From Muribaculaceae bacterium (lineage in GTDB: Bacteria; Bacteroidota; Bacteroidia; Bacteroidales; Muribaculaceae), in NCBI GenBank assembly GCA_017621055.1, contig JAGATX010000026.1, forward strand, positions 1 through 54,562: a DNA stretch of 54,562 bases. Direction: 5' to 3'. The position numbers and the translations under genes are program-made. The notes beneath the pieces were generated by a model, which saw only the letters and a program-made list of their open reading frames with translations, ran no database searches and was not told where the DNA came from. Shown here piece after piece: positions 1-54,562 of the stretch. Numbering within the stretch: the stretch's first letter is position 1; each line of letters opens with the position of its first letter.

Positions 1-179
1 ATAACAAGGCTCACGACCGTTTTCTTATAATTGATGAAGATGTCTATCACATCGGTCATTCACTTAAAGACCTCGGAAAGAAGCTGTTTGCCTTCTCTAA
101 AATGGAGGTTATGACCGGGACTGAACTCATTTCTCAGCTATCTCGCTCTTCAACGAGGATGAATACTAACACGCTGTAA
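1..179 (+). CDS. C-terminal fragment of an ORF6N-like protein (partial)
   Basis: The open frame runs from the window edge (first full codon at 3) to TAA at 177-179 and encodes about 58 residues, containing HDRFLIIDEDVYHIGHSLKD and then LGKKLFAFSKMEV. I associate a 'HDRFLIID..VYHIG.SLKDLGKK.FAFS' tail with Bacteroidales ORF6N-domain proteins, which are phage- or mobile-element-linked DNA-binding proteins. That assignment is from memory of the family, not from a search. The DNA-binding N-terminal part lies outside the window. A hairpin with a T-rich tail follows at 204-238. Its AT-rich composition contrasts with the GC-rich core genes, which fits an accessory gene. Confidence 0.55.
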   Translation, partial: NKAHDRFLIIDEDVYHIGHSLKDLGKKLFAFSKMEVMTGTELISQLSRSSTRMNTNTL

Positions 180-203
180 ATAAATCAACAACTTATAATT
201 TAA

Positions 204-238
204 TGGACAAGCAAAGTTTAATTTGTTTGTCCATTGTT
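204..238 (+). terminator. Rho-independent-type terminator after the ORF6N-like gene
   Basis: The 12-nt arms at 204-215 and 222-233 pair with one mismatch around a 6-nt loop. They are followed by a T-rich tract (TTGTTGTTTTTATT). The hairpin starts 25 bp after the upstream stop codon, in the right orientation to end that transcript. Confidence 0.6.
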
Positions 239-304
239 GTTTTTATTCGATTTTAAGCCGTCAGACACCGAAATTTATTTGTCCAAATTACACTACACGA
301 AATC

Positions 305-352
305 ATCCTCCGGAATATCCGCCTGCTATATAACAGACGGGTCCTCCGGAGG
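305..352 (-). terminator. Imperfect long hairpin, possible terminator of the minus-strand ORF
   Basis: TCCTCCGGA at 305-313 and TCCGGAGGA at 344-352 are perfect inverted repeats. The inner arms CCGCCTG and CAGACGG pair with one mismatch around CTATATAA. The structure lies just past the 3' end of the minus-strand ORF that stops at 377. No strong U-tract follows on the minus strand, so a terminator role is inferred from position; it could also be a mobile-element scar. Confidence 0.4.
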
Positions 353-376
353 AAATTTCAGAGGATGTTTGAATGG

Positions 377-796
377 TCACATCGGTTCGATGTCCTCTAT
401 CTCGGTTGCGAGTTCAAGGAGCGTCTTGCCGGCAATCTTGAAGTTTTCAACGAGAGCCATCGGACTGTCGAAAACCATCTTACGTTCTGTGAAATGGCTG
501 TCGGAAACTACTCCTTCTCCATCGTCCATAAGATAATATGGATTTCCTTTATAAGAGAGTTCCACGTCATATCCCATAACGCAAAAGTCGTATAGTAGAA
601 CTCCTAAGGCCTTATTAGGATAGCTCTTACGGATAAAGCCGTTTCTGATTTCCGCAACGGCAAAATCGAGTAATTGGTTTATCTTCGCGTTACTCGTGAG
701 CCGGAGGCGACAAACGGGGCGGAGCGGCCGGACAAAAAGGGATGTGATGTCGACGTTCGCGCCACTTTGACGCTCTTTTTTTGCAAAAAACAGCAA
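377..796 (-). CDS. Hypothetical protein, probably 5'-truncated remnant
   Basis: This frame has no function I recognise. The downstream 100 residues, starting near KINQLLDFAVAEIRNGFIRK, look like a genuine small soluble protein ending in ENFKIAGKTLLELATEIEDIEPM. The first 37 or so codons look artificial: they start at a TTG and run through a GC-rich stretch (about 690-760) unlike the AT-rich rest. No ATG or GTG occurs in frame until well inside the conserved-looking part. The best reading is a gene whose 5' end was replaced or lost, with a junction near 690. It is the only minus-strand gene before 3978 and has a hairpin just beyond its stop. It may be an unexpressed remnant. Confidence 0.4.
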   Translation of the reverse strand: MLFFAKKERQSGANVDITSLFVRPLRPVCRLRLTSNAKINQLLDFAVAEIRNGFIRKSYPNKALGVLLYDFCVMGYDVELSYKGNPYYLMDDGEGVVSDSHFTERKMVFDSPMALVENFKIAGKTLLELATEIEDIEPM

Positions 797-845
797 AAAT
801 TTAGCCTAAAAATGCAAAAAAGTACTAAATCACCCTTGGCAACTA

Positions 846-876
846 TTGCATATCGCAACAATACATATTATCTTTG
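846..876 (+). promoter_or_regulatory. Bacteroidetes-type promoter of the small non-coding unit
   Basis: TTG at 846-848 and TATCTTTG at 869-876 are separated by 20 bp, matching the Bacteroidetes primary sigma consensus TTG-N19/20-TAnnTTTG. Transcription would start near 880-883. Confidence 0.65.
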
Positions 877-880
877 CGTA

Positions 881-995
881 TTAGTTATAGCAACAGCAGA
901 AAGAAGTAAAGTATTGAATTAGTTTTTTCATAGGATTAGATTTTTAAGGTTTAGACGCTGCGGGGCAATCGTGAGATTGCCCCGCAGTTTTTTTT
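881..995 (+). ncRNA. Putative small RNA (about 115 nt) with intrinsic terminator
   Basis: The unit lies between a good promoter (846-876) and a perfect terminator (958-995) and has no convincing ORF. Its AT-rich body (TTTTTTCATAGG at 923-934, TTTTTAAGG at 941-949) precedes the stem. I have an impression of seeing a similar CATAGG/TTTTTAAGG block in other Bacteroidales intergenic regions, but cannot verify it here. It could be a free small RNA or the attenuated leader of the barrel gene at 1060. The barrel gene has its own promoter downstream of the terminator, which favours an independent RNA. Family membership is unknown. Confidence 0.5.
958..995 (+). terminator. Perfect rho-independent terminator
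   Basis: CTGCGGGGCAATC (958-970) and GATTGCCCCGCAG (975-987) form a perfect 13-bp stem with a GTGA tetraloop. An uninterrupted run of eight T follows (988-995). It is the strongest terminator in the window. Confidence 0.9.
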
Positions 996-1023
996 GCCGG
1001 GCAGGAAATTATGGTTATCTTTG
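994..1023 (+). promoter_or_regulatory. Promoter of the barrel gene at 1060
   Basis: TTG at 994-996 and TATCTTTG at 1016-1023 have a 19-bp spacer, an exact Bacteroidetes promoter. The -33 TTG begins with the last T residues of the preceding terminator. The predicted leader to the ATG at 1060 is about 30 nt. Confidence 0.7.
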
Positions 1024-1059
1024 CTGCGTAACTACGGAAAAAAACACAGACATCACGTT

Positions 1060-3960
1060 ATGCGCAGAATTGTATTTTTTGTTCTTGCTGTGGCGGTGCT
1101 GGCATCTGCGGCTGCCGATAATACCATATACATGAGCGGCCGGGTAAAGGACGCGGTGATGCGTCGCGACCTCACGAGCGCCTTTGTGGTGCTGTTCGAT
1201 TCTTTAGGGGCGCCGTGCGACACTCTCCAGGCCAACCGGGGCTTTGCCTACCGCAACGGCGAGATCGACACTCTGTCGTTCTTCGGCTTCGAGGTGCCTC
1301 GCGTGGATACCACGCTGGTGTTCGATGTTTTTGCCGAGGGTTACCGCCGGCAGACGGTGAGCTACCGGCTCGACAACATAGGGCGACGCGAAACGAGCCG
1401 CGATATTCCGACGATCTTCATGGAACGTGCTCCCGTGCAGCTCGATGAAGTGGTGGTGTCGACAACCAAGATAAAATTCTACAACAAGGGCGACACAGTG
1501 GTATATAATGCCGACGCGTTCCAGCTCGCCGAGGGGTCCATGCTCGATGCCCTGATCGCCCAGATGCCGGGCGTGGAGCTGAACAACAATGGCCAGATTA
1601 AGGTCAACGGCCAGTTCGTGGAGTCGCTGCTGCTCAACGGCCGCGAGTTCTTCGACGGCAACAACAACCTGATGCTGGAAAACATAGCGGCCTATACCGT
1701 GAAGAATGTGCAGGTCTACGAGGGCGAGACCACCCAGGCACGCCTCTCAGGCGACAATTCAGCCACGAAGGTGCTCACCATGGACGTACGCCTCAAGAAG
1801 GAGTACAACATGGGGTGGCTGATGAACGCCACCGCGGGCTATGGAACGGCCGACCGCTATCTTGGCAAGCTGTTCCTGTCGTGGTTCAACGCCGACATCC
1901 GAATAACGGCCATTGCCAACGTCAACAATCTCAACGACAACCGGCAGCCGGGGCGCTCCGACACGTGGACGCCCGAGATGATGCCGGACGGAAAGAAGGA
2001 ATACCGCATGGCCGGCATCGACTACAACTACGAGAATGCCGACGAGACACGCTATGCTTCGGGGCGCGCCCTGTTCAGCCAGACGGTGAACCGCAACGTC
2101 CGCACCGCCGACCGCATCAACTTCCTGCCCGGAGGCGATACCTACGACTATAGTTTCACGGGCCTGCGCGACCGCGAAACGGCTGTGAACACCAGCCATT
2201 TCGTCAATTTCCGCACAGCCGACAAAAAATGGGGCTTCGACACGGGCCTCGCCGCACGGTATACCTACGCCCGCAATGCCGAGTCGGCCCTCGCCGGCAC
2301 CTTCGGTGCCGAGCAACCGGGCATGACAGCCGATATCCTCGAAGCCATATACTCCGACGGCAGCAGCGCGGCTCTCGAGGCCATTATCAACCGGTCCGTG
2401 CGCTACGCCGACGGCAAGCGCCGCTCTCTGTACCTGTCGGCGACACCGGGTGTGACCTACAGCATTCCGCGCAGCGACGACCGCCTGTGGCTCGACCTTG
2501 GCGTGCGCTACGAACGCGAAAAAGAGGAATTATGGCGCGACTATACCGTGAACTTCGGCGCAGACGCCACGGCCGCCGAACGCCGCAGGCAGTACTTCGA
2601 CAACGACCCCAACCATACTCTGACACTCTCGGCATCGGCGAGGTACAGCACCTCTCTCGGCCGAAACTGGTGCTCGCTGGAGTATTCCTACGAGTTTTCC
2701 GACCAAGTGAAGGACTCATACATGTACGCCCTCGACCGTCTGGCCGATATGGGCGTCTACGGTACCCTGCCAGAGGGCTATGGCGCCGTCTACGACCCTG
2801 CCAACAGCTACACCTCGCGCCTGCTGCAGGGACAGCACACCCTCCGTCCCTATATCAACTACAGCCACGAGTTCAGGAACAAGTCGTGGCTCGGCGTGAG
2901 TCTCAGCCCGCAGCTGGCATTCACGCACCGGCACTTCGACTATCGGCGCGACGGCCGCGATCATCGGCTGAGCCGCAACGCCGCAACGGTGACCATCAAC
3001 AGCATATGGGCCGGCATGATTGAATATCGCATGGGGCCCAAAGAAGAGGACGGCCGGACGCGCTTCAAGAACAACATCCGCTACAGCTACCGGGTGACTC
3101 CGCGCCTGCCCGACATGCTGGACATGCTCGATGTCACCGACGACACCGACCCGCTCAACATCTACATCGGCAATCCCGGCCTGCGCACCGAAAACGCCCA
3201 CAGTCACCTGGTGCGCTGGCAGTGGAACTCCATGAGCCGCCCGCTCTACAATATCCTCTATTTAGGGTTCACCCACACCTCGGCCGCTCTTGTGCGCGGG
3301 TATACCTACGATACCGCCACGGGCATACGCACCAACCGGATGTACAACGTCGGCGGCAACCGGCGCTACGCCGTCACCGACGAGCTGAGCTGGCAGTTCG
3401 GCAGCCGCAAGCAGTTCAGCCTCAGCTCCGAAACAGATTTCAGCGTCAGCCGCAACACCGACATGGTGGGCATCGACAGCGACGCGCCCTCGCTGCGCCG
3501 CGTAGACAACCGCAACATCAGCGAGAAGCTCAAACTGACGTGGACAGTCGGCGGCCAGACCCTCGGAGTGCGTTGCGACTGGCTGAACCGCCACGCCACC
3601 TCGGCGCAGCCCGGCTTCAACACCCTCGACGCCAACCATGTGACCTACGGACTCACCGGCACCTTCAAGCTGCCGGCAGGTTTCGGCGCCTCCACCGACT
3701 TTATGTGCTACACCCGCCGAGGCTACGGCAGTCCCGAGCTCGACACCACCGACCCGGTGTGGAACATGCGCGTGAGCTACTGTCCGCCGCGTGCCTCGCG
3801 ATGGGTATTTATGGTCGATGCCTTCGATATCCTCCACAAGCTCAGCAATGTGAGCTATGCCGTGACAGCCACCGGCCGCTCGATAGCCTACACCAACGCC
3901 TTGCCGCGCTACGTGCTCTTCTCAGTGCAGTATCGCCTCAGCATCCAGCCAAAAAAATAG
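1060..3960 (+). CDS. TonB-dependent-receptor-like outer membrane beta-barrel protein
   Basis: This 966-residue protein is probably an outer membrane transporter or barrel of the Bacteroidetes 'outer membrane beta-barrel family'. An N-terminal signal peptide (RRIVFFVLAVAVLASAAA) leads into a carboxypeptidase-regulatory-like Ig domain (about 25-130). A plug-like region follows (about 130-260; QLDEVVVS, MLDALIAQMPGVELN..GQIKVNGQFVESLLLNGREFF), then a long region of alternating aromatic and polar strands to the C-terminus. I chose the ATG at 1060 because the signal peptide starts there and the promoter lies just upstream; the frame is open further back to 994. No SusD partner is adjacent, so a glycan-utilisation role is not supported. 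The substrate is unknown. The gene ends 17 bp from the convergent proA stop with no obvious terminator between. Confidence 0.82.
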   Translation: MRRIVFFVLAVAVLASAAADNTIYMSGRVKDAVMRRDLTSAFVVLFDSLGAPCDTLQANRGFAYRNGEIDTLSFFGFEVPRVDTTLVFDVFAEGYRRQTVSYRLDNIGRRETSRDIPTIFMERAPVQLDEVVVSTTKIKFYNKGDTVVYNADAFQLAEGSMLDALIAQMPGVELNNNGQIKVNGQFVESLLLNGREFFDGNNNLMLENIAAYTVKNVQVYEGETTQARLSGDNSATKVLTMDVRLKKEYNMGWLMNATAGYGTADRYLGKLFLSWFNADIRITAIANVNNLNDNRQPGRSDTWTPEMMPDGKKEYRMAGIDYNYENADETRYASGRALFSQTVNRNVRTADRINFLPGGDTYDYSFTGLRDRETAVNTSHFVNFRTADKKWGFDTGLAARYTYARNAESALAGTFGAEQPGMTADILEAIYSDGSSAALEAIINRSVRYADGKRRSLYLSATPGVTYSIPRSDDRLWLDLGVRYEREKEELWRDYTVNFGADATAAERRRQYFDNDPNHTLTLSASARYSTSLGRNWCSLEYSYEFSDQVKDSYMYALDRLADMGVYGTLPEGYGAVYDPANSYTSRLLQGQHTLRPYINYSHEFRNKSWLGVSLSPQLAFTHRHFDYRRDGRDHRLSRNAATVTINSIWAGMIEYRMGPKEEDGRTRFKNNIRYSYRVTPRLPDMLDMLDVTDDTDPLNIYIGNPGLRTENAHSHLVRWQWNSMSRPLYNILYLGFTHTSAALVRGYTYDTATGIRTNRMYNVGGNRRYAVTDELSWQFGSRKQFSLSSETDFSVSRNTDMVGIDSDAPSLRRVDNRNISEKLKLTWTVGGQTLGVRCDWLNRHATSAQPGFNTLDANHVTYGLTGTFKLPAGFGASTDFMCYTRRGYGSPELDTTDPVWNMRVSYCPPRASRWVFMVDAFDILHKLSNVSYAVTATGRSIAYTNALPRYVLFSVQYRLSIQPKK

Positions 3961-3977
3961 CTCCCTCGGCAAGGCGG

Positions 3978-5207
3978 TTATTGGCGGGTTTGGCCGGCGC
4001 CGGTGATGAGGTATTTGTATGTGCAGATCTCGCGGAGCGCCATTGGCCCGCGGGCATGGAGCTTCTGCGTGGAGATACCTATTTCGGCGCCGAAGCCGAA
4101 CTGTCCGCCGTCGGTGAAGGCGGTGGATACATTGGCATATACGCACGCGGCGTCGACGGCACGCAGGAATGTGGCGACGGCGTCGCGGTTCTCGGCGATG
4201 ATGCATTCACTGTGGTGTGAGCCGTAGCGGCCGATGTATTCAAGGGCTTCGTCGAGGTTTTCGACAGTGCGCAGTGTCATCTTGTAGTCGAGCCATTCGC
4301 GGCCATAGTCCTCGTCGGTGGCATGGCGCAGATATGGGTATGCGCCGTCGAGGGCGGCGTAGGCGGCATCGTCGGCATAGATTTCCACGTTTTTGTCGGC
4401 AAGACGATAGCATACGGCTGGCAGCGCGTCGAGGCGTGCGCGGTCCACTATCAGACAGTCGAGGGCATTGCACACGCTCACGCGGCGCGTCTTGGCATTA
4501 TATACAATGTCGCGAGCGGTGGCGATGTCGCCGGAAGTGTGGAAATAGGTATGGCAAACACCGGCGCCGGTTTCTATCACGGGCACCAGGGCATTTGTGC
4601 GCACATAGTCGATAAGGCGTCGGCTGCCTCGCGGTATCACCAGGTCGACCTCGCCGCGCGCACGCAGCATGGCCGTTGTGGCCTCGTGGCCCGAGGGGAG
4701 GAGCACGGCGCAGTCGGCGTCGAAGCCGGCGGCGGTAAGAGCCTCGCGGATAATCGTTATCGCGGCGTTGTTTGTGTTGTCGGCCTCGTGGCCTCCCTTG
4801 AGCAGGCAGGCGCTGCCCGCTTTGAAGCATAGGGCAAAGACATCGAACACCACATTGGGCCGCGCCTCGAAAATGCAGCCTATTACGCCGAACGGCACGG
4901 TGACGCGCCGTATGGTCATGCCGTTGGGACGCGTGACCGAGTCGAGCGTCACGCCCAGAGGCGACGGCAAGGCCGCTACGGCGCGTATGCCTGCGGCGAT
5001 GTCGGCTATGCGCTCGGGTGTGAGCAGCAGGCGGTCGTACATGGGGCTGTCCTGCCCCAGAGCGGTGCAGTCCAGGGCGTTTGCGGCGAGGAGTTCTGAT
5101 TTGCCGGCTTCTACAGCGTCGGCTATGGAAAGGAGCGCCGCATCGATGGCGGCGTTATCGGCGGCGGCCAGACTATCGGCGGCGCGCCGTGAGGTTTGGA
5201 ATGTCAT
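3978..5207 (-). CDS. proA: Glutamate-5-semialdehyde dehydrogenase (gamma-glutamyl phosphate reductase)
   Basis: This 409-residue enzyme reduces gamma-glutamyl phosphate to glutamate semialdehyde with NADPH, the second step of proline synthesis. The length is normal for the family. Characteristic segments are VPFGVIGCIFEARPNVVFDV and FKAGSACLLKGGHEA (substrate and cofactor region), the active-site region ETGAGVCHTYF, and the C-terminal FTDGGQFGFGAEIGISTQKLH with ARGPMAL. It lies 27 bp downstream of proB, in the same operon as dnaX, and makes the two-gene proline module complete. It converges on the barrel gene with a 17-bp gap. Confidence 0.96.
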   Translation of the reverse strand: MTFQTSRRAADSLAAADNAAIDAALLSIADAVEAGKSELLAANALDCTALGQDSPMYDRLLLTPERIADIAAGIRAVAALPSPLGVTLDSVTRPNGMTIRRVTVPFGVIGCIFEARPNVVFDVFALCFKAGSACLLKGGHEADNTNNAAITIIREALTAAGFDADCAVLLPSGHEATTAMLRARGEVDLVIPRGSRRLIDYVRTNALVPVIETGAGVCHTYFHTSGDIATARDIVYNAKTRRVSVCNALDCLIVDRARLDALPAVCYRLADKNVEIYADDAAYAALDGAYPYLRHATDEDYGREWLDYKMTLRTVENLDEALEYIGRYGSHHSECIIAENRDAVATFLRAVDAACVYANVSTAFTDGGQFGFGAEIGISTQKLHARGPMALREICTYKYLITGAGQTRQ

Positions 5208-5234
5208 TGTCGGAATTTTGGTGAATGGAACATG

Positions 5235-6323
5235 TCAGCGGGCGTAAGCCTGTTCGTCGATATAAAGATAGTCGGCATGGATAAGCGGTTTCTGGCCCGA
5301 TACGCCGGCACGCTCGCGTGCCGTGGCGGCATCGACGGCACTCTTGCCCCATGCCACGATTATGCCTCCGCAGGTGACGGTGACGATATCGTCGGCGTCG
5401 AAATCGCCCTTTACCGATACAACACCCACAGGCAGCAAAGAGTTGCCTCCGCGACGGAGAGCCTGCGCGGCGCCGTCGTTGACCTCGAGACTGCCTTTGG
5501 CAAAGCTATCGGAGTGCGCTATCCATTTCTTAAGAGCGGAAGCGGGGCGCTCGGCGGCCTCGAATACAGTGTGGGGCACATCGGCGCCGGCGGCGAGGTC
5601 GAGCAGTATGTTCTGGCGCGTGCCGTTAGCGACTATCACCTCAATGCCCTCGGAGGCCACACGCCTCGCCACCCTGCACTTGCTGCCCATGCCTCCGCGG
5701 CCTGCCGAGCTGCGTGCGGAGCTGATATACCCGTCGATATCGGCGTCGGCGGGAACGCTGGCTATCAGCCGGCTGCCGGGAGCCGACGGGTCGTCGGTAA
5801 ACAGACCGTCCACGTTGCTGAGGATTATGAGCCGGTCGGCGCCGGTCATGCCGGCTATGAGACCCGAAAGCTCATCGTTGTCGGTGAACATCAGCTCGGT
5901 GAGGCTGACAGTATCGTTTTCGTTGACGATTGGCAGCACGCCGTTGGCGAGCATCACGTCGAGGCATCGCTGCTGGTTGAGATAGTGGCGCCGCCGTTCG
6001 AAATTCTCCTTTGTGGCAAGCACCTGACCGCAACTCACAGCATGCTCGCGGAAAAGGTCGTAGTATCGGTTTATGAGCTTGGCCTGGCCTACAGCGCTGA
6101 AGAGCTGGCGCGCCGACACCTGGTCAAGGCCTTCTACGCTCACACGGCCCCGGAGTTCGCCGCGACCGGCGGCGACGGCGCCCGACGATACGAGCACAAT
6201 CTCGCATCCGCCGGCGCGAAGGGCCGCTATCTGGTCGACCAGGGCGCTCAGCCGGGTAACGTCCAGAGTGCCGTCGCGCCGTGTCAGCACGTTGCTGCCT
6301 ATCTTTATTACAATACGTTTCAT
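5235..6323 (-). CDS. proB: Glutamate 5-kinase with PUA domain
   Basis: This 362-residue enzyme phosphorylates glutamate to gamma-glutamyl phosphate, the committed step of proline synthesis. The amino-acid kinase domain begins MKRIVIKIGSNVLTRRDGTL and includes VLVSSGAVAAGR, VNENDTVS and GTGGM-like RGGMGSK segments. A C-terminal PUA domain occupies about residues 280-362. The frame is open further upstream (to 6683), but homology starts exactly at the ATG at 6321-6323, so I use that start. The 35-bp gap to dnaX contains an orphan copy of the transposon end described at 6329-6357. It is probably co-transcribed with dnaX and proA. Confidence 0.95.
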   Translation of the reverse strand: MKRIVIKIGSNVLTRRDGTLDVTRLSALVDQIAALRAGGCEIVLVSSGAVAAGRGELRGRVSVEGLDQVSARQLFSAVGQAKLINRYYDLFREHAVSCGQVLATKENFERRRHYLNQQRCLDVMLANGVLPIVNENDTVSLTELMFTDNDELSGLIAGMTGADRLIILSNVDGLFTDDPSAPGSRLIASVPADADIDGYISSARSSAGRGGMGSKCRVARRVASEGIEVIVANGTRQNILLDLAAGADVPHTVFEAAERPASALKKWIAHSDSFAKGSLEVNDGAAQALRRGGNSLLPVGVVSVKGDFDADDIVTVTCGGIIVAWGKSAVDAATARERAGVSGQKPLIHADYLYIDEQAYAR

Positions 6324-6328
6324 GTTAA

Positions 6329-6357
6329 GAGCCTGTTTCCCTATATCTGTTGCAAGT
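6329..6357 (+). repeat. Orphan copy of the MITE/IS terminal inverted repeat
   Basis: GAGCCTGTTTCCCTATATCTG and the bases after it match about 25 of 29 positions of the terminal repeat of the element at 22714-23048 (GAGCCTGTTCCCCAATATAT...). The copy is preceded by TTAA. No second end is nearby. It fills most of the dnaX-proB gap, directly before the proB ATG. Confidence 0.5.
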
Positions 6358-6358
6358 G

Positions 6359-8077
6359 TTACCGCAGCCGCATCTTCAGTTTCTGCATCATCTCGCCCAT
6401 GAGTGGATGGCGCTCGAGCATATAGTCGAGCACCCGTTTCTCGGGCCAGTACTGGGGAGCCAGTTCGCCGGCCGACACCACGACGTCGAAATCCACATCG
6501 TCGTTGTCGAGGGCGGTGCGCAGTGCCGCCAGCACCTCGCCCTTGCGGCTGTTGATCTGGTCGGCGAGCACACTGCTGGGCAAAGTCACCACATAACGGC
6601 CATCCACGGCGGCGGGCAGCGCCGTCTCCATGGAGCCTGTCAGCAGCGGTTCTGAGCTGTGCGAGGCTATGAAGTCTTTCCATGCCTTGTGCAGTTCGTC
6701 CTCGCCGAAGGGTCTGGCACGCCGGGCGGCCACAGCGGGCGCCGGTGCGGCATGTTCCTCTCGAACGCGGCTCATGCTGCCGCGAAGCGAAAAGCCGCCG
6801 GGAGCAAAACGCGGTTTCGGTGTCTCGGCTGCCGGCGCCGCTACCGAAGAACTCGGAGCAGCCGGTGCTACATGGGGCTGCGGGGCGGACGCGGCAGGCG
6901 CGGCGCCCTCGGGTTTGAGCGGAGCAGCCGCTGCGGGCAGCGGTTTCAACCGCCCCTCGTCGTCTCCGCTATCTATGGACGAGGGGCTGAGTAATTGGCA
7001 CAGTTTTATGAGCGTAAGCTCGATAAGGAACTGTTTGTTGGAGGCCTGACGGAAATTGAAGTCAGCGTCGTTGCAGAGATCCATGGCCCGGTAGAGGAAG
7101 GTTGGATGCAGACCGGCGGCACGCTCGGCCAGAGCCGCGCGGACATCGTCGGAAGCCTCCACAAGACCTATGGTGGCGCTGTTGCCCGCGGCCATGAGGT
7201 CGCGCAGGTACAGAGCCAGCCCGTTGATGAAGAACTGCGAGTCGAAACCCTTGTCGCGCACTTCCTTGTAGATTAGGAGGGCTTGCGCCACATCCTGCGC
7301 CACAAAAGCATCGACAAGCCGGTTGTAATAGCTCTGGTCCAGGATGTTGAGGTTCTCTATCGTCGCGGCATAGGTGATATTGCCCTCGGTGGATGCAGCA
7401 ACCTGGTCGAAAATCGACAGGGCGTCGCGCATGGCGCCGTCGGCCTTGCGCGCTATCACGTTGAGCGCCGCCGGCTCGGCGGTCATACCCTCGGTGCGCG
7501 CCACATGGGCGAGGTGCGCAACCATGTCGGCAACGCCGATGCGGTTGAAATCGTAAATCTGGCAGCGCGACAGGATGGTGGGTATGATTTTGTGCTTCTC
7601 CGTGGTGGCAAGAATGAAGATGGCATGGGCGGGCGGCTCCTCGAGGGTCTTGAGGAAAGCGTTGAATGCGGCGGCGGTGAGCATGTGCACCTCGTCGATG
7701 ATGAACACGCGGTATTTGCCGACGGTGGGAGGCACCATCACCTGCTCGGTGAGGGCCCGCATGTCGTCGACGCCGTTATGCGAGGCGGCATCCAGCTCGA
7801 TGATGTTCATCGAGCGGTTCTCGTTGAACTGGCGGCAACTGTCGCACTCGTTGCAGGCTTCGCCCTGCGGCGTGCGCGCCATGCAGTTGATTGTTTTGGC
7901 GAAAATACGCGCACACGACGTCTTGCCCACGCCCCTGCTGCCGCAGAAAAGGTAGGCATGCGCCAGCCGGCCCGTGACGATGGCGTTCTTCAGCGTCGCC
8001 GTCAGCGCCTTCTGGCCCACTACGCTGTCGAACGTTGTCGGGCGGTATTTGCGTGCCGATACTATATATTGTTCCAT
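6359..8077 (-). CDS. dnaX: DNA polymerase III subunits gamma/tau
   Basis: This 572-residue clamp-loader ATPase loads the sliding clamp and organises the replicase. The AAA+ domain shows Walker A GSRGVGKT (46-53), a zinc-binding cysteine set (C65, C75, C78, C81), Walker B IIDEVHML and the SRC sensor (ILSRCQIYDF). Domain III follows, then a Pro/Ala-rich linker (about 380-450) and a C-terminal domain typical of tau. The start (MEQYIVSARKYRPTTFDSVV) is canonical. It is the first gene of a dnaX-proB-proA run and diverges from the TPR gene at 8245. Confidence 0.96.
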   Translation of the reverse strand: MEQYIVSARKYRPTTFDSVVGQKALTATLKNAIVTGRLAHAYLFCGSRGVGKTSCARIFAKTINCMARTPQGEACNECDSCRQFNENRSMNIIELDAASHNGVDDMRALTEQVMVPPTVGKYRVFIIDEVHMLTAAAFNAFLKTLEEPPAHAIFILATTEKHKIIPTILSRCQIYDFNRIGVADMVAHLAHVARTEGMTAEPAALNVIARKADGAMRDALSIFDQVAASTEGNITYAATIENLNILDQSYYNRLVDAFVAQDVAQALLIYKEVRDKGFDSQFFINGLALYLRDLMAAGNSATIGLVEASDDVRAALAERAAGLHPTFLYRAMDLCNDADFNFRQASNKQFLIELTLIKLCQLLSPSSIDSGDDEGRLKPLPAAAAPLKPEGAAPAASAPQPHVAPAAPSSSVAAPAAETPKPRFAPGGFSLRGSMSRVREEHAAPAPAVAARRARPFGEDELHKAWKDFIASHSSEPLLTGSMETALPAAVDGRYVVTLPSSVLADQINSRKGEVLAALRTALDNDDVDFDVVVSAGELAPQYWPEKRVLDYMLERHPLMGEMMQKLKMRLR

Positions 8078-8159
8078 GTGAATGTGGCGGCAAAGCCGGC
8101 AGTGACCTTGCCATCTGCAAATTTAGCAATTATTCCCCAATTATCGAAACAAAAAAATG

Positions 8160-8190
8160 TTGGCTTATTCGCCCCGGATTGTTAACTTTG
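8160..8190 (+). promoter_or_regulatory. Promoter of the TPR/barrel gene pair
   Basis: TTG at 8160-8162 and TAACTTTG at 8183-8190 with a 20-bp spacer match the Bacteroidetes promoter consensus. They lie about 55 bp before the TPR gene's start. Confidence 0.6.
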
Positions 8191-8244
8191 TGGTCTGTAA
8201 AGGGCGCCGACAGCACCGGCGCTCCTATCGAACCAATCAACAGC

Positions 8245-11109
8245 ATGAGAATGAGAATAATACAGAAATATTTGGGACTTATGCTCGTTGCCGGCGCCAC
8301 GCTGGCATGTGCGGCCGCCTCGCCTGTTGCCGCCGGCACCCCCGGCGATGTGGCACGCGCTGCCGGCGCTCTTGCCGCTGACAATGCCCAAGGAGCCCTC
8401 GACGCTATCCGCTGCATCGACGCCGGCACCGTCGGCGAGGTTCCCCTCCCGGCGCAATGGCTTGAAGCCGAAGCCCTTTTCCGCAGCGGCCGTTATGCCG
8501 ACGCCGCCCGCGCCTATGCCTCTGCCGCCGACAACGACCCCGGCAGCGCGTATGCGGCCACGGCAATGCTCAAAACAGGCCAATGCCTTATGGCTCAGGG
8601 AGACTATGACGGCGCTCTCGCCGAAATGGCGCCGCTCACCGACGCAATGGTGAGCTACACCGACGCTCCCGTGCTGGCATTCACGCGCGGCGTATGCCTG
8701 CTCGCCATGAACCGCAACGCCGAGGCCGACGCTCAGTTCGCCGCTGCCGCCGCCGACAGCAGGCTCGGCGCGGAGGCCAACTATTATCGCGCGTACATAG
8801 CCTTTGCCGGCGGCGATTACGCCGGCGCGCGACGTATGGTGGCAAACAACTCGGCTGCAGGAGCCGATTTTCTCAAAACGGAACTGGACTTTGTGGAAGG
8901 ATCTTACTCCAAGGCTCTGGCAGCCGCACGCCGACTTCTGCGCGGCACCTTATCCGCCGACCGCGCGACAGAGCTGGAACGCATAGCCGGCGAAAGCCTC
9001 TGCGCCCTCGGGCGCGCCGACGAGGCCGCCCCTTACCTGCGCCGATACATGAGCGCCGCTCCGCAGCCGGCACCCTCGGCTGCTTTTGCCCTCGGCCGCA
9101 TTGAATATTCCGCCGGCAACTACTCCGAGGCCGTCCGTCTCTTTGAGACGGCCTCACAGGCGCCCGGCGCCATCGGACAGGGGGCTGCTCTCTATTTGGG
9201 TCAGGCCCTCTACCATCAGGGGCGTCCCGACGCTGCCATTCTTGCCTTCGACCGCGCCATGAAGGTCACCGACGGCACCGACGAGCAGCGCCGCGCCGCA
9301 TACTTCAACTATGCCGCCGCGCGTTTTGCCGGCGGCGAGGTGCCTTTCGGCAGCAGCGCCGCCGAATTCGAGAATTTCCTTGCCGAATACCCCGACGGCG
9401 ACTATGCCGACCGCGTGCGCTCATATCTGGCAGAAGGGTATATCGCCGACGGGCAGTACAGCCGCGCCCTGGCACGCCTCGACGGCATGGCGCATCGCGA
9501 CAGCCGCGCCAACGGCACCCTCGCCAAAGTTCTGGCACTCCTCGCCGACAGCGCCCTCACGGCAGGCGATGCCGAAGGAGCCGCCAGCTACCTCGACCGA
9601 GCCTCCCGCAGCGGCAATGCCGGCGCCGACGTCGCCCGCGAACTCGTCCTCACACGCGGACGCCTCGACTATCAGCGCGGCGACTACGTCAGCGCCGCAC
9701 GCAGCCTCCGCCAGTACCTCCGCGACGGCGACAACGCGCCCAACGCCCCATTCGCCGCCTACCTTCTGGGATATACCCTCTTCAACGACCGCCGGTACAG
9801 CGGCGCCGACGCCGCTTTCAACCGCGCCATGACCTCCGGAGCGTTCGGCGGCGCACAGCTCGCCGATATCCTCGACCGCCGCGGTGACATCGCCTTCTAC
9901 GGCGGCGATTATGCAGGCGCTCGCTCATATTACCGCCGCGCCTACGAGGCTGCCCCCGCCACGGGCGACTATGCCGTGTTCAACGAAGCACGCATGCTCG
10001 GCTATGAGCGCTCCTATGAGGCCAAGCTGGCGCGCCTCGACGACTTCAAGCGCACCTTCGGCGCCTCGCCGCTGATGCCCGACGCCCTCCTCGAAACCAC
10101 ACAGGCTCTCATCAGTCTGGGACGCAACGACGAGGCCGTGGGGGTATACCGCACGCTCATTGCCGGCTATCCCCTCACCCGCCAGGGGCGCAACGGCTAC
10201 CTTCAGTTAGCCATGACCCTGCTCGACATGAACCGCCGCGACGACGCAATGGAGGAATACCGGCAGGTAATCAGCCGCTATCCCACCTCCGAGGAGGCCG
10301 CGCGGGCCACCGAACTGCTGCGCCGTATGTATGCCGACGATAACCGCGGCGATGAATTCGTGGCCTTCATAGCCGGTGTGGAAGGCGCTCCGGCCCTCGA
10401 CAGCACACAGGCCGCCGAGCTGACGTACAACGCCGCACGCCATGACCTGACCGCCAATGCCGACACCACGGCAATGAGCCGGTTTATGGCCACATATCCC
10501 GACTCGCCATACGCCGAGGATGCCCTTGAGGCCCTCGCAGAAGCGAACTACAATGCCGGCCGGATACCCCAGTCGCTGGCACGCTGGCGCCAACTGCTGG
10601 CGCGCGCCTCGACCCCCGGGCGCTCCGTGCGTGCCCGCTTAGGGGAGATGCGCAGTTGCCGCGACATCGGCGACCTTGCCGGCGCCGGTACTGCCGCCGA
10701 GGCCGTGCTCGCCGCCGCCGACGCCCCGGCCGACGCTGTTGCCGAAGCCTCGTTCACCCTCGGCAATGCCCTGGCCGACAGCGGCGACAACGCACGCGCC
10801 CTGCAGGTATGGAGTGCCGTGGCCGACCGCACCGACAACCTCTATGGCATGCGCAGCGGCTATGCCGCCGCCGAAGCCGTGTTCGACAGCGGAGACAACG
10901 ACGAGGCACTGCGCCGCGCACAGGCCCTCACCGCCAGCCGAAGCCCGCACCAGTATTGGGTAGCACGTGCCTTTATCCTCCAGGCACGCATCTACAAGGC
11001 CATGGGCCGCGACTATGAGGCCCGCGAATACCTGCGCGCCCTGCGCGACAACTATCCCGGCAACGAACCGGACATACGCGACATGATAGAACAGCTTCTC
11101 GACGAATGA
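8245..11109 (+). CDS. Large exported tetratricopeptide-repeat protein
   Basis: The product is about 954 residues. A signal peptide (IIQKYLGLMLVAGATLACAAAS) precedes a solenoid of degenerate TPR units (repeated A.Y..G.Y..A...F..A and YPxS/YPD turns) to the end. Such proteins scaffold envelope complexes; the partner here is unknown. The frame is open back to 8035, but the promoter at 8160-8190 and the signal peptide place the start at 8245 (or 8251, two codons later). The stop TGA overlaps the ATG of the next gene (ATGA at 11106-11109), so the two are probably translationally coupled and act together at the cell envelope. Codon use is strongly Ala/Asp/GC-rich. Confidence 0.82.
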   Translation: MRMRIIQKYLGLMLVAGATLACAAASPVAAGTPGDVARAAGALAADNAQGALDAIRCIDAGTVGEVPLPAQWLEAEALFRSGRYADAARAYASAADNDPGSAYAATAMLKTGQCLMAQGDYDGALAEMAPLTDAMVSYTDAPVLAFTRGVCLLAMNRNAEADAQFAAAAADSRLGAEANYYRAYIAFAGGDYAGARRMVANNSAAGADFLKTELDFVEGSYSKALAAARRLLRGTLSADRATELERIAGESLCALGRADEAAPYLRRYMSAAPQPAPSAAFALGRIEYSAGNYSEAVRLFETASQAPGAIGQGAALYLGQALYHQGRPDAAILAFDRAMKVTDGTDEQRRAAYFNYAAARFAGGEVPFGSSAAEFENFLAEYPDGDYADRVRSYLAEGYIADGQYSRALARLDGMAHRDSRANGTLAKVLALLADSALTAGDAEGAASYLDRASRSGNAGADVARELVLTRGRLDYQRGDYVSAARSLRQYLRDGDNAPNAPFAAYLLGYTLFNDRRYSGADAAFNRAMTSGAFGGAQLADILDRRGDIAFYGGDYAGARSYYRRAYEAAPATGDYAVFNEARMLGYERSYEAKLARLDDFKRTFGASPLMPDALLETTQALISLGRNDEAVGVYRTLIAGYPLTRQGRNGYLQLAMTLLDMNRRDDAMEEYRQVISRYPTSEEAARATELLRRMYADDNRGDEFVAFIAGVEGAPALDSTQAAELTYNAARHDLTANADTTAMSRFMATYPDSPYAEDALEALAEANYNAGRIPQSLARWRQLLARASTPGRSVRARLGEMRSCRDIGDLAGAGTAAEAVLAAADAPADAVAEASFTLGNALADSGDNARALQVWSAVADRTDNLYGMRSGYAAAEAVFDSGDNDEALRRAQALTASRSPHQYWVARAFILQARIYKAMGRDYEAREYLRALRDNYPGNEPDIRDMIEQLLDE

Positions 11110-12770
11110 ATATACTTGTAAAAACCACCATAGCCTTAGCGGCGGCCACCGTGCCTTTCGGTGCCGCTGCTCAGGACCTCTCCACCGAAATAGACGTTGA
11201 GCGCACGGTCACTCCCGAACACCGCGCCGCCGCGCCGCTATCAACCGTAACACCCCGCGCCGCCCTCACCGCAGGCCGCCCGGTACTCGAGCTTGCCGAA
11301 TTCTCGCTCACCGACGCCGGCAATCCCTCGCCAGGAGCGTTCGGCGCCGACGGCGCCGACGGTCTTCCTGAAGTGTCGCCGTATCGCGGCTACGCCGCCA
11401 TCGGCTATTTCCCCGCGCTGAACATCAGCGGAGCCGCAGGATATCGGTTTATCGACAGCGACACCACACGTCTGGCGGCGGCAGTCCGTTATGAAGGCGC
11501 ATCGTGGCATGCCCTGCACCGCCCTGACGGCTCAAAAGGTAACGCCGCACACCATACCTTCGGCATAAATGCCGCCGCAAGCCATCTTTTCGGCAAAGTG
11601 CGCCTCAATGTCGACGGCGACTACTTCCACACCGCGGCAACCACACCCCTGCCGGTTGATAAATACAGCCGCAGCATCGACGGCGCCGCAATAACCGCAC
11701 GCATAGGCGCCGACGGCCGGCTCAGCTGGTATGCGCGCGCACACTACATTTATACGGGTGTCAGCAAAGCCCCCGACGGCGGCGACAGCCCCTCGGAAAA
11801 CCGCTATGGCCTGACGGCGGCCACCGATTATAAAATCAGCCGCCGTTTTTCGGCATTCATCCACGCCGACATCGACGGCTTCAGCCGCTCGGGCCGCGAA
11901 TGGCTCGCCGACGGCACCGGCACATTGCAACTGACCGACATAGCCCGCGGCAGCGGCGCCGTGATTTCGGTCGTTCCCGGTGTGGGATACTCCGGCACGG
12001 CCTTCCACGCACGCGCCGCCGTGCGGGTAAATATCGGCACGGGCACCGGCAACAGCGCCGTGCATGTGGCACCGGCAGTACATCTGACATGGACGCCAGC
12101 GCCGCGCTTCGCAATCTATGCCGAGGCTCTCGGCGGCGAAAAAGTGGCGGGTATGCGCGGCATGTACGACTACTCGCCCCTGGCCATGGGTCTCAACTCA
12201 TTCGGCACCACCCTGACGAATATCGACGCTCGCGCCGGCATCAGAACAGGCAGTCTGCGCGGTCTTTCGGTCGGCGTGGAAGGCCGCTACGCGCACACCG
12301 ACGGCGCACCAATGCTCGCCACCACATCGGCCGGTACGGCCTTCGCTCCCTTCGACATCTGCGGATGGCGCGCGAAGGCCTATGTGCGCTACGGTGCTCC
12401 CTTCGCCGACGCTTTCATCAAAGCAACCGCCGAAAAGCTCGCTCACGGCGCGCGCCATGCCTTCGTCGCCGACCCCGACCGCCCCGAGTGGATTGTAGAT
12501 GTCCGCATCGGTGCCGCGCCACTCAAAGCACTCAGCCTCGAAGCCCGCTGGCAATGGCGCGCCGACCGCTGCTGCTACTCCCTGACCGGCGACAGCCGCA
12601 CCGACCTCGGCGATGTCAACAACCTCTCGCTTCAGGCCGTGTACAACATCAGCAGCCGCCTCAGCTGCGCCATTACCCTCGAAAATCTGCTGTGCCGACG
12701 GTATCAGATCATCGCCGGAGTCCGCTCGCAGGGTATACACGGCCTCGCAGGGGTACAATATAAGTTCTGA
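11106..12770 (+). CDS. Outer membrane beta-barrel protein coupled to the TPR protein
   Basis: This 554-residue protein has a signal peptide (NILVKTTIALAAATVPFGAAAQ), a short Pro/Ala-rich periplasmic segment, and then strongly alternating beta-strands (for example YRGYAAIGYFPALNISGAAGYRF). It ends in an aromatic residue (GVQYKF), the usual recognition signal for barrel insertion. I see no TonB plug domain, so it is a simple barrel rather than a classic TonB receptor. It overlaps the TPR gene by 4 bp (ATGA). Substrate or function is unknown; the coupling suggests a barrel plus periplasmic scaffold. Confidence 0.75.
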   Translation: MNILVKTTIALAAATVPFGAAAQDLSTEIDVERTVTPEHRAAAPLSTVTPRAALTAGRPVLELAEFSLTDAGNPSPGAFGADGADGLPEVSPYRGYAAIGYFPALNISGAAGYRFIDSDTTRLAAAVRYEGASWHALHRPDGSKGNAAHHTFGINAAASHLFGKVRLNVDGDYFHTAATTPLPVDKYSRSIDGAAITARIGADGRLSWYARAHYIYTGVSKAPDGGDSPSENRYGLTAATDYKISRRFSAFIHADIDGFSRSGREWLADGTGTLQLTDIARGSGAVISVVPGVGYSGTAFHARAAVRVNIGTGTGNSAVHVAPAVHLTWTPAPRFAIYAEALGGEKVAGMRGMYDYSPLAMGLNSFGTTLTNIDARAGIRTGSLRGLSVGVEGRYAHTDGAPMLATTSAGTAFAPFDICGWRAKAYVRYGAPFADAFIKATAEKLAHGARHAFVADPDRPEWIVDVRIGAAPLKALSLEARWQWRADRCCYSLTGDSRTDLGDVNNLSLQAVYNISSRLSCAITLENLLCRRYQIIAGVRSQGIHGLAGVQYKF

Positions 12771-12817
12771 ACGGTGTATTTTTGTATTTTTAACAATGTT
12801 GCTTACAAATAAAATTG

Positions 12818-12825
12818 TATTTTTG
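12818..12825 (+). promoter_or_regulatory. -7 element immediately before the S24 regulator
   Basis: TATTTTTG at 12818-12825 ends 4 nt before the ATG at 12830. If used, the mRNA would be essentially leaderless. The best -33 TTG (12799-12801) gives a short 16-bp spacer. A second TATTTTTG at 12777-12784 would give a leader of about 45 nt but has no clear TTG. Confidence 0.35.
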
Positions 12826-12829
12826 CAAC

Positions 12830-13537
12830 ATGATTGATGAAAAAGCACTTACACCTGACACTACTCCCGATTTGCCGGAACCTACCGCCGATACAGTCGA
12901 ACGGATAAAATACCTTATCCGCCTGAGCCGCCACACTCAGGCTTCGTTCGCCAAGCTTCTCGGCATCGACCCCGCAAACCTCTCGCGCGTGCTCTCGCGA
13001 AAAGGCCGCCTGTCGGAAGGCCTCATAAACAAGCTCGTGGCAGACATGGGAGTGTCGAAAAAATGGCTCACCACCGGCCACGACATACCCTTCCCGCGCC
13101 GCAACGACGATGAGCGCCACTCCGACAGCAGCCGGCGCGGCACGCCCGTCTACGACATCGACGTCACCGCCGGCTGCAAGCCCCTGGCCCGCATGTTCAC
13201 AGACGACAGGATTATCGGCTACGTCAACCTGCCAAATGTCGACCCTTCATATCTGGTGGTGAAAGTCACCGGCGACTCCATGTCGCCTAAAATCGACAAC
13301 GACAGCTACATAGCCATCCGGCCCGTGCGCCTCGACTCGCCCATAGCCTGGGGGCAGGTATATGTCGTTGTTCTTGAAGACTTCCGGTTCGTGAAAATAA
13401 TAAATCCGCATCCGGACCACGACAAGGTGTACCTCCACAGCGTCAACCCCGACTATCCCGACATCGAGGTGCGCCGCAATGATATCTTTGCCCTGTACCT
13501 GGTGGAGATAGTGATGAAATACGACTACATAGGCTGA
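12830..13537 (+). CDS. XRE-family regulator with LexA-like S24 peptidase domain
   Basis: This 235-residue protein has a helix-turn-helix DNA-binding domain (about 21-82; TQASFAKLLGIDPANLSRVL) joined to a peptidase S24 domain (about 105-235). The catalytic dyad candidates are Ser150 in VTGDSMSP and Lys189 in RFVKII. An Ala114-Gly115 bond in DVTAGCKP sits where such repressors self-cleave. By family analogy it is a repressor that may inactivate itself during RecA-dependent stress; targets are unknown. The start is the ATG at 12830; the frame extends to a TTG at 12815 that falls within the -7 element. rnhB follows after 3 bp, so it probably heads an rnhB-lepB-WbqC operon. Confidence 0.88.
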   Translation: MIDEKALTPDTTPDLPEPTADTVERIKYLIRLSRHTQASFAKLLGIDPANLSRVLSRKGRLSEGLINKLVADMGVSKKWLTTGHDIPFPRRNDDERHSDSSRRGTPVYDIDVTAGCKPLARMFTDDRIIGYVNLPNVDPSYLVVKVTGDSMSPKIDNDSYIAIRPVRLDSPIAWGQVYVVVLEDFRFVKIINPHPDHDKVYLHSVNPDYPDIEVRRNDIFALYLVEIVMKYDYIG

Positions 13538-13540
13538 CAG

Positions 13541-14173
13541 ATGCCACGAACCAAAGCCAATACTCACATCTGCCTGCCGGCATGCAACACCGCCGGCGTC
13601 AACGAGGCCGGCACCGACGAGGCCGGCCGGGGATGCCTTGCCGGCCCGGTGTTCGCCGCCGCTGTCATCCTCCCCGACGGTTACCGCCTCGACGGCCTCA
13701 ACGACTCCAAGCAACTCACTGCCGACCGGCGCCGGCGGCTCGCCGACATAATACGCCGCGACGCCGTGGCGTGGGCCGTGGCAGCCCTCGATGCCGCCGA
13801 AATAGACCGTCTTAATATCCTGCGGGCATCGTTGACGGCCATGCATCGCGCCCTCGACGGCCTGACAGTGCGCCCCGGCGCCGTCATTGTCGACGGCAAC
13901 AAATTCATGCCATACGGAAACGTGCCTTTCACCACCTTTGTGGGCGGCGACGGCCGTTTCGGAAACATTGCCGCAGCTTCTATCCTCGCAAAAACGGAGC
14001 GTGACAAATTCATGGAGCGTGCCGACAAAGAATATCCCGGCTACGGCTGGGCCAGAAACAAAGGTTACCCAACAGCCGACCACCGCAGGGCCATCGCCGA
14101 ACTCGGCCCCTCGCCACTGCACCGGCTCTCCTTCCGCCTTCTACCTCTTTCCTCACCTTCACTTTTTGACTGA
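13541..14173 (+). CDS. rnhB: Ribonuclease HII
   Basis: This 210-residue endonuclease cuts RNA in RNA/DNA hybrids and removes single misincorporated ribonucleotides from DNA. The family signature is clear: TDEAGRGCLAGPV with catalytic Asp26 and Glu27, LNDSKQL, VIVDGNKF and AAASILAKTERD. It lies 3 bp after the S24 regulator and 11 bp before lepB, which fits co-transcription. Size is normal. Confidence 0.95.
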   Translation: MPRTKANTHICLPACNTAGVNEAGTDEAGRGCLAGPVFAAAVILPDGYRLDGLNDSKQLTADRRRRLADIIRRDAVAWAVAALDAAEIDRLNILRASLTAMHRALDGLTVRPGAVIVDGNKFMPYGNVPFTTFVGGDGRFGNIAAASILAKTERDKFMERADKEYPGYGWARNKGYPTADHRRAIAELGPSPLHRLSFRLLPLSSPSLFD

Positions 14174-14184
14174 CCTGTAATAAA

Positions 14185-15660
14185 ATGGAAAAAGCACCCC
14201 AGCAAAACACCGGAGACAACAAAAAATCATTCTCCGACCGAATAAAGAGCACTAAAACAACACGTTGGATACGCTTCGGCATTGTCACCGCCATTTTTCT
14301 GGCATGGGTGGCATGGATGGGCTCGTGGTGGCTCCTCATCTTCCTGCCTCTCCTTTTCGACATATACATAACCGGATACATACCCTTCACATGGTGGAAA
14401 AAGAGCAAAAGCCGCACCGTGCGTACCGTCATGAGCTGGGTCGACGCCATCGTATATGCCCTGATTGTGGTTTACTTCGTGTTCTGCTTCGTAGGACAGA
14501 ACTACCAGATACCCTCCGGCTCCCTCGAGAAAACGCTGCTCACCGGCGACTATCTGTGGGTCAACAAGATGGTCTACGGCCCACGCGTGCCAATGACCCC
14601 GGTGCATTTCCCGCTGGTGCACAACAAGCTTTTCGGCTTCAAGAGCTATCTCGACAACCCCTCGAACAGCTACCGCCGGCTCAAAGGCCTGCGCAACGTC
14701 GAGGAAGGCGACATCGTGGTATTCAATTTCCCGGCCGGCGACACCGTGCTCTCCCTCTTCGAAGACATACGCCCGGAATACTACGACATGCTCGTCGAGC
14801 AATATGGCCGTGAGGCTATCGAAGCTAATCCCCAGGTATTCGGCCAAAAGATGTACCGTCCCGTCGACCGACGGCAGAACTACGTCAAGCGCGCCGTAGG
14901 CCTGCCCGGACAGCGAATAAAAATCAAGAACGACACAATATTCATCGACGGCGAAGCCCGTCAGTTCCCGCGCGACGTGCAGTTTGTCTACACCGTGGCC
15001 TTGACGCGCCCAATCAGCGACGAACGCGCCAAGGAGCTTGGCATCAACCCCTCCGACATGTCCGACATGCTGCTCCCCTCGGCGCCGAACCACAACAGCT
15101 GGGCGCGGATGATACCGGGCGCTACGGCGACGTCGTACATCTACATGCTGCCCCTCACATCCTCCATGATAGAGTCGATGCGCACCGACGGCAGCCTCCA
15201 GGGGCTGGTGAAACTCAACGACATAGAGAACGATCCCGCATTCATCTTCCCCCACGGCGCCGCCGGAACATGGACACGCTCCGACTTCGGAGGCCCCGGC
15301 GGCCTGCTCATTCCCGCCAAAGGCACAACAGTGCCTCTCAACGCCGAGAACTGGGCACGCTATCAGCGAGCCATCCGCAACTACGAGGGCCACACCAATT
15401 CGTGGTTCGACAGCGCCACCGGACGTGCGTATATCGACGGCCAGCCAGCCGACGACTACACCTTCGCGATGGATTATTACTTCATGATGGGCGACAACCG
15501 CGACCGCTCGCAGGACTCACGTTTCTGGGGCTTTGTTCCGGAGGACCACATTGTCGGCTCGCCGATGATCATTCTCGCATCGTTCGATGGCGAACGCTCG
15601 CTCTTCGACGGAAAGATACGCTGGAACAGAATATTGCGCGACGCCAATCCCGACAAATAA
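14185..15660 (+). CDS. lepB: Signal peptidase I
   Basis: This 491-residue membrane serine peptidase removes signal peptides from exported proteins. Two or three N-terminal membrane segments (about 29-70 and 84-104) precede the catalytic domain. Ser113 lies in QIPSGSLEKTLLTGD, with Leu where most family members have Met. The general-base Lys is in YVKRAVGLPGQ, and the conserved MMGDNRDRSQDSR box is near the C-terminus. It is much longer than the E. coli enzyme, with the extra sequence between the Lys box and the GDNR box, as is usual in Bacteroidales. Its stop shares one base with the next ATG. Confidence 0.93.
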   Translation: MEKAPQQNTGDNKKSFSDRIKSTKTTRWIRFGIVTAIFLAWVAWMGSWWLLIFLPLLFDIYITGYIPFTWWKKSKSRTVRTVMSWVDAIVYALIVVYFVFCFVGQNYQIPSGSLEKTLLTGDYLWVNKMVYGPRVPMTPVHFPLVHNKLFGFKSYLDNPSNSYRRLKGLRNVEEGDIVVFNFPAGDTVLSLFEDIRPEYYDMLVEQYGREAIEANPQVFGQKMYRPVDRRQNYVKRAVGLPGQRIKIKNDTIFIDGEARQFPRDVQFVYTVALTRPISDERAKELGINPSDMSDMLLPSAPNHNSWARMIPGATATSYIYMLPLTSSMIESMRTDGSLQGLVKLNDIENDPAFIFPHGAAGTWTRSDFGGPGGLLIPAKGTTVPLNAENWARYQRAIRNYEGHTNSWFDSATGRAYIDGQPADDYTFAMDYYFMMGDNRDRSQDSRFWGFVPEDHIVGSPMIILASFDGERSLFDGKIRWNRILRDANPDK

Positions 15661-16322
15661 TGTCGCCGCTGATTCGTTATCCCGGCAGTACCGTGGTGTT
15701 GCCGCCGCGCCTGTTCGGCTCGCTGACGTACTACGCCGTGCTGGCGCAGTACCCCGCTGCGGTGATCGATGCCGCCACGCGATATAACAAGAACACCAAG
15801 AGCGTGCATCGCTATGATATTGTCGACACCTCGGGGCGGCTGTCGCTGACAGTACCGGTGTCGCGGCCTTCCGGCGCGACGCGCTGGTGCGATGTTGCCG
15901 TATCGGGCCATGGCCGCTGGTGGGAAGAACAGCCCACGGCTCTGGAAAGCGCATATGGTCGCACCCCATTCTTCGAGTTCTATATCGACCGGCTGCTGCC
16001 ACTCTTCAGCGCCCCCTGCGCCGACAGTCCCGAACCTATAACCGCGCTGTGTGCGCGCGCCGACGCAATTATCCGCAAAATCTTAAGTATCGACACTATC
16101 GTTCTCGCCGATGTGGCGCATTTGCCGGCCGGCAGTGCCGTCACGGACCTGCGCCGCGATTTCGAAGCACGCACGGCAGCCGTTGCCGCCGCTGCAGCTT
16201 ACCGGCAGTTGCGCCCCGACGCCACGCCCGGCACGCTCTCGGTGCTCGATGCCATTTTCAATCTCGGTCCGGAAGCGGCGTTGCTCCTTGCATCTCTACC
16301 AGACGCCGGTAATAACCTTTAG
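15660..16322 (+). CDS. WbqC-like family protein
   Basis: This 220-residue protein of the WbqC-like family has segments YNKNTKSVHRYDI, RWCDVAVSGHGRWW and ALESAYGRTPFFEFYIDRL. The biochemical role of the family is poorly defined; some members sit in polysaccharide clusters. The ATG at 15660 uses the last base of the lepB stop codon (TAATG), so it is translationally coupled to lepB. The 3' end overlaps the convergent ABC exporter gene by 65 bp. The frame is open upstream to 15270, but that part is antisense-like overlap with lepB and lacks family similarity. Confidence 0.8.
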   Translation: MSPLIRYPGSTVVLPPRLFGSLTYYAVLAQYPAAVIDAATRYNKNTKSVHRYDIVDTSGRLSLTVPVSRPSGATRWCDVAVSGHGRWWEEQPTALESAYGRTPFFEFYIDRLLPLFSAPCADSPEPITALCARADAIIRKILSIDTIVLADVAHLPAGSAVTDLRRDFEARTAAVAAAAAYRQLRPDATPGTLSVLDAIFNLGPEAALLLASLPDAGNNL

Positions 16323-18114
16323 CACCGGGAGCCATCAGCTCGTCGTGGCTGCCGGCCTCGACAATGCGCCCTTCATGGAGCACGCATATGGTGTCGGCAT
16401 TGCGTATGGTGCTGAGCCGGTGGGCGATGACCAGAGTCGTGCGGTCCGACATCAGACGGTCGAGGGCTTGCTGCACGGCGGCCTCGCTCTCGCTGTCGAG
16501 TGCCGAGGTGGCCTCGTCGAGTATCAGTATTCTCGGATTTTTCAGCACGGCGCGCGCTATGCTCAGGCGCTGGCGCTGACCGCCCGACAGGCGGCAGCCG
16601 CGGTCGCCGACAATGGTGTCGTAGCCATGCTCGGTGGCCATGATGAACTCGTCGGCGTTGGCCACGCGCGCGGCGGCGCGCACCTGTTCGGGGGTGGCGC
16701 TCTCAACACCGAAGGTTATGTTGGCGAAGATGGTGTCGTTGAAGAGTATAGGCTCCTGGCTGACGCTGCCCATGAGCGAGCGTAGCGCCGTGACATCGAG
16801 TTGGCGGATATCCACGCCGTCGATGGTGATGGCACCGGCGGTAGGGTCGTAGAACCGCGGCAGCAGGTCGGCGAGGGTGCTCTTTCCCGAGCCGCTCTGC
16901 CCCACCAGCGCGACAGTGTGTCCGGGCTTGATTGTGAAGCTGACGTCGTCGATAACGTTGGGTCCGTCGGCATGATAGCGGAAGCTCACATTCCGGTATT
17001 CTATCTCACCGCCGGCAGGAAGGGCGTGCGGATGTGCCGGGCTTTTGATGGGATTGTCGGCATCGAGAATTTTATCGATGCGTTGCATCGACGCCATGCC
17101 TTTCTGGATGGCGTACACGGCCTTGCTCAGCTCCTTGCCCGGGTTGATCATGGAATAGAAGATCACCATGAAATATATGAACGAGGCGGCGCTGAGGGCT
17201 GAAAAGCCACCGAGGATGAGCGAGCCGCCGAACCACAGGATTATGGCTATTGCGAGCGTTCCCAACAGTTCGCTCATGGGGTGTGCCAGCGCCTGGCGGC
17301 GCCCGACACCGACGGACAGTCGCGTGAATTCCTGGTTTTCGCGGTCAAAACGTCCGCGTACCTTGTTCTCGGCGTTGAAAGCCTTCACCACGCGGAGGCC
17401 GCCGAGGGTTTCCTCGATAGTGGAAAGCATCACGCCCCACTGCGTCTGCGTTTCGAGGCTCACCCGCTTGAGCCGCCGCCCTACATTGCCTATCACGCCC
17501 CCCACAATCGGCAGGAGAACGAGCACGAACAGGGTGAGCTGCCAGGAGATGGCGAACATCATTACCAGGCAGGCTATTATCATCACTGGATTTTTGAACA
17601 TCATGTCGAGCGACGACATGATGGAATACTCCACTTCGGCGACATCGCCGCTGACGCGTGCAAGCACATCGCCCTTGCGTTCGCTGGTGAAGAAACCAAT
17701 TGGCAAGGTGGTGATTTTTGCGAACATGGTGTTTCGTATGTCGCGGATAATGCCGAAGCGCATGGGAAGAATGAAGTATGCGCTGGCATAGGTGGCGCCC
17801 GTCTTCAGCGCCGTCATCACAACAAGGGTGCCGGCAAGGAGAGCGAGGGTAGCACTCTGGCCCCATGTGGCGATGGCTTCCTGAGTATAATAGTAGAAGT
17901 TATTGACAGCCACGTCCTTGAGCGAACCGCTGCCGGGCGCCATGTAGACGTAGGCCGTTTCGCGCACTTTGAAGAGCATCTCGAGGATAGGTATCAGCAG
18001 CGCGAACGAGAACAGCGTGAGGAACGCCGACAATATATTAAATATTATGTTTAGCGCCAGATATCTGCGATAAGGCGGCACAAAGCGGAGGAGTATACGG
18101 AAAAATCCCTTCAT
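16258..18114 (-). CDS. MsbA-like ABC exporter (fused membrane and ATPase domains)
   Basis: This 618-residue half-transporter probably flips a lipid or exports a hydrophobic substrate across the inner membrane. The six-helix domain spans about 1-330 (LNIIFNILSAFLTLFSFALLIP at the first helix). The nucleotide-binding domain shows Walker A VGQSGSGKST, signature LSGGQRQRLS, Walker B ILILDEATSALD and the switch His in VIAHRLS. Its length and helix pattern resemble MsbA, but the substrate cannot be told from sequence. It starts 3 bp after the RsmF-like gene and overlaps the convergent WbqC-like gene. Confidence 0.9.
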   Translation of the reverse strand: MKGFFRILLRFVPPYRRYLALNIIFNILSAFLTLFSFALLIPILEMLFKVRETAYVYMAPGSGSLKDVAVNNFYYYTQEAIATWGQSATLALLAGTLVVMTALKTGATYASAYFILPMRFGIIRDIRNTMFAKITTLPIGFFTSERKGDVLARVSGDVAEVEYSIMSSLDMMFKNPVMIIACLVMMFAISWQLTLFVLVLLPIVGGVIGNVGRRLKRVSLETQTQWGVMLSTIEETLGGLRVVKAFNAENKVRGRFDRENQEFTRLSVGVGRRQALAHPMSELLGTLAIAIILWFGGSLILGGFSALSAASFIYFMVIFYSMINPGKELSKAVYAIQKGMASMQRIDKILDADNPIKSPAHPHALPAGGEIEYRNVSFRYHADGPNVIDDVSFTIKPGHTVALVGQSGSGKSTLADLLPRFYDPTAGAITIDGVDIRQLDVTALRSLMGSVSQEPILFNDTIFANITFGVESATPEQVRAAARVANADEFIMATEHGYDTIVGDRGCRLSGGQRQRLSIARAVLKNPRILILDEATSALDSESEAAVQQALDRLMSDRTTLVIAHRLSTIRNADTICVLHEGRIVEAGSHDELMAPGAKGYYRRLVEMQGATPLPDRD

Positions 18115-18117
18115 GGT

Positions 18118-19488
18118 TCAAATCGTTTTTTTCACGCGGCTGCGTTCGGGGTATAGATTGTTTGCCCGCCGGCCTATGTTCTTTGCCCATCCCAACGGCA
18201 TCCCGTTGTGGCACACAAGCACATAGCCTTTTGGCGCATCGATGTCGGCGAGGGCTTCGCCGCGCAGATATGCCGCGGCCGTGGCCGTGTCGACGTCTAT
18301 GCGGTTTGTCGCGGAGATATCGAGGGTCGTAGCCAGCGCCGCGGCGTGTGCCGGCGCCAGGTCACGGCCTCGAGGCGATGCCAGGGGCAGGCCGCCGCGA
18401 AGCAGGAGTACGCCCTTTGTCGCCGCCAGCGTCCCGATGAACTCCGCATGGTGGCGCGGTACCAGCTCAACGGCATCGGTGCCGGTGGCTATATGGCTGT
18501 CGGTCAGACTCGGGAACAATTGTGCGGCGAGAACTGCGCCGTCGCTGTTGACTTTTGGCAGACGCCGCGGCCGGGGATAGCCGGAAGCGGTATCGTCGCC
18601 CTCCTTGCGGACGGCGGCGATGAAAAAGCCCTCGCCGCGGACAAGGCCCGGCATGAAACGGTAGGCCGGCAGTGCGTCGAGGCGAACCACGCCCTCATAG
18701 GAGTCCAGACCCAGTTTCACAGGGGCGCCCCCCAACTCCGAAATGATGAAATTAACATTATCCTCGTCCTCGCAAGGCGCGAACGTACATGTGCTGTAAA
18801 TCAGTACACCGCCCGGGCGCAGCCCACGCCACAGACCGGCGGCAATGCCGCGCTGAAGATCGGCGCAACGCCGCGTAAGGCCCTCGCTCCATTGCGTCAC
18901 GGCCATTTCCTCCTTGCGCATCATGCCCTCGCCGGAGCACGGCATATCGGCGATGATTATATCGAAAACTTCACCGGCGGCGCCGAAAGCACGTGCGTCG
19001 GCGCGCGTCACCGCAACGTCGGCATTGCCGAAGCGCCCTATGTTCTCCAGCAAGGCACCGCAGCGGACCGCGTCCTGCTCGTTGGCAACTAACAGCGAGC
19101 CGGCGGGCAGAGCGGCGAGGGCTGCCAGACTTTTGCCGCCGGGCGCCGCGCACGCATCGAGCACCCGCAAATCACGGCGCTCGCCTCCTATGGCGGCGAC
19201 GGCGGCACCTACGGCCTGCGTCATGCTCATCGACGAGGCTTCCTGGACATAGTATCCTCCGGCATGCCATGCCGCATCGCCGGCAAAGAACGGCCTGTCG
19301 GGCAGATAGATGCCGTCGGCGCACCACGCCACCTGGCCGGTTGCCGGCGGAAGGGGGTACGATCGCCCCGGCACACGCCGCACGCTCACCGGCGACGCCT
19401 CGTCGGCAAGAGCCGCCAGCACCGTGGCAGCTGCGGGGATGGTGGCTTGCATACGCGCCACGAAGGCATCGGGCAGGTGGCGGCTCAT
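18118..19488 (-). CDS. RsmF/NSUN-type rRNA cytosine-C5 methyltransferase
   Basis: This 456-residue SAM-dependent methyltransferase is predicted to modify a cytosine in 16S rRNA. Diagnostic motifs are VLDACAAPGGKS (SAM binding), IIADMPCSGEGMMRK (first active-site Cys) and IYSTCTFAPCEDEDN (second, catalytic Cys). The C-terminal extension (about 300-456) matches the layout of RsmF-type enzymes rather than RsmB. It overlaps the upstream nuclease gene by 4 bp (ATGA) and is followed after 3 bp by the ABC exporter gene. Confidence 0.9.
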   Translation of the reverse strand: MSRHLPDAFVARMQATIPAAATVLAALADEASPVSVRRVPGRSYPLPPATGQVAWCADGIYLPDRPFFAGDAAWHAGGYYVQEASSMSMTQAVGAAVAAIGGERRDLRVLDACAAPGGKSLAALAALPAGSLLVANEQDAVRCGALLENIGRFGNADVAVTRADARAFGAAGEVFDIIIADMPCSGEGMMRKEEMAVTQWSEGLTRRCADLQRGIAAGLWRGLRPGGVLIYSTCTFAPCEDEDNVNFIISELGGAPVKLGLDSYEGVVRLDALPAYRFMPGLVRGEGFFIAAVRKEGDDTASGYPRPRRLPKVNSDGAVLAAQLFPSLTDSHIATGTDAVELVPRHHAEFIGTLAATKGVLLLRGGLPLASPRGRDLAPAHAAALATTLDISATNRIDVDTATAAAYLRGEALADIDAPKGYVLVCHNGMPLGWAKNIGRRANNLYPERSRVKKTI

Positions 19489-20237
19489 AGGCAGCGGCTG
19501 TTGAAGATGGCGGCGGCTTCGGCGCGAAGATATGGCAGATCGAGCACATAGGGCCGCTCATAGTCGGGATGGAAAGTGCCCAGATGGCCGGCGGCGACGA
19601 CAATGCCGTATTCCTGCTCCAAAATGTAGCGGTAGAGGCTCACCTGAAGGGCATAATGGTGATAGACGGTATCGGGCACGTGCTCGACAGGCGCGAGGGC
19701 ATGACGTCCATAGCGGTCGCTGTCTATGACTGCACCGGCGGAGTCTACAAGTTTCGCTGACCGTTTCCAATCGTAAATTTCGAAGTTATGGCCGTCGTAT
19801 GCCAGAAAATCAAGTGTGCCGGCAATGCGCGAACGCTCGCTGTATATTTTCCATTCCGTGCGGTAAGGGATGAGGTGCACCTCGGCGGCAAAGCGCATGA
19901 AATGACGGAATGCCTTGTCGGCCAAGGCTTCGGCATCCGGTTCATAACCGAGATAGTGGCGCTCTATGCGGTCGTGGAGCTGTGTGCCCAGCGTGCGGGC
20001 CTGCTCGCCGCGAGCAGCCCACTCAGCCTTGATTTGCTCGGCGGTATGTGTCGGCGTGGCCTTGCGTGCCGCCCAGTAGTCGGCGTCGAAGGCTGCGAAA
20101 AGGCTCTCCACGATGGTGGTTACGCTGTCGCACAATACCTCGCCACCGGCCGGCGTGGTAGCCGTGTAGGTGTGGCTGTCCGCATCGAAATGTATGCGGC
20201 GGTCGCGTGCGTGGGTGTTGGTATCGTTGTAACTCAT
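19485..20237 (-). CDS. RecB-like PD-(D/E)XK nuclease
   Basis: This 250-residue standalone nuclease-fold protein has motifs in the RecB/Cas4 order: GTQLHDRIE (His88), AGTLDFL (Asp143), YDWKRS (Asp156-x-Lys158) and QVSLY (Gln198 to Tyr202, the QxxxY motif). It is predicted to be a metal-dependent DNase; no helicase or cysteine cluster is present. I use the ATG at 20235-20237. The frame continues upstream, but those codons are the translation of tRNA-Gln. The stop overlaps the RsmF-like start by 4 bp. The biological role is unknown; repair is as likely as defence. Confidence 0.75.
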   Translation of the reverse strand: MSYNDTNTHARDRRIHFDADSHTYTATTPAGGEVLCDSVTTIVESLFAAFDADYWAARKATPTHTAEQIKAEWAARGEQARTLGTQLHDRIERHYLGYEPDAEALADKAFRHFMRFAAEVHLIPYRTEWKIYSERSRIAGTLDFLAYDGHNFEIYDWKRSAKLVDSAGAVIDSDRYGRHALAPVEHVPDTVYHHYALQVSLYRYILEQEYGIVVAAGHLGTFHPDYERPYVLDLPYLRAEAAAIFNSRCL

Positions 20238-20257
20238 AAGAGCGCTTTCCGCGCTTG

Positions 20258-20274
20258 AGGAACAGGCCCTAAAA
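20258..20274 (-). repeat. Possible orphan MITE/IS end next to tRNA-Gln
   Basis: Read on the minus strand, TTAGGGCCTGTTCCTCAA matches 16 of 18 positions of TTAGAGCCTGTTCCCCAA, the target-site-plus-terminus of the element at 22711-23048. It starts 2 bp beyond the tRNA 3' end. The match is short, so chance similarity is possible. Confidence 0.3.
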
Positions 20275-20275
20275 G

Positions 20276-20346
20276 TAGTCTCACCAGGATTCGAACCTGG
20301 AAACTCAGCTCCAAAAACTGATGTGTTACCATTACACCATGAGACT
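20276..20346 (-). tRNA. tRNA-Gln (anticodon TTG)
   Basis: The minus-strand sequence folds as a 71-nt tRNA: acceptor AGTCTCA/TGAGACT with discriminator A, D-loop with GTAATGGTA, anticodon stem TCAGT/GCTGA with loop TTTTGGA (anticodon TTG), and TTCGAAT in the T-loop. CCA is not encoded. It is the first element of the nuclease-RsmF-ABC run and has its own promoter at 20386-20416. Confidence 0.95.
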
Positions 20347-20385
20347 TTCCATGACATGAAACCCCGGCCTGGGGCTTATGCGGTG

Positions 20386-20416
20386 CAAAGTTACGGAGTT
20401 TTGGCCGTTCCGCCAA
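20386..20416 (-). promoter_or_regulatory. Promoter of tRNA-Gln
   Basis: On the minus strand, TTG (complement of 20414-20416) and TAACTTTG (complement of 20386-20393) are separated by 20 bp. The -33 element lies in the left arm of the dyad CGCCAAA-tttttt-... at 20411-20429 shared with the rel promoter. Confidence 0.6.
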
Positions 20417-20423
20417 ATTTTTT

Positions 20424-20454
20424 TTGGCGCTTTGTGAAATGTATTGTATTTTTG
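20424..20454 (+). promoter_or_regulatory. Promoter of rel, close to the start codon
   Basis: TTG at 20424-20426 and TATTTTTG at 20447-20454 with a 20-bp spacer match the consensus. The ATG at 20462 is only 7 nt after the -7 element, so the transcript should have almost no leader. Confidence 0.6.
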
Positions 20455-20461
20455 TAGTACA

Positions 20462-22714
20462 ATGGAAAAAGCGGTTTATAATCTCACCCCCGAGCAGGAG
20501 GACAGAATGGTCGACGAGGCCTTTCAGGACCTCCTCGCCGGGTATCTGGCCAGCAACCACCGCAAAAAGGTGGAGATAATAGAACGCGCCTACCGGTTTG
20601 CACGTCAGGCGCATCAGGGCATACGTCGCCGTTCCGGCGAACCTTACATCATGCACCCCATCGCCGTGGCCAAGATTGCCAGCCAGGAAATAGGTCTGGG
20701 TTCAACGAGCATATGCGCCGCCCTGCTCCACGATGTGGTCGAGGATACAGATTACTCCGTCGATGACATACGCCAGCATTTCGGCGACAAGATAGCGCAG
20801 CTCGTCGAAGGCCTCACCAAGATTTCCGGAGGCATTTTCGGCGACAAGGCCTCGCTCCAGGCCGAGAATTTCCGCAAACTGCTGCTCACTATGAGCGAGG
20901 ATATCCGCGTGGTGCTCATAAAGATGGCCGACCGTCTCCACAACATGCGCACCCTCGGCTCGATGGCTCCCAACAAACGCTACAAGATAGCGGGCGAGAC
21001 CCTATACATATACGCGCCGCTGGCCCACCGCCTGGGCCTCTTCGCCATAAAGACCGAGCTGGAGGACCTCAGCTTCAAGCACGAGCATCCCGACATATAC
21101 GAGAACATATCGCGCAAAATCGCCGTGTCGGCACGTCACCGCGCGGAAGTTTTCACCGATTTTGCCGAGCCCATAAAGGCCAAGCTCGACGAGATGGGGA
21201 TAAAATACGAGGCCACGGCACGCCTCAAGTCTATCTATTCCATCCACAACAAGATGGAAAAGAAGCATCTGCCTTTCGAGGAGATCTACGACCTCTATGC
21301 CATGCGCATAATCTTTGAATGCGACGACCGCGACAAGGAAAAGAGCATATGCTGGAGCATCTACTCGGCAATAACCGACCTATACCGCGTGCATCCCGAA
21401 CGTACGCGCGACTGGATTGTCACCCCCAAGGTCAACGGCTATCAGGCTCTCCATCTCACCGTGATGGGTCCCGACGGAAACTGGGTGGAGGTGCAGATAC
21501 GCTCCCGGCGAATGGACGAAATCGCCGAAAAAGGGTTTGCCGCCCACTGGAAGTACAAAATCGGCGAAGGCGACGAGGAATCGGAACTCAATGCATGGCT
21601 CAAAACCATCAAAGACATCCTCGACAACCCCGAACCCAGTGCGATAGACTTTCTCAACACTCTCAAACTCAACCTTTTCGCCTCCGAGATAGTGGTTTTC
21701 ACGCCCGCCGGCGAACTCATCACCCTGCCCACGGGCGCCACGGTGCTCGACCTCGCTTTCGCCCTCCACACCGAAATCGGCATGCACTGCATAGCCGCCA
21801 AGGTGAACCACAAGCTGGTGCCCCTGCAGCACGAGCTCAGCAGCGGCGACCAGGTGGAGGTCCTCACATCAAAAACTCAGGTGCCGCTGCCAGAATGGGA
21901 GAATTTCATGGTCACCGCCAAGGGCCGCACGCGCCTGCGCAAGGCCCTGCGCGCCGCCCGCCAGCCTATGGTGTTGAAAGGCAACGAAATACTGTGCCGA
22001 TGGCTCGAAGACAGCAAAATTCCCGACAATAACCTTGTAATCACCAAGATACAAGGCATATACCACGTAGGCAACCGCGACGACCTATGCTACCAGTTAG
22101 GAGCCGGCGAGATAGCCCTCGGCGATTTTCTGGTCAACACGCTGCGCCGTGCCCTCGAAAGCGCAAAGCCCGGACGCGCCACATCGTTGCTGTCGCGGAT
22201 ATGGCCGTTGAGCCGGAAGAAAGACGCCGAACCCGAGGCAGAACCCGCGCCCGAGCCCATCAGCACCAAGCAGATATACTCTCTGCGCGTAGGCCCCGAC
22301 GGCGCGAACTTCAAACTGGCGCCATGCTGCTCGCCTATACCCGGCGATGACGTAATGGGCTTCATAGCCGATGACGGAAAGGTGGAAATCCACTCGCTGG
22401 ACTGCCCCGAGGCGCAGGTGCTCAAGGCCGCCTACGGCTCCCGGATTATCGCAACCGAATGGGAAAGCACCGACGAGCGCTTCCTCGCTCACATCCGCAT
22501 CGAGGGCATCGATCGCCGAGGCATCCTTCAGGAACTTACCCAAATGATTTCCACACATCTGGGCATTGACATCCGCAAGGTCGACATCGAGGCCACCGGC
22601 GCCGTATTCCACTGCGACCTGTGGGTGCGCGTGGCCGACTCCGATGTTGTTCACGATCTATGTACCCATGCCCGCAAAATCCACGGCGTCCAGTCTGCCG
22701 TTCGTGTTAATTAG
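20462..22714 (+). CDS. rel: Bifunctional (p)ppGpp synthetase/hydrolase
   Basis: This 750-residue RelA/SpoT-family protein makes and degrades the stringent-response alarmone. The HD hydrolase domain keeps its HDxxED motif (LLHDVVEDT, His90-Asp91...Glu94-Asp95). The synthetase domain has TPKVNGYQALH and EVQIRSRRMDEIAEKG. TGS (about 390-455) and C-terminal ACT (about 665-745) domains follow. Both activities are predicted intact. The ATG at 20462 matches the family N-terminus; an in-frame TTG-like extension to 20444 falls within the promoter. The present stop TAG (22712-22714) is completed by the first base of the inserted element. Without the insertion the protein would gain Leu-Val-Leu and end at a TGA overlapping the next gene's ATG. 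Confidence 0.95.
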   Translation: MEKAVYNLTPEQEDRMVDEAFQDLLAGYLASNHRKKVEIIERAYRFARQAHQGIRRRSGEPYIMHPIAVAKIASQEIGLGSTSICAALLHDVVEDTDYSVDDIRQHFGDKIAQLVEGLTKISGGIFGDKASLQAENFRKLLLTMSEDIRVVLIKMADRLHNMRTLGSMAPNKRYKIAGETLYIYAPLAHRLGLFAIKTELEDLSFKHEHPDIYENISRKIAVSARHRAEVFTDFAEPIKAKLDEMGIKYEATARLKSIYSIHNKMEKKHLPFEEIYDLYAMRIIFECDDRDKEKSICWSIYSAITDLYRVHPERTRDWIVTPKVNGYQALHLTVMGPDGNWVEVQIRSRRMDEIAEKGFAAHWKYKIGEGDEESELNAWLKTIKDILDNPEPSAIDFLNTLKLNLFASEIVVFTPAGELITLPTGATVLDLAFALHTEIGMHCIAAKVNHKLVPLQHELSSGDQVEVLTSKTQVPLPEWENFMVTAKGRTRLRKALRAARQPMVLKGNEILCRWLEDSKIPDNNLVITKIQGIYHVGNRDDLCYQLGAGEIALGDFLVNTLRRALESAKPGRATSLLSRIWPLSRKKDAEPEAEPAPEPISTKQIYSLRVGPDGANFKLAPCCSPIPGDDVMGFIADDGKVEIHSLDCPEAQVLKAAYGSRIIATEWESTDERFLAHIRIEGIDRRGILQELTQMISTHLGIDIRKVDIEATGAVFHCDLWVRVADSDVVHDLCTHARKIHGVQSAVRVN

Positions 22715-23048
22715 AGCCTGTTCCCCAATATATGTTGAATTCTCGGCCGCATATCGTAGAACTGATTTTGACATGTGAAGAAGGAGTGTACTTGCAGCAC
22801 ACGACTGATGAACATGACAAAAGACGTCTGCGAGATGCGCTCAGAAACTATTATTTTTCGACTCGATATACAACATAATTTAAAATATAGCCTTTATCCT
22901 CAATGAAGTTAGCATCGCCTCGGTCACTTTTTTGCGCTTTTGTACGCCGTCCTCGGTCGTTATGGTACACCATAACACCCTCAGCCGTCGAACAAAATCG
23001 CTCAAAGATCGACCGTCGAGAATTTAACATATATTGGGGAACAGGCTC
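22714..23048 (+). mobile_element. 335-bp MITE-like element (IS5/IS1031-like ends, TTA duplication)
   Basis: The ends GAGCCTGTTCCCCAATATAT and their inverted copy extend about 32 bp, with one mismatch in the first 32 (TATGTTGAATTCTCG at left, TATGTTAAATTCTCG at right). The element is flanked by direct TTA repeats at 22711-22713 and 23049-23051. The interior is AT-rich, has no transposase-sized ORF (longest noticed: 40 codons on minus, 22851-22973), and carries a 7-bp dyad GTTATGG/CCATAAC at 22959-22976. The TNA-type 3-bp duplication and the GAGCCTGTT-type end suggest mobilisation by an IS5-family (IS1031-group) transposase. That family call is inference. Strand is arbitrary. Confidence 0.82.
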
Positions 23049-23056
23049 TTAGTATT

Positions 23057-25075
23057 ATGAAAAGTCTGCGCAACAGTCTGCTCGACAAAATATTCATCAT
23101 CCTGGCGGCTGCCGCCGTCATAGTGTGGTTCTACCCCCACCAGGAGTCCAACCGTTTCTTCTATCAGGAGGGGCGCCCATGGAACTACGCCAAACTGATA
23201 GCACCCTTCGACATCCCCGTCCATGCCGACTCGGCCACCATCCTTGCCGCCCGCGATACCCTGGACAAGCACTTTGTACCCATCTACGAGCTTAACCAGC
23301 TTATCATCGACACCATAGCCAACAATCTGCCGGCATCCCAGGACCGGCGGCTGCGCCAGCGCCTCGCCGCCGAGTTGCGCCGTCTCTATGCCTCCGGCGT
23401 GGTCGATGTCCGCACTAAGGACGAAATCAATGCCGGCAACCTACCTAAAATCAGGCTCCTCGACAACAACGTCATTTCCGAGATGAACACCTCCGAGCTC
23501 GTATCGCCCCGCGAGGCATACCTTTATCTGGACTCCGCCATCACTGACCCCGACCTTCACTCCTATTTCGCCCACGCGGGGCTGCAGAACCTGCTGCTGC
23601 CGAACTATACCCGCAACGAAGACGAGTGCCGCCGACACTATGAGTACGACTATCTCACCCTCACGGCCGACCGCGGCATCATCCTTCAGGGCCAGACAAT
23701 TATTGACAAAGGTGCCATTATTTCGAGTCAGGACTACACCAACCTGCACACCTACGAGCAGATGCTCGCCGAGCGCAATTCATCGGAAAAACAATCCAAC
23801 ATCCTCATGATTGCCGGGCAGGCCGCATACGTGCTCCTCATACTGGGTGCCCTGATGCTCTACTTCTTCTACTTCTGCCCGGACATCTACGGCAACCCCC
23901 GCGCGCTGATTTTCATCTACCTGATGCTCACGGTGTTCTTCCTGCTGGGCATTGGCCTCAACTTCTTCGTCAATCACGGCATCTACATCGCCCCGATGAT
24001 GATAGTGCCCATCCTCGTGCTTGTGTTCTTCGACGGCCGCACCGCCCTCTTTGTCCTTGGCGCCGAGACTCTTATCTGCGCGGGCGTCACGGCCTTCGCC
24101 CTCGAGTTCATCTTCCTGCAGTTCTGCGCGGGCTGCGCCGTGGTATACTCTCTGCGCGAACTCAGCCGCCGCGCGCAGCTGCTCCGCACCGCCATTTTCG
24201 TGGCGCTGTCGTACCTCACTGCCTACTTCGCCCTGGAACTGCTGATGAACGGCTCATTCGAGGGAATTACTCGAAGCATGCTGGTATTCCTGCTCATCAA
24301 CGCCGCGCTGACCTCCACGGCCTACGTGCTTATGTTCCTTGTCGAGAAAACCTTCGGCTTCATATCCGTCGTCACCCTCGTGGAGCTCGCCGACATCAAC
24401 AATCCGCTGCTGATGCGCCTGAGCAACGAGTGCCCCGGCACCTTCCAGCACTCCATAGCCGTGAGCAACCTCGCCGCCGACGCCGCCGCCCGCATTGGCG
24501 CCAATGTGCAGCTGGTGCGCGCCGGCGCACTCTACCACGACCTGGGCAAACTCGCCAATCCGGCATTCTTCACTGAAAATCAGCACGGCGTGAACCCCCA
24601 CGACGCCCTCGACCCCGAGCGCTCGGCCGCGATAGTGATTTCCCACGTGCCCGAAGGCCTGAAAATCGCCGAAAAAGGCGGTCTGCCGGCCGTAATTCGC
24701 CGTTTCATCACCGAACACCACGGCAAAGGCCTCGCAAAGTACTTCTACTTCACGGCATGCAAGAAAAATCCCGACGGGAAAGTCGACCCGGCACCCTTCA
24801 CATATCCCGGACCGAACCCGCAGAGCCGAGAGACCTCAGTGATGATGATGGCCGATGCCGTGGAGGCCGCCTCCCGCTCCCTGAAAGACCACTCGCGCGA
24901 GGATATCTCCGCCCTGGTCAACAACATCATCGACACTCAGATAGCCGACGGCCTCCACAACGAGAGTACCCTCGCCTTCCGCGACGTCCCCGCTATCAAG
25001 GAGGCATTTACCAAGCGCCTGATGACAATCTATCACAGCCGCATAGCCTACCCCAAGAAACCCGACGCACAATAA
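23057..25075 (+). CDS. 7TM-HD family phosphohydrolase (PgpH-like, probable c-di-AMP phosphodiesterase)
   Basis: This 672-residue integral membrane protein has one N-terminal helix (about 11-27), an extracytoplasmic 7TMR-HDED domain (about 35-245), seven predicted membrane helices (about 250-430) and a cytoplasmic HD domain (about 450-640). Metal-binding motifs are visible: FQHS, YHDLGK and EHHGKG. By family it hydrolyses cyclic di-AMP; substrate specificity is inferred. Its ATG starts 8 bp after the right end of the MITE. In the pre-insertion arrangement it would overlap the rel stop (ATGA), so alarmone and cyclic-dinucleotide enzymes were translationally coupled. The element now supplies its upstream region. 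Confidence 0.88.
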   Translation: MKSLRNSLLDKIFIILAAAAVIVWFYPHQESNRFFYQEGRPWNYAKLIAPFDIPVHADSATILAARDTLDKHFVPIYELNQLIIDTIANNLPASQDRRLRQRLAAELRRLYASGVVDVRTKDEINAGNLPKIRLLDNNVISEMNTSELVSPREAYLYLDSAITDPDLHSYFAHAGLQNLLLPNYTRNEDECRRHYEYDYLTLTADRGIILQGQTIIDKGAIISSQDYTNLHTYEQMLAERNSSEKQSNILMIAGQAAYVLLILGALMLYFFYFCPDIYGNPRALIFIYLMLTVFFLLGIGLNFFVNHGIYIAPMMIVPILVLVFFDGRTALFVLGAETLICAGVTAFALEFIFLQFCAGCAVVYSLRELSRRAQLLRTAIFVALSYLTAYFALELLMNGSFEGITRSMLVFLLINAALTSTAYVLMFLVEKTFGFISVVTLVELADINNPLLMRLSNECPGTFQHSIAVSNLAADAAARIGANVQLVRAGALYHDLGKLANPAFFTENQHGVNPHDALDPERSAAIVISHVPEGLKIAEKGGLPAVIRRFITEHHGKGLAKYFYFTACKKNPDGKVDPAPFTYPGPNPQSRETSVMMMADAVEAASRSLKDHSREDISALVNNIIDTQIADGLHNESTLAFRDVPAIKEAFTKRLMTIYHSRIAYPKKPDAQ

Positions 25076-25103
25076 CCGGCCGCAAAACTGCGTTATATTG
25101 TTG

Positions 25104-28100
25104 ATGAATAAAACGATGCGCTCACTGCTTGCGTTGGTGGCCGTCGCGGTGACCGCCGCGGCCTTTCTGCCGGCGTGCTCGCCGAACAAGAACACCGCCG
25201 CCTCGCGCCGATATCAGGAATTCATCACCCGATACAACATACACTACAACGGCGACACCCACATGCGCGAAACCCTCGAGGAAATGGAGACCAACTACGA
25301 GGACGACTACTCGCGCATGCTCTTCGTCCACCCCGTGGAGGCAAAGGCCGACCCGGCGGCACCGCAGCCAACCGGGAACTTCGACCGCTCCATCGAGAAA
25401 GCGCAGAAGGCCATCCAGCTGCGCTCCATCAAAAAAAAGCCAAAGAAGAAACCGGGCCACGCCAACGACCCTGCATACAAGGCATGGATGCGCCGCGAAG
25501 AGTACAATCCTTTCCTCCACAATTCGTGGCTCATGCTCGGACAGGGACAGTACTATAACGGCGACTTTCTCGGCGCCGCTTCCACATTCTTCTATGTCAG
25601 CCGCCATTTCAGCTGGCTGCCCGCCACCGTGACGGAAGCAAAACTCATGCAGGCCATGAGCTACATAGCTCTGGGATGGCAGTTCGAAGCCGAGCAAATC
25701 CTTACCCGCATAAAAGAGGAAGACCTTACAAACAATAAATTGCGGCGCCTCTACAATCTGGCATACTCCGATTTCTATATCCACGGCGCCGACTACGAAC
25801 ATGCCGTGCCCTTCCTGCAGATGGCGGCACGTCAGGCCAAAGGCGCACAGAAAGTACGCCTGAACTTCCTGCTCGGGCAGGCTCAGGCCCGAATTGGCAA
25901 CCGCTCGGAAGCGTATGCGGCCTTCCGCGCCGCCGGCAGCTCCTCGTCGGCCACATACCGTACCAAATTCAACGCCCGCATCAAACAGAGCGAGGTTTTC
26001 GAGGGTTCAGACATCGAACCGGAAGTGCGTGCCCTGCGCCGCATGACCCGATACGACCGCAACCGGCAGTATCAGGACCAGATATATTATGCCATCGGCA
26101 ACCTCTACCTCTCGCGTGCCGATACTGCCAACGCTATAGCAAACTACATCCTCGCCAACGAGAAATCCACGCGCAACGGCATCGACAAGGCCCTCAACCA
26201 GCTCGCCCTCGGAAACATATATTTCGCGCAGCGGCGCTACGATCTGGCGCAGCCATGTTATTCCGAAGCCGTGCCCCAGCTCCCGGAGTCACACCCCGGC
26301 CTGAGACAGATAAAACGCCGCAGCGACGTGCTCGACGAGCTTGCCGTCTACTCCGGCAACGTCACCCTCCAGGACTCGCTGCTGCGTCTGGCTGCCATGA
26401 CCCCCGAGGAGCGCATGGCGGTGATAGAGCGCATTATCGACGAACTCAAGGAGCGAGAACGCCGCGAGGCCGAGGATGCCGCCCGCGAGGAATACCTCGC
26501 CAACGAGGCCGCTACCGGCGGCGGCCTGCAGGACCAGAACACCCAGTCGTTCGTGCTCAACACCGACAATTCGTGGTATTTCTACAACACCGCCACACGC
26601 AACGCCGGCAAAACCGAATTCCAGCGGCGCTGGGGCTCGCGTAAGCTTGAGGACAACTGGCGACGGCGCAACAAGACAACATTCAATACCGACGAATTCG
26701 ACGCCGCCGCCAACGACGACGACGAGACTGCCGACACTCCCGCCGACACCACGACTACCGACGCCCCCGACGCCGAGGCCGCCGCACATGCCGCCGACCC
26801 ACATTTCCCCGAATACTACCTCGCCCAGATACCCCAGACCGACGCCGACAAGGCAAATGCCCACGACATCATCCAGGAAGGCCTCTACAACATGGGCGTC
26901 ATCCTCAAGGACAAACTCGAGGACCGCGAGGCTGCCGCCGCACAGTTCGGCCGGCTCCTTCGCGACTATCCCGACAACATCTACCGCCTCGACACGTACT
27001 ACAACATGTACCTCATGCTCATGCGCTACGGCCTGACAGCCGACGCCGAGGTATACCGGCAGCTCATCCTCGACAATTTCCCCGAGTCGCGCTACGGCAT
27101 GGCACTCCGCGACCCCGACTACATAGAGAACCTGCGGGGCGCCGACGAGCGTGCCGAGCAGTTATATGGCGCTACTTATCAGGCATATCTCGACAACAAC
27201 AATGCCGCCGTGCACCGTAACTACGAGCGCATGAACACCGAAATGCCCATGAGCAAAATCATGCCCAAGTTCATGTTCCTCCACGCGCTGGCATACGTTA
27301 CCGAACGAAAACCCGCCGAGTTTAACGCCGTGCTGCGCGAACTCCTCGAAAAATACCCCGAAACCGACATCACACCCGTGGCATCGGCATGGTTGCGCGG
27401 CATGGCACGCGGCAGAGAGCTCCTCGCCACCGACGCAAACATGCGCGGCATGATATGGGACCTGCGACTGACCAACGACTCCGTGGCTGCCGCCGCCGAC
27501 TCCGCACGCTTCGAACTCAACCCCGAAACGCGCCAGATGCTCGTGTTCACATTCCCCACAGACTCGGTGTCGGGCAACGCCCTGCTCTTCGAAGTGGCGC
27601 GCCATAACTTCCGTACCTTCGCAATCAAGGACTTCGACCTGGAGCTGATGAACTTCGGCCGTCTGGGTCTCCTGCTGGTCAAAGGTTTTGAGAACATGGA
27701 CGAACTCAACCTTTACCGCCGCGTAACTGCCGAGTCGCCCGATTTCCACGTGCCGCCGGGCGTGTTCCCCGTGGCAATCAGCGAGAACGACTTCCAGACT
27801 CTCATCAGCCAGGGGCGCTCCTTCGAAGAATATTTCCGCTATCGCCAGGAACAGAATTATATCGACGCGCAGGCCGACCTGCTCATGCCCGAACAGATAG
27901 AAACACTGCCCGAAGCCGAGGCTGACGAGGCTGAACAAGCCCCCGAAACCGAGGCGCCGCAGCCTGAGGCAGAAACTCCGCAGCCAGAGCCAGAGCCTGC
28001 CACAGAACCGGTGGAAACACCTGAAACACCCGCGCCCGCACCGGCACCGGCACCTACGCCGGCGCCGGCTCCGACACCCACTCCGGCTCCAACTCCGGCA

Positions 28101-28184
28101 CCGCTCCCCCCACCAGTACAAACACCGTCCCCTCAGCCGCTTATTCCCGGCTCCGAGGGCGATGACCCACTTCTCGATGAATAA
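25104..28184 (+). CDS. PorW/SprE-like TPR lipoprotein with Pro-Ala-rich tail
   Basis: This protein of about 1026 residues has a lipoprotein signal peptide (lipobox FLPAC, Cys25). An N-terminal conserved segment follows (SRRYQEFITRYNIHYNGDTHM), resembling PorW/SprE of type IX secretion and gliding. TPR-type repeats then lead to a low-complexity C-terminus rich in Pro, Ala and Glu (about 950-1015) ending in DDPLLDE. I chose the ATG at 25104 over a TTG two codons upstream. Many Bacteroidales carry such a protein; no other type IX component is in the window, so a secretion role is not shown. It overlaps the phosphatase gene by 8 bp. Confidence 0.7.
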   Translation: MNKTMRSLLALVAVAVTAAAFLPACSPNKNTAASRRYQEFITRYNIHYNGDTHMRETLEEMETNYEDDYSRMLFVHPVEAKADPAAPQPTGNFDRSIEKAQKAIQLRSIKKKPKKKPGHANDPAYKAWMRREEYNPFLHNSWLMLGQGQYYNGDFLGAASTFFYVSRHFSWLPATVTEAKLMQAMSYIALGWQFEAEQILTRIKEEDLTNNKLRRLYNLAYSDFYIHGADYEHAVPFLQMAARQAKGAQKVRLNFLLGQAQARIGNRSEAYAAFRAAGSSSSATYRTKFNARIKQSEVFEGSDIEPEVRALRRMTRYDRNRQYQDQIYYAIGNLYLSRADTANAIANYILANEKSTRNGIDKALNQLALGNIYFAQRRYDLAQPCYSEAVPQLPESHPGLRQIKRRSDVLDELAVYSGNVTLQDSLLRLAAMTPEERMAVIERIIDELKERERREAEDAAREEYLANEAATGGGLQDQNTQSFVLNTDNSWYFYNTATRNAGKTEFQRRWGSRKLEDNWRRRNKTTFNTDEFDAAANDDDETADTPADTTTTDAPDAEAAAHAADPHFPEYYLAQIPQTDADKANAHDIIQEGLYNMGVILKDKLEDREAAAAQFGRLLRDYPDNIYRLDTYYNMYLMLMRYGLTADAEVYRQLILDNFPESRYGMALRDPDYIENLRGADERAEQLYGATYQAYLDNNNAAVHRNYERMNTEMPMSKIMPKFMFLHALAYVTERKPAEFNAVLRELLEKYPETDITPVASAWLRGMARGRELLATDANMRGMIWDLRLTNDSVAAAADSARFELNPETRQMLVFTFPTDSVSGNALLFEVARHNFRTFAIKDFDLELMNFGRLGLLLVKGFENMDELNLYRRVTAESPDFHVPPGVFPVAISENDFQTLISQGRSFEEYFRYRQEQNYIDAQADLLMPEQIETLPEAEADEAEQAPETEAPQPEAETPQPEPEPATEPVETPETPAPAPAPAPTPAPAPTPTPAPTPAPLPPPVQTPSPQPLIPGSEGDDPLLDE

Positions 28185-28665
28185 TTCAGCTAAAAAAATA
28201 AGAGTACTTTTTGTGTGCCTCGGCAATATCTGCCGCTCGCCGGCCGCCGAGGGTATCATGCGTGCTGTATGCGACGCCCGCAGCGACGCCGACCGTTGGG
28301 AGATAGACTCCGCCGGAACAGGAAACTATCATATCGGCGATCTGCCCGACAAGCGCATGCGAGTGCATGCCCACCGCCGTGGCTACGAGCTCACACACCG
28401 CGCCCGCCAGGTGCGCGAGGCCGATTTCCGCGATTTCGATGTCATTGTAGCCATGGACGATGCCAACGAGCGCAACCTCCGGCGCCTCGCCCCTACCGTT
28501 GAGGACGAGGCAAAGATTGTGCGCATGATCGACTATGTGACCATGGCCACACGATATGATCACGTTCCAGACCCTTATTACGAGGGGTCCGAGGGCTTCG
28601 AACTGGTGCTCGACCTCCTCGAGAACGGTTGCGCAAATCTTGCCGACGCCCTCGCAAACTCATAA
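28177..28665 (+). CDS. Low-molecular-weight protein tyrosine phosphatase
   Basis: This phosphatase of about 162 residues uses the P-loop CLGNICRS (C-x5-R-S), with the general acid Asp in VPDPYYEG. It dephosphorylates tyrosine residues, and in bacteria often regulates capsule or envelope kinases. No tyrosine kinase or capsule cluster is nearby, so the substrate is unknown. Two starts are possible: 28162 or 28177. I prefer 28177, which overlaps the lipoprotein stop by 8 bp. It ends before a hairpin shared with the convergent small gene. Confidence 0.9.
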   Translation: MNNSAKKIRVLFVCLGNICRSPAAEGIMRAVCDARSDADRWEIDSAGTGNYHIGDLPDKRMRVHAHRRGYELTHRARQVREADFRDFDVIVAMDDANERNLRRLAPTVEDEAKIVRMIDYVTMATRYDHVPDPYYEGSEGFELVLDLLENGCANLADALANS

Positions 28666-28675
28666 ACTAACTCCA

Positions 28676-28710
28676 AAGCCCCTGCAAGGTTTATGTCCTG
28701 GCAGGGGCTT
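28676..28710. terminator. Bidirectional hairpin between convergent genes
   Basis: AAGCCCCTGC (28676-28685) and GCAGGGGCTT (28701-28710) form a perfect 10-bp stem with a 15-nt loop. It lies between the phosphatase stop and the stop of the minus-strand small gene. T-tracts are short on both sides, so efficiency is uncertain. Confidence 0.55.
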
Positions 28711-28714
28711 CGGG

Positions 28715-28951
28715 CTATTCCTTGGCGTAGCTGAGCACCGTTGGCGACTCCACATCCACGCCGAAGCGGGCGGCACGCTGAAGAATGGCGCGCGCAAGCT
28801 GCGGCTTGAGGTCTTCGGGGCAATAACGGAAATATGCCTCGGCGGCGCGTACGTGCGCGGCATCAGGCATGGGGTATTCACGGCGTTCGGGCAGCCCGTA
28901 AACATCGGAGGGCAGCTCTTTCTTTTCTTCGTAGCTTAAACGGTCGTTCAT
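28715..28951 (-). CDS. Small conserved-looking protein of unknown function
   Basis: This 78-residue soluble protein begins MNDRLSYEEKKELPSDVYGL and contains PERREYPMPDAAHVRAAEAYF. The pattern 'LP.DVYGLP..R.YPMPD..HVR.A' resembles small proteins found in phages and Bacteroidales genomes; no function is known to me. The ATG at 28949-28951 is preferred; a GTG four codons upstream (28961-28963) is an alternative. It is the last gene of the rlm-like/purD/pdxB run, 55 bp after pdxB. Confidence 0.6.
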   Translation of the reverse strand: MNDRLSYEEKKELPSDVYGLPERREYPMPDAAHVRAAEAYFRYCPEDLKPQLARAILQRAARFGVDVESPTVLSYAKE

Positions 28952-29006
28952 AATATAGGGCACATTGATTTCACTCTATATTGAACGCCTGTGCGGCTCG
29001 TTGTGT

Positions 29007-30038
29007 TCAGTCCTCGCGGCCCTCCGGCGTCTCGTGCCGGTAATTATAGCCGTTGCGCAATTTTTCGAAGTCGGCGGGCGACCCCTTGAGGGCTGCCGTA
29101 TCAGCGGCAGGATCGTAGCTCGATGTTATTCCGGCAATCGTCACGCTGCCGGCGGCGGCAGGCGGCAACGGCTCGTCGATAGTCACGCGCGGCAGCATAA
29201 AGAATGTGGTGAGGGCATCTACCGCCTGCTGCGAGGCGCGCACCTTTCCCTCGCGGGAGTAACCGGCGATGTGCGGTGTGGCCACAGCGGCAAGGGCCAG
29301 CAGTTCCGCGTCGGGTGTCGGCTCATGCTCCCAGCAGTCTATCACCAGCGGACCGGTCTTGCCGGCCTTGGAGGCGGCGACAAGGGCTGCGGTGTCGGCA
29401 ATCTCGCCGCGGGCGCTGTTGATAATTATGGGGAACCGCTTCAGTCTGGCGAGAAAAGCAGCATCAATCATATGGTAAGTGGCATCGTCGCCCTCGCGTG
29501 TGAGCGGCGTGTGGAATGTTATGATATCGGCCTTTTCGGCAATCTCGTCGAGGGTGCTCCAGCCCTCGCCGCCTTCGGCGCGCTGACGCGGAGGATCGCA
29601 CACCATGACCTTCATGTCCAGGCTCCGCGCCCATTTCTCCACCAGCGAGCCTACATGACCCACACCAACAATACCGAGGGTATAGCTGCGCAGTGGCCTG
29701 TTTATCACTGCCATGATAGACCCGAACACATACTGTGCCACTGCCGGTGCGTTGCATCCCGGCACATTCACCACCGTTATTCCGCGGCGCCGGCAGTAGT
29801 CCATATCGATATGGTCGGTGCCTATTGTTGCGGTGGCTATGATTTTGCAGGGCGATTTGTCGAGCAGAGCCGCGTCGCAGCGCGTGCGTGTGCGGATAAT
29901 CATTCCGTCGGCCGTGGCGGCTGCCTTGGCGTCGATTTCCTCGCCGGAGAGATAGCGTACGGTGGCATAGGGGTCGAGCAAGCCGGCAACGAACGGCACA
30001 TGGCTCTCGACAATTATTCTGATATTGCTGTTTGGCAT
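29007..30038 (-). CDS. pdxB: Erythronate-4-phosphate dehydrogenase
   Basis: This 343-residue D-2-hydroxyacid dehydrogenase oxidises 4-phosphoerythronate in vitamin B6 (pyridoxal phosphate) synthesis. The NAD-binding motif is LGIVGVGHVGSLVEKWA. Catalytic Arg, Glu and His are in NSARGEIADT, DCWEHEPTPD and ATPHIAGYS. The segment CNAPAVAQYVFG and the C-terminal dimerisation tail separate it from other family members. It overlaps the upstream membrane-protein gene by 25 bp, which indicates co-transcription with purD. Confidence 0.92.
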   Translation of the reverse strand: MPNSNIRIIVESHVPFVAGLLDPYATVRYLSGEEIDAKAAATADGMIIRTRTRCDAALLDKSPCKIIATATIGTDHIDMDYCRRRGITVVNVPGCNAPAVAQYVFGSIMAVINRPLRSYTLGIVGVGHVGSLVEKWARSLDMKVMVCDPPRQRAEGGEGWSTLDEIAEKADIITFHTPLTREGDDATYHMIDAAFLARLKRFPIIINSARGEIADTAALVAASKAGKTGPLVIDCWEHEPTPDAELLALAAVATPHIAGYSREGKVRASQQAVDALTTFFMLPRVTIDEPLPPAAAGSVTIAGITSSYDPAADTAALKGSPADFEKLRNGYNYRHETPEGRED

Positions 30039-31000
30039 ACGAAGAGTACTAAATACACTGCGAACAACGAGAGGATGATGTACCCCGAGCGGTCGGAGCG
30101 CCGCTGGGCAAAGAAGTGGGCGGCCTGGATGGCGGCGGCGCCGTCGAGCGTCGGAACATAGGCCGTGAAGTTATTGTAATCCACCAGCATGGCTATCACC
30201 GTGCCGACGGCCACAACGCATATGGCGCCGTTCATGGCACGTGTGCGTGCATTGTAGGCTATGGCTTTGAACAAGTTGAGAACCAGCACCAGACCCAACA
30301 TCAGTGCCGTGAATCCGGCACAGAACACCGTGAGAGCCATGCCGTGGAAGTCCGGATTGCTGAAGATCGTAGACAGCATCGGGAACTCGATCTCCGACGG
30401 ATCGCTGATTCCAAGTCCAAAAAGTATCCACCATGGCGTTATCAGACCCAACAGGGCGGCAACGAGCGTGCGGCCGTTCATAACTCCCATCTGTGCCATG
30501 CATAACAGCATGACAGGGAGATAAAAAATGAACGAATACTGCGTTGAGGCCAGCCCTGACAGCAGGAAGAACACCAGAAACACGTGGTTCGAGGCCCGCG
30601 GGCTGCGGTATACATCGAAAAACAGCATCAGCGCCGCACCTACAGCCAAGGCAAGCACCTGGCCGGTGTAGAACTGCGTGGCAAGTTTGGGCGTGCCGGC
30701 GAGCATAAGCGCGAAAAACGGCACATAAAGGGCGCTGGTGGTGCGCAGAAAGTTGAAACGGCGGTTCAGCAGGGCTATCACGCCCGTTATTGCGGCGCCT
30801 CCTGCAATTGCGCCCGCAAAATCGATGATTCCGAAAGGAAGCCAGTAGCCGGCCGAGGGCAGTACGAACCATGGGTCGGCGACGCGCCGCGCCTCCGGGT
30901 CGGAAAACCAGAAAAAGGCAAGCAGAGCGCCGACAATGACAGCCACGGTGGCCGCCACACCCCGCGAATGCACTATCTGAGTCACCAACGCCCCCTTCAT
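30014..31000 (-). CDS. Multi-pass membrane protein of unknown function (DUF6427-like)
   Basis: This 328-residue protein has about 8-9 hydrophobic segments and almost no soluble domain (for example GVAATVAVIVGALLAFFWF and VLALAVGAALMLFFDVY). I do not recognise a function; the length and helix pattern resemble Bacteroidetes membrane proteins of the DUF6427 type. It lies 11 bp after purD and its 3' end overlaps pdxB by 25 bp, so expression is tied to these biosynthetic genes without an obvious pathway link. Confidence 0.75.
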   Translation of the reverse strand: MKGALVTQIVHSRGVAATVAVIVGALLAFFWFSDPEARRVADPWFVLPSAGYWLPFGIIDFAGAIAGGAAITGVIALLNRRFNFLRTTSALYVPFFALMLAGTPKLATQFYTGQVLALAVGAALMLFFDVYRSPRASNHVFLVFFLLSGLASTQYSFIFYLPVMLLCMAQMGVMNGRTLVAALLGLITPWWILFGLGISDPSEIEFPMLSTIFSNPDFHGMALTVFCAGFTALMLGLVLVLNLFKAIAYNARTRAMNGAICVVAVGTVIAMLVDYNNFTAYVPTLDGAAAIQAAHFFAQRRSDRSGYIILSLFAVYLVLFVCQTAISE

Positions 31001-31011
31001 GGCTGCAACTT

Positions 31012-32286
31012 TTAAATCAAGTCTTTGGCTATGTCGCGACGATAGTATTTGCCGTCATATTCCACGGCATCGATGGCGGCGAAGCTCATGGCGGCGGCCT
31101 CGGCGAGGGTAGGCGCCAGGCTCGTGGCTGCGATAACGCGGCCGCCGGCAGTGACGGTGCGCCCCTCGGCATCGTTGGCCGTGCCGGCATGGAAATACAT
31201 GCTGCCGGCGGGCGCAGACCCTATTTTCATGGGCGTGCCCTTGGCATATGACCCCGGATAGCCGTCGGCGACGGCCATGACGGTCACTGCCGTGCGCGGG
31301 TCGACTTCAAGTGCGGCTTCGCCGATGTTGCCGGCGGCGGCGGCGGCCAGCAACGGCACTATATCGGATGTTATGCGCGGCATCACGGCCTCGGTCTCGG
31401 GGTCGCCCATGCGCGCGTTGTACTCTATCACCATCGGGTCGGAGCCTACCTTCATCAGACCCAGGAAGATGAATCCGCGGTAGTCGATACCCTCGGCGAT
31501 GAGTCCTCGGATAGTGGGGATGGCTATGCGTTCCTTAACCTTCTCCATAAACTCGGCGTCGGCGAAAGGCGGCGGACAGACGGCGCCCATGCCGCCGGTG
31601 TTCAGGCCGGTATCGCCCTCGCCTATGCGTTTGTAGTCCTTGGCGGGCGGGAGGATGCGGCATCCGCCGTGGCCGTCGGTGAGCACGAATACCGAGCACT
31701 CTATGCCGTGGAGATATTCTTCGATTACAACTTTTGCCGAAGCGGCGCCGAAACTGCCGGCGAGCATGGCGTGGAGCTCGCGAACGGCATCGTCGATGTT
31801 GTCGAGGATGAGCACGCCCTTGCCGGCGGCCAGTCCGTCGGCCTTGAGGACATAGGGCGGCTGAAGGCTCCGGAGGAAGGCCTCGCCGGCCGCTATATTG
31901 GCGGCATCGACGGTGAGATGGCGTGCCGTGGGTATGCCGTATCGACCCATGAACTCCTTGGCGAAGTCCTTGCTGCCCTCGAGGGCGGCGCCACGTGCGC
32001 CCGGGCCCACGATGAGGGGCTTACGGCCCTCGCGGTCCTCCAGATACTCGCGGATACCTTTCACCAATGGCACTTCAGGTCCCACCACAATCATATCTAT
32101 CTTCTCGGCATCGATCAGGGCGCCGATGGCCTCGAAATCGAGGACTCCGACGGGAACATTAGTACCGTATTCGCCGGTACCGGCGTTACCGGGAGCTATG
32201 AACAGGGCCTCGCACTCGGGACTGAGGCTCAGCGAGCGGGCTATGGCACTCTCGCGGCCGCCGCTACCTATGAGGAGTATTCTCAT
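31012..32286 (-). CDS. purD: Phosphoribosylamine-glycine ligase
   Basis: This 424-residue ATP-grasp enzyme joins glycine to phosphoribosylamine, the second step of purine synthesis. The N-terminus MRILLIGSGGRESAIA, the APGNAGT loop, VLKADGLAAGKGV (ATP-grasp lysine) and LNTGGMGAVCP are family signatures. FNARMGDPETE appears here as YNARMGDPETE. Size is normal. It starts 2 bp after the THUMP methyltransferase stop. Confidence 0.96.
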   Translation of the reverse strand: MRILLIGSGGRESAIARSLSLSPECEALFIAPGNAGTGEYGTNVPVGVLDFEAIGALIDAEKIDMIVVGPEVPLVKGIREYLEDREGRKPLIVGPGARGAALEGSKDFAKEFMGRYGIPTARHLTVDAANIAAGEAFLRSLQPPYVLKADGLAAGKGVLILDNIDDAVRELHAMLAGSFGAASAKVVIEEYLHGIECSVFVLTDGHGGCRILPPAKDYKRIGEGDTGLNTGGMGAVCPPPFADAEFMEKVKERIAIPTIRGLIAEGIDYRGFIFLGLMKVGSDPMVIEYNARMGDPETEAVMPRITSDIVPLLAAAAAGNIGEAALEVDPRTAVTVMAVADGYPGSYAKGTPMKIGSAPAGSMYFHAGTANDAEGRTVTAGGRVIAATSLAPTLAEAAAMSFAAIDAVEYDGKYYRRDIAKDLI

Positions 32287-32288
32287 TA

Positions 32289-33815
32289 TCAGTTATTTTC
32301 GTTGGGCGTGTTGTCGTCGGTCCTGTGGCGGCGCATGCGCCATGCCGGGCGGAGAACTATCTCTTTGTCGGCCGGAATGCTGGGTTGACGGCCCAGACGG
32401 CTGAGATCGAAGGGGCGGCGTTCGCGCGGTTCATCGCCCTCGGCGCGGCGCTCGCCGCCCTTGCCGCCGAAGGGCTTGCGGCCATATGGCTTTTCACCGT
32501 CGAAGGGCTTGCGGCCATAGGGCTTTTCACCGTCGAAAGGCTTGCGGCCATAGGGTCTGCGGTCGCGGTCGCCGCGTTTGTCGCCGAATCGCCTGTCTCG
32601 GGTGCCGGTATCACGACGCCAGTCGCCGGACCGCTCATCCTTTATGGAACCGCCACCGGCGCGGAAATCGCGCTTGGAACCTTCAAAAATCACGTATTCG
32701 CGCAGCTCGCAGTCCAGGCCGCCGTTATTGAGGGCTATTTTCTGCGAGGGCGCAAGCCCTATTTCGCGGAAATACTCGTCGGTATACCCTATTATCCAGG
32801 CATTCCAGCCCGTAAACACATGCTTGAGCACGCGGCCGATGCTGCTGTACAGGGCGTTCATATCGTCAGCGCCTATGCGCTTGCCGTAAGGCGGATTGGT
32901 GACCAGCACGCCTGCAGGTGCCGGAGCCTCGGTCCAGCGGGCGATGGGCTGCTGACGAAGCTCTATATTTGCGGCCACGCCGGCATTCTTGGCGTTCTCG
33001 GTGGCTATGGCTATTGCCTTGGGCGATATGTCGGCACCGATAATAGGCACGGTGACAGGTCGTTCGGCGCTGTCGTCGTTATATATGCTCTCAAAAAGCT
33101 CGCGGTCGAAATCGGGCCACGTCTCGAACGCGAAATGCTTGCGGAACACTCCCGGCATGATGTTGGCAGCTATCAGAGCAGCCTCGATGACGAAGGTACC
33201 CGACCCGCACATGGGGTCCACGAACGGCACGTCGCCCTTCCAGCCGCTGAGCATGATGATGCCGGCGGCAAGCACCTCGCTGATGGGCGCGTCGGTCTGA
33301 GCCACGCGGTATCCGCGGCGGTGCAGGCTCTCGCCCGACGAATCCAGACTCACGGTGACGTCGGTGCCGCTGATGTGAACATTGAGCTGCACGTCGGCGC
33401 CGTCGAGACGCACGCCCGGCCGGCTGCCGTCGTCGCTGTGGTCGCGGAACCAGTCGGCGATGCCGTCCTTCACACGGTAAGTCACGAACTGGGAGTTGCG
33501 GAACTCGTCGCTGTATGCCACCGTGTCGATAGAGAACGTTTTGCCGGCATCCATGATGGTGCTCCAGTCAAAGTCCTTGATTTTGTCGTAAAGGGTATCG
33601 GGGTCGGTGGCTCGGAATTTGTAGAATGGCTTGAGAATGCGCAGCGCCGTGCGGCAGCACATATTCGCCTTGTAGAGCATGGCTTTGTCGCCGGTGAAGG
33701 CCACCATGCGCTTGCCGGGCGTAACGTCGGCGGCGCCGAGGCCACGTAGCTCGCCGGCAAGCACTTCCTCGAGGCCGCCGAAGGTCTTGGCGACCATTTC
33801 GAAATTTGTTTCCAT
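32289..33815 (-). CDS. THUMP-domain 23S rRNA guanine-N2 methyltransferase (RlmL-like) with basic tail
   Basis: This 508-residue protein combines an N-terminal ferredoxin-like/THUMP RNA-binding region (about 1-155) and a SAM-dependent methyltransferase domain (about 160-385). The latter has DPMCGSGTFVIEAA and the NPPY motif VTNPPYGKRIG. A disordered tail of about 110 residues, rich in Arg, Lys, Gly and Asp, carries three copies of an 11-residue unit (YGRKPFDGEKP), encoded by 33-bp repeats at 32472-32558. By family it makes m2G in 23S rRNA; the tail probably adds RNA affinity. It heads the operon from the promoter at 33847-33877. Confidence 0.88.
   Translation of the reverse strand: METNFEMVAKTFGGLEEVLAGELRGLGAADVTPGKRMVAFTGDKAMLYKANMCCRTALRILKPFYKFRATDPDTLYDKIKDFDWSTIMDAGKTFSIDTVAYSDEFRNSQFVTYRVKDGIADWFRDHSDDGSRPGVRLDGADVQLNVHISGTDVTVSLDSSGESLHRRGYRVAQTDAPISEVLAAGIIMLSGWKGDVPFVDPMCGSGTFVIEAALIAANIMPGVFRKHFAFETWPDFDRELFESIYNDDSAERPVTVPIIGADISPKAIAIATENAKNAGVAANIELRQQPIARWTEAPAPAGVLVTNPPYGKRIGADDMNALYSSIGRVLKHVFTGWNAWIIGYTDEYFREIGLAPSQKIALNNGGLDCELREYVIFEGSKRDFRAGGGSIKDERSGDWRRDTGTRDRRFGDKRGDRDRRPYGRKPFDGEKPYGRKPFDGEKPYGRKPFGGKGGERRAEGDEPRERRPFDLSRLGRQPSIPADKEIVLRPAWRMRRHRTDDNTPNENN
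32472..32558 (-). repeat. 33-bp in-frame tandem repeat in the methyltransferase tail
   Basis: Two full units (32472-32504 and 32505-32537) differ at one base; a partial third follows to 32558. Each encodes 11 residues of a basic, glycine-containing repeat. The number of units is likely to vary between strains. Confidence 0.8.
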
Positions 33816-33846
33816 ATCTTCACTGCGGGGTGTTGGTTCCGCGCCG

Positions 33847-33877
33847 CAAAGTTACGAATTTTTCTCCACACCACCAA
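33847..33877 (-). promoter_or_regulatory. Promoter of the RlmL-like/purD/pdxB operon
   Basis: On the minus strand, TTG (complement of 33875-33877) and TAACTTTG (complement of 33847-33854) have a 20-bp spacer. The leader to the start codon at 33815 is about 25 nt. On the opposite strand a TAACTTTG at 33918-33925 precedes ruvX, without a clear -33. Confidence 0.65.
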
Positions 33878-33934
33878 TGCGCGTCCCCGCCCATGCCCGT
33901 ATCTCGAAAGTTTTGATTAACTTTGCAGTCGAAT

Positions 33935-34354
33935 ATGGCAAGGATAATGGCTATCGACATGGGCAGGCGCCGGTGCGGCATCGCCGTCACCGACCCTGCG
34001 CAGATTGTTGCCGGCGGTCTCGATACCGTCGGCACCGGCGACCTTGCCGCTTACGTCGCCGCCTACGTGGCCCGCGAGCCCGTGGAGCTGATAGTGGTTG
34101 GTGAGCCGCGCGATATGCAGGGGCGCCCATCCGACAGCACACGATACATAGAGCCGGCGCTGGCGCGCCTGCGCAAGGCCGTGCCGACGGTGCCGGTGGT
34201 GCGCTACGACGAGCGCTTCACCTCTGTGCTCGCTCATCGCGCCATGCTCGACGGCGGACTCGGACGCATGCAGCGCCGCGACAAGGCTCTCGTCGACAAA
34301 ATCAGCGCAACAATTATCCTCAACGACTATCTCGAAAGCAAAAAAACGCTCTGA
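33935..34354 (+). CDS. ruvX: Putative pre-16S rRNA nuclease / Holliday junction resolvase-like (YqgF)
   Basis: This 139-residue RNase H-fold protein begins MARIMAIDMGRRRCGIAVTD, the canonical first strand with catalytic Asp. VVGEPRDMQGRPSD and the C-terminal LVDKISATIILNDYL are typical of the family. It trims pre-16S rRNA ends and was earlier annotated as a Holliday junction resolvase. The ATG at 33935 lies 10 nt after a TAACTTTG element. It is followed 3 bp later by def. Confidence 0.9.
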   Translation: MARIMAIDMGRRRCGIAVTDPAQIVAGGLDTVGTGDLAAYVAAYVAREPVELIVVGEPRDMQGRPSDSTRYIEPALARLRKAVPTVPVVRYDERFTSVLAHRAMLDGGLGRMQRRDKALVDKISATIILNDYLESKKTL

Positions 34355-34357
34355 CAT

Positions 34358-34921
34358 ATGAAACTTCCGGTATACCTCTACGGTCACCCCGTACTCCGAA
34401 AAATATCCGAACCCATAGCCCCCGACTTCGAAGGTCTCAAGACTCTCATCGACGATATGTACGACGCCATGTACAAAAGCGAGGGCGTCGGGCTGGCCGC
34501 GCCGCAGATCGGACTCAATATCCGGCTGGTGGTCATCGACGCCGACCCCGTGAGCGAGACCTTCCCCGACTGCGCCGGCCGCAAACTCACACTCATAAAC
34601 CCCGTGATAGAGGTGCTCGACGGCGACGCTGTAAAGCGCACCGAGGGATGCCTGAGCCTCCCCGGCATCAGCGAGGACGTAGCCCGCGTGGAGCACATAC
34701 GCCTGAGCTGGGTCGACGCCGACTTCAACCCGCACACAGAGGAAATCAGCGGTTTCCTGGCCCGAATAGTGCAGCACGAGTGCGACCACCTCGAAGGCAA
34801 GCTGTACATCGACCACATTTCGGCCATCCGTCGCCAGCTCATCCGTGGCAAACTCAACAATATAGTATCAGGTAAAACACGCGTGGACTATCCCGCCAAA
34901 TACGCGCCGCGCCGTCGCTGA
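34358..34921 (+). CDS. def: Peptide deformylase
   Basis: This 187-residue metalloenzyme removes the formyl group from nascent proteins. All three family motifs are present: GVGLAAPQIG, EGCLSLP (metal-binding Cys) and HECDHLEG (two metal-binding His and the catalytic Glu). Length and start are typical. It pairs with ruvX in a short operon that ends at a hairpin. Confidence 0.96.
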   Translation: MKLPVYLYGHPVLRKISEPIAPDFEGLKTLIDDMYDAMYKSEGVGLAAPQIGLNIRLVVIDADPVSETFPDCAGRKLTLINPVIEVLDGDAVKRTEGCLSLPGISEDVARVEHIRLSWVDADFNPHTEEISGFLARIVQHECDHLEGKLYIDHISAIRRQLIRGKLNNIVSGKTRVDYPAKYAPRRR

Positions 34922-34927
34922 ACGGCA

Positions 34928-34960
34928 CGCTCCCGCGCACGGTTTGCTGCTGCGGGAGCG
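34928..34960. terminator. Hairpin between def and the end of the cell-division operon
   Basis: CGCTCCCGC (34928-34936) and GCGGGAGCG (34952-34960) form a perfect 9-bp stem with a 15-nt loop, between convergent stops at 34921 and 34968. No long T-tract follows on either strand. Confidence 0.55.
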
Positions 34961-34967
34961 CCCGTCG

Positions 34968-36104
34968 TCAGGGTCTCGTCAGTTTGTCGGCAAGTATCCG
35001 GCGGAGTATCGGCTCAAGTTTGTCGGCATAGTGCCGGAAGCCGAGGTCGGTGAGGTGTATGCCGTCGACAGTGCCGTCGTCCTCGACGCCGTCGAGGTTC
35101 ACCGAGTCAACATAATAGAGATTTTCGGGATTTTCGGCAATTAGACGCTCGTAATTGCGGCGGAAAGCAGCATTCTTGGCCGGCAGATAGCGGCCGAAGA
35201 AGCTGTCGTAGCGCGCGTAGGGGTAGATGGGGCCTTCCAGCATGACGATGGGCACTTCGGGACGCGCCTCGCGGAGTATCTTTATGAAATCATAGGTCAG
35301 GGTGTCGCACATCATCTCGGTGCAGTTGGGCACCGGGTCGATGAGGTATAGGTCGATGTCGGGAGCCTGGGCCATGGCGCGCGCCATGCACTGGTCCATC
35401 TTACCTTCGCCGCTGATGCCTATGTTCACAATCTCGCAGTTGAGCTCGCGGGAGAGGATGTTGGTCGCCGCCATGCCTGTGCGCGAGGCGCAACCGCCCT
35501 GCAGTATGCTCGTACCGTAGGCCATGATCTTCACGCCGGCATCGATCAGCCCGGTGTTGCCCGGCGTTATCTCGGCATTTTCGTCCACCTTTATCTCCAC
35601 GGAGTTGACGCCGTCGTAGAGCGGCAGATAAACCATATATTCGGTCATGCGGGCGGTGTCGAGGTTGCTCACGTAGGTCGACTCGCAGATTTTGTCGTCG
35701 GTGTTGTTCACGCGCGGACGGTTGGTGTTGACGTGCCGCCATGTTGAGTCACCCTCGAATACATAGAGGTCGGTGCCTTTCAGGCCTGTGTCGGCCATAT
35801 GGAGCATGTGGGTGTTCCACAGCAACTGGTAGCGTATGCCTATGCGCGAGGAGTTGGTGGCGAAGCGCACGGCTATGCCCGACGAGCACTGCGAGCGCTC
35901 CCACAGTTCGGGACGCACGCTGTCGGCGAGGTAGGCAGGTATGCGGGTGTAGGGTCGGAGGGTATTGTCCCAGCCCTTGTTGATTACGCGAAGTTGCTGG
36001 GCATCGACGTACTTCCACGGTTTTTCGGGTTGTTCGTCGGCAAATGCCGGCAGGCAGACAGCCGCCACGACGGCCATCAATGCAAGGCAAAAGAATTTTT
36101 TCAT
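34968..36104 (-). CDS. Exported SGNH/GDSL-family hydrolase
   Basis: This 378-residue protein has a signal peptide (KKFFCLALMAVVAAVCLPAFA) and an N-terminal beta-rich domain (about 25-190). A C-terminal SGNH hydrolase domain follows: AYGTSILQGGCAS holds the nucleophile Ser, NIGISGEGKM the oxyanion Gly, and DGIHLTDLGFRHYA the Asp/His pair. It is probably a periplasmic or surface esterase acting on acylated glycans; the substrate is unknown. It follows cobB by 24 bp, at the 3' end of the dcw run. Confidence 0.82.
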   Translation of the reverse strand: MKKFFCLALMAVVAAVCLPAFADEQPEKPWKYVDAQQLRVINKGWDNTLRPYTRIPAYLADSVRPELWERSQCSSGIAVRFATNSSRIGIRYQLLWNTHMLHMADTGLKGTDLYVFEGDSTWRHVNTNRPRVNNTDDKICESTYVSNLDTARMTEYMVYLPLYDGVNSVEIKVDENAEITPGNTGLIDAGVKIMAYGTSILQGGCASRTGMAATNILSRELNCEIVNIGISGEGKMDQCMARAMAQAPDIDLYLIDPVPNCTEMMCDTLTYDFIKILREARPEVPIVMLEGPIYPYARYDSFFGRYLPAKNAAFRRNYERLIAENPENLYYVDSVNLDGVEDDGTVDGIHLTDLGFRHYADKLEPILRRILADKLTRP

Positions 36105-36128
36105 GGTTTTGTTGTTATGCGATAATTG

Positions 36129-36818
36129 TCAGGACTTTGTCAGGATATCGGCCAGCTCGGCCATGCCCTCGGTGGCTTTCTTTGCGATGACATGCACGCC
36201 GGCAGGCACGCGCGAGGGCTTCGGGTCGATGTAGTATACGGGCACGCCCGGACGCACGTAGTTCATCAGCGCCGCCGCCGGATAGACCACCAGCGAGGTG
36301 CCGACAATGACAAAAACATCGGCCTGATGCACCAGCTCGGTGGCCGGCTCGAACATCGGCACCGCCTCCTGGAAAAAGACAATGTGCGGGCGCACAAGGT
36401 GGCCGTCGATGCGCGTCTGAGGCGTGGTGACGGTCTGCGGCGTGACCTTGAAGGTCAGCGACGGGTCGTCGAGAGCCCGCATTTTCAGGAGTTCGCCGTG
36501 CAGGTGCAGCACGTGGCTGCTGCCGGCGCGCTCATGCAGGTCATCGACGTTCTGCGTGATGACATATACGTCGTAGTCCTTCTCCAGTTCCTTTAGTATG
36601 ATGTGGGCGCGGTTGGGTCTGACATCGGCAAGTGCGGCGCGCCGCTCGTTATAGAACTTATGTATAAGTGCCGGATTGCGGGCAAAACCGTCGGCGCTGG
36701 CAACATCCATCACCGGGTATTGCTCCCACAGGCCATCGGCGTCGCGGAAGGTGCTGATACCGCTCTCGGCGCTGATGCCGGCGCCCGACGAGATAACGAG
36801 TTTTTTCTTAGCGGTCAT
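36129..36818 (-). CDS. cobB: SIR2-family NAD-dependent protein deacylase
   Basis: This 229-residue sirtuin removes acyl groups from lysines using NAD. Signatures are SSGAGISAESGISTFRD, ITQNVDDLHERAG and the catalytic His in HLHGEL. The region where many sirtuins have two CxxC zinc pairs has no cysteines here. The gene starts inside the 3' end of ftsZ (11-bp overlap), so it is probably translated together with the division genes. Whether it regulates division is unknown. Confidence 0.9.
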   Translation of the reverse strand: MTAKKKLVISSGAGISAESGISTFRDADGLWEQYPVMDVASADGFARNPALIHKFYNERRAALADVRPNRAHIILKELEKDYDVYVITQNVDDLHERAGSSHVLHLHGELLKMRALDDPSLTFKVTPQTVTTPQTRIDGHLVRPHIVFFQEAVPMFEPATELVHQADVFVIVGTSLVVYPAAALMNYVRPGVPVYYIDPKPSRVPAGVHVIAKKATEGMAELADILTKS

Positions 36819-38124
36819 CGAGAGAGAAATTTATTTCGTTGTTTTGAGCCGGTTTGCGGGCGCTTTCACTGTCGGCGCGCTGCGCTTTGCGTTTGTCGCG
36901 CTTGAATGCAGGATTTTTCTCCAGCATGTCGATAGCCTCGTCGGAATCGAGCTGATCCGGGCTGAGGATATAGTAGTTCTGTGTTTCCTGCTGGCGGATA
37001 AACTCGTTGACCTTCTCGGAGCCGTAGGCCGCCACGATGCGTGAGTCTATTTCCGATTTTTCGTGGGTCTTGTCGTCGGTAACGCCTTCTATCACCGTAT
37101 CGCCGGCGCCGTGTTCCACGGTGACGTCGAAACCGGAGGCCAGAATGGTGAATTTCACGCTGTTGCCGAGGCTGTCGTCGTAGCCCCAGCCGAAAATGAC
37201 CTTCACACCCTTGTTCATCTCGGCAACCAGTTTGTTGATTTCCTGCACCTCGGTCACACGGAAAGGCGGATCGATTTCGTGGGAATAATAGAAAGCGAAG
37301 AGCAGGCGCCGTGCCGACAGCAGGTCGGTGTCGCACAGCAGCGGCGAGTGACGTGCGCTTTGTATTGCCTTGCTCATGCGGTTCTCGCCCTCGCCGAAAC
37401 CTACCGAGATGAAGGCGGTGCGTCCGTTGCGCAAGGTGGTGTCCACATCGCGCATATCTATGTTTATCATCGCCGGCGTTGTCACCATCTCGGAGATACT
37501 GCGCGAGGCCATGGCAAGGATATCGTCGGCCTTCTCGAAGGCTGCGCCCCACTCTATGTCCGGGTAAATGTCGCCGAGACGGTCGTTGTTGATAACCAAC
37601 AGGGCATCGACGGTCTGTTTGAGCTGCGCGGCGCCGTCGAGGGCGCTTTTGAGCTTCTCGGTACCCTCGAAAAAGAAGGGGATGGTGACGATACCTATGG
37701 TAAGGATGTCGCGGTCCTTGCAGATTTTCGCCACCACGGGAGCGGCGCCGGTGCCTGTACCTCCACCCATTCCGGCGGTGACGAACACCATGTCCACATG
37801 GCGGTCTACAAGCCGCTCGATATCGGGAGCGCTCTCCTGGGCCGCCGCCGCGCCTACCGATGCCACACCGCCGGCGCCGTTGCCGCCGCACAGTTTGGGA
37901 CCGAGCAGCAGCTTGGTGGGCACCTCAAGGAGATCGAGTACCTGAAAATCGGTGTTCAACGCCACGAATTCGACGCCCTGTATGCCTTGGCGCCACATAT
38001 AGTTGACAGCATTGCCTCCGCCGCCGCCAACGCCCATGGCTATGATGATGGGACCTTTGGCAACGCTCTCGGCAGGCACGCTCTGCAGTTTGTTCAATAA
38101 GTTGGAATCTTCTGGATCTGCCAT
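36808..38124 (-). CDS. ftsZ: Cell division GTPase FtsZ
   Basis: This 438-residue tubulin homologue forms the division ring. The GTP-binding loop AMGVGGGGGNAVNYM and signature GGGTGTGAAP (from residue 120) are intact, and the T7-loop region contains INIDMRDVDT. A variable acidic and basic linker follows about residue 320, and the protein ends NNEINFSLDDR. I do not see the longer hydrophobic C-terminal peptide of many FtsZ proteins, so the FtsA-binding tail must be short or divergent. It lies 41 bp after ftsA and overlaps cobB by 11 bp. Confidence 0.96.
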   Translation of the reverse strand: MADPEDSNLLNKLQSVPAESVAKGPIIIAMGVGGGGGNAVNYMWRQGIQGVEFVALNTDFQVLDLLEVPTKLLLGPKLCGGNGAGGVASVGAAAAQESAPDIERLVDRHVDMVFVTAGMGGGTGTGAAPVVAKICKDRDILTIGIVTIPFFFEGTEKLKSALDGAAQLKQTVDALLVINNDRLGDIYPDIEWGAAFEKADDILAMASRSISEMVTTPAMINIDMRDVDTTLRNGRTAFISVGFGEGENRMSKAIQSARHSPLLCDTDLLSARRLLFAFYYSHEIDPPFRVTEVQEINKLVAEMNKGVKVIFGWGYDDSLGNSVKFTILASGFDVTVEHGAGDTVIEGVTDDKTHEKSEIDSRIVAAYGSEKVNEFIRQQETQNYYILSPDQLDSDEAIDMLEKNPAFKRDKRKAQRADSESARKPAQNNEINFSLDDR

Positions 38125-38165
38125 ATCTGGGAAACGGCTCCGGGGCCGTAGTTTAGTTACTTGAT

Positions 38166-39665
38166 TTATTTTTTAGCGGGGACATCGTCTTCTTCGTCCT
38201 CGTCGGTGGGTGCGCCGAAAATACTGTCGATTTTCATCGTGAGCTTGTTGAGCAGACTCTGAAGCCGTCCTGCCGACTGCTCGGGCGCTTCCTCCTCGTC
38301 TTCCTCGTCTTCCTCGTCTTCCACCGGCTTGGGTTCGGCGAGTTTGGGCTTCTGCGGAGCGTCGCCACGGGGGCGGCGGGGCGCGTCGTCGTCATCATCG
38401 GCAAGAAGATCGGGGTCATCCTCGGCAGGTACATAACGGCGCGAGGGGCGCTCGGGTTCAGGCTCGGCATGTATGGGCTCCTCCACAGCGGCGACGACCG
38501 GCGCTGTCGGGGCAGCGACATCGGCCTCGGGCTCGCGACGGCTCAGACAGTCGATTTCAGGGTTGGCGGCAGCAGCGGCAGCGATGGCCACAACGTCGAT
38601 GTTGGCCGGCACTGCAAGACGGTCGTCGACAAAGGATATTATTTCGGGCATCCGCGCATGGCGAAGCGGCATGTGGCTCTGCCCGGCCAGAAGGGTGCCG
38701 AATTCGGGGAGCATGGCGCCGCCGCCCGCCAGGACAATGCCGGCACCGAGGTTCTCGGGGGCAAAGCCGCTGAGTTCTATCTGGTTGACGATATTTGCGG
38801 CAATCTCGCCGGCACGCGCACGCACGTAGTCGTTGACGTCGTCGGCATTGGGCGCTGTGGCGTCGTAGTCGCCGAGAGAGCCCAGCCGCAGTTTGAAATC
38901 CTCGGCGGCGCTCTCCGTCAGTTTAAGGCCGCTCATAAGGTCCATGGTGATCAGGCGCGACCCCATGGGCAGCGTCGACAGGAAACCGAGCGTGCCGTCT
39001 TTATATACCGATACCGTCACTGTCTCGGCACCGAAGTCCACCAGCGCGCAGCCTAACTGCCGGTCGTCGGGACTCAGGACAAGGTCGGCCAGCGCCGTGG
39101 GGCGCAGCTGATAGAACACCGAGCCGGCATTGATGGTGTCGAATTTGAGGCGCTCCAGATTCTGGCGGTTTTCGCGGGCGCACGACACTATCAGGAAATC
39201 GCCCTTCAGCGACGAACCCACGGTACCTACCGCCGATTTGACCTCCACATTGTTGACAAAGAACTTGCGGGCTATGGTCTCCTCGATGTTCTTTGTGGAA
39301 ACAAAGTCCTTGGCGGCTTCTTTTTTTAGACGGCGTATTGTTTCCTCGCTCACCTCCAGCTCGCGCGAAAAGGTGATGGAAGCCGATGCCGGCGTGGCCG
39401 CCAGCGAACGTCCGCCGAGCGCCAGCACGACGGCGCGTATCTTTGCAGGCGCCACCAACGGCGAGTTCTCAAGCTTGGATATCAGCGAATTGACAGTTGC
39501 CGAAACCTCGCGCACGTTCTGTACACGTCCGTGGCGAACCATGTTCACGCAGGGTATCTGGTCGACGGCAAGGATGGTGAGGGTGCCGTCGGGCGCCACA
39601 GCGGCCACAGCGCCTTTGACCTTCGACGAGGCTATTTCGATTGCTACTATATTTTTGGCTTCCAT
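38166..39665 (-). CDS. ftsA: Cell division protein FtsA
   Basis: This 499-residue actin-like ATPase tethers FtsZ to the membrane. The core (about 1-375) shows IVAIEIASSKVKGAVA, CALVDFGAETVTVSVY and GIVLAGGGAMLPEFG. A long acidic, proline-containing linker (about 380-455) precedes an amphipathic helix, GRLQSLLNKLTMKIDSIF. That helix is the likely membrane-targeting sequence. Unusually, an acidic tail (TDEDEEDDVPAKK) follows the helix. It sits between ftsQ and ftsZ as expected. Confidence 0.93.
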   Translation of the reverse strand: MEAKNIVAIEIASSKVKGAVAAVAPDGTLTILAVDQIPCVNMVRHGRVQNVREVSATVNSLISKLENSPLVAPAKIRAVVLALGGRSLAATPASASITFSRELEVSEETIRRLKKEAAKDFVSTKNIEETIARKFFVNNVEVKSAVGTVGSSLKGDFLIVSCARENRQNLERLKFDTINAGSVFYQLRPTALADLVLSPDDRQLGCALVDFGAETVTVSVYKDGTLGFLSTLPMGSRLITMDLMSGLKLTESAAEDFKLRLGSLGDYDATAPNADDVNDYVRARAGEIAANIVNQIELSGFAPENLGAGIVLAGGGAMLPEFGTLLAGQSHMPLRHARMPEIISFVDDRLAVPANIDVVAIAAAAAANPEIDCLSRREPEADVAAPTAPVVAAVEEPIHAEPEPERPSRRYVPAEDDPDLLADDDDDAPRRPRGDAPQKPKLAEPKPVEDEEDEEDEEEAPEQSAGRLQSLLNKLTMKIDSIFGAPTDEDEEDDVPAKK

Positions 39666-39696
39666 TTGCGGGATATATGAACGGTATAAAAAGTTT

Positions 39697-40545
39697 TTAT
39701 GGTAAAGAGGTGGTGGTGTCGGAGGGCGTCATCGTGGCGATATCCACTTCGTCGAGGCTGCCTAATTGCTCTTCGACGGTGGGCAACGGTATGTTGACGG
39801 CGCGGCGGTCGCGGCGAGTGGCCACCACGCGGTCGCGCCAGCGGACGGCAATGGTGTCGTAGTATTCCCAGCCGCGTGTGGGCGACACGGTGCGGTAGAA
39901 CGAGAACAGGCGGCGGAATTTGTTGTCCACCAGCGATGTATCGCCGAAATTAATGACGTGTCCCACTATCGACGGCACTATGATGATGTTTCCGCCCGGC
40001 TCCTGATTTACCGACGACACCAGTGCGCGGGCAACAGGGTGGCCCGATATGTAGTCGAGCAGCGGCAGCAGGCGCGACGCCGGGTGTATGCTGTCGAACG
40101 TACCGGTTATGACGGGCACATCGATGTGATAACGTATTTCAGCCGGAATAACCTTGCCGTCGACGTTGACGTAGTAGGAGCGGCTGCGGTTGCTGTCGAA
40201 CACCCGCGCCACAGGCACCATGGGCGTGACAACCACGCGCAATGTACCGTCGGCAAGCATATTGGCGTTCACACTCTGTATCTCTGCGCAGTCGCGAAGC
40301 CGGTGTTCCAGGCCGTAGAGGTCGAAATCGGCCATAGTCATCGACGTCAGCGTGTCCGGGGCGATACCTATGCGGTCAGCAACGTCGCCGGCGTTAAGAA
40401 ACCGGGAGGAGGGGTCTGTGAGCACTATGTCGATGCCCTTGACACGCGCCTTCTGTGCCCGCGACCATGCCACGGGAATGCCGAAAGCCAGCCATGCCAC
40501 GACAACAACCGTGAGCACGCACATCAGCAGGGATTTTCTCGACAT
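39697..40545 (-). CDS. ftsQ: Cell division protein FtsQ
   Basis: This 282-residue bitopic membrane protein has a short cytoplasmic start, a membrane helix (about 6-26; LLMCVLTVVVVAWLAFGIPV), a POTRA-like region and a beta domain. Overall similarity within FtsQ/DivIB is low, but size, topology and position between murC and ftsA make the call safe. It scaffolds the periplasmic FtsL/FtsB/FtsI complex. Confidence 0.88.
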   Translation of the reverse strand: MSRKSLLMCVLTVVVVAWLAFGIPVAWSRAQKARVKGIDIVLTDPSSRFLNAGDVADRIGIAPDTLTSMTMADFDLYGLEHRLRDCAEIQSVNANMLADGTLRVVVTPMVPVARVFDSNRSRSYYVNVDGKVIPAEIRYHIDVPVITGTFDSIHPASRLLPLLDYISGHPVARALVSSVNQEPGGNIIIVPSIVGHVINFGDTSLVDNKFRRLFSFYRTVSPTRGWEYYDTIAVRWRDRVVATRRDRRAVNIPLPTVEEQLGSLDEVDIATMTPSDTTTSLP

Positions 40546-40574
40546 ATATTATAATCAGGAGAGGGTTTGGAAAT

Positions 40575-41969
40575 TCAGGATTTACGGCGCACTTGTGCGG
40601 CGAGAGCCGGCGCGCAGAGATTGAGGTCGCCGGCGCCGACGGTCAACAGGATTTCAAAATTACTATTTTTCATCGTATCGACAAAATCTTCCTTCGAAAT
40701 CATCCGTTTATTATCATTTTTAACCAAATCGAATATGGTTTTGGAACTTATGCCCTCTATAGGTTGCTCGCGCGCCGGATAGAGGTCGACAAGGATGACC
40801 TCGTCGGGTCCGTGCGACAGCGCATCGGCAAACTCGGGGGCGAAATCGCGTGTGCGCGTGTAGAGATGCGGCTGGAAGGCCACTGTCAGATGCCGGTGAG
40901 GGTACAACGCCCGTACCGACGCTATGGAGCGCCGCAACTCGTCGGGGTGATGGGCGTAATCGTCGATGATCACATGGCCGCCGGCGCCGTCTTCGCGCAG
41001 ATGGAACTCGAAGCGGCGCTCCACGCCGGGGAACGACGCCATCGCGCGGCGAGCCAGCTCGGGGGTGAGCTCGCCGGCGATATCCACGGCAGCCAGCGCC
41101 GACACGGCGTTGTCTACGTTGATATCCACAGGCACGCCCAGCTCGATGTCGGCGATGGTGCCGCGGGGGGTGACAAGGTCGAAATACATGTGTCCGTCGA
41201 CGGTGCGCACGCGCTCGGCATGGTAGTCGCCGTCGGTGCGCCCGAAGGTGAAGGTGCGCACGCCCTTGGGCGGACGCGGCTTGAGTTTGAGGCCCGTGCG
41301 CACAAGCAGGGCGCCGTCAGGACGGATAAGTTCGGTGAAATGGGCGAAACTTTCCAGATAGTTTTCCTCGTTGCCGTAGATGTCGAGATGGTCGGGGTCG
41401 GTGGCGTTGACAACCGCTATGTAGGGCGTGAGCTGATGGAACGAGCGGTCGTACTCGTCGGCCTCGATGACCGAAAACGGCGACGTGGCAGACAGCACAA
41501 GGTTGCTGTCGTACTCTCCCTTCATGATGCCCCCCAAAAAGGCATTGCAGCCCGTGGAACCGCTGTGGAGGATGTGTGCGGCCATCGACGAGGTTGTGGT
41601 CTTGCCGTGGGTGCCCGAAAAACAGAGGCTCTTGCTGCCGCGGGTGATCTGTCCGAGCACCCAGGCGCGCTTGTGGATTTCAAACCCGCCTTCGCGGAAG
41701 AACGTCAGCGGCACATTGGACGCCGGCACGGCGGGGGTGTAAACCACCAGAGTGCCCTCCGGCTCGCAGAAGGCGGCGGGCACGGCCTCGAGACTGTCGT
41801 CGAAGCTGACCTTAGCGCCCTCGCGCTGCAGATGGTGCGTAAGTTCCGAGGAGGTGCGGTCGTAGCCTGCCACCGGCAGCCCCAGGTGCATATAGTATCG
41901 GGCGAGGGCGGCCATGCCTATGCCGCCGATGCCTACAAAGTATACTCGTTTGGTATCAGTCAGTTCCAT
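40575..41969 (-). CDS. murC: UDP-N-acetylmuramate-L-alanine ligase
   Basis: This 464-residue Mur ligase adds L-alanine to UDP-MurNAc. It begins with a Rossmann-type YFVGIGGIGMAALA, and has the ATP-binding P-loop SGTHGKTTTSSM, the EADEYDRSF segment and DDYAHHPDELR, all typical of MurC. It overlaps murG by 14 bp and is 29 bp from ftsQ. Confidence 0.95.
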   Translation of the reverse strand: MELTDTKRVYFVGIGGIGMAALARYYMHLGLPVAGYDRTSSELTHHLQREGAKVSFDDSLEAVPAAFCEPEGTLVVYTPAVPASNVPLTFFREGGFEIHKRAWVLGQITRGSKSLCFSGTHGKTTTSSMAAHILHSGSTGCNAFLGGIMKGEYDSNLVLSATSPFSVIEADEYDRSFHQLTPYIAVVNATDPDHLDIYGNEENYLESFAHFTELIRPDGALLVRTGLKLKPRPPKGVRTFTFGRTDGDYHAERVRTVDGHMYFDLVTPRGTIADIELGVPVDINVDNAVSALAAVDIAGELTPELARRAMASFPGVERRFEFHLREDGAGGHVIIDDYAHHPDELRRSIASVRALYPHRHLTVAFQPHLYTRTRDFAPEFADALSHGPDEVILVDLYPAREQPIEGISSKTIFDLVKNDNKRMISKEDFVDTMKNSNFEILLTVGAGDLNLCAPALAAQVRRKS

Positions 41970-43077
41970 TGGTCAGAATATGGTCTACGGCGTCGACAAT
42001 GCGCTCGTCGGCGTCAGTAAGTGCGAGTTTGAGAATGTTCGCCGAGAGGACGGCGCGCGCATCGGCATCGCCGGCAAGGCGCTCTATCTCGGGCCAGAGC
42101 TGCCGGTCGGCGTCGGCGTCGAGAACAAGCACGGCGGCGCCGCGCTCCGACAGTGCCTCGGCATTGTGGCGCTGGTGGTCCTCGGCCACGTTGGGCGACG
42201 GCACCAGGATGGCGGCCTTGCCCAGAAGCTCAAGTTCCGAAATGGTGCCGGCGCCGGCACGCGCCACCACCAGGTCGGCGGCGCGATAGGCCACCGCCAT
42301 ATCGGCTATGAACTCTGTGGCGTGCACATTCGGCAGGGATGCACCGGCAGCCACGGCGGCACAGCGCTCGCCGTCGGTCTTGCCCGTCTGCCATAGTACC
42401 GAAAATTTTGCTTTTGCCATTTTTCCGCTCTCTATGGCGTTAATTATCACATTGTTCAGCGTTCGGGCGCCGAGACTGCCGCCCACTACCAGCACCAGGG
42501 GCTCGGCGGCGCTGAACCCCAAGGCTTTCTTGGCTTCGGCACTGCTCATTGTCACCTCGAAGAGTTGCTTGCGCACCGGGTTGCCGGTCAGCACTATGTT
42601 TTCGGCCGGGAAAAAGCGCTCCATGTCGGGGTAGGCCGTGCATATGCGGCGCGCTTTCTTGGCCAACAGTTTGTTGGTAACGCCGGCATAGGAGTTCTGC
42701 TCCTGCAACAGCGTGGGCACGCCGGCACGCTGCGCCGCCTTGAGAATAGGTCCGCTGGCATAGCCCCCCACGCCTATGGCGATGTCGGGACGGAAGCGGC
42801 TCACTATTCGGCGCGCGCGCAGCAGACTCTTTATCAGCTTGATGGCCACGCCGAAGTTGCGCCACAGCTGCTTGCGGTCGAATCCGGCGACAGGCAGCCC
42901 GATGATTTCATAACCGGCGGCGGGTACGCGCTCCATCTCCATGCGGTTTTCGGCGCCGACAAAGAGGATGTTGCAGTCGGGATGGCGCCGGCGCAGCGCC
43001 GCGGCGATGGACAGCGCCGGGAAAATGTGTCCGCCGGTGCCTCCGCCGCTTATGAGTATGTTGAGGGGTCGTTTCAT
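41956..43077 (-). CDS. murG: Lipid II-forming GlcNAc transferase MurG
   Basis: This 373-residue membrane-associated GT28 glycosyltransferase adds GlcNAc to lipid I. The N-terminal GGGTGGHIFPALSIA loop, GVGGYASGPILKAA and the C-terminal ARAGAGTISELELLGKAAILVPSP donor site are diagnostic. It overlaps ftsW by 4 bp at its 5' end and murC by 14 bp at its 3' end. Confidence 0.95.
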   Translation of the reverse strand: MKRPLNILISGGGTGGHIFPALSIAAALRRRHPDCNILFVGAENRMEMERVPAAGYEIIGLPVAGFDRKQLWRNFGVAIKLIKSLLRARRIVSRFRPDIAIGVGGYASGPILKAAQRAGVPTLLQEQNSYAGVTNKLLAKKARRICTAYPDMERFFPAENIVLTGNPVRKQLFEVTMSSAEAKKALGFSAAEPLVLVVGGSLGARTLNNVIINAIESGKMAKAKFSVLWQTGKTDGERCAAVAAGASLPNVHATEFIADMAVAYRAADLVVARAGAGTISELELLGKAAILVPSPNVAEDHQRHNAEALSERGAAVLVLDADADRQLWPEIERLAGDADARAVLSANILKLALTDADERIVDAVDHILTNGTD

Positions 43078-44426
43078 TTCTTTTCGAGCATTGAAGGGTT
43101 CTGCGAGAGGGCATCCTGCGGCAGGAGGCTCTGCTCATGACGTTCCTCTGCCTTGGTGTCGGTGTTGCGCACGGCATGGCGTGCGCAGCTGAGCATCACG
43201 CCGAAGGCTAACGACGTGGCCAGCACCGATACGCCGCCGCGGCTTATCAGCGGCAACGGCTGGCCCGAAACCGGGAAGACGCCCGTGACGATGGCCATGT
43301 GGTAAAGGGCCTGGAACACGATGGTGAATGCGCACCCCATGACGAGCACCGCCGGCAGCGTCTGCTTGAATCGGGTGGTGAGCTTGGCGGCACGCCCTAA
43401 AATCCACAGATAGACAATCAGCAAGCCTATGCCGACGATGGCGCCGAGTTCCTCCACGACGATGGCGAAGATATAGTCGGAGTATGCCAGCGGCAGACGC
43501 GCGTTCTCACGCGACTGACCCACGCCCACGCCGGTGAGACCGCCGTGGGCCTGCGCTATGTAGCTGAGCTGTTCCTGGGCGTGTTCCGACGAGAATGGTT
43601 CCGTGCTTTTGTTGGGCCGGAAGTGGCTGGCTATTCTGTCGCGCCACACCGAGCCGCGCCCATGACCCTCCACATCGAGGGCGGCAGGGTCTTCGCCGTT
43701 GAGGCGTGCTATGTTCTCGAGTTTCTCCTTTGTGGCGTCGTCGGCCTTGGAGAGCATCTTGTAGCTGATGGCGCAGGTGCCGGCGAGAGCCACGCCGGCG
43801 AACATTATCATTATCTTGCGGCGGCTGGTGCCTCCGATTATCATCATCGACACTCCTATGGCGCCCACAATGAGGGTATTGGAGAGACCATGCTCGAAAA
43901 GCAGCAGCTCGCAGATGCCCAGAAGCACCATTGCGACAATGAAGCCGGCGGTCGATATATCGTTTTTCTTTGCATCGCGGAAGCGCGTGAGCACCCACGC
44001 CAGACCCAGAGCCACGGCGAGCTTGAGGATGTCGGCCGGCAATATCATCACGCCGCTTATCTCGATGGCGCGCGATGCGCCGTTGATTTTAGTTCCGATG
44101 GTATGCACCAGGAACATCAGGCCCACACATGCCGCCACAAAAAGAGGTATGCACTTGTAGATGTGGCGGTAATGGATGTGCTGGAGGAGCAGCATGCACG
44201 CCAGGCCGCCCACCAGGAAGGTGCTGTGGCGTATCAGCGGCCGGAAGATTGCGCCCTGGTGTACTTCCTGGATCGACGCGGAGAACAGCTCGATGACTGC
44301 AACGAGTACCAGCAGGATATACGTGCCCCATATGTGATAGTCGGTGCGCACGCGCGTGGCGGCACGCGACGGCGCTTCGGCAGCGGCGCCGGCAGGTATG
44401 TTGTTGGCGGAGAGTACGTTTTCCAT
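43074..44426 (-). CDS. ftsW: Septal peptidoglycan glycosyltransferase FtsW (SEDS family)
   Basis: This 450-residue protein has about ten membrane helices and polymerises lipid II with its partner PBP at the septum. SEDS-type segments are visible: GGTSRRKIM, GLTGVGVGQSRENARLPLAYSDYIF (split here; extracytoplasmic loop) and PLISRGGVSVLATSLAFGVM. A C-terminal cytoplasmic tail of about 35 residues follows. It is separated from murD by 5 bp. Confidence 0.92.
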   Translation of the reverse strand: MENVLSANNIPAGAAAEAPSRAATRVRTDYHIWGTYILLVLVAVIELFSASIQEVHQGAIFRPLIRHSTFLVGGLACMLLLQHIHYRHIYKCIPLFVAACVGLMFLVHTIGTKINGASRAIEISGVMILPADILKLAVALGLAWVLTRFRDAKKNDISTAGFIVAMVLLGICELLLFEHGLSNTLIVGAIGVSMMIIGGTSRRKIMIMFAGVALAGTCAISYKMLSKADDATKEKLENIARLNGEDPAALDVEGHGRGSVWRDRIASHFRPNKSTEPFSSEHAQEQLSYIAQAHGGLTGVGVGQSRENARLPLAYSDYIFAIVVEELGAIVGIGLLIVYLWILGRAAKLTTRFKQTLPAVLVMGCAFTIVFQALYHMAIVTGVFPVSGQPLPLISRGGVSVLATSLAFGVMLSCARHAVRNTDTKAEERHEQSLLPQDALSQNPSMLEKK

Positions 44427-44431
44427 AACTG

Positions 44432-45787
44432 TCAGGCTTGCATGGCGCGCACGGCGGCCTTGAACAGGCGGCCGCGGTCCTCATAGTTCTTGAAAAGGTC
44501 GAAACTTGCGCAGCACGGCGACAGTAGCACGGTGTCGCCGGCGACGGCATAGCGGCGGCAGGCGGCGATGGCGTCGTCGAGGCTGTGGGTATCGGCGATG
44601 TCGGCAACGTAGGGACGGAAAAAGTCCACTATCTTTGCGTTGTCCTTGCCCATGGCAACTATGGCCTTTACTTTCTCCTTCACCAGCGGCAGGATTTCGG
44701 AGTAGTCGTTGCCCTTGTCCTTGCCGCCGAGAATGAGCACTGTCGGGCGTGTCATGGCCTCCAGGGCATACCAGCAAGAATTGACGTTCGTGGCCTTGGA
44801 GTCGTTGATCCAGCGCACGCCGTCGATATCGGCGGTGAACTCCAGACGGTGTTCCACGCCGTGGAAGTCGCCCAGAGCCTTGCGGATGGTTTCCTTGCGG
44901 ATATCGAACATACACGCCGAGAGGCCCGCGGCCATGGAGTTGAACACATTGTGCAGGCCGCTGAGCGCCAGGTCGGCGCGCGGCATGCCGAAGCTCGTGC
45001 CCGGCGTGTTGAATATCAGTTCGTTCTCTGCATCGATATATGCGGCAGTATCCTCCTCGCGGTGCTCGGCGAAGGGCAGCATGCGTGCCTCGGTGGCTAT
45101 GTGGCGCAGCTGTTCGCCGATTATGGGGTCGTCCTTCCAGAAGATGAAGCAGTCGGAGGCCGTCATGTTGCGGATAATGCGGAACTTGGCGTTGACATAG
45201 TTCTGCATCACATGGTCATAGCGGTCCAGATGGTCGGGCGTGATGTTCATCAGCACGGCGATGTCGGCCTTGAAATCGTACATATTGTCGAGCTGAAAGC
45301 TGCTCAGTTCCACAACATATACCTTATGCGGGTCGCGCGCCACCTGATATGCCAGCGAGTTGCCGACATTTCCTGCCAGACCGGCGTCGATGCCGGCGCT
45401 GGTGAGGATGTGGTGTATGAGCATGGTTGTGGTGGTCTTGCCGTTGCTGCCGGTTATGCACACCATCTTTGCGTCGGTATACCGTCCGGCAAATTCTATC
45501 TCGCTGATAATGGGAATGCTGTGAGCGCGCGCGGCGAGAACCACGGGAGCGTCGAGGGGGATGCCGGGACTCTTTATTATCTCGTCGGCGTCGAGGATCT
45601 TAGCAGGCGTGTGTCCGCCTTCCTCGAAGGCTATACCCTCGCTTTCGAGGACGGCTCGATACTTGGCGGAAATCGTTCCGCTGTCGCTGAGAAAGACATC
45701 GAAGCCCTTGTCGGCGGCGAGTACGGCAGCCCCGGTGCCACTTTCGCCGGCACCCAGCACAACTATTCTTTTCTTGTTGCTATGCAT
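44432..45787 (-). CDS. murD: UDP-MurNAc-L-alanine-D-glutamate ligase
   Basis: This 451-residue Mur ligase adds D-glutamate to the peptide stem. It has the N-terminal RIVVLGAGESGTGAA, the P-loop ITGSNGKTTTTMLI, the LSSFQLD segment specific to MurD and NDSKATNVNS. Position between mraY and ftsW is canonical. The gap to mraY is 28 bp. Confidence 0.95.
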   Translation of the reverse strand: MHSNKKRIVVLGAGESGTGAAVLAADKGFDVFLSDSGTISAKYRAVLESEGIAFEEGGHTPAKILDADEIIKSPGIPLDAPVVLAARAHSIPIISEIEFAGRYTDAKMVCITGSNGKTTTTMLIHHILTSAGIDAGLAGNVGNSLAYQVARDPHKVYVVELSSFQLDNMYDFKADIAVLMNITPDHLDRYDHVMQNYVNAKFRIIRNMTASDCFIFWKDDPIIGEQLRHIATEARMLPFAEHREEDTAAYIDAENELIFNTPGTSFGMPRADLALSGLHNVFNSMAAGLSACMFDIRKETIRKALGDFHGVEHRLEFTADIDGVRWINDSKATNVNSCWYALEAMTRPTVLILGGKDKGNDYSEILPLVKEKVKAIVAMGKDNAKIVDFFRPYVADIADTHSLDDAIAACRRYAVAGDTVLLSPCCASFDLFKNYEDRGRLFKAAVRAMQA

Positions 45788-45815
45788 AGCTTGTATATTT
45801 GTAATGGAGAGATTA

Positions 45816-47066
45816 TTATCGAATTTTGAGCGTCACAAAAGTTATGGCGGCAAGAATTATGCCGATAATCCAGAAACGGGTGACGATTTTCGACTCGTGG
45901 ATTGCGCGTGCCGGCTTGTTGATGAGCACGGCCATGGTGGCGTCGGCATCCTTCTGGAAATGATGGTGCAGTGGAGTCATCTTGAAGATGCGCTTGCCGC
46001 CCGTGCGCTTGAAGTATGCAACCTGAAGGATTACCGACAGGTCCTCGATATAGAAGAGGGCGAAAAGGATTGGCAGCAGCAACTCTTTGTGTATCAGAAT
46101 GGCAAAGACAGCCAGGACGCCGCCGAGGGTGAGCGACCCGGTGTCGCCCATAAATACGCTCGCCGGATAGGCGTTGTACCACAGAAAACCAATGAGAGCG
46201 CCGATAAATGCGGCCATGTAGACCACCAGCTCCTCCGAGCCCGGCACATACATTATATTAAGGTAGGCCGAGTATATTATACTTCCGCCCAGATATGCCA
46301 TCAGCGCCAGGGCCGTGCCGCCGATTGCCGACAGGCCCGCGCACATGCCGTCGAGGCCGTCGTTGAGGTTGGCGCCGTTGCTGGTAGCGGCAACGAGGAA
46401 GATGGTGACGAGGAAGAAAGCTATCCATCCGCCCGTCTCGGCATGGTCGCCGAGCCACCCCGTGAGGCTCGAATAGTCGAAATTGTTGTTCTTTACAAAC
46501 GGTATGGTTGTCTGCGGCGATTTTGCGGCGTCGCCGTCGTATATCACCTCCTCAACCCGGTTTGTCTCTGCGGAAATAACCTCGCGGTTCTCCACGATGG
46601 TCATCGACGGATTGAGATACATGGTGAGGGCGACGATGGCGGCGATGCTCACCTGACCGAACACCTTGTATTTACCCTTTATGCCGTCCTTGTTGTGTTT
46701 CTTGAGCTTTTTATAGTCGTCGAGGAAGCCCACGGTGCCGAGCCACACCGTGGTGAGCAGCATCAGCAGCATGTAGGCGTTACCGAGATTGCCGATGAGC
46801 AGGCACGGCACAAGGATGGAGATAATAATTATCACGCCGCCCATGGTGGGTGTGCCAGTCTTGGCAATCTGTCCGGCAAGGTTGAGGTCGCGGACTATCT
46901 CGCCGATCTGCATCTTCTGCAGGCGGTGGATTATTGCCCGGCCGGCAAAAACGGCAATCAGCAGGGCTATCACCAGAGCCACGCCCGACCGGAATGTTAT
47001 GTAACCGAGCAGACGGGCGCCGGGAAGGCCGCTTTCCTGAAGTAAATCGAGTAAATAATAGAGCAT
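45816..47066 (-). CDS. mraY: Phospho-MurNAc-pentapeptide transferase
   Basis: This 416-residue integral membrane enzyme makes lipid I from UDP-MurNAc-pentapeptide and undecaprenyl phosphate. Catalytic motifs are GFLDDYKKLKKHN, ANLNDGLDGMCAG and FMGDTGSLTLGG. The insertion of about 60 residues in the middle is usual for Bacteroidetes MraY. It is 11 bp downstream of murE. Confidence 0.95.
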   Translation of the reverse strand: MLYYLLDLLQESGLPGARLLGYITFRSGVALVIALLIAVFAGRAIIHRLQKMQIGEIVRDLNLAGQIAKTGTPTMGGVIIIISILVPCLLIGNLGNAYMLLMLLTTVWLGTVGFLDDYKKLKKHNKDGIKGKYKVFGQVSIAAIVALTMYLNPSMTIVENREVISAETNRVEEVIYDGDAAKSPQTTIPFVKNNNFDYSSLTGWLGDHAETGGWIAFFLVTIFLVAATSNGANLNDGLDGMCAGLSAIGGTALALMAYLGGSIIYSAYLNIMYVPGSEELVVYMAAFIGALIGFLWYNAYPASVFMGDTGSLTLGGVLAVFAILIHKELLLPILFALFYIEDLSVILQVAYFKRTGGKRIFKMTPLHHHFQKDADATMAVLINKPARAIHESKIVTRFWIIGIILAAITFVTLKIR

Positions 47067-47077
47067 ATCTATGTGAG

Positions 47078-48586
47078 TTATTGTCGATAAGAGGCATCGT
47101 CGTCGGCCAGGGCGGCGGTGAGTTCCTCGCGGTCGTCGAAATGGATGGTACGGTCTGCAAGAGTCTGGGTGGTCTCGTGGCCTTTGCCGGCGACGAGCAC
47201 CACATCGCCGGCGCCGGCGTTGGCAACGGCCGTGCGTATGGCTGCGGCGCGGTCAGGCTCGATTATCACATCGTCGCGGCGCGAGGGATCCACGCCGGCG
47301 AGCATCTGGCGTATTATCTCGTCGGGGTCCTCGCTGCGTGGATTGTCGGAGGTGAGGACCAGAAGGTCGCAGCGCTCCGAGGCGGCGCGCGCCATCAGCG
47401 GCCGTTTGCCGGCGTCGCGGTCACCGCCGGCACCGCACACGCACACCACGCGGGCGCTCTCGCCGGCGGTCTCGGCAATGGTATCGAGCACGTTGACAAG
47501 GGCATCCGGCGTATGGGCGAAGTCAACAATGCCAGTAATGCCGCGACGGCTGCGGAACGTCTGAAAACGCCCCGCTACCGGAACCAGACTGCTGATTTCC
47601 AGGCGGCCACGGTCGCGCGGTACTCCGAGAAGGACGTTGGCGCCGTAGACAGCCGCCAGGTTCGAGGCGTTGAAGCGGCCGGCGAAGCGCGTTTCCACCT
47701 CGGCGCCGTCGATATCGAGGAGCATGCCGTCGAGGCGATCCTCAACGATTTTTACGGTAAAATCGGTGATGTCGCGAGTGGAATAGTAGGCCACCGGTCG
47801 TGCCGCCGTGTTCTGGACAATCACGGCGCCGTTGCGGTCATCGGCATTGGTCAGGGCGAAGGCCGTTGGCGGCAGCATATCGAAAAAGCTCTTTTTGGCG
47901 GCGAGATAGGCGGCGAAGGTCTTGTGATAATCGAGATGGTCGCGCGTGATGTTGGTGAAAATGCCGCCGGCGAACGTCAGACCCGCTATGCGGTGCTGGT
48001 CAGCGGCATGACTGCTCACCTCCATGGCCGCAAAGGTGCAGCCGGCATCGACCATGCGCCGCAGAAGGGCGTTGAGGCTGATGGGGTCGGGAGTAGTATG
48101 CTCGGCAGGGGTGCTCTTGCCGTCGATGATGTTCGCCACGGTGGATATCAGGCCGGCCTTTAGACCACGCAGACGCGCGCTCTCGTAGAGGAGGGTGGCG
48201 ACGGTGGTCTTGCCGTTTGTGCCGGTAACGCCCACGAGGGTAAGTTCTTCCGAGGGTTCGCCGTAAAAACGCGATGCCAGCTGCCCCAGAGCCATGCGGC
48301 TGTCGGGCACACGCACGGCCACGGAGCCCGCAGGCACATCCTCGAGGGTCTCCCCCACAACCACGGCACCGGCAGCGGCGGCGGCTCCGAGAAAACGGTG
48401 GGAGTCCACGGCGGTACCGCGGACAGCCACAAAAAGTGTGCCGGCGCCTGCCCGGCGCGAGTCGGACTCTATCGACGCGATTTCCGTATTTTCAATGTCG
48501 CCTCGCGTCTCCAGCACGTCGATGGCATCGAGGAGGTCGGCAAGGGCTATGGCGGGACGGGTATGTTCCATATCGTTATTGAGCAT
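47078..48586 (-). CDS. murE: UDP-MurNAc-tripeptide synthetase (meso-diaminopimelate-adding)
   Basis: This 502-residue Mur ligase adds the third amino acid of the stem peptide. The P-loop VTGTNGKTTVATLL and carbamylated-lysine region are intact. The motif SDNPRSEDP is the DNPR signature of enzymes using meso-diaminopimelate, so the wall is predicted to be of the DAP type. Its start overlaps ftsI by 11 bp. Confidence 0.95.
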   Translation of the reverse strand: MLNNDMEHTRPAIALADLLDAIDVLETRGDIENTEIASIESDSRRAGAGTLFVAVRGTAVDSHRFLGAAAAAGAVVVGETLEDVPAGSVAVRVPDSRMALGQLASRFYGEPSEELTLVGVTGTNGKTTVATLLYESARLRGLKAGLISTVANIIDGKSTPAEHTTPDPISLNALLRRMVDAGCTFAAMEVSSHAADQHRIAGLTFAGGIFTNITRDHLDYHKTFAAYLAAKKSFFDMLPPTAFALTNADDRNGAVIVQNTAARPVAYYSTRDITDFTVKIVEDRLDGMLLDIDGAEVETRFAGRFNASNLAAVYGANVLLGVPRDRGRLEISSLVPVAGRFQTFRSRRGITGIVDFAHTPDALVNVLDTIAETAGESARVVCVCGAGGDRDAGKRPLMARAASERCDLLVLTSDNPRSEDPDEIIRQMLAGVDPSRRDDVIIEPDRAAAIRTAVANAGAGDVVLVAGKGHETTQTLADRTIHFDDREELTAALADDDASYRQ

Positions 48587-50753
48587 TGGTAAGGGTGAGG
48601 GTCACACGCGTGCCGGGCACGGCGGGAGTGCCGGCGGCCGGGCTCTGGGCCGACACAAAGCCGGTTCCGCTGAATGCCACGGCATATCCGGCGCCTTCGA
48701 GGCGCGCCAGCGCCTCGCGCATGCTCACGCCGCAGACATCCGGCACATGGCCGGCAGCTACGGCAACGGGCTGACGCAGCACGCGGGCACGGCCCACGCC
48801 AAGTTCGGCGGCGAGGGTGCGGTTGCGGCTGTTGTCGAAGCTGCTGTGAAGTACCGGCCGCGCCGTGGCGTTGGCGTCCGGCTCGAACATCGGGTCGGGT
48901 TCGAGCATGCCACGGGCGTGCATCTTCAGTGCCGTGTTCATCAGCACCGTGCCCGAGGTCACCGCCGGGCCGCGACGGCCGCCACGCGGGTCGTTCATCA
49001 CCACTATGCAGGTGTATTTAGGATTGTCATAAGGGAAGAAGCCGCAGAAGGTCACTCTGTTGTGGCCGGCGTTATAGCCGCCGCGGAAGGCGGCGCGCTC
49101 CGCCGGCGTGGCGTTGCGCGGCAACTCCAGAGCTATTATGCTCGTGCCGGTCTTGCCGGCGATTTCCACAATTTCATTCTTGAGGCATCGCGCCGTGCCG
49201 CCCTGCTCCCACACAACATCATGCATCATCTGCCGCAGGATGGCGGCGTTCTCCTCGGATATCATGTTTTCGCGCACATAGCTCACCGGGATGATGGAGT
49301 CCACGCCGTCGGGGCTGCGGAGGGCCTTGACAAGGCGCGGCCGCACAAAGTGACCGTTGTTGGCGATGGCATTGTAGAAAGCACATGTGTAGAGCGGCGG
49401 TATTGCTGTGGAATAGCCGTAGACCATGCGCGAGAGGTCCACACGATCCCACGACCGGTTGCCCAACTGGCGGAACCGCGGCGGGGTCTCGCGGTCCAGA
49501 CCGGTGTTGAGGCGGTCGAAGAAGCCCAGTTCGCCAAGATGCCGGCGGAAGAGGTCCGGCTCCTGCTCATAGTGCGGCATGGCGAGCTTGGTCATGCCTA
49601 TGTTCGACGAGTAGCAGATAAACTGCCGCGGTGTCAGCGTGGCCGGCGAGTGGGTGTCGCGGATGGGCCGGTTGGCGGGGTATCCGTAACTGTGGCCGAT
49701 GGTGTACACGCGGTCGAGATCCACCCAGCCGTGCTCAAGGGCGACGGCCATGGTCATCACCTTCATCACTGAGCCAGGCTCGTAGGGGTTAACTATCCTG
49801 TTGAGGGTGCTCGTAACCCTGGCGCTGTCGGCGCCCTTGCCACGCTCGAGGTTGGAAATGGCCTTGATGTCGCCGGTGGCGACTTCCATAATCATTGCGG
49901 CGCCCCATTCGGCATGGGTTTCGAGCAGCATCTGCGCCAGCTCGTGCTCGAGGATGTCCTGCACGGTGATGTCGATGGTGGTTGTGACGTCGTAGCCGTC
50001 GATTGCCGGACGTACCACCTGCTGATAGTATCCGCGGGTGCCCAGCGCCTTGCGTTTCAGGCCGGGCACACCGTACAGCAATGTATCGAGACTGCATTCC
50101 AGCCCCCACCGGCCGCGGTACTGGCTGTCGACCTCGGCATATGCCATGCGTCCCACGCTGAGGCGCCCCATCTCGCCGAAAGGATAGGAACGGACGGTGA
50201 CGGGGTTGATTACCAGGCCCGTGCGCGCCGAGTTGCGGCTGATATTGAAAAAAGGCAGCTTGCGGACTTTGTCGGCGTTTTCGCGCGTGGTTTTGCGCAG
50301 TATCGTCCACGAGCGCGAGCGCTTGCGGCGCGGAGGTGCTATACCGGCGCGAAGGTGGCGCTCCCACTCGTCGCGGCTGCGTTGCGGAAAATAGTAACCG
50401 AGGCTGTCGGCCAGGGCCGGAAGATAATACACAAAACTGTCGATGGCGAAACTTTCCGACAGGAAATCGATTCGCACGTCGTAGAAGGTGAGATTGGTGG
50501 CGAGGATGGAGCCGTTGCTGGCAAGGATATCGCCGCGGTGCGGTTCTATCATCGAGGAGTCGCTGAGCGTCGAGGCGCACATGCGGTTCCAGTCGTCGGC
50601 ATCGACCATCACCGTCTTGAGCAGACTCAGCACTATCAGCGCCGCTATCAGTATGGCTATCGAGAGGATGGCGCCGAAACGCAGAAGAAGTGTGCGGTGG
50701 CGGCCGGAGAGGCGGCGCCCGGCAGGCATGTCGTTGTTCTTGTCCATGGTCAT
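48576..50753 (-). CDS. ftsI: Septal penicillin-binding protein (FtsI/PBP3) with one PASTA domain
   Basis: This 725-residue class B PBP cross-links septal peptidoglycan. One membrane helix (about 23-46) is followed by a dimerisation domain and the transpeptidase domain. The catalytic motifs are S328-V-M-K331 in PYEPGSVMK, S382-S-N384 in CYSSNIG and K534-T-G in IAGKTGTS. A single C-terminal PASTA domain (about 660-725; VPDVCGVSMREALARLEGAG) is common in Bacteroidetes FtsI. It overlaps ftsL by 4 bp and murE by 11 bp. Confidence 0.94.
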   Translation of the reverse strand: MTMDKNNDMPAGRRLSGRHRTLLLRFGAILSIAILIAALIVLSLLKTVMVDADDWNRMCASTLSDSSMIEPHRGDILASNGSILATNLTFYDVRIDFLSESFAIDSFVYYLPALADSLGYYFPQRSRDEWERHLRAGIAPPRRKRSRSWTILRKTTRENADKVRKLPFFNISRNSARTGLVINPVTVRSYPFGEMGRLSVGRMAYAEVDSQYRGRWGLECSLDTLLYGVPGLKRKALGTRGYYQQVVRPAIDGYDVTTTIDITVQDILEHELAQMLLETHAEWGAAMIMEVATGDIKAISNLERGKGADSARVTSTLNRIVNPYEPGSVMKVMTMAVALEHGWVDLDRVYTIGHSYGYPANRPIRDTHSPATLTPRQFICYSSNIGMTKLAMPHYEQEPDLFRRHLGELGFFDRLNTGLDRETPPRFRQLGNRSWDRVDLSRMVYGYSTAIPPLYTCAFYNAIANNGHFVRPRLVKALRSPDGVDSIIPVSYVRENMISEENAAILRQMMHDVVWEQGGTARCLKNEIVEIAGKTGTSIIALELPRNATPAERAAFRGGYNAGHNRVTFCGFFPYDNPKYTCIVVMNDPRGGRRGPAVTSGTVLMNTALKMHARGMLEPDPMFEPDANATARPVLHSSFDNSRNRTLAAELGVGRARVLRQPVAVAAGHVPDVCGVSMREALARLEGAGYAVAFSGTGFVSAQSPAAGTPAVPGTRVTLTLTNAQ

Positions 50754-51127
50754 CGGTTGTGTGTGTTGTCGGTGTCGTTATACCGCAGCAGATAGGGATG
50801 TGTTTCCGGCACGGTGAGGCCCAGTCCGAGCGAATCCACCAGATGGGTCATCGCAGATTCGCGTGTGAGGGTCATGTATCGGCTCTGTTCCTGAAGTTTG
50901 TGCGAATCGGCAATCTCTATCTGCTTGCGCAGACTGCGGATGGTGGCCGCCGTGGTGGCGTTGTCGAAACGCGCGGCTATGAGAGCCACGCATGTGATGA
51001 CGATGAACGATGTGGCGAAGAAATGCTTTTTGAAGAAACGGGAGTCGACGGCGCCACCCTGCGCTACCGTGCGCGCGTGGCCGCCGAAGCTGCCCATGGC
51101 TTTTTTCAGATCTGCGGCTTTTTTCAT
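50750..51127 (-). CDS. ftsL: FtsL-like cell division protein
   Basis: This 125-residue bitopic protein has a cytoplasmic N-terminus of about 35 residues, a membrane helix (FFATSFIVITCVALIAARF) and a short periplasmic coiled coil. Sequence similarity among FtsL proteins is weak; the call rests on size, topology and position between rsmH and ftsI. Both neighbours overlap it by 4 bp (ATGA-type coupling). It should bridge FtsQ and FtsW/FtsI. Confidence 0.82.
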   Translation of the reverse strand: MKKAADLKKAMGSFGGHARTVAQGGAVDSRFFKKHFFATSFIVITCVALIAARFDNATTAATIRSLRKQIEIADSHKLQEQSRYMTLTRESAMTHLVDSLGLGLTVPETHPYLLRYNDTDNTHNR

Positions 51128-52050
51128 GTCAGGGGAGAGGTTGTGCGCTCGGCAACACGCAACTTGGCGCTGCGGGCGCGTGGATTGGCTTCTATCTCGG
51201 CGGCATCGGGCACGGTGGGCTTGCTGCCGAGGGCTTTGAAGGGCATGTCGGCACGCCCGTAGATATCTGTTTCGAGTTTTCCGTCGGTGCGGCCCGTGCG
51301 CATGAAGTTCTTCACCAGGCGGTCCTCCAGCGAATGGTAGGTTATCACCACAAGTCGGCCGCCGGGACGCAAGGCTGCGGCAGTTGCACGAAGGAAGGCT
51401 TCCAGTGCCTCCATTTCTCCGTTCACTTCTATCCGCAAGGCCTGAAAGACCTGCGCGAGCTCTTTTTTCAGCGACGCCGGGTTGAGCATCGGAGTGGCTA
51501 CTGCCACAAGGGCGCCCGTGGTGGTCACCGGATCGCTCTGCCGTCGGCTCATGATGGCTTTAGCCAGCCCGCGGGCGCACCGCAGTTCGCCGTAAAGACG
51601 GAAGATGTCGGCAAGGCGTCCTTCGTCGGCGGTGGCCAGCAGCTCGGCGGCGGTGATGCCTCCGCTGCGGTTCATGCGCATATCCAGCGGCGCATCCGCA
51701 CGGAACGAGAAACCGCGCTCGGCGCTGTCGAAGTGATGCGACGACACGCCCAGATCGGCAAGGATGCCGTCCACACGCCCTTCGGTCTCGTAATAGCGCA
51801 GGAAATTGGTGAGATACCGGAAGTTGCCGTGTATGGCCGTGAACCGCGCGTCGGCCGGCGCGTTGGCTATGGCGTCGCTGTCGCGGTCAATGCCGTAGAG
51901 CCGCCCGGCGGTGCCGAGGACCGCAAGGATGGCGCGGCTGTGGCCGCCGCCGCCGAGGGTGGCGTCGACATACGTTCCGTCCGGCGTCGTAACCAACGCC
52001 GACACTGATTGCCGCAATAACACGGGAATGTGATAAACTTCCTGGTTCAT
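51124..52050 (-). CDS. rsmH: 16S rRNA m4C1402 methyltransferase
   Basis: This 308-residue SAM-dependent enzyme (formerly MraW) methylates C1402 of 16S rRNA. It begins YHIPVLLRQSVSAL and has the SAM loop YVDATLGGGGHSRAIL, GILADLGVSSHHFD, FSFRADAPLDMRM and YHSLEDRLVKNFM, all diagnostic. It is the first gene of the dcw cluster here. The usual upstream partner, mraZ, is absent; a promoter and hairpin leader lie directly upstream. Confidence 0.95.
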   Translation of the reverse strand: MNQEVYHIPVLLRQSVSALVTTPDGTYVDATLGGGGHSRAILAVLGTAGRLYGIDRDSDAIANAPADARFTAIHGNFRYLTNFLRYYETEGRVDGILADLGVSSHHFDSAERGFSFRADAPLDMRMNRSGGITAAELLATADEGRLADIFRLYGELRCARGLAKAIMSRRQSDPVTTTGALVAVATPMLNPASLKKELAQVFQALRIEVNGEMEALEAFLRATAAALRPGGRLVVITYHSLEDRLVKNFMRTGRTDGKLETDIYGRADMPFKALGSKPTVPDAAEIEANPRARSAKLRVAERTTSPLT

Positions 52051-52060
52051 AACAGATTAC

Positions 52061-52097
52061 AAAAGCAGGCGCTCCGCAAAGACGTGCGCCGGCTTTT
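52061..52097 (-). promoter_or_regulatory. Leader hairpin of the dcw operon, possible attenuator
   Basis: The arms at 52061-52072 and 52086-52097 pair over 12 positions with one mismatch. On the transcript strand the stem ends in TTTTG, resembling a weak intrinsic terminator. It lies between the promoter (52105-52135) and the rsmH start codon. Confidence 0.4.
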
Positions 52098-52104
52098 CGA
52101 TGGT

Positions 52105-52135
52105 CAAAATTAGCCTCTTTTAGCGAAATTTACAA
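52105..52135 (-). promoter_or_regulatory. Promoter of the division and cell-wall operon
   Basis: On the minus strand, TTG (complement of 52133-52135) and TAATTTTG (complement of 52105-52112) are separated by 20 bp. The leader to rsmH is about 50 nt. I see no repeated GTGGG boxes of the kind bound by MraZ. Confidence 0.65.
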
Positions 52136-52176
52136 ATTTAAACGCCTGTTTTTTCGCCCCGACTCCAAAAAGTTAT

Positions 52177-53559
52177 CTACATATGTGTGGACGGCGCTCT
52201 GCGGCTGTTTACATTTGCAAATTCCTGCAATTGACGGCGCACAAGAACCACGGTCACTACTGTGGCGAAAATATCGCTCACCGGGAACGACAGCCACACT
52301 CCTTCGGCGCCCATGAAATGCGGCAGGGTGAACAGCAGAGGCAGCAGGAAGATGACCTGGCGCGTAAGGCTCAGGAATATGCTCTGCCCTACCTTGCCGA
52401 TGCTCTGGAACAAGGCTGTGGATATGACCTGGAAACCCACAACGGCAAAGGCCCACAACGCCGTGCGCAGTGCCGTGACGGTGGTGGCTATCAGTGCCGT
52501 ATCTCCGGTGAAAACCCGGGCGACGGCCTCGGGGAAAAACATGCCGCCAACAGAAGTTGCTGTTGTAATCACGCTTGCGGCCATGGTGGCGAGCAGGTAT
52601 GTGCGGCGCAGGCGATGTGTATGGCCGGCGCCGTAGTTGTAGCCCACGATGGGCTGCATGCCCATGCACAGACCCAGCGCAATGGTCACGCCTATGGTGG
52701 TGTATGTGCCGAAAATGCCGGCGGCGGCAATGGCGCGGTTGGCATCGGCGCCGCACACCGCTATCAAAGAGGTATTTACCTTGAGGTTGATGAGGCTTGC
52801 GGCGGCATTGACCAGCGCCGGCGCGCAACCGATGGTGACAATACTCCACACCGTACGCAACCGCAGGCCGTAGGTGCCCCGCCGGAAACGAACGGTGGAG
52901 TCGCGCCGCCCGAAGTGCCGCAGCACATATATGGCGCTGACTCCCATGGCGATGTCGGTGGCTATGGCGGCGCCCCCGATGCCCATATCAAATACCATGA
53001 TGAGCAGGGGGTCAAGCACGCAGTTGACCACAGCGCCGATTATCATGGTGGCCATGGCACGCCCGGGGTAGCCGCTGGCGCGCATCACATTGTTGAGGCT
53101 GAAGGCCACGTTGGTGAGCAACAGACCCGGAAGGAGGATATACATGTACCGTCGGGCCAGGGGCAGGATGTGGGCGTCGGCGCCGAATGCTCTGAGCAGC
53201 GGCTCCATGAACACGCCGAAAACGGCGATATATATCAGGCCATTGAGGATGGTGAGTGTCAGTGCGTTGCCAAGTATGCCGTCGGCCTCGTCGCGGCGTC
53301 CTGCTCCGAGGGCTATGCTGACGCGGCTGGCCGAACCCACGCCCACGAGAACTCCGATGGCGGTGGCGAGGTTCATCATCGGGAACGTCACTGTCAGCGC
53401 CGTCAGCGTGTCGGTGCCGCACACCTGACCCAGAAACACACGGTCTACCATGTTGTACAGCGCCTGCACAACCATGCCCGTCACCGCCGGCACGCTGTAC
53501 TGCCACAGCAGCCGGCCAACGGGGCGATGGGCGAGCTCGTCGAGTCTGTTCCTGTTCAT
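52177..53559 (-). CDS. MATE-family efflux transporter
   Basis: This 460-residue, 12-helix antiporter of the MATE family is related to NorM and DinF. Two homologous six-helix halves are visible, with family-like segments VPAVTGMVVQALYNMVDRVFLG, LINLKVNTSLIAVCG and GMQPIVGYNYGAG near the start of the second half. It probably exports cationic compounds with Na+ or H+; the substrate is unknown. It occupies the place upstream of rsmH where mraZ is usually found, in the same direction, 126 bp away. Confidence 0.92.
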   Translation of the reverse strand: MNRNRLDELAHRPVGRLLWQYSVPAVTGMVVQALYNMVDRVFLGQVCGTDTLTALTVTFPMMNLATAIGVLVGVGSASRVSIALGAGRRDEADGILGNALTLTILNGLIYIAVFGVFMEPLLRAFGADAHILPLARRYMYILLPGLLLTNVAFSLNNVMRASGYPGRAMATMIIGAVVNCVLDPLLIMVFDMGIGGAAIATDIAMGVSAIYVLRHFGRRDSTVRFRRGTYGLRLRTVWSIVTIGCAPALVNAAASLINLKVNTSLIAVCGADANRAIAAAGIFGTYTTIGVTIALGLCMGMQPIVGYNYGAGHTHRLRRTYLLATMAASVITTATSVGGMFFPEAVARVFTGDTALIATTVTALRTALWAFAVVGFQVISTALFQSIGKVGQSIFLSLTRQVIFLLPLLFTLPHFMGAEGVWLSFPVSDIFATVVTVVLVRRQLQEFANVNSRRAPSTHM

Positions 53560-53579
53560 ACTTTGGTTCCGATATGAAA

Positions 53580-53613
53580 TGCTCCGGCACTCGTCAGGGC
53601 GAGCACCGGAGCA
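53580..53613 (-). terminator. Imperfect hairpin after the TPR membrane protein gene
   Basis: TGCTCCGG (53580-53587) and CCGGAGCA (53606-53613) pair perfectly, with partly paired inner arms. It lies between the TPR gene stop (53645) and the MATE start (53559). Only a short T-run follows on the minus strand. Confidence 0.4.
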
Positions 53614-53644
53614 ATTAGCGGTGTGTTATGCCGTAACGGGCTGA

Positions 53645-54283
53645 TCAGTTGGCGGCAGCCTGGGCGCGGGCACGCTCGTAGAGGGCGCGGATATCCACGC
53701 CGCCGGCGTTATACTGCGGATACTGCTCCACGATGGTGCGGTAGGCGTCGGCCTCGGCACTGTAGTTCTGCTGGGCGCGGTAGATGTGCGCTTCCTTGAC
53801 GAGGATGAACGGCACAAGCTGCGGGTTGCCGTCGGCTTTGCGGACTGCGGCGGAGTAGCATTCGAGGGCGCGGTCGTATTGCTCGAGGTTCACGTAGCAG
53901 TCGCCTTCGAGGGTCTTCACGCCGGCTTCGGCGATGTTGTCGTTAAGGTCGCAGTCATTGAGATACTCGGCAGCCTCGGCATATTTGCCCTGGCGGTACA
54001 GGCGGATGCCGGCCTCGGCTTTGGCGCGGTTGCCGGCGGGATAGCCGGCCTGGGCGGCTTCCTGATAGAGGGCGAGGGCTATGCTGTCGTTAGGCTCCAT
54101 GTCGGCAAGGGCAACTTTCTCGTCGGCGGCGGCGCTGTTGCGCTGCGATATCCAGTTCCAGACCACAAAGCCTGCAAGCAGTACGAGAAAAGCCACGGCG
54201 ATGCCGGTGATTGTGTTTTTGTGAGCGCGGGCCTTCGATACTACGTCTTCGGGCTGCTCAACGGGGGTGGTATTCTTTTCCAT
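53645..54283 (-). CDS. Membrane-anchored tetratricopeptide-repeat protein
   Basis: This 212-residue protein has a cytoplasmic N-terminus, one membrane helix (about 24-46; NTITGIAVAFLVLLAGFVVWNWI) and three to four TPR units (AGIRLYRQGKYAEAAEYLND, CYVNLEQYDRALECYSAAVR). It resembles Bacteroidales YfgM- or YbgF-like scaffold proteins; no specific role can be given. A TATTTTTG element at 54370-54377 (minus strand) could serve as its promoter, with a leader of about 80 nt, but no clear -33 TTG is at the right distance. Confidence 0.75.
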   Translation of the reverse strand: MEKNTTPVEQPEDVVSKARAHKNTITGIAVAFLVLLAGFVVWNWISQRNSAAADEKVALADMEPNDSIALALYQEAAQAGYPAGNRAKAEAGIRLYRQGKYAEAAEYLNDCDLNDNIAEAGVKTLEGDCYVNLEQYDRALECYSAAVRKADGNPQLVPFILVKEAHIYRAQQNYSAEADAYRTIVEQYPQYNAGGVDIRALYERARAQAAAN

Positions 54284-54562
54284 TATGTATGAGTGGTTTT
54301 TTATTTCTTTACCGGGTGGGCGAAGCGGCCTCCGGGTGCCTTGTCGCTCCTTTGTGCCGTTTCAGCTTGCAAAAATAGCGTTTATTATTCAATTTTGAAA
54401 ATTTAAAAAGTGATTTTTTGATAAACCTCAAATCCGCAACTAAGCTCTTCAGCGTCCTTCTTGCGTCTAAACGTCCTCTCATCACTGAATTAGCAGATAA
54501 ATTGAGGCTGAAATACCCACTTCTGCCCACAATATCCCCTTGCCCCACTATGCGACTTGAGG
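54284..54562. other. Right-end AT-rich region without a supported gene
   Basis: From about 54284 to 54410 this looks like the leader and promoter region of the TPR gene. From 54410 to the edge, both strands stay open: plus strand ...INLKSATKLFSVLLASKRPL, minus strand SGYFSLNLSANSVMRGRLDA. The composition is AT-richer than the neighbouring genes. I cannot assign it; it may be the edge of a gene or mobile element continuing outside the window. Confidence 0.3.

Follow-up and report, generated by a model that had tools for sequence, protein, structure and literature searches.

Paired GA/GA hairpins in a non-autonomous IS5-family element of Muribaculaceae appear to be maintained as structures

Introduction

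What is the short AT-rich segment that separates a RelA/SpoT-type gene from a 7TMR-HD gene in a Muribaculaceae bacterium, and what might its interior do? The segment lies in contig JAGATX010000026.1 of assembly GCA_017621055.1, in a stretch of 54,562 nucleotides that was analysed as a whole and is referred to here as the window. An initial annotation, made from the sequence alone, described the segment as a recently inserted MITE derived from an IS5-family element. Here we examine its anatomy, its relatives and the unusual fold of its two arms.

Results

The element occupies positions 22714 to 23048 of the window (335 bp) and is flanked on both sides by TTA (22711 to 22713 and 23049 to 23051). 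Its terminal inverted repeats are 33 nt long (22714 to 22746 on the plus strand and 23016 to 23048 on the minus strand) and match at 31 of the 33 positions. About 4e-9 such pairs would be expected by chance in the window, given equal base frequencies and a spacing of up to 1 kb, and a repeat search found a single inverted pair between 22600 and 23200. Inverted similarity extends beyond the 33 nt and amounts to 83% over 57-58 nt. With a G+C content of 0.433 the element is poorer in G+C than the 2 kb on either side (0.578 and 0.588), and it contains no ORF of 60 aa or longer; two ORFs, of 70 and 82 aa, overlap its edges. The initial annotation was thus right about the near-identical ends bounded by TTA, the lack of a transposase-sized ORF and the AT-rich interior that differs from the flanks, and the identification of the element as a MITE is secure.

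Each arm of the element is a long hairpin by itself. The left arm, of type A (basal GCAT...ATGC), spans positions 22738 to 22857 and is read outside-in on the plus strand; the right arm, of type B (basal GGTC...GACC), spans 22903 to 23024, is read outside-in on the minus strand and has GT in place of one GA of its inner loop. Their matches to R1, a covariance model of the hairpin, score 93.8 and 88.5 bits, respectively, and the AT-rich middle that lies between the two hairpins (22846 to 22914) overlaps the inner edges of both matches.

The neighbouring genes encode a RelA/SpoT-type protein (PF13328, PF04607, PF02824, PF13291) and a 7TMR-HD protein (PF07698, PF01966). The TAG stop codon of the RelA/SpoT-type gene (22712 to 22714) overlaps the left target-site duplication and is made up of the TA of that duplication and the first G of the element. 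Because the base that follows the right-hand TTA is also G, this stop codon would presumably be TAG without the element too. Elsewhere in the window, at 6329 to 6349, there is a lone end of the same kind with three mismatches and TTAA before it; no second end or arm was found for it in the window, and it is probably a relic.

The bacterium's own genome (G000, a 2.03-Mb draft that is 93.5% complete) contains five two-ended copies, including that of the window, on contigs C34, C2, C30, C26 and C11, together with four unpaired ends. The copy in the window is 93.1, 90.4, 91.9 and 83.7% identical to the other four. Apart from the lone end in the window, unpaired ends were noted at C3:8550, C17:12154 and C33:27840, the one on C17 matching over 49 nt. 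The 3' end of the RelA/SpoT-type gene was matched in 45 of 49 genomes of the genus, and 30 loci were compared, our own included. In 25 of the 29 syntenic relatives the gap between the RelA/SpoT-type and HD genes is 97 bp or less, leaving the site without an element; the remaining four have an element of another subfamily (locus L338, genome G032) in one case and other inserts in three. Hairpin model matches at the syntenic loci are confined to our own (L334) and L338. A fixed intergenic element, found at this locus and nowhere else, is the reading that the initial annotation had named as its own refutation; it is ruled out by the copies elsewhere and by the empty sites in relatives.

The element of L338 sits in the same stop codon and has the same A-to-B orientation as that of the window. 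The copy in the window is closer to the copies in its own genome (84-93%) than to the G032 element (72% over the aligned part, G032:C15:5520-5647), so two independent insertions at one spot would be the simpler reading.

A DNA search with the window element gave matches in 16 of 61 genomes (its own included), all from one genus. From the loci examined we collected 60 pairs of ends, of which 58 were kept after the removal of one false pairing (L031) and of L071, which has no such arms. The pairs were sought by consensus and, where there was a choice, the pair with matching flanks was preferred; a choice existed in two of the 60 and the nearest end was passed over in one of these. Identical 3-bp flanks were present in 44 of the 58 elements and all 44 were TNA, in agreement with the 3-bp duplications anticipated for an IS5-family derivative. 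The collected elements range from 245 to 1147 bp, and the two 33-nt ends of one element agree at 93.6% of positions on average, compared with 72.2% between elements.

The longest of them, L067 (1147 bp, with a TAA duplication), has both arms and a 250-aa open frame; L066, of about 1060 bp at a contig end, has both arms and a 239-aa frame. Both frames match NF033580 (transpos_IS5_3), one with 161.7 and the other with 171.2 bits against a cut-off of 110; that of L067 also matches PF01609 and PF13340, and that of L066 matches PF13340. Remnants of PF13340 are retained in L024, L033 and L069 (626-861 bp). These relatives, together with the dispersed copies that share its ends in the same genome, bear out the proposal that the window element is a non-autonomous IS5-family derivative. 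Its assignment to the IS1031 group (IS1031/ISL2-like) is putative and follows from the TNA duplication and the usual definition of that group.

PF13340 was matched at E<=0.001 in 11 of the 49 genomes of the genus, and no match to this transposase family (DUF4096) was found in the window's own draft genome. Among the 13 PF13340 loci in the 49 genomes, no transposase-bearing copy had exactly the window's end, GAGCCTGTTCCCCAATATATG; the ends recognised at eight of the 13 belong to other subfamilies, for example GACCCCGTTCTCC, GACCCGGTTCCCC and GAGCCGGTTCGAC. At blastn sensitivity the L067 element had no match in plasmids and the window element none in phages.

Of the 116 sides of the 58 elements (L071 and the false pairing being left out), 35 have a gene stop codon no more than 8 nt away, and in 25 of these it is exactly at the duplication; the open frames counted had 80 codons or more, or a minimum of 60 where they met the edge of a locus. 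For random TNA sites, taken upstream of these elements, the proportion is 7.2% (795/10990). Since TAA and TGA are themselves TNA, an insertion can leave the stop codon intact. Selection against other insertions explains the excess, and no special mechanism is needed.

In most of the elements nucleotides ~25 to 145, read inward from either end, fold into one hairpin of ~95 nt. From base to tip it consists of a 4-bp helix, a 5-bp helix, a bulged A, three pairs and a 9-bp helix, followed at the tip by GA, two pairs, GA, a stem of ~7 bp with a short loop, GA, two pairs and GA, an arrangement that amounts to two tandem GA/GA internal loops. To describe its variation we took 117 arms from 59 candidate elements, omitting the false pairing L031 and one N-containing arm. 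A loose motif was fitted by 112 of the 117, and thinning at 93% left 71; removal of eight rows that were deleted, interrupted, odd or not arms (L004L, L024L, L045R, L048L, L071L, L071R, L157R and L195L) and addition of the window's left arm gave a set of 64. Of the 64 arms, 61 have the inner GA/GA loop and 58 the outer one.

In this set 95.4% of cells are paired, a figure that describes arms selected as intact, and both sides have changed in 29 of 31 pairs. There are 542 doubly changed cells compared with 173 in shuffled alignments, and none of 500 shuffles reached any of five measures, a count that is not a probability, given that related sequences can exceed every shuffle. When the partner is slid by one to three columns pairing falls to 30-48%, although this control flatters the fold because RNAalifold picked the structure from the same alignment.

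The two strands of the arms do not seem to be equivalent. In the 64-arm set there are 84 G-T cells and 13 A-C cells, with 37:6 in the 35 A arms and 39:7 in the 29 B arms; these cells are not independent events, and the pairs counted had at least 70% Watson-Crick cells and at least two pair types, so they were not chosen by wobble. Selection seems to act on the strand that is read inward from each end, and to do so at both ends, because the same cells in the complementary strand would be A-C. This argues against a role in transposase mRNA only, in which the complement of one arm would be found. Folding energy gives no consistent strand preference in the window arms (RNA z of -4.0 and -2.7 when the arms are read inward, and of -2.7 and -4.3 for the complementary strands), and the fold forms with DNA parameters too (z of -2.3 and -5.4 for the window arms and -6.9 for an L066 arm). 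To judge from the pattern of substitution, selection maintains the structure of the hairpin, chiefly on one of the two strands.

A script that classed the arms found one A arm (basal CGCAT/ATGCG-like) combined with one B arm (basal GGTCA/TGGCC-like) in 50 of the 59 candidate elements; in the other nine (L024, L163, L194, L005, L071, L093, L114, L033 and L045) arms are deleted, N-containing or unclassified. In L066 and L067, and on the opposite strand in L044, it is the A arm that lies 5' of the transposase. One hairpin or its tip is missing in L004, L024, L045, L076, L079, L093 and L114 despite two matching TNA flanks, so that either the loss followed insertion or both hairpins are not strictly needed. 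By eye, the arms without hairpin or tip in L004, L005, L024, L045 and L195 are cut at or near the hairpin, as palindrome slippage would give.

Searches with Rfam 15 found no covariance-model match at E<=1 between 22600 and 23150 of the window, and in eight related loci a single match below its cut-off, to mir-351 (26 bits, where the cut-off is 70; E 0.073). The CTGATGA of the left arm had suggested a hammerhead-like core, for which Rfam gave no match, and a promoter at the base of the hairpin, looked for by eye, was not convincing.

Model R1 has two matches in the window and nine in the window's own genome. In large genome searches, which used stricter filters, it has matches in 36 of the 49 genomes of the genus and none in the other 13, in 87 of 149 family genomes (20 of 30 genera) and in seven of 198 order genomes, two of which are from the same family. 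Among 80 IS5 transposase loci from named genomes, some of them cut by contig ends, 69 have no match and 11 have one (five labelled Muribaculaceae, three Porphyromonadaceae and one each from Bacteroidales, Barnesiella and Bacteroides). In another Bacteroidales family, single hairpin matches of 47 and 41 bits (L327 in G267 and L328 in G370) occur in MITE-like repeats whose ends are AAGG(T/C)ATGTTCTATAAATT and AAGTTAGGTTCTAAAAATT.

Many weaker, unpaired matches occur in genomes G016 and G004, and very many matches in G077 (at least 104) and G159 (at least 100); among the matches listed for G159, 95 arms form 34 inward-facing pairs within 1.3 kb and leave 27 unpaired. We inspected 60 single-hairpin loci, 20 from G016 and G004 and 40 more from G077 (22) and G159 (18). 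They proved, by eye, to be MITEs of the same bacterial family with one central hairpin and with ends quite unlike those of the window element: (TAA)GTAAGCA, (TTA)GAGTGTGTTT, (TAA)GTAACCC, (TAA)GTAAGTGAG, GAAGTTGTTT, GAGATTGTC or GAAACTGTTT. An alignment of 53 model matches (A3) took in 49 of the 60 loci, including three extra matches in L244, L246 and L249 and one row (L277 169-289) with GAGCTTG ends like those of some double-armed elements. In A3, which leans towards pairing because it was fitted to the model, 91.2% of cells are paired, both sides have changed in 26 of 31 pairs and none of 500 shuffles is as high. Each GA/GA loop is intact in 47 of the 53 rows, and the ratio of G-T to A-C is 49:20, a weaker asymmetry than in the 64-arm set. 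The orientation of the GA strand showed no clear bias with respect to the flanking ORFs of the 60 loci (28/30 on the left, where 58 loci had an ORF, and 35/25 on the right), direction being taken from the open frame with most overlap and not from annotation. Along the G159 chromosome the strands of single hairpins look mixed by eye.

The 18 single-hairpin MITEs of G159 share one core (91-100% identical to L279) but not one kind of end. Nine have GAGATTGTC ends and cores that are 97.5% identical on average, seven have GAAACTGTTT-like ends and cores that are 92.5% identical, and between the groups the cores are 94.1% identical; the ends of L285 are mixed and those of L294 decayed. The same genome has six copies (five identical, one with a single difference) of an 868-bp IS5-type element with GAGATTGTCTAAA ends and 271-aa frames, and there is no hairpin inside it. 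The ends of the MITE core seem to have shifted towards those of this probably recently active transposon, a direction suggested by the greater uniformity of the cores in the GAGATTGTC group. At L277 (G159:C1:308640-311160) three mobile elements stand head to tail with TTA between neighbours: a one-hairpin MITE with GAGCTTG ends, an IS5 element of 868 bp, and a single-hairpin MITE whose ends are those of that IS.

Discussion

From the anatomy, family, fold, strand asymmetry and spread described above we infer that the window element, a non-autonomous IS5 MITE, is probably moved in trans and that its arms are probably cis-acting single-strand hairpins used in its mobility or in the control of it. 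An IS5-type DDE transposase, supplied in trans, would recognise the terminal repeat (GAGCCTGTTCCCC...) and insert the element at a TNA site, in this case a TTA where the RelA/SpoT-type gene ends, with the stop codon kept. Each of the two subterminal arms, on the strand that is read from its end inward, forms a long hairpin with a pair of tandem GA/GA loops, and the hairpin would most likely act in cis as a single-strand structure, of DNA or RNA, in the mobility of the element or its control. It appears to serve the DNA element and not transposase expression, because its fold is kept by compensatory change both in a mixed set of transposase-bearing elements and MITEs and in a second set, of MITEs that have other ends. 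IS5 transposition does not in general require it, because the G159 IS5 element that has the ends of a hairpin MITE has no hairpin.

The initial annotation read the nearly perfect ends as a sign of recent movement. Both ends are indeed intact over their outer 20 nt, and so is the duplication, but intactness alone gives no insertion date, and other findings do not support recency: the nearest copy in the same genome is 93.1% identical and the other three 84-92%, PF13340 was not found in the 93.5%-complete draft, and the right arm reads GT/GA at the loop that is GA/GA in 61 of 64 arms. Current mobility of the element in its own genome, in the draft of which no PF13340 transposase was found, is unproven.

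The alternatives that we weighed concern the role of the hairpin and overlap with the reading just given. Read-through RNA of the flanking genes could fold an arm at its 3' end, as a REP-like stabiliser, processing site or insulator, and so make insertion at a stop codon harmless. Both arms are selected outside-in, which is the direction of transcripts entering from either side, and the stop-codon excess (35 of 116 sides, compared with 7.2% at random TNA sites) fits such a role, as do the MITE stem-loops in transcripts and the effects of RNase III/E that open-licence papers describe in other bacteria (PMC10969869, PMC4596501). The same excess would however be produced by purifying selection on TNA insertions, and single-hairpin MITEs have no clear orientation bias to flanking ORFs; we think a role in host mRNA unlikely. 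Recognition of the hairpin by a second enzyme, REPIN-like (HUH) or otherwise acting on single-stranded DNA, is less likely still. The fold does form with DNA parameters, with z values as negative as -6.9, and REPINs are described as paired hairpins linked to RAYT transposases (PMC3116915), but the elements studied here have DDE-type terminal repeats and TNA duplications, and the strands of the G159 hairpins look mixed by eye along the chromosome.

We regard as very unlikely the view that the element is a plain deletion derivative, with arms that are leftover IS5 end sequence and hairpins that have no function of their own. Transposase-bearing relatives do have arms at their ends, and there are forms with partial deletions; against this stand the changes on both sides of 29 of 31 pairs, the strand-specific wobble, the same fold in MITEs with other ends, and the 69 of 80 IS5 loci from other genomes, some cut by contig ends, that have no model match. 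In IS10 and IS50 a 5' hairpin shields the start of the transposase gene from read-through transcription. As a similar control of expression would require, the transposase frames of L066 and L067 have the A arm upstream of them, but the B arm at the other end has the same strand asymmetry and MITEs without a transposase keep both arms, and of all the roles considered this seems to us the most improbable.

The long relatives resemble the IS5 family in their frames (NF033580 transpos_IS5_3, PF13340/PF01609), in ends of the form GA(G/C)... and in 3-bp TNA duplications. They differ from TNA-flanked, GA...-ended relatives outside the group (L083, L088, L089, L107, L109, L120, L123 and L133), which are 855-916 bp long and extend 10-33 bp past the matched transposase stretch, whereas L066 and L067 are ~1060 and 1147 bp long and have a structured arm of ~120 bp at each end. 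The BrickBuilt, MITE239, MITE464 and MITE700 elements of P. gingivalis are, as described in an open-licence paper, likewise gene-less with ends that match IS5-family elements (PMC4596501). Their predicted stem loops arise from 23-nt direct repeats, unlike the fixed ~95-nt GA/GA hairpin with covariation found here. REPINs share with the window type paired inverted hairpins, many copies and a non-autonomous nature; they are described as linked to tyrosine transposases, whereas the hairpins described here sit within DDE-type inverted repeats and target duplications (PMC3116915). Correia, ERIC and QMITE-type MITEs are also short and AT-rich, with structured transcripts, but in QMITE2, as described, the whole element folds, while here one hairpin is common to MITEs with unlike ends (PMC10969869). 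In open-licence papers, taken without their supplements, we recognised no description of this hairpin or of one fold common to MITEs with unlike ends, which is not proof of absence.

A bolder reading, which we put forward tentatively and hold to be possible though not probable, is that what endures is the hairpin and not the ends, as a non-coding module defined by its fold. Such a module of one Bacteroidales family, rare in others, would ride several IS5-type transposases by changing its terminal repeats, and its GA/GA strand, as RNA or single-stranded DNA, would be bound by a partner needed for spread or tolerance.

Bacterial MITEs are usually defined by their ends and their interior is taken as debris. 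The type of interior found in the window shows strong covariation, for the most part on one strand, and does so in MITEs whose ends are unlike. A hairpin that acted as a cis factor would pose a testable question about IS5-type recognition in gut Bacteroidales and about the switching of transposases by gene-less parasites. The covariance model also allows many repeats in these genomes to be annotated. Should the fold prove to be a module that passes between transposases, DDE transposition would gain a new class of structured cis element.
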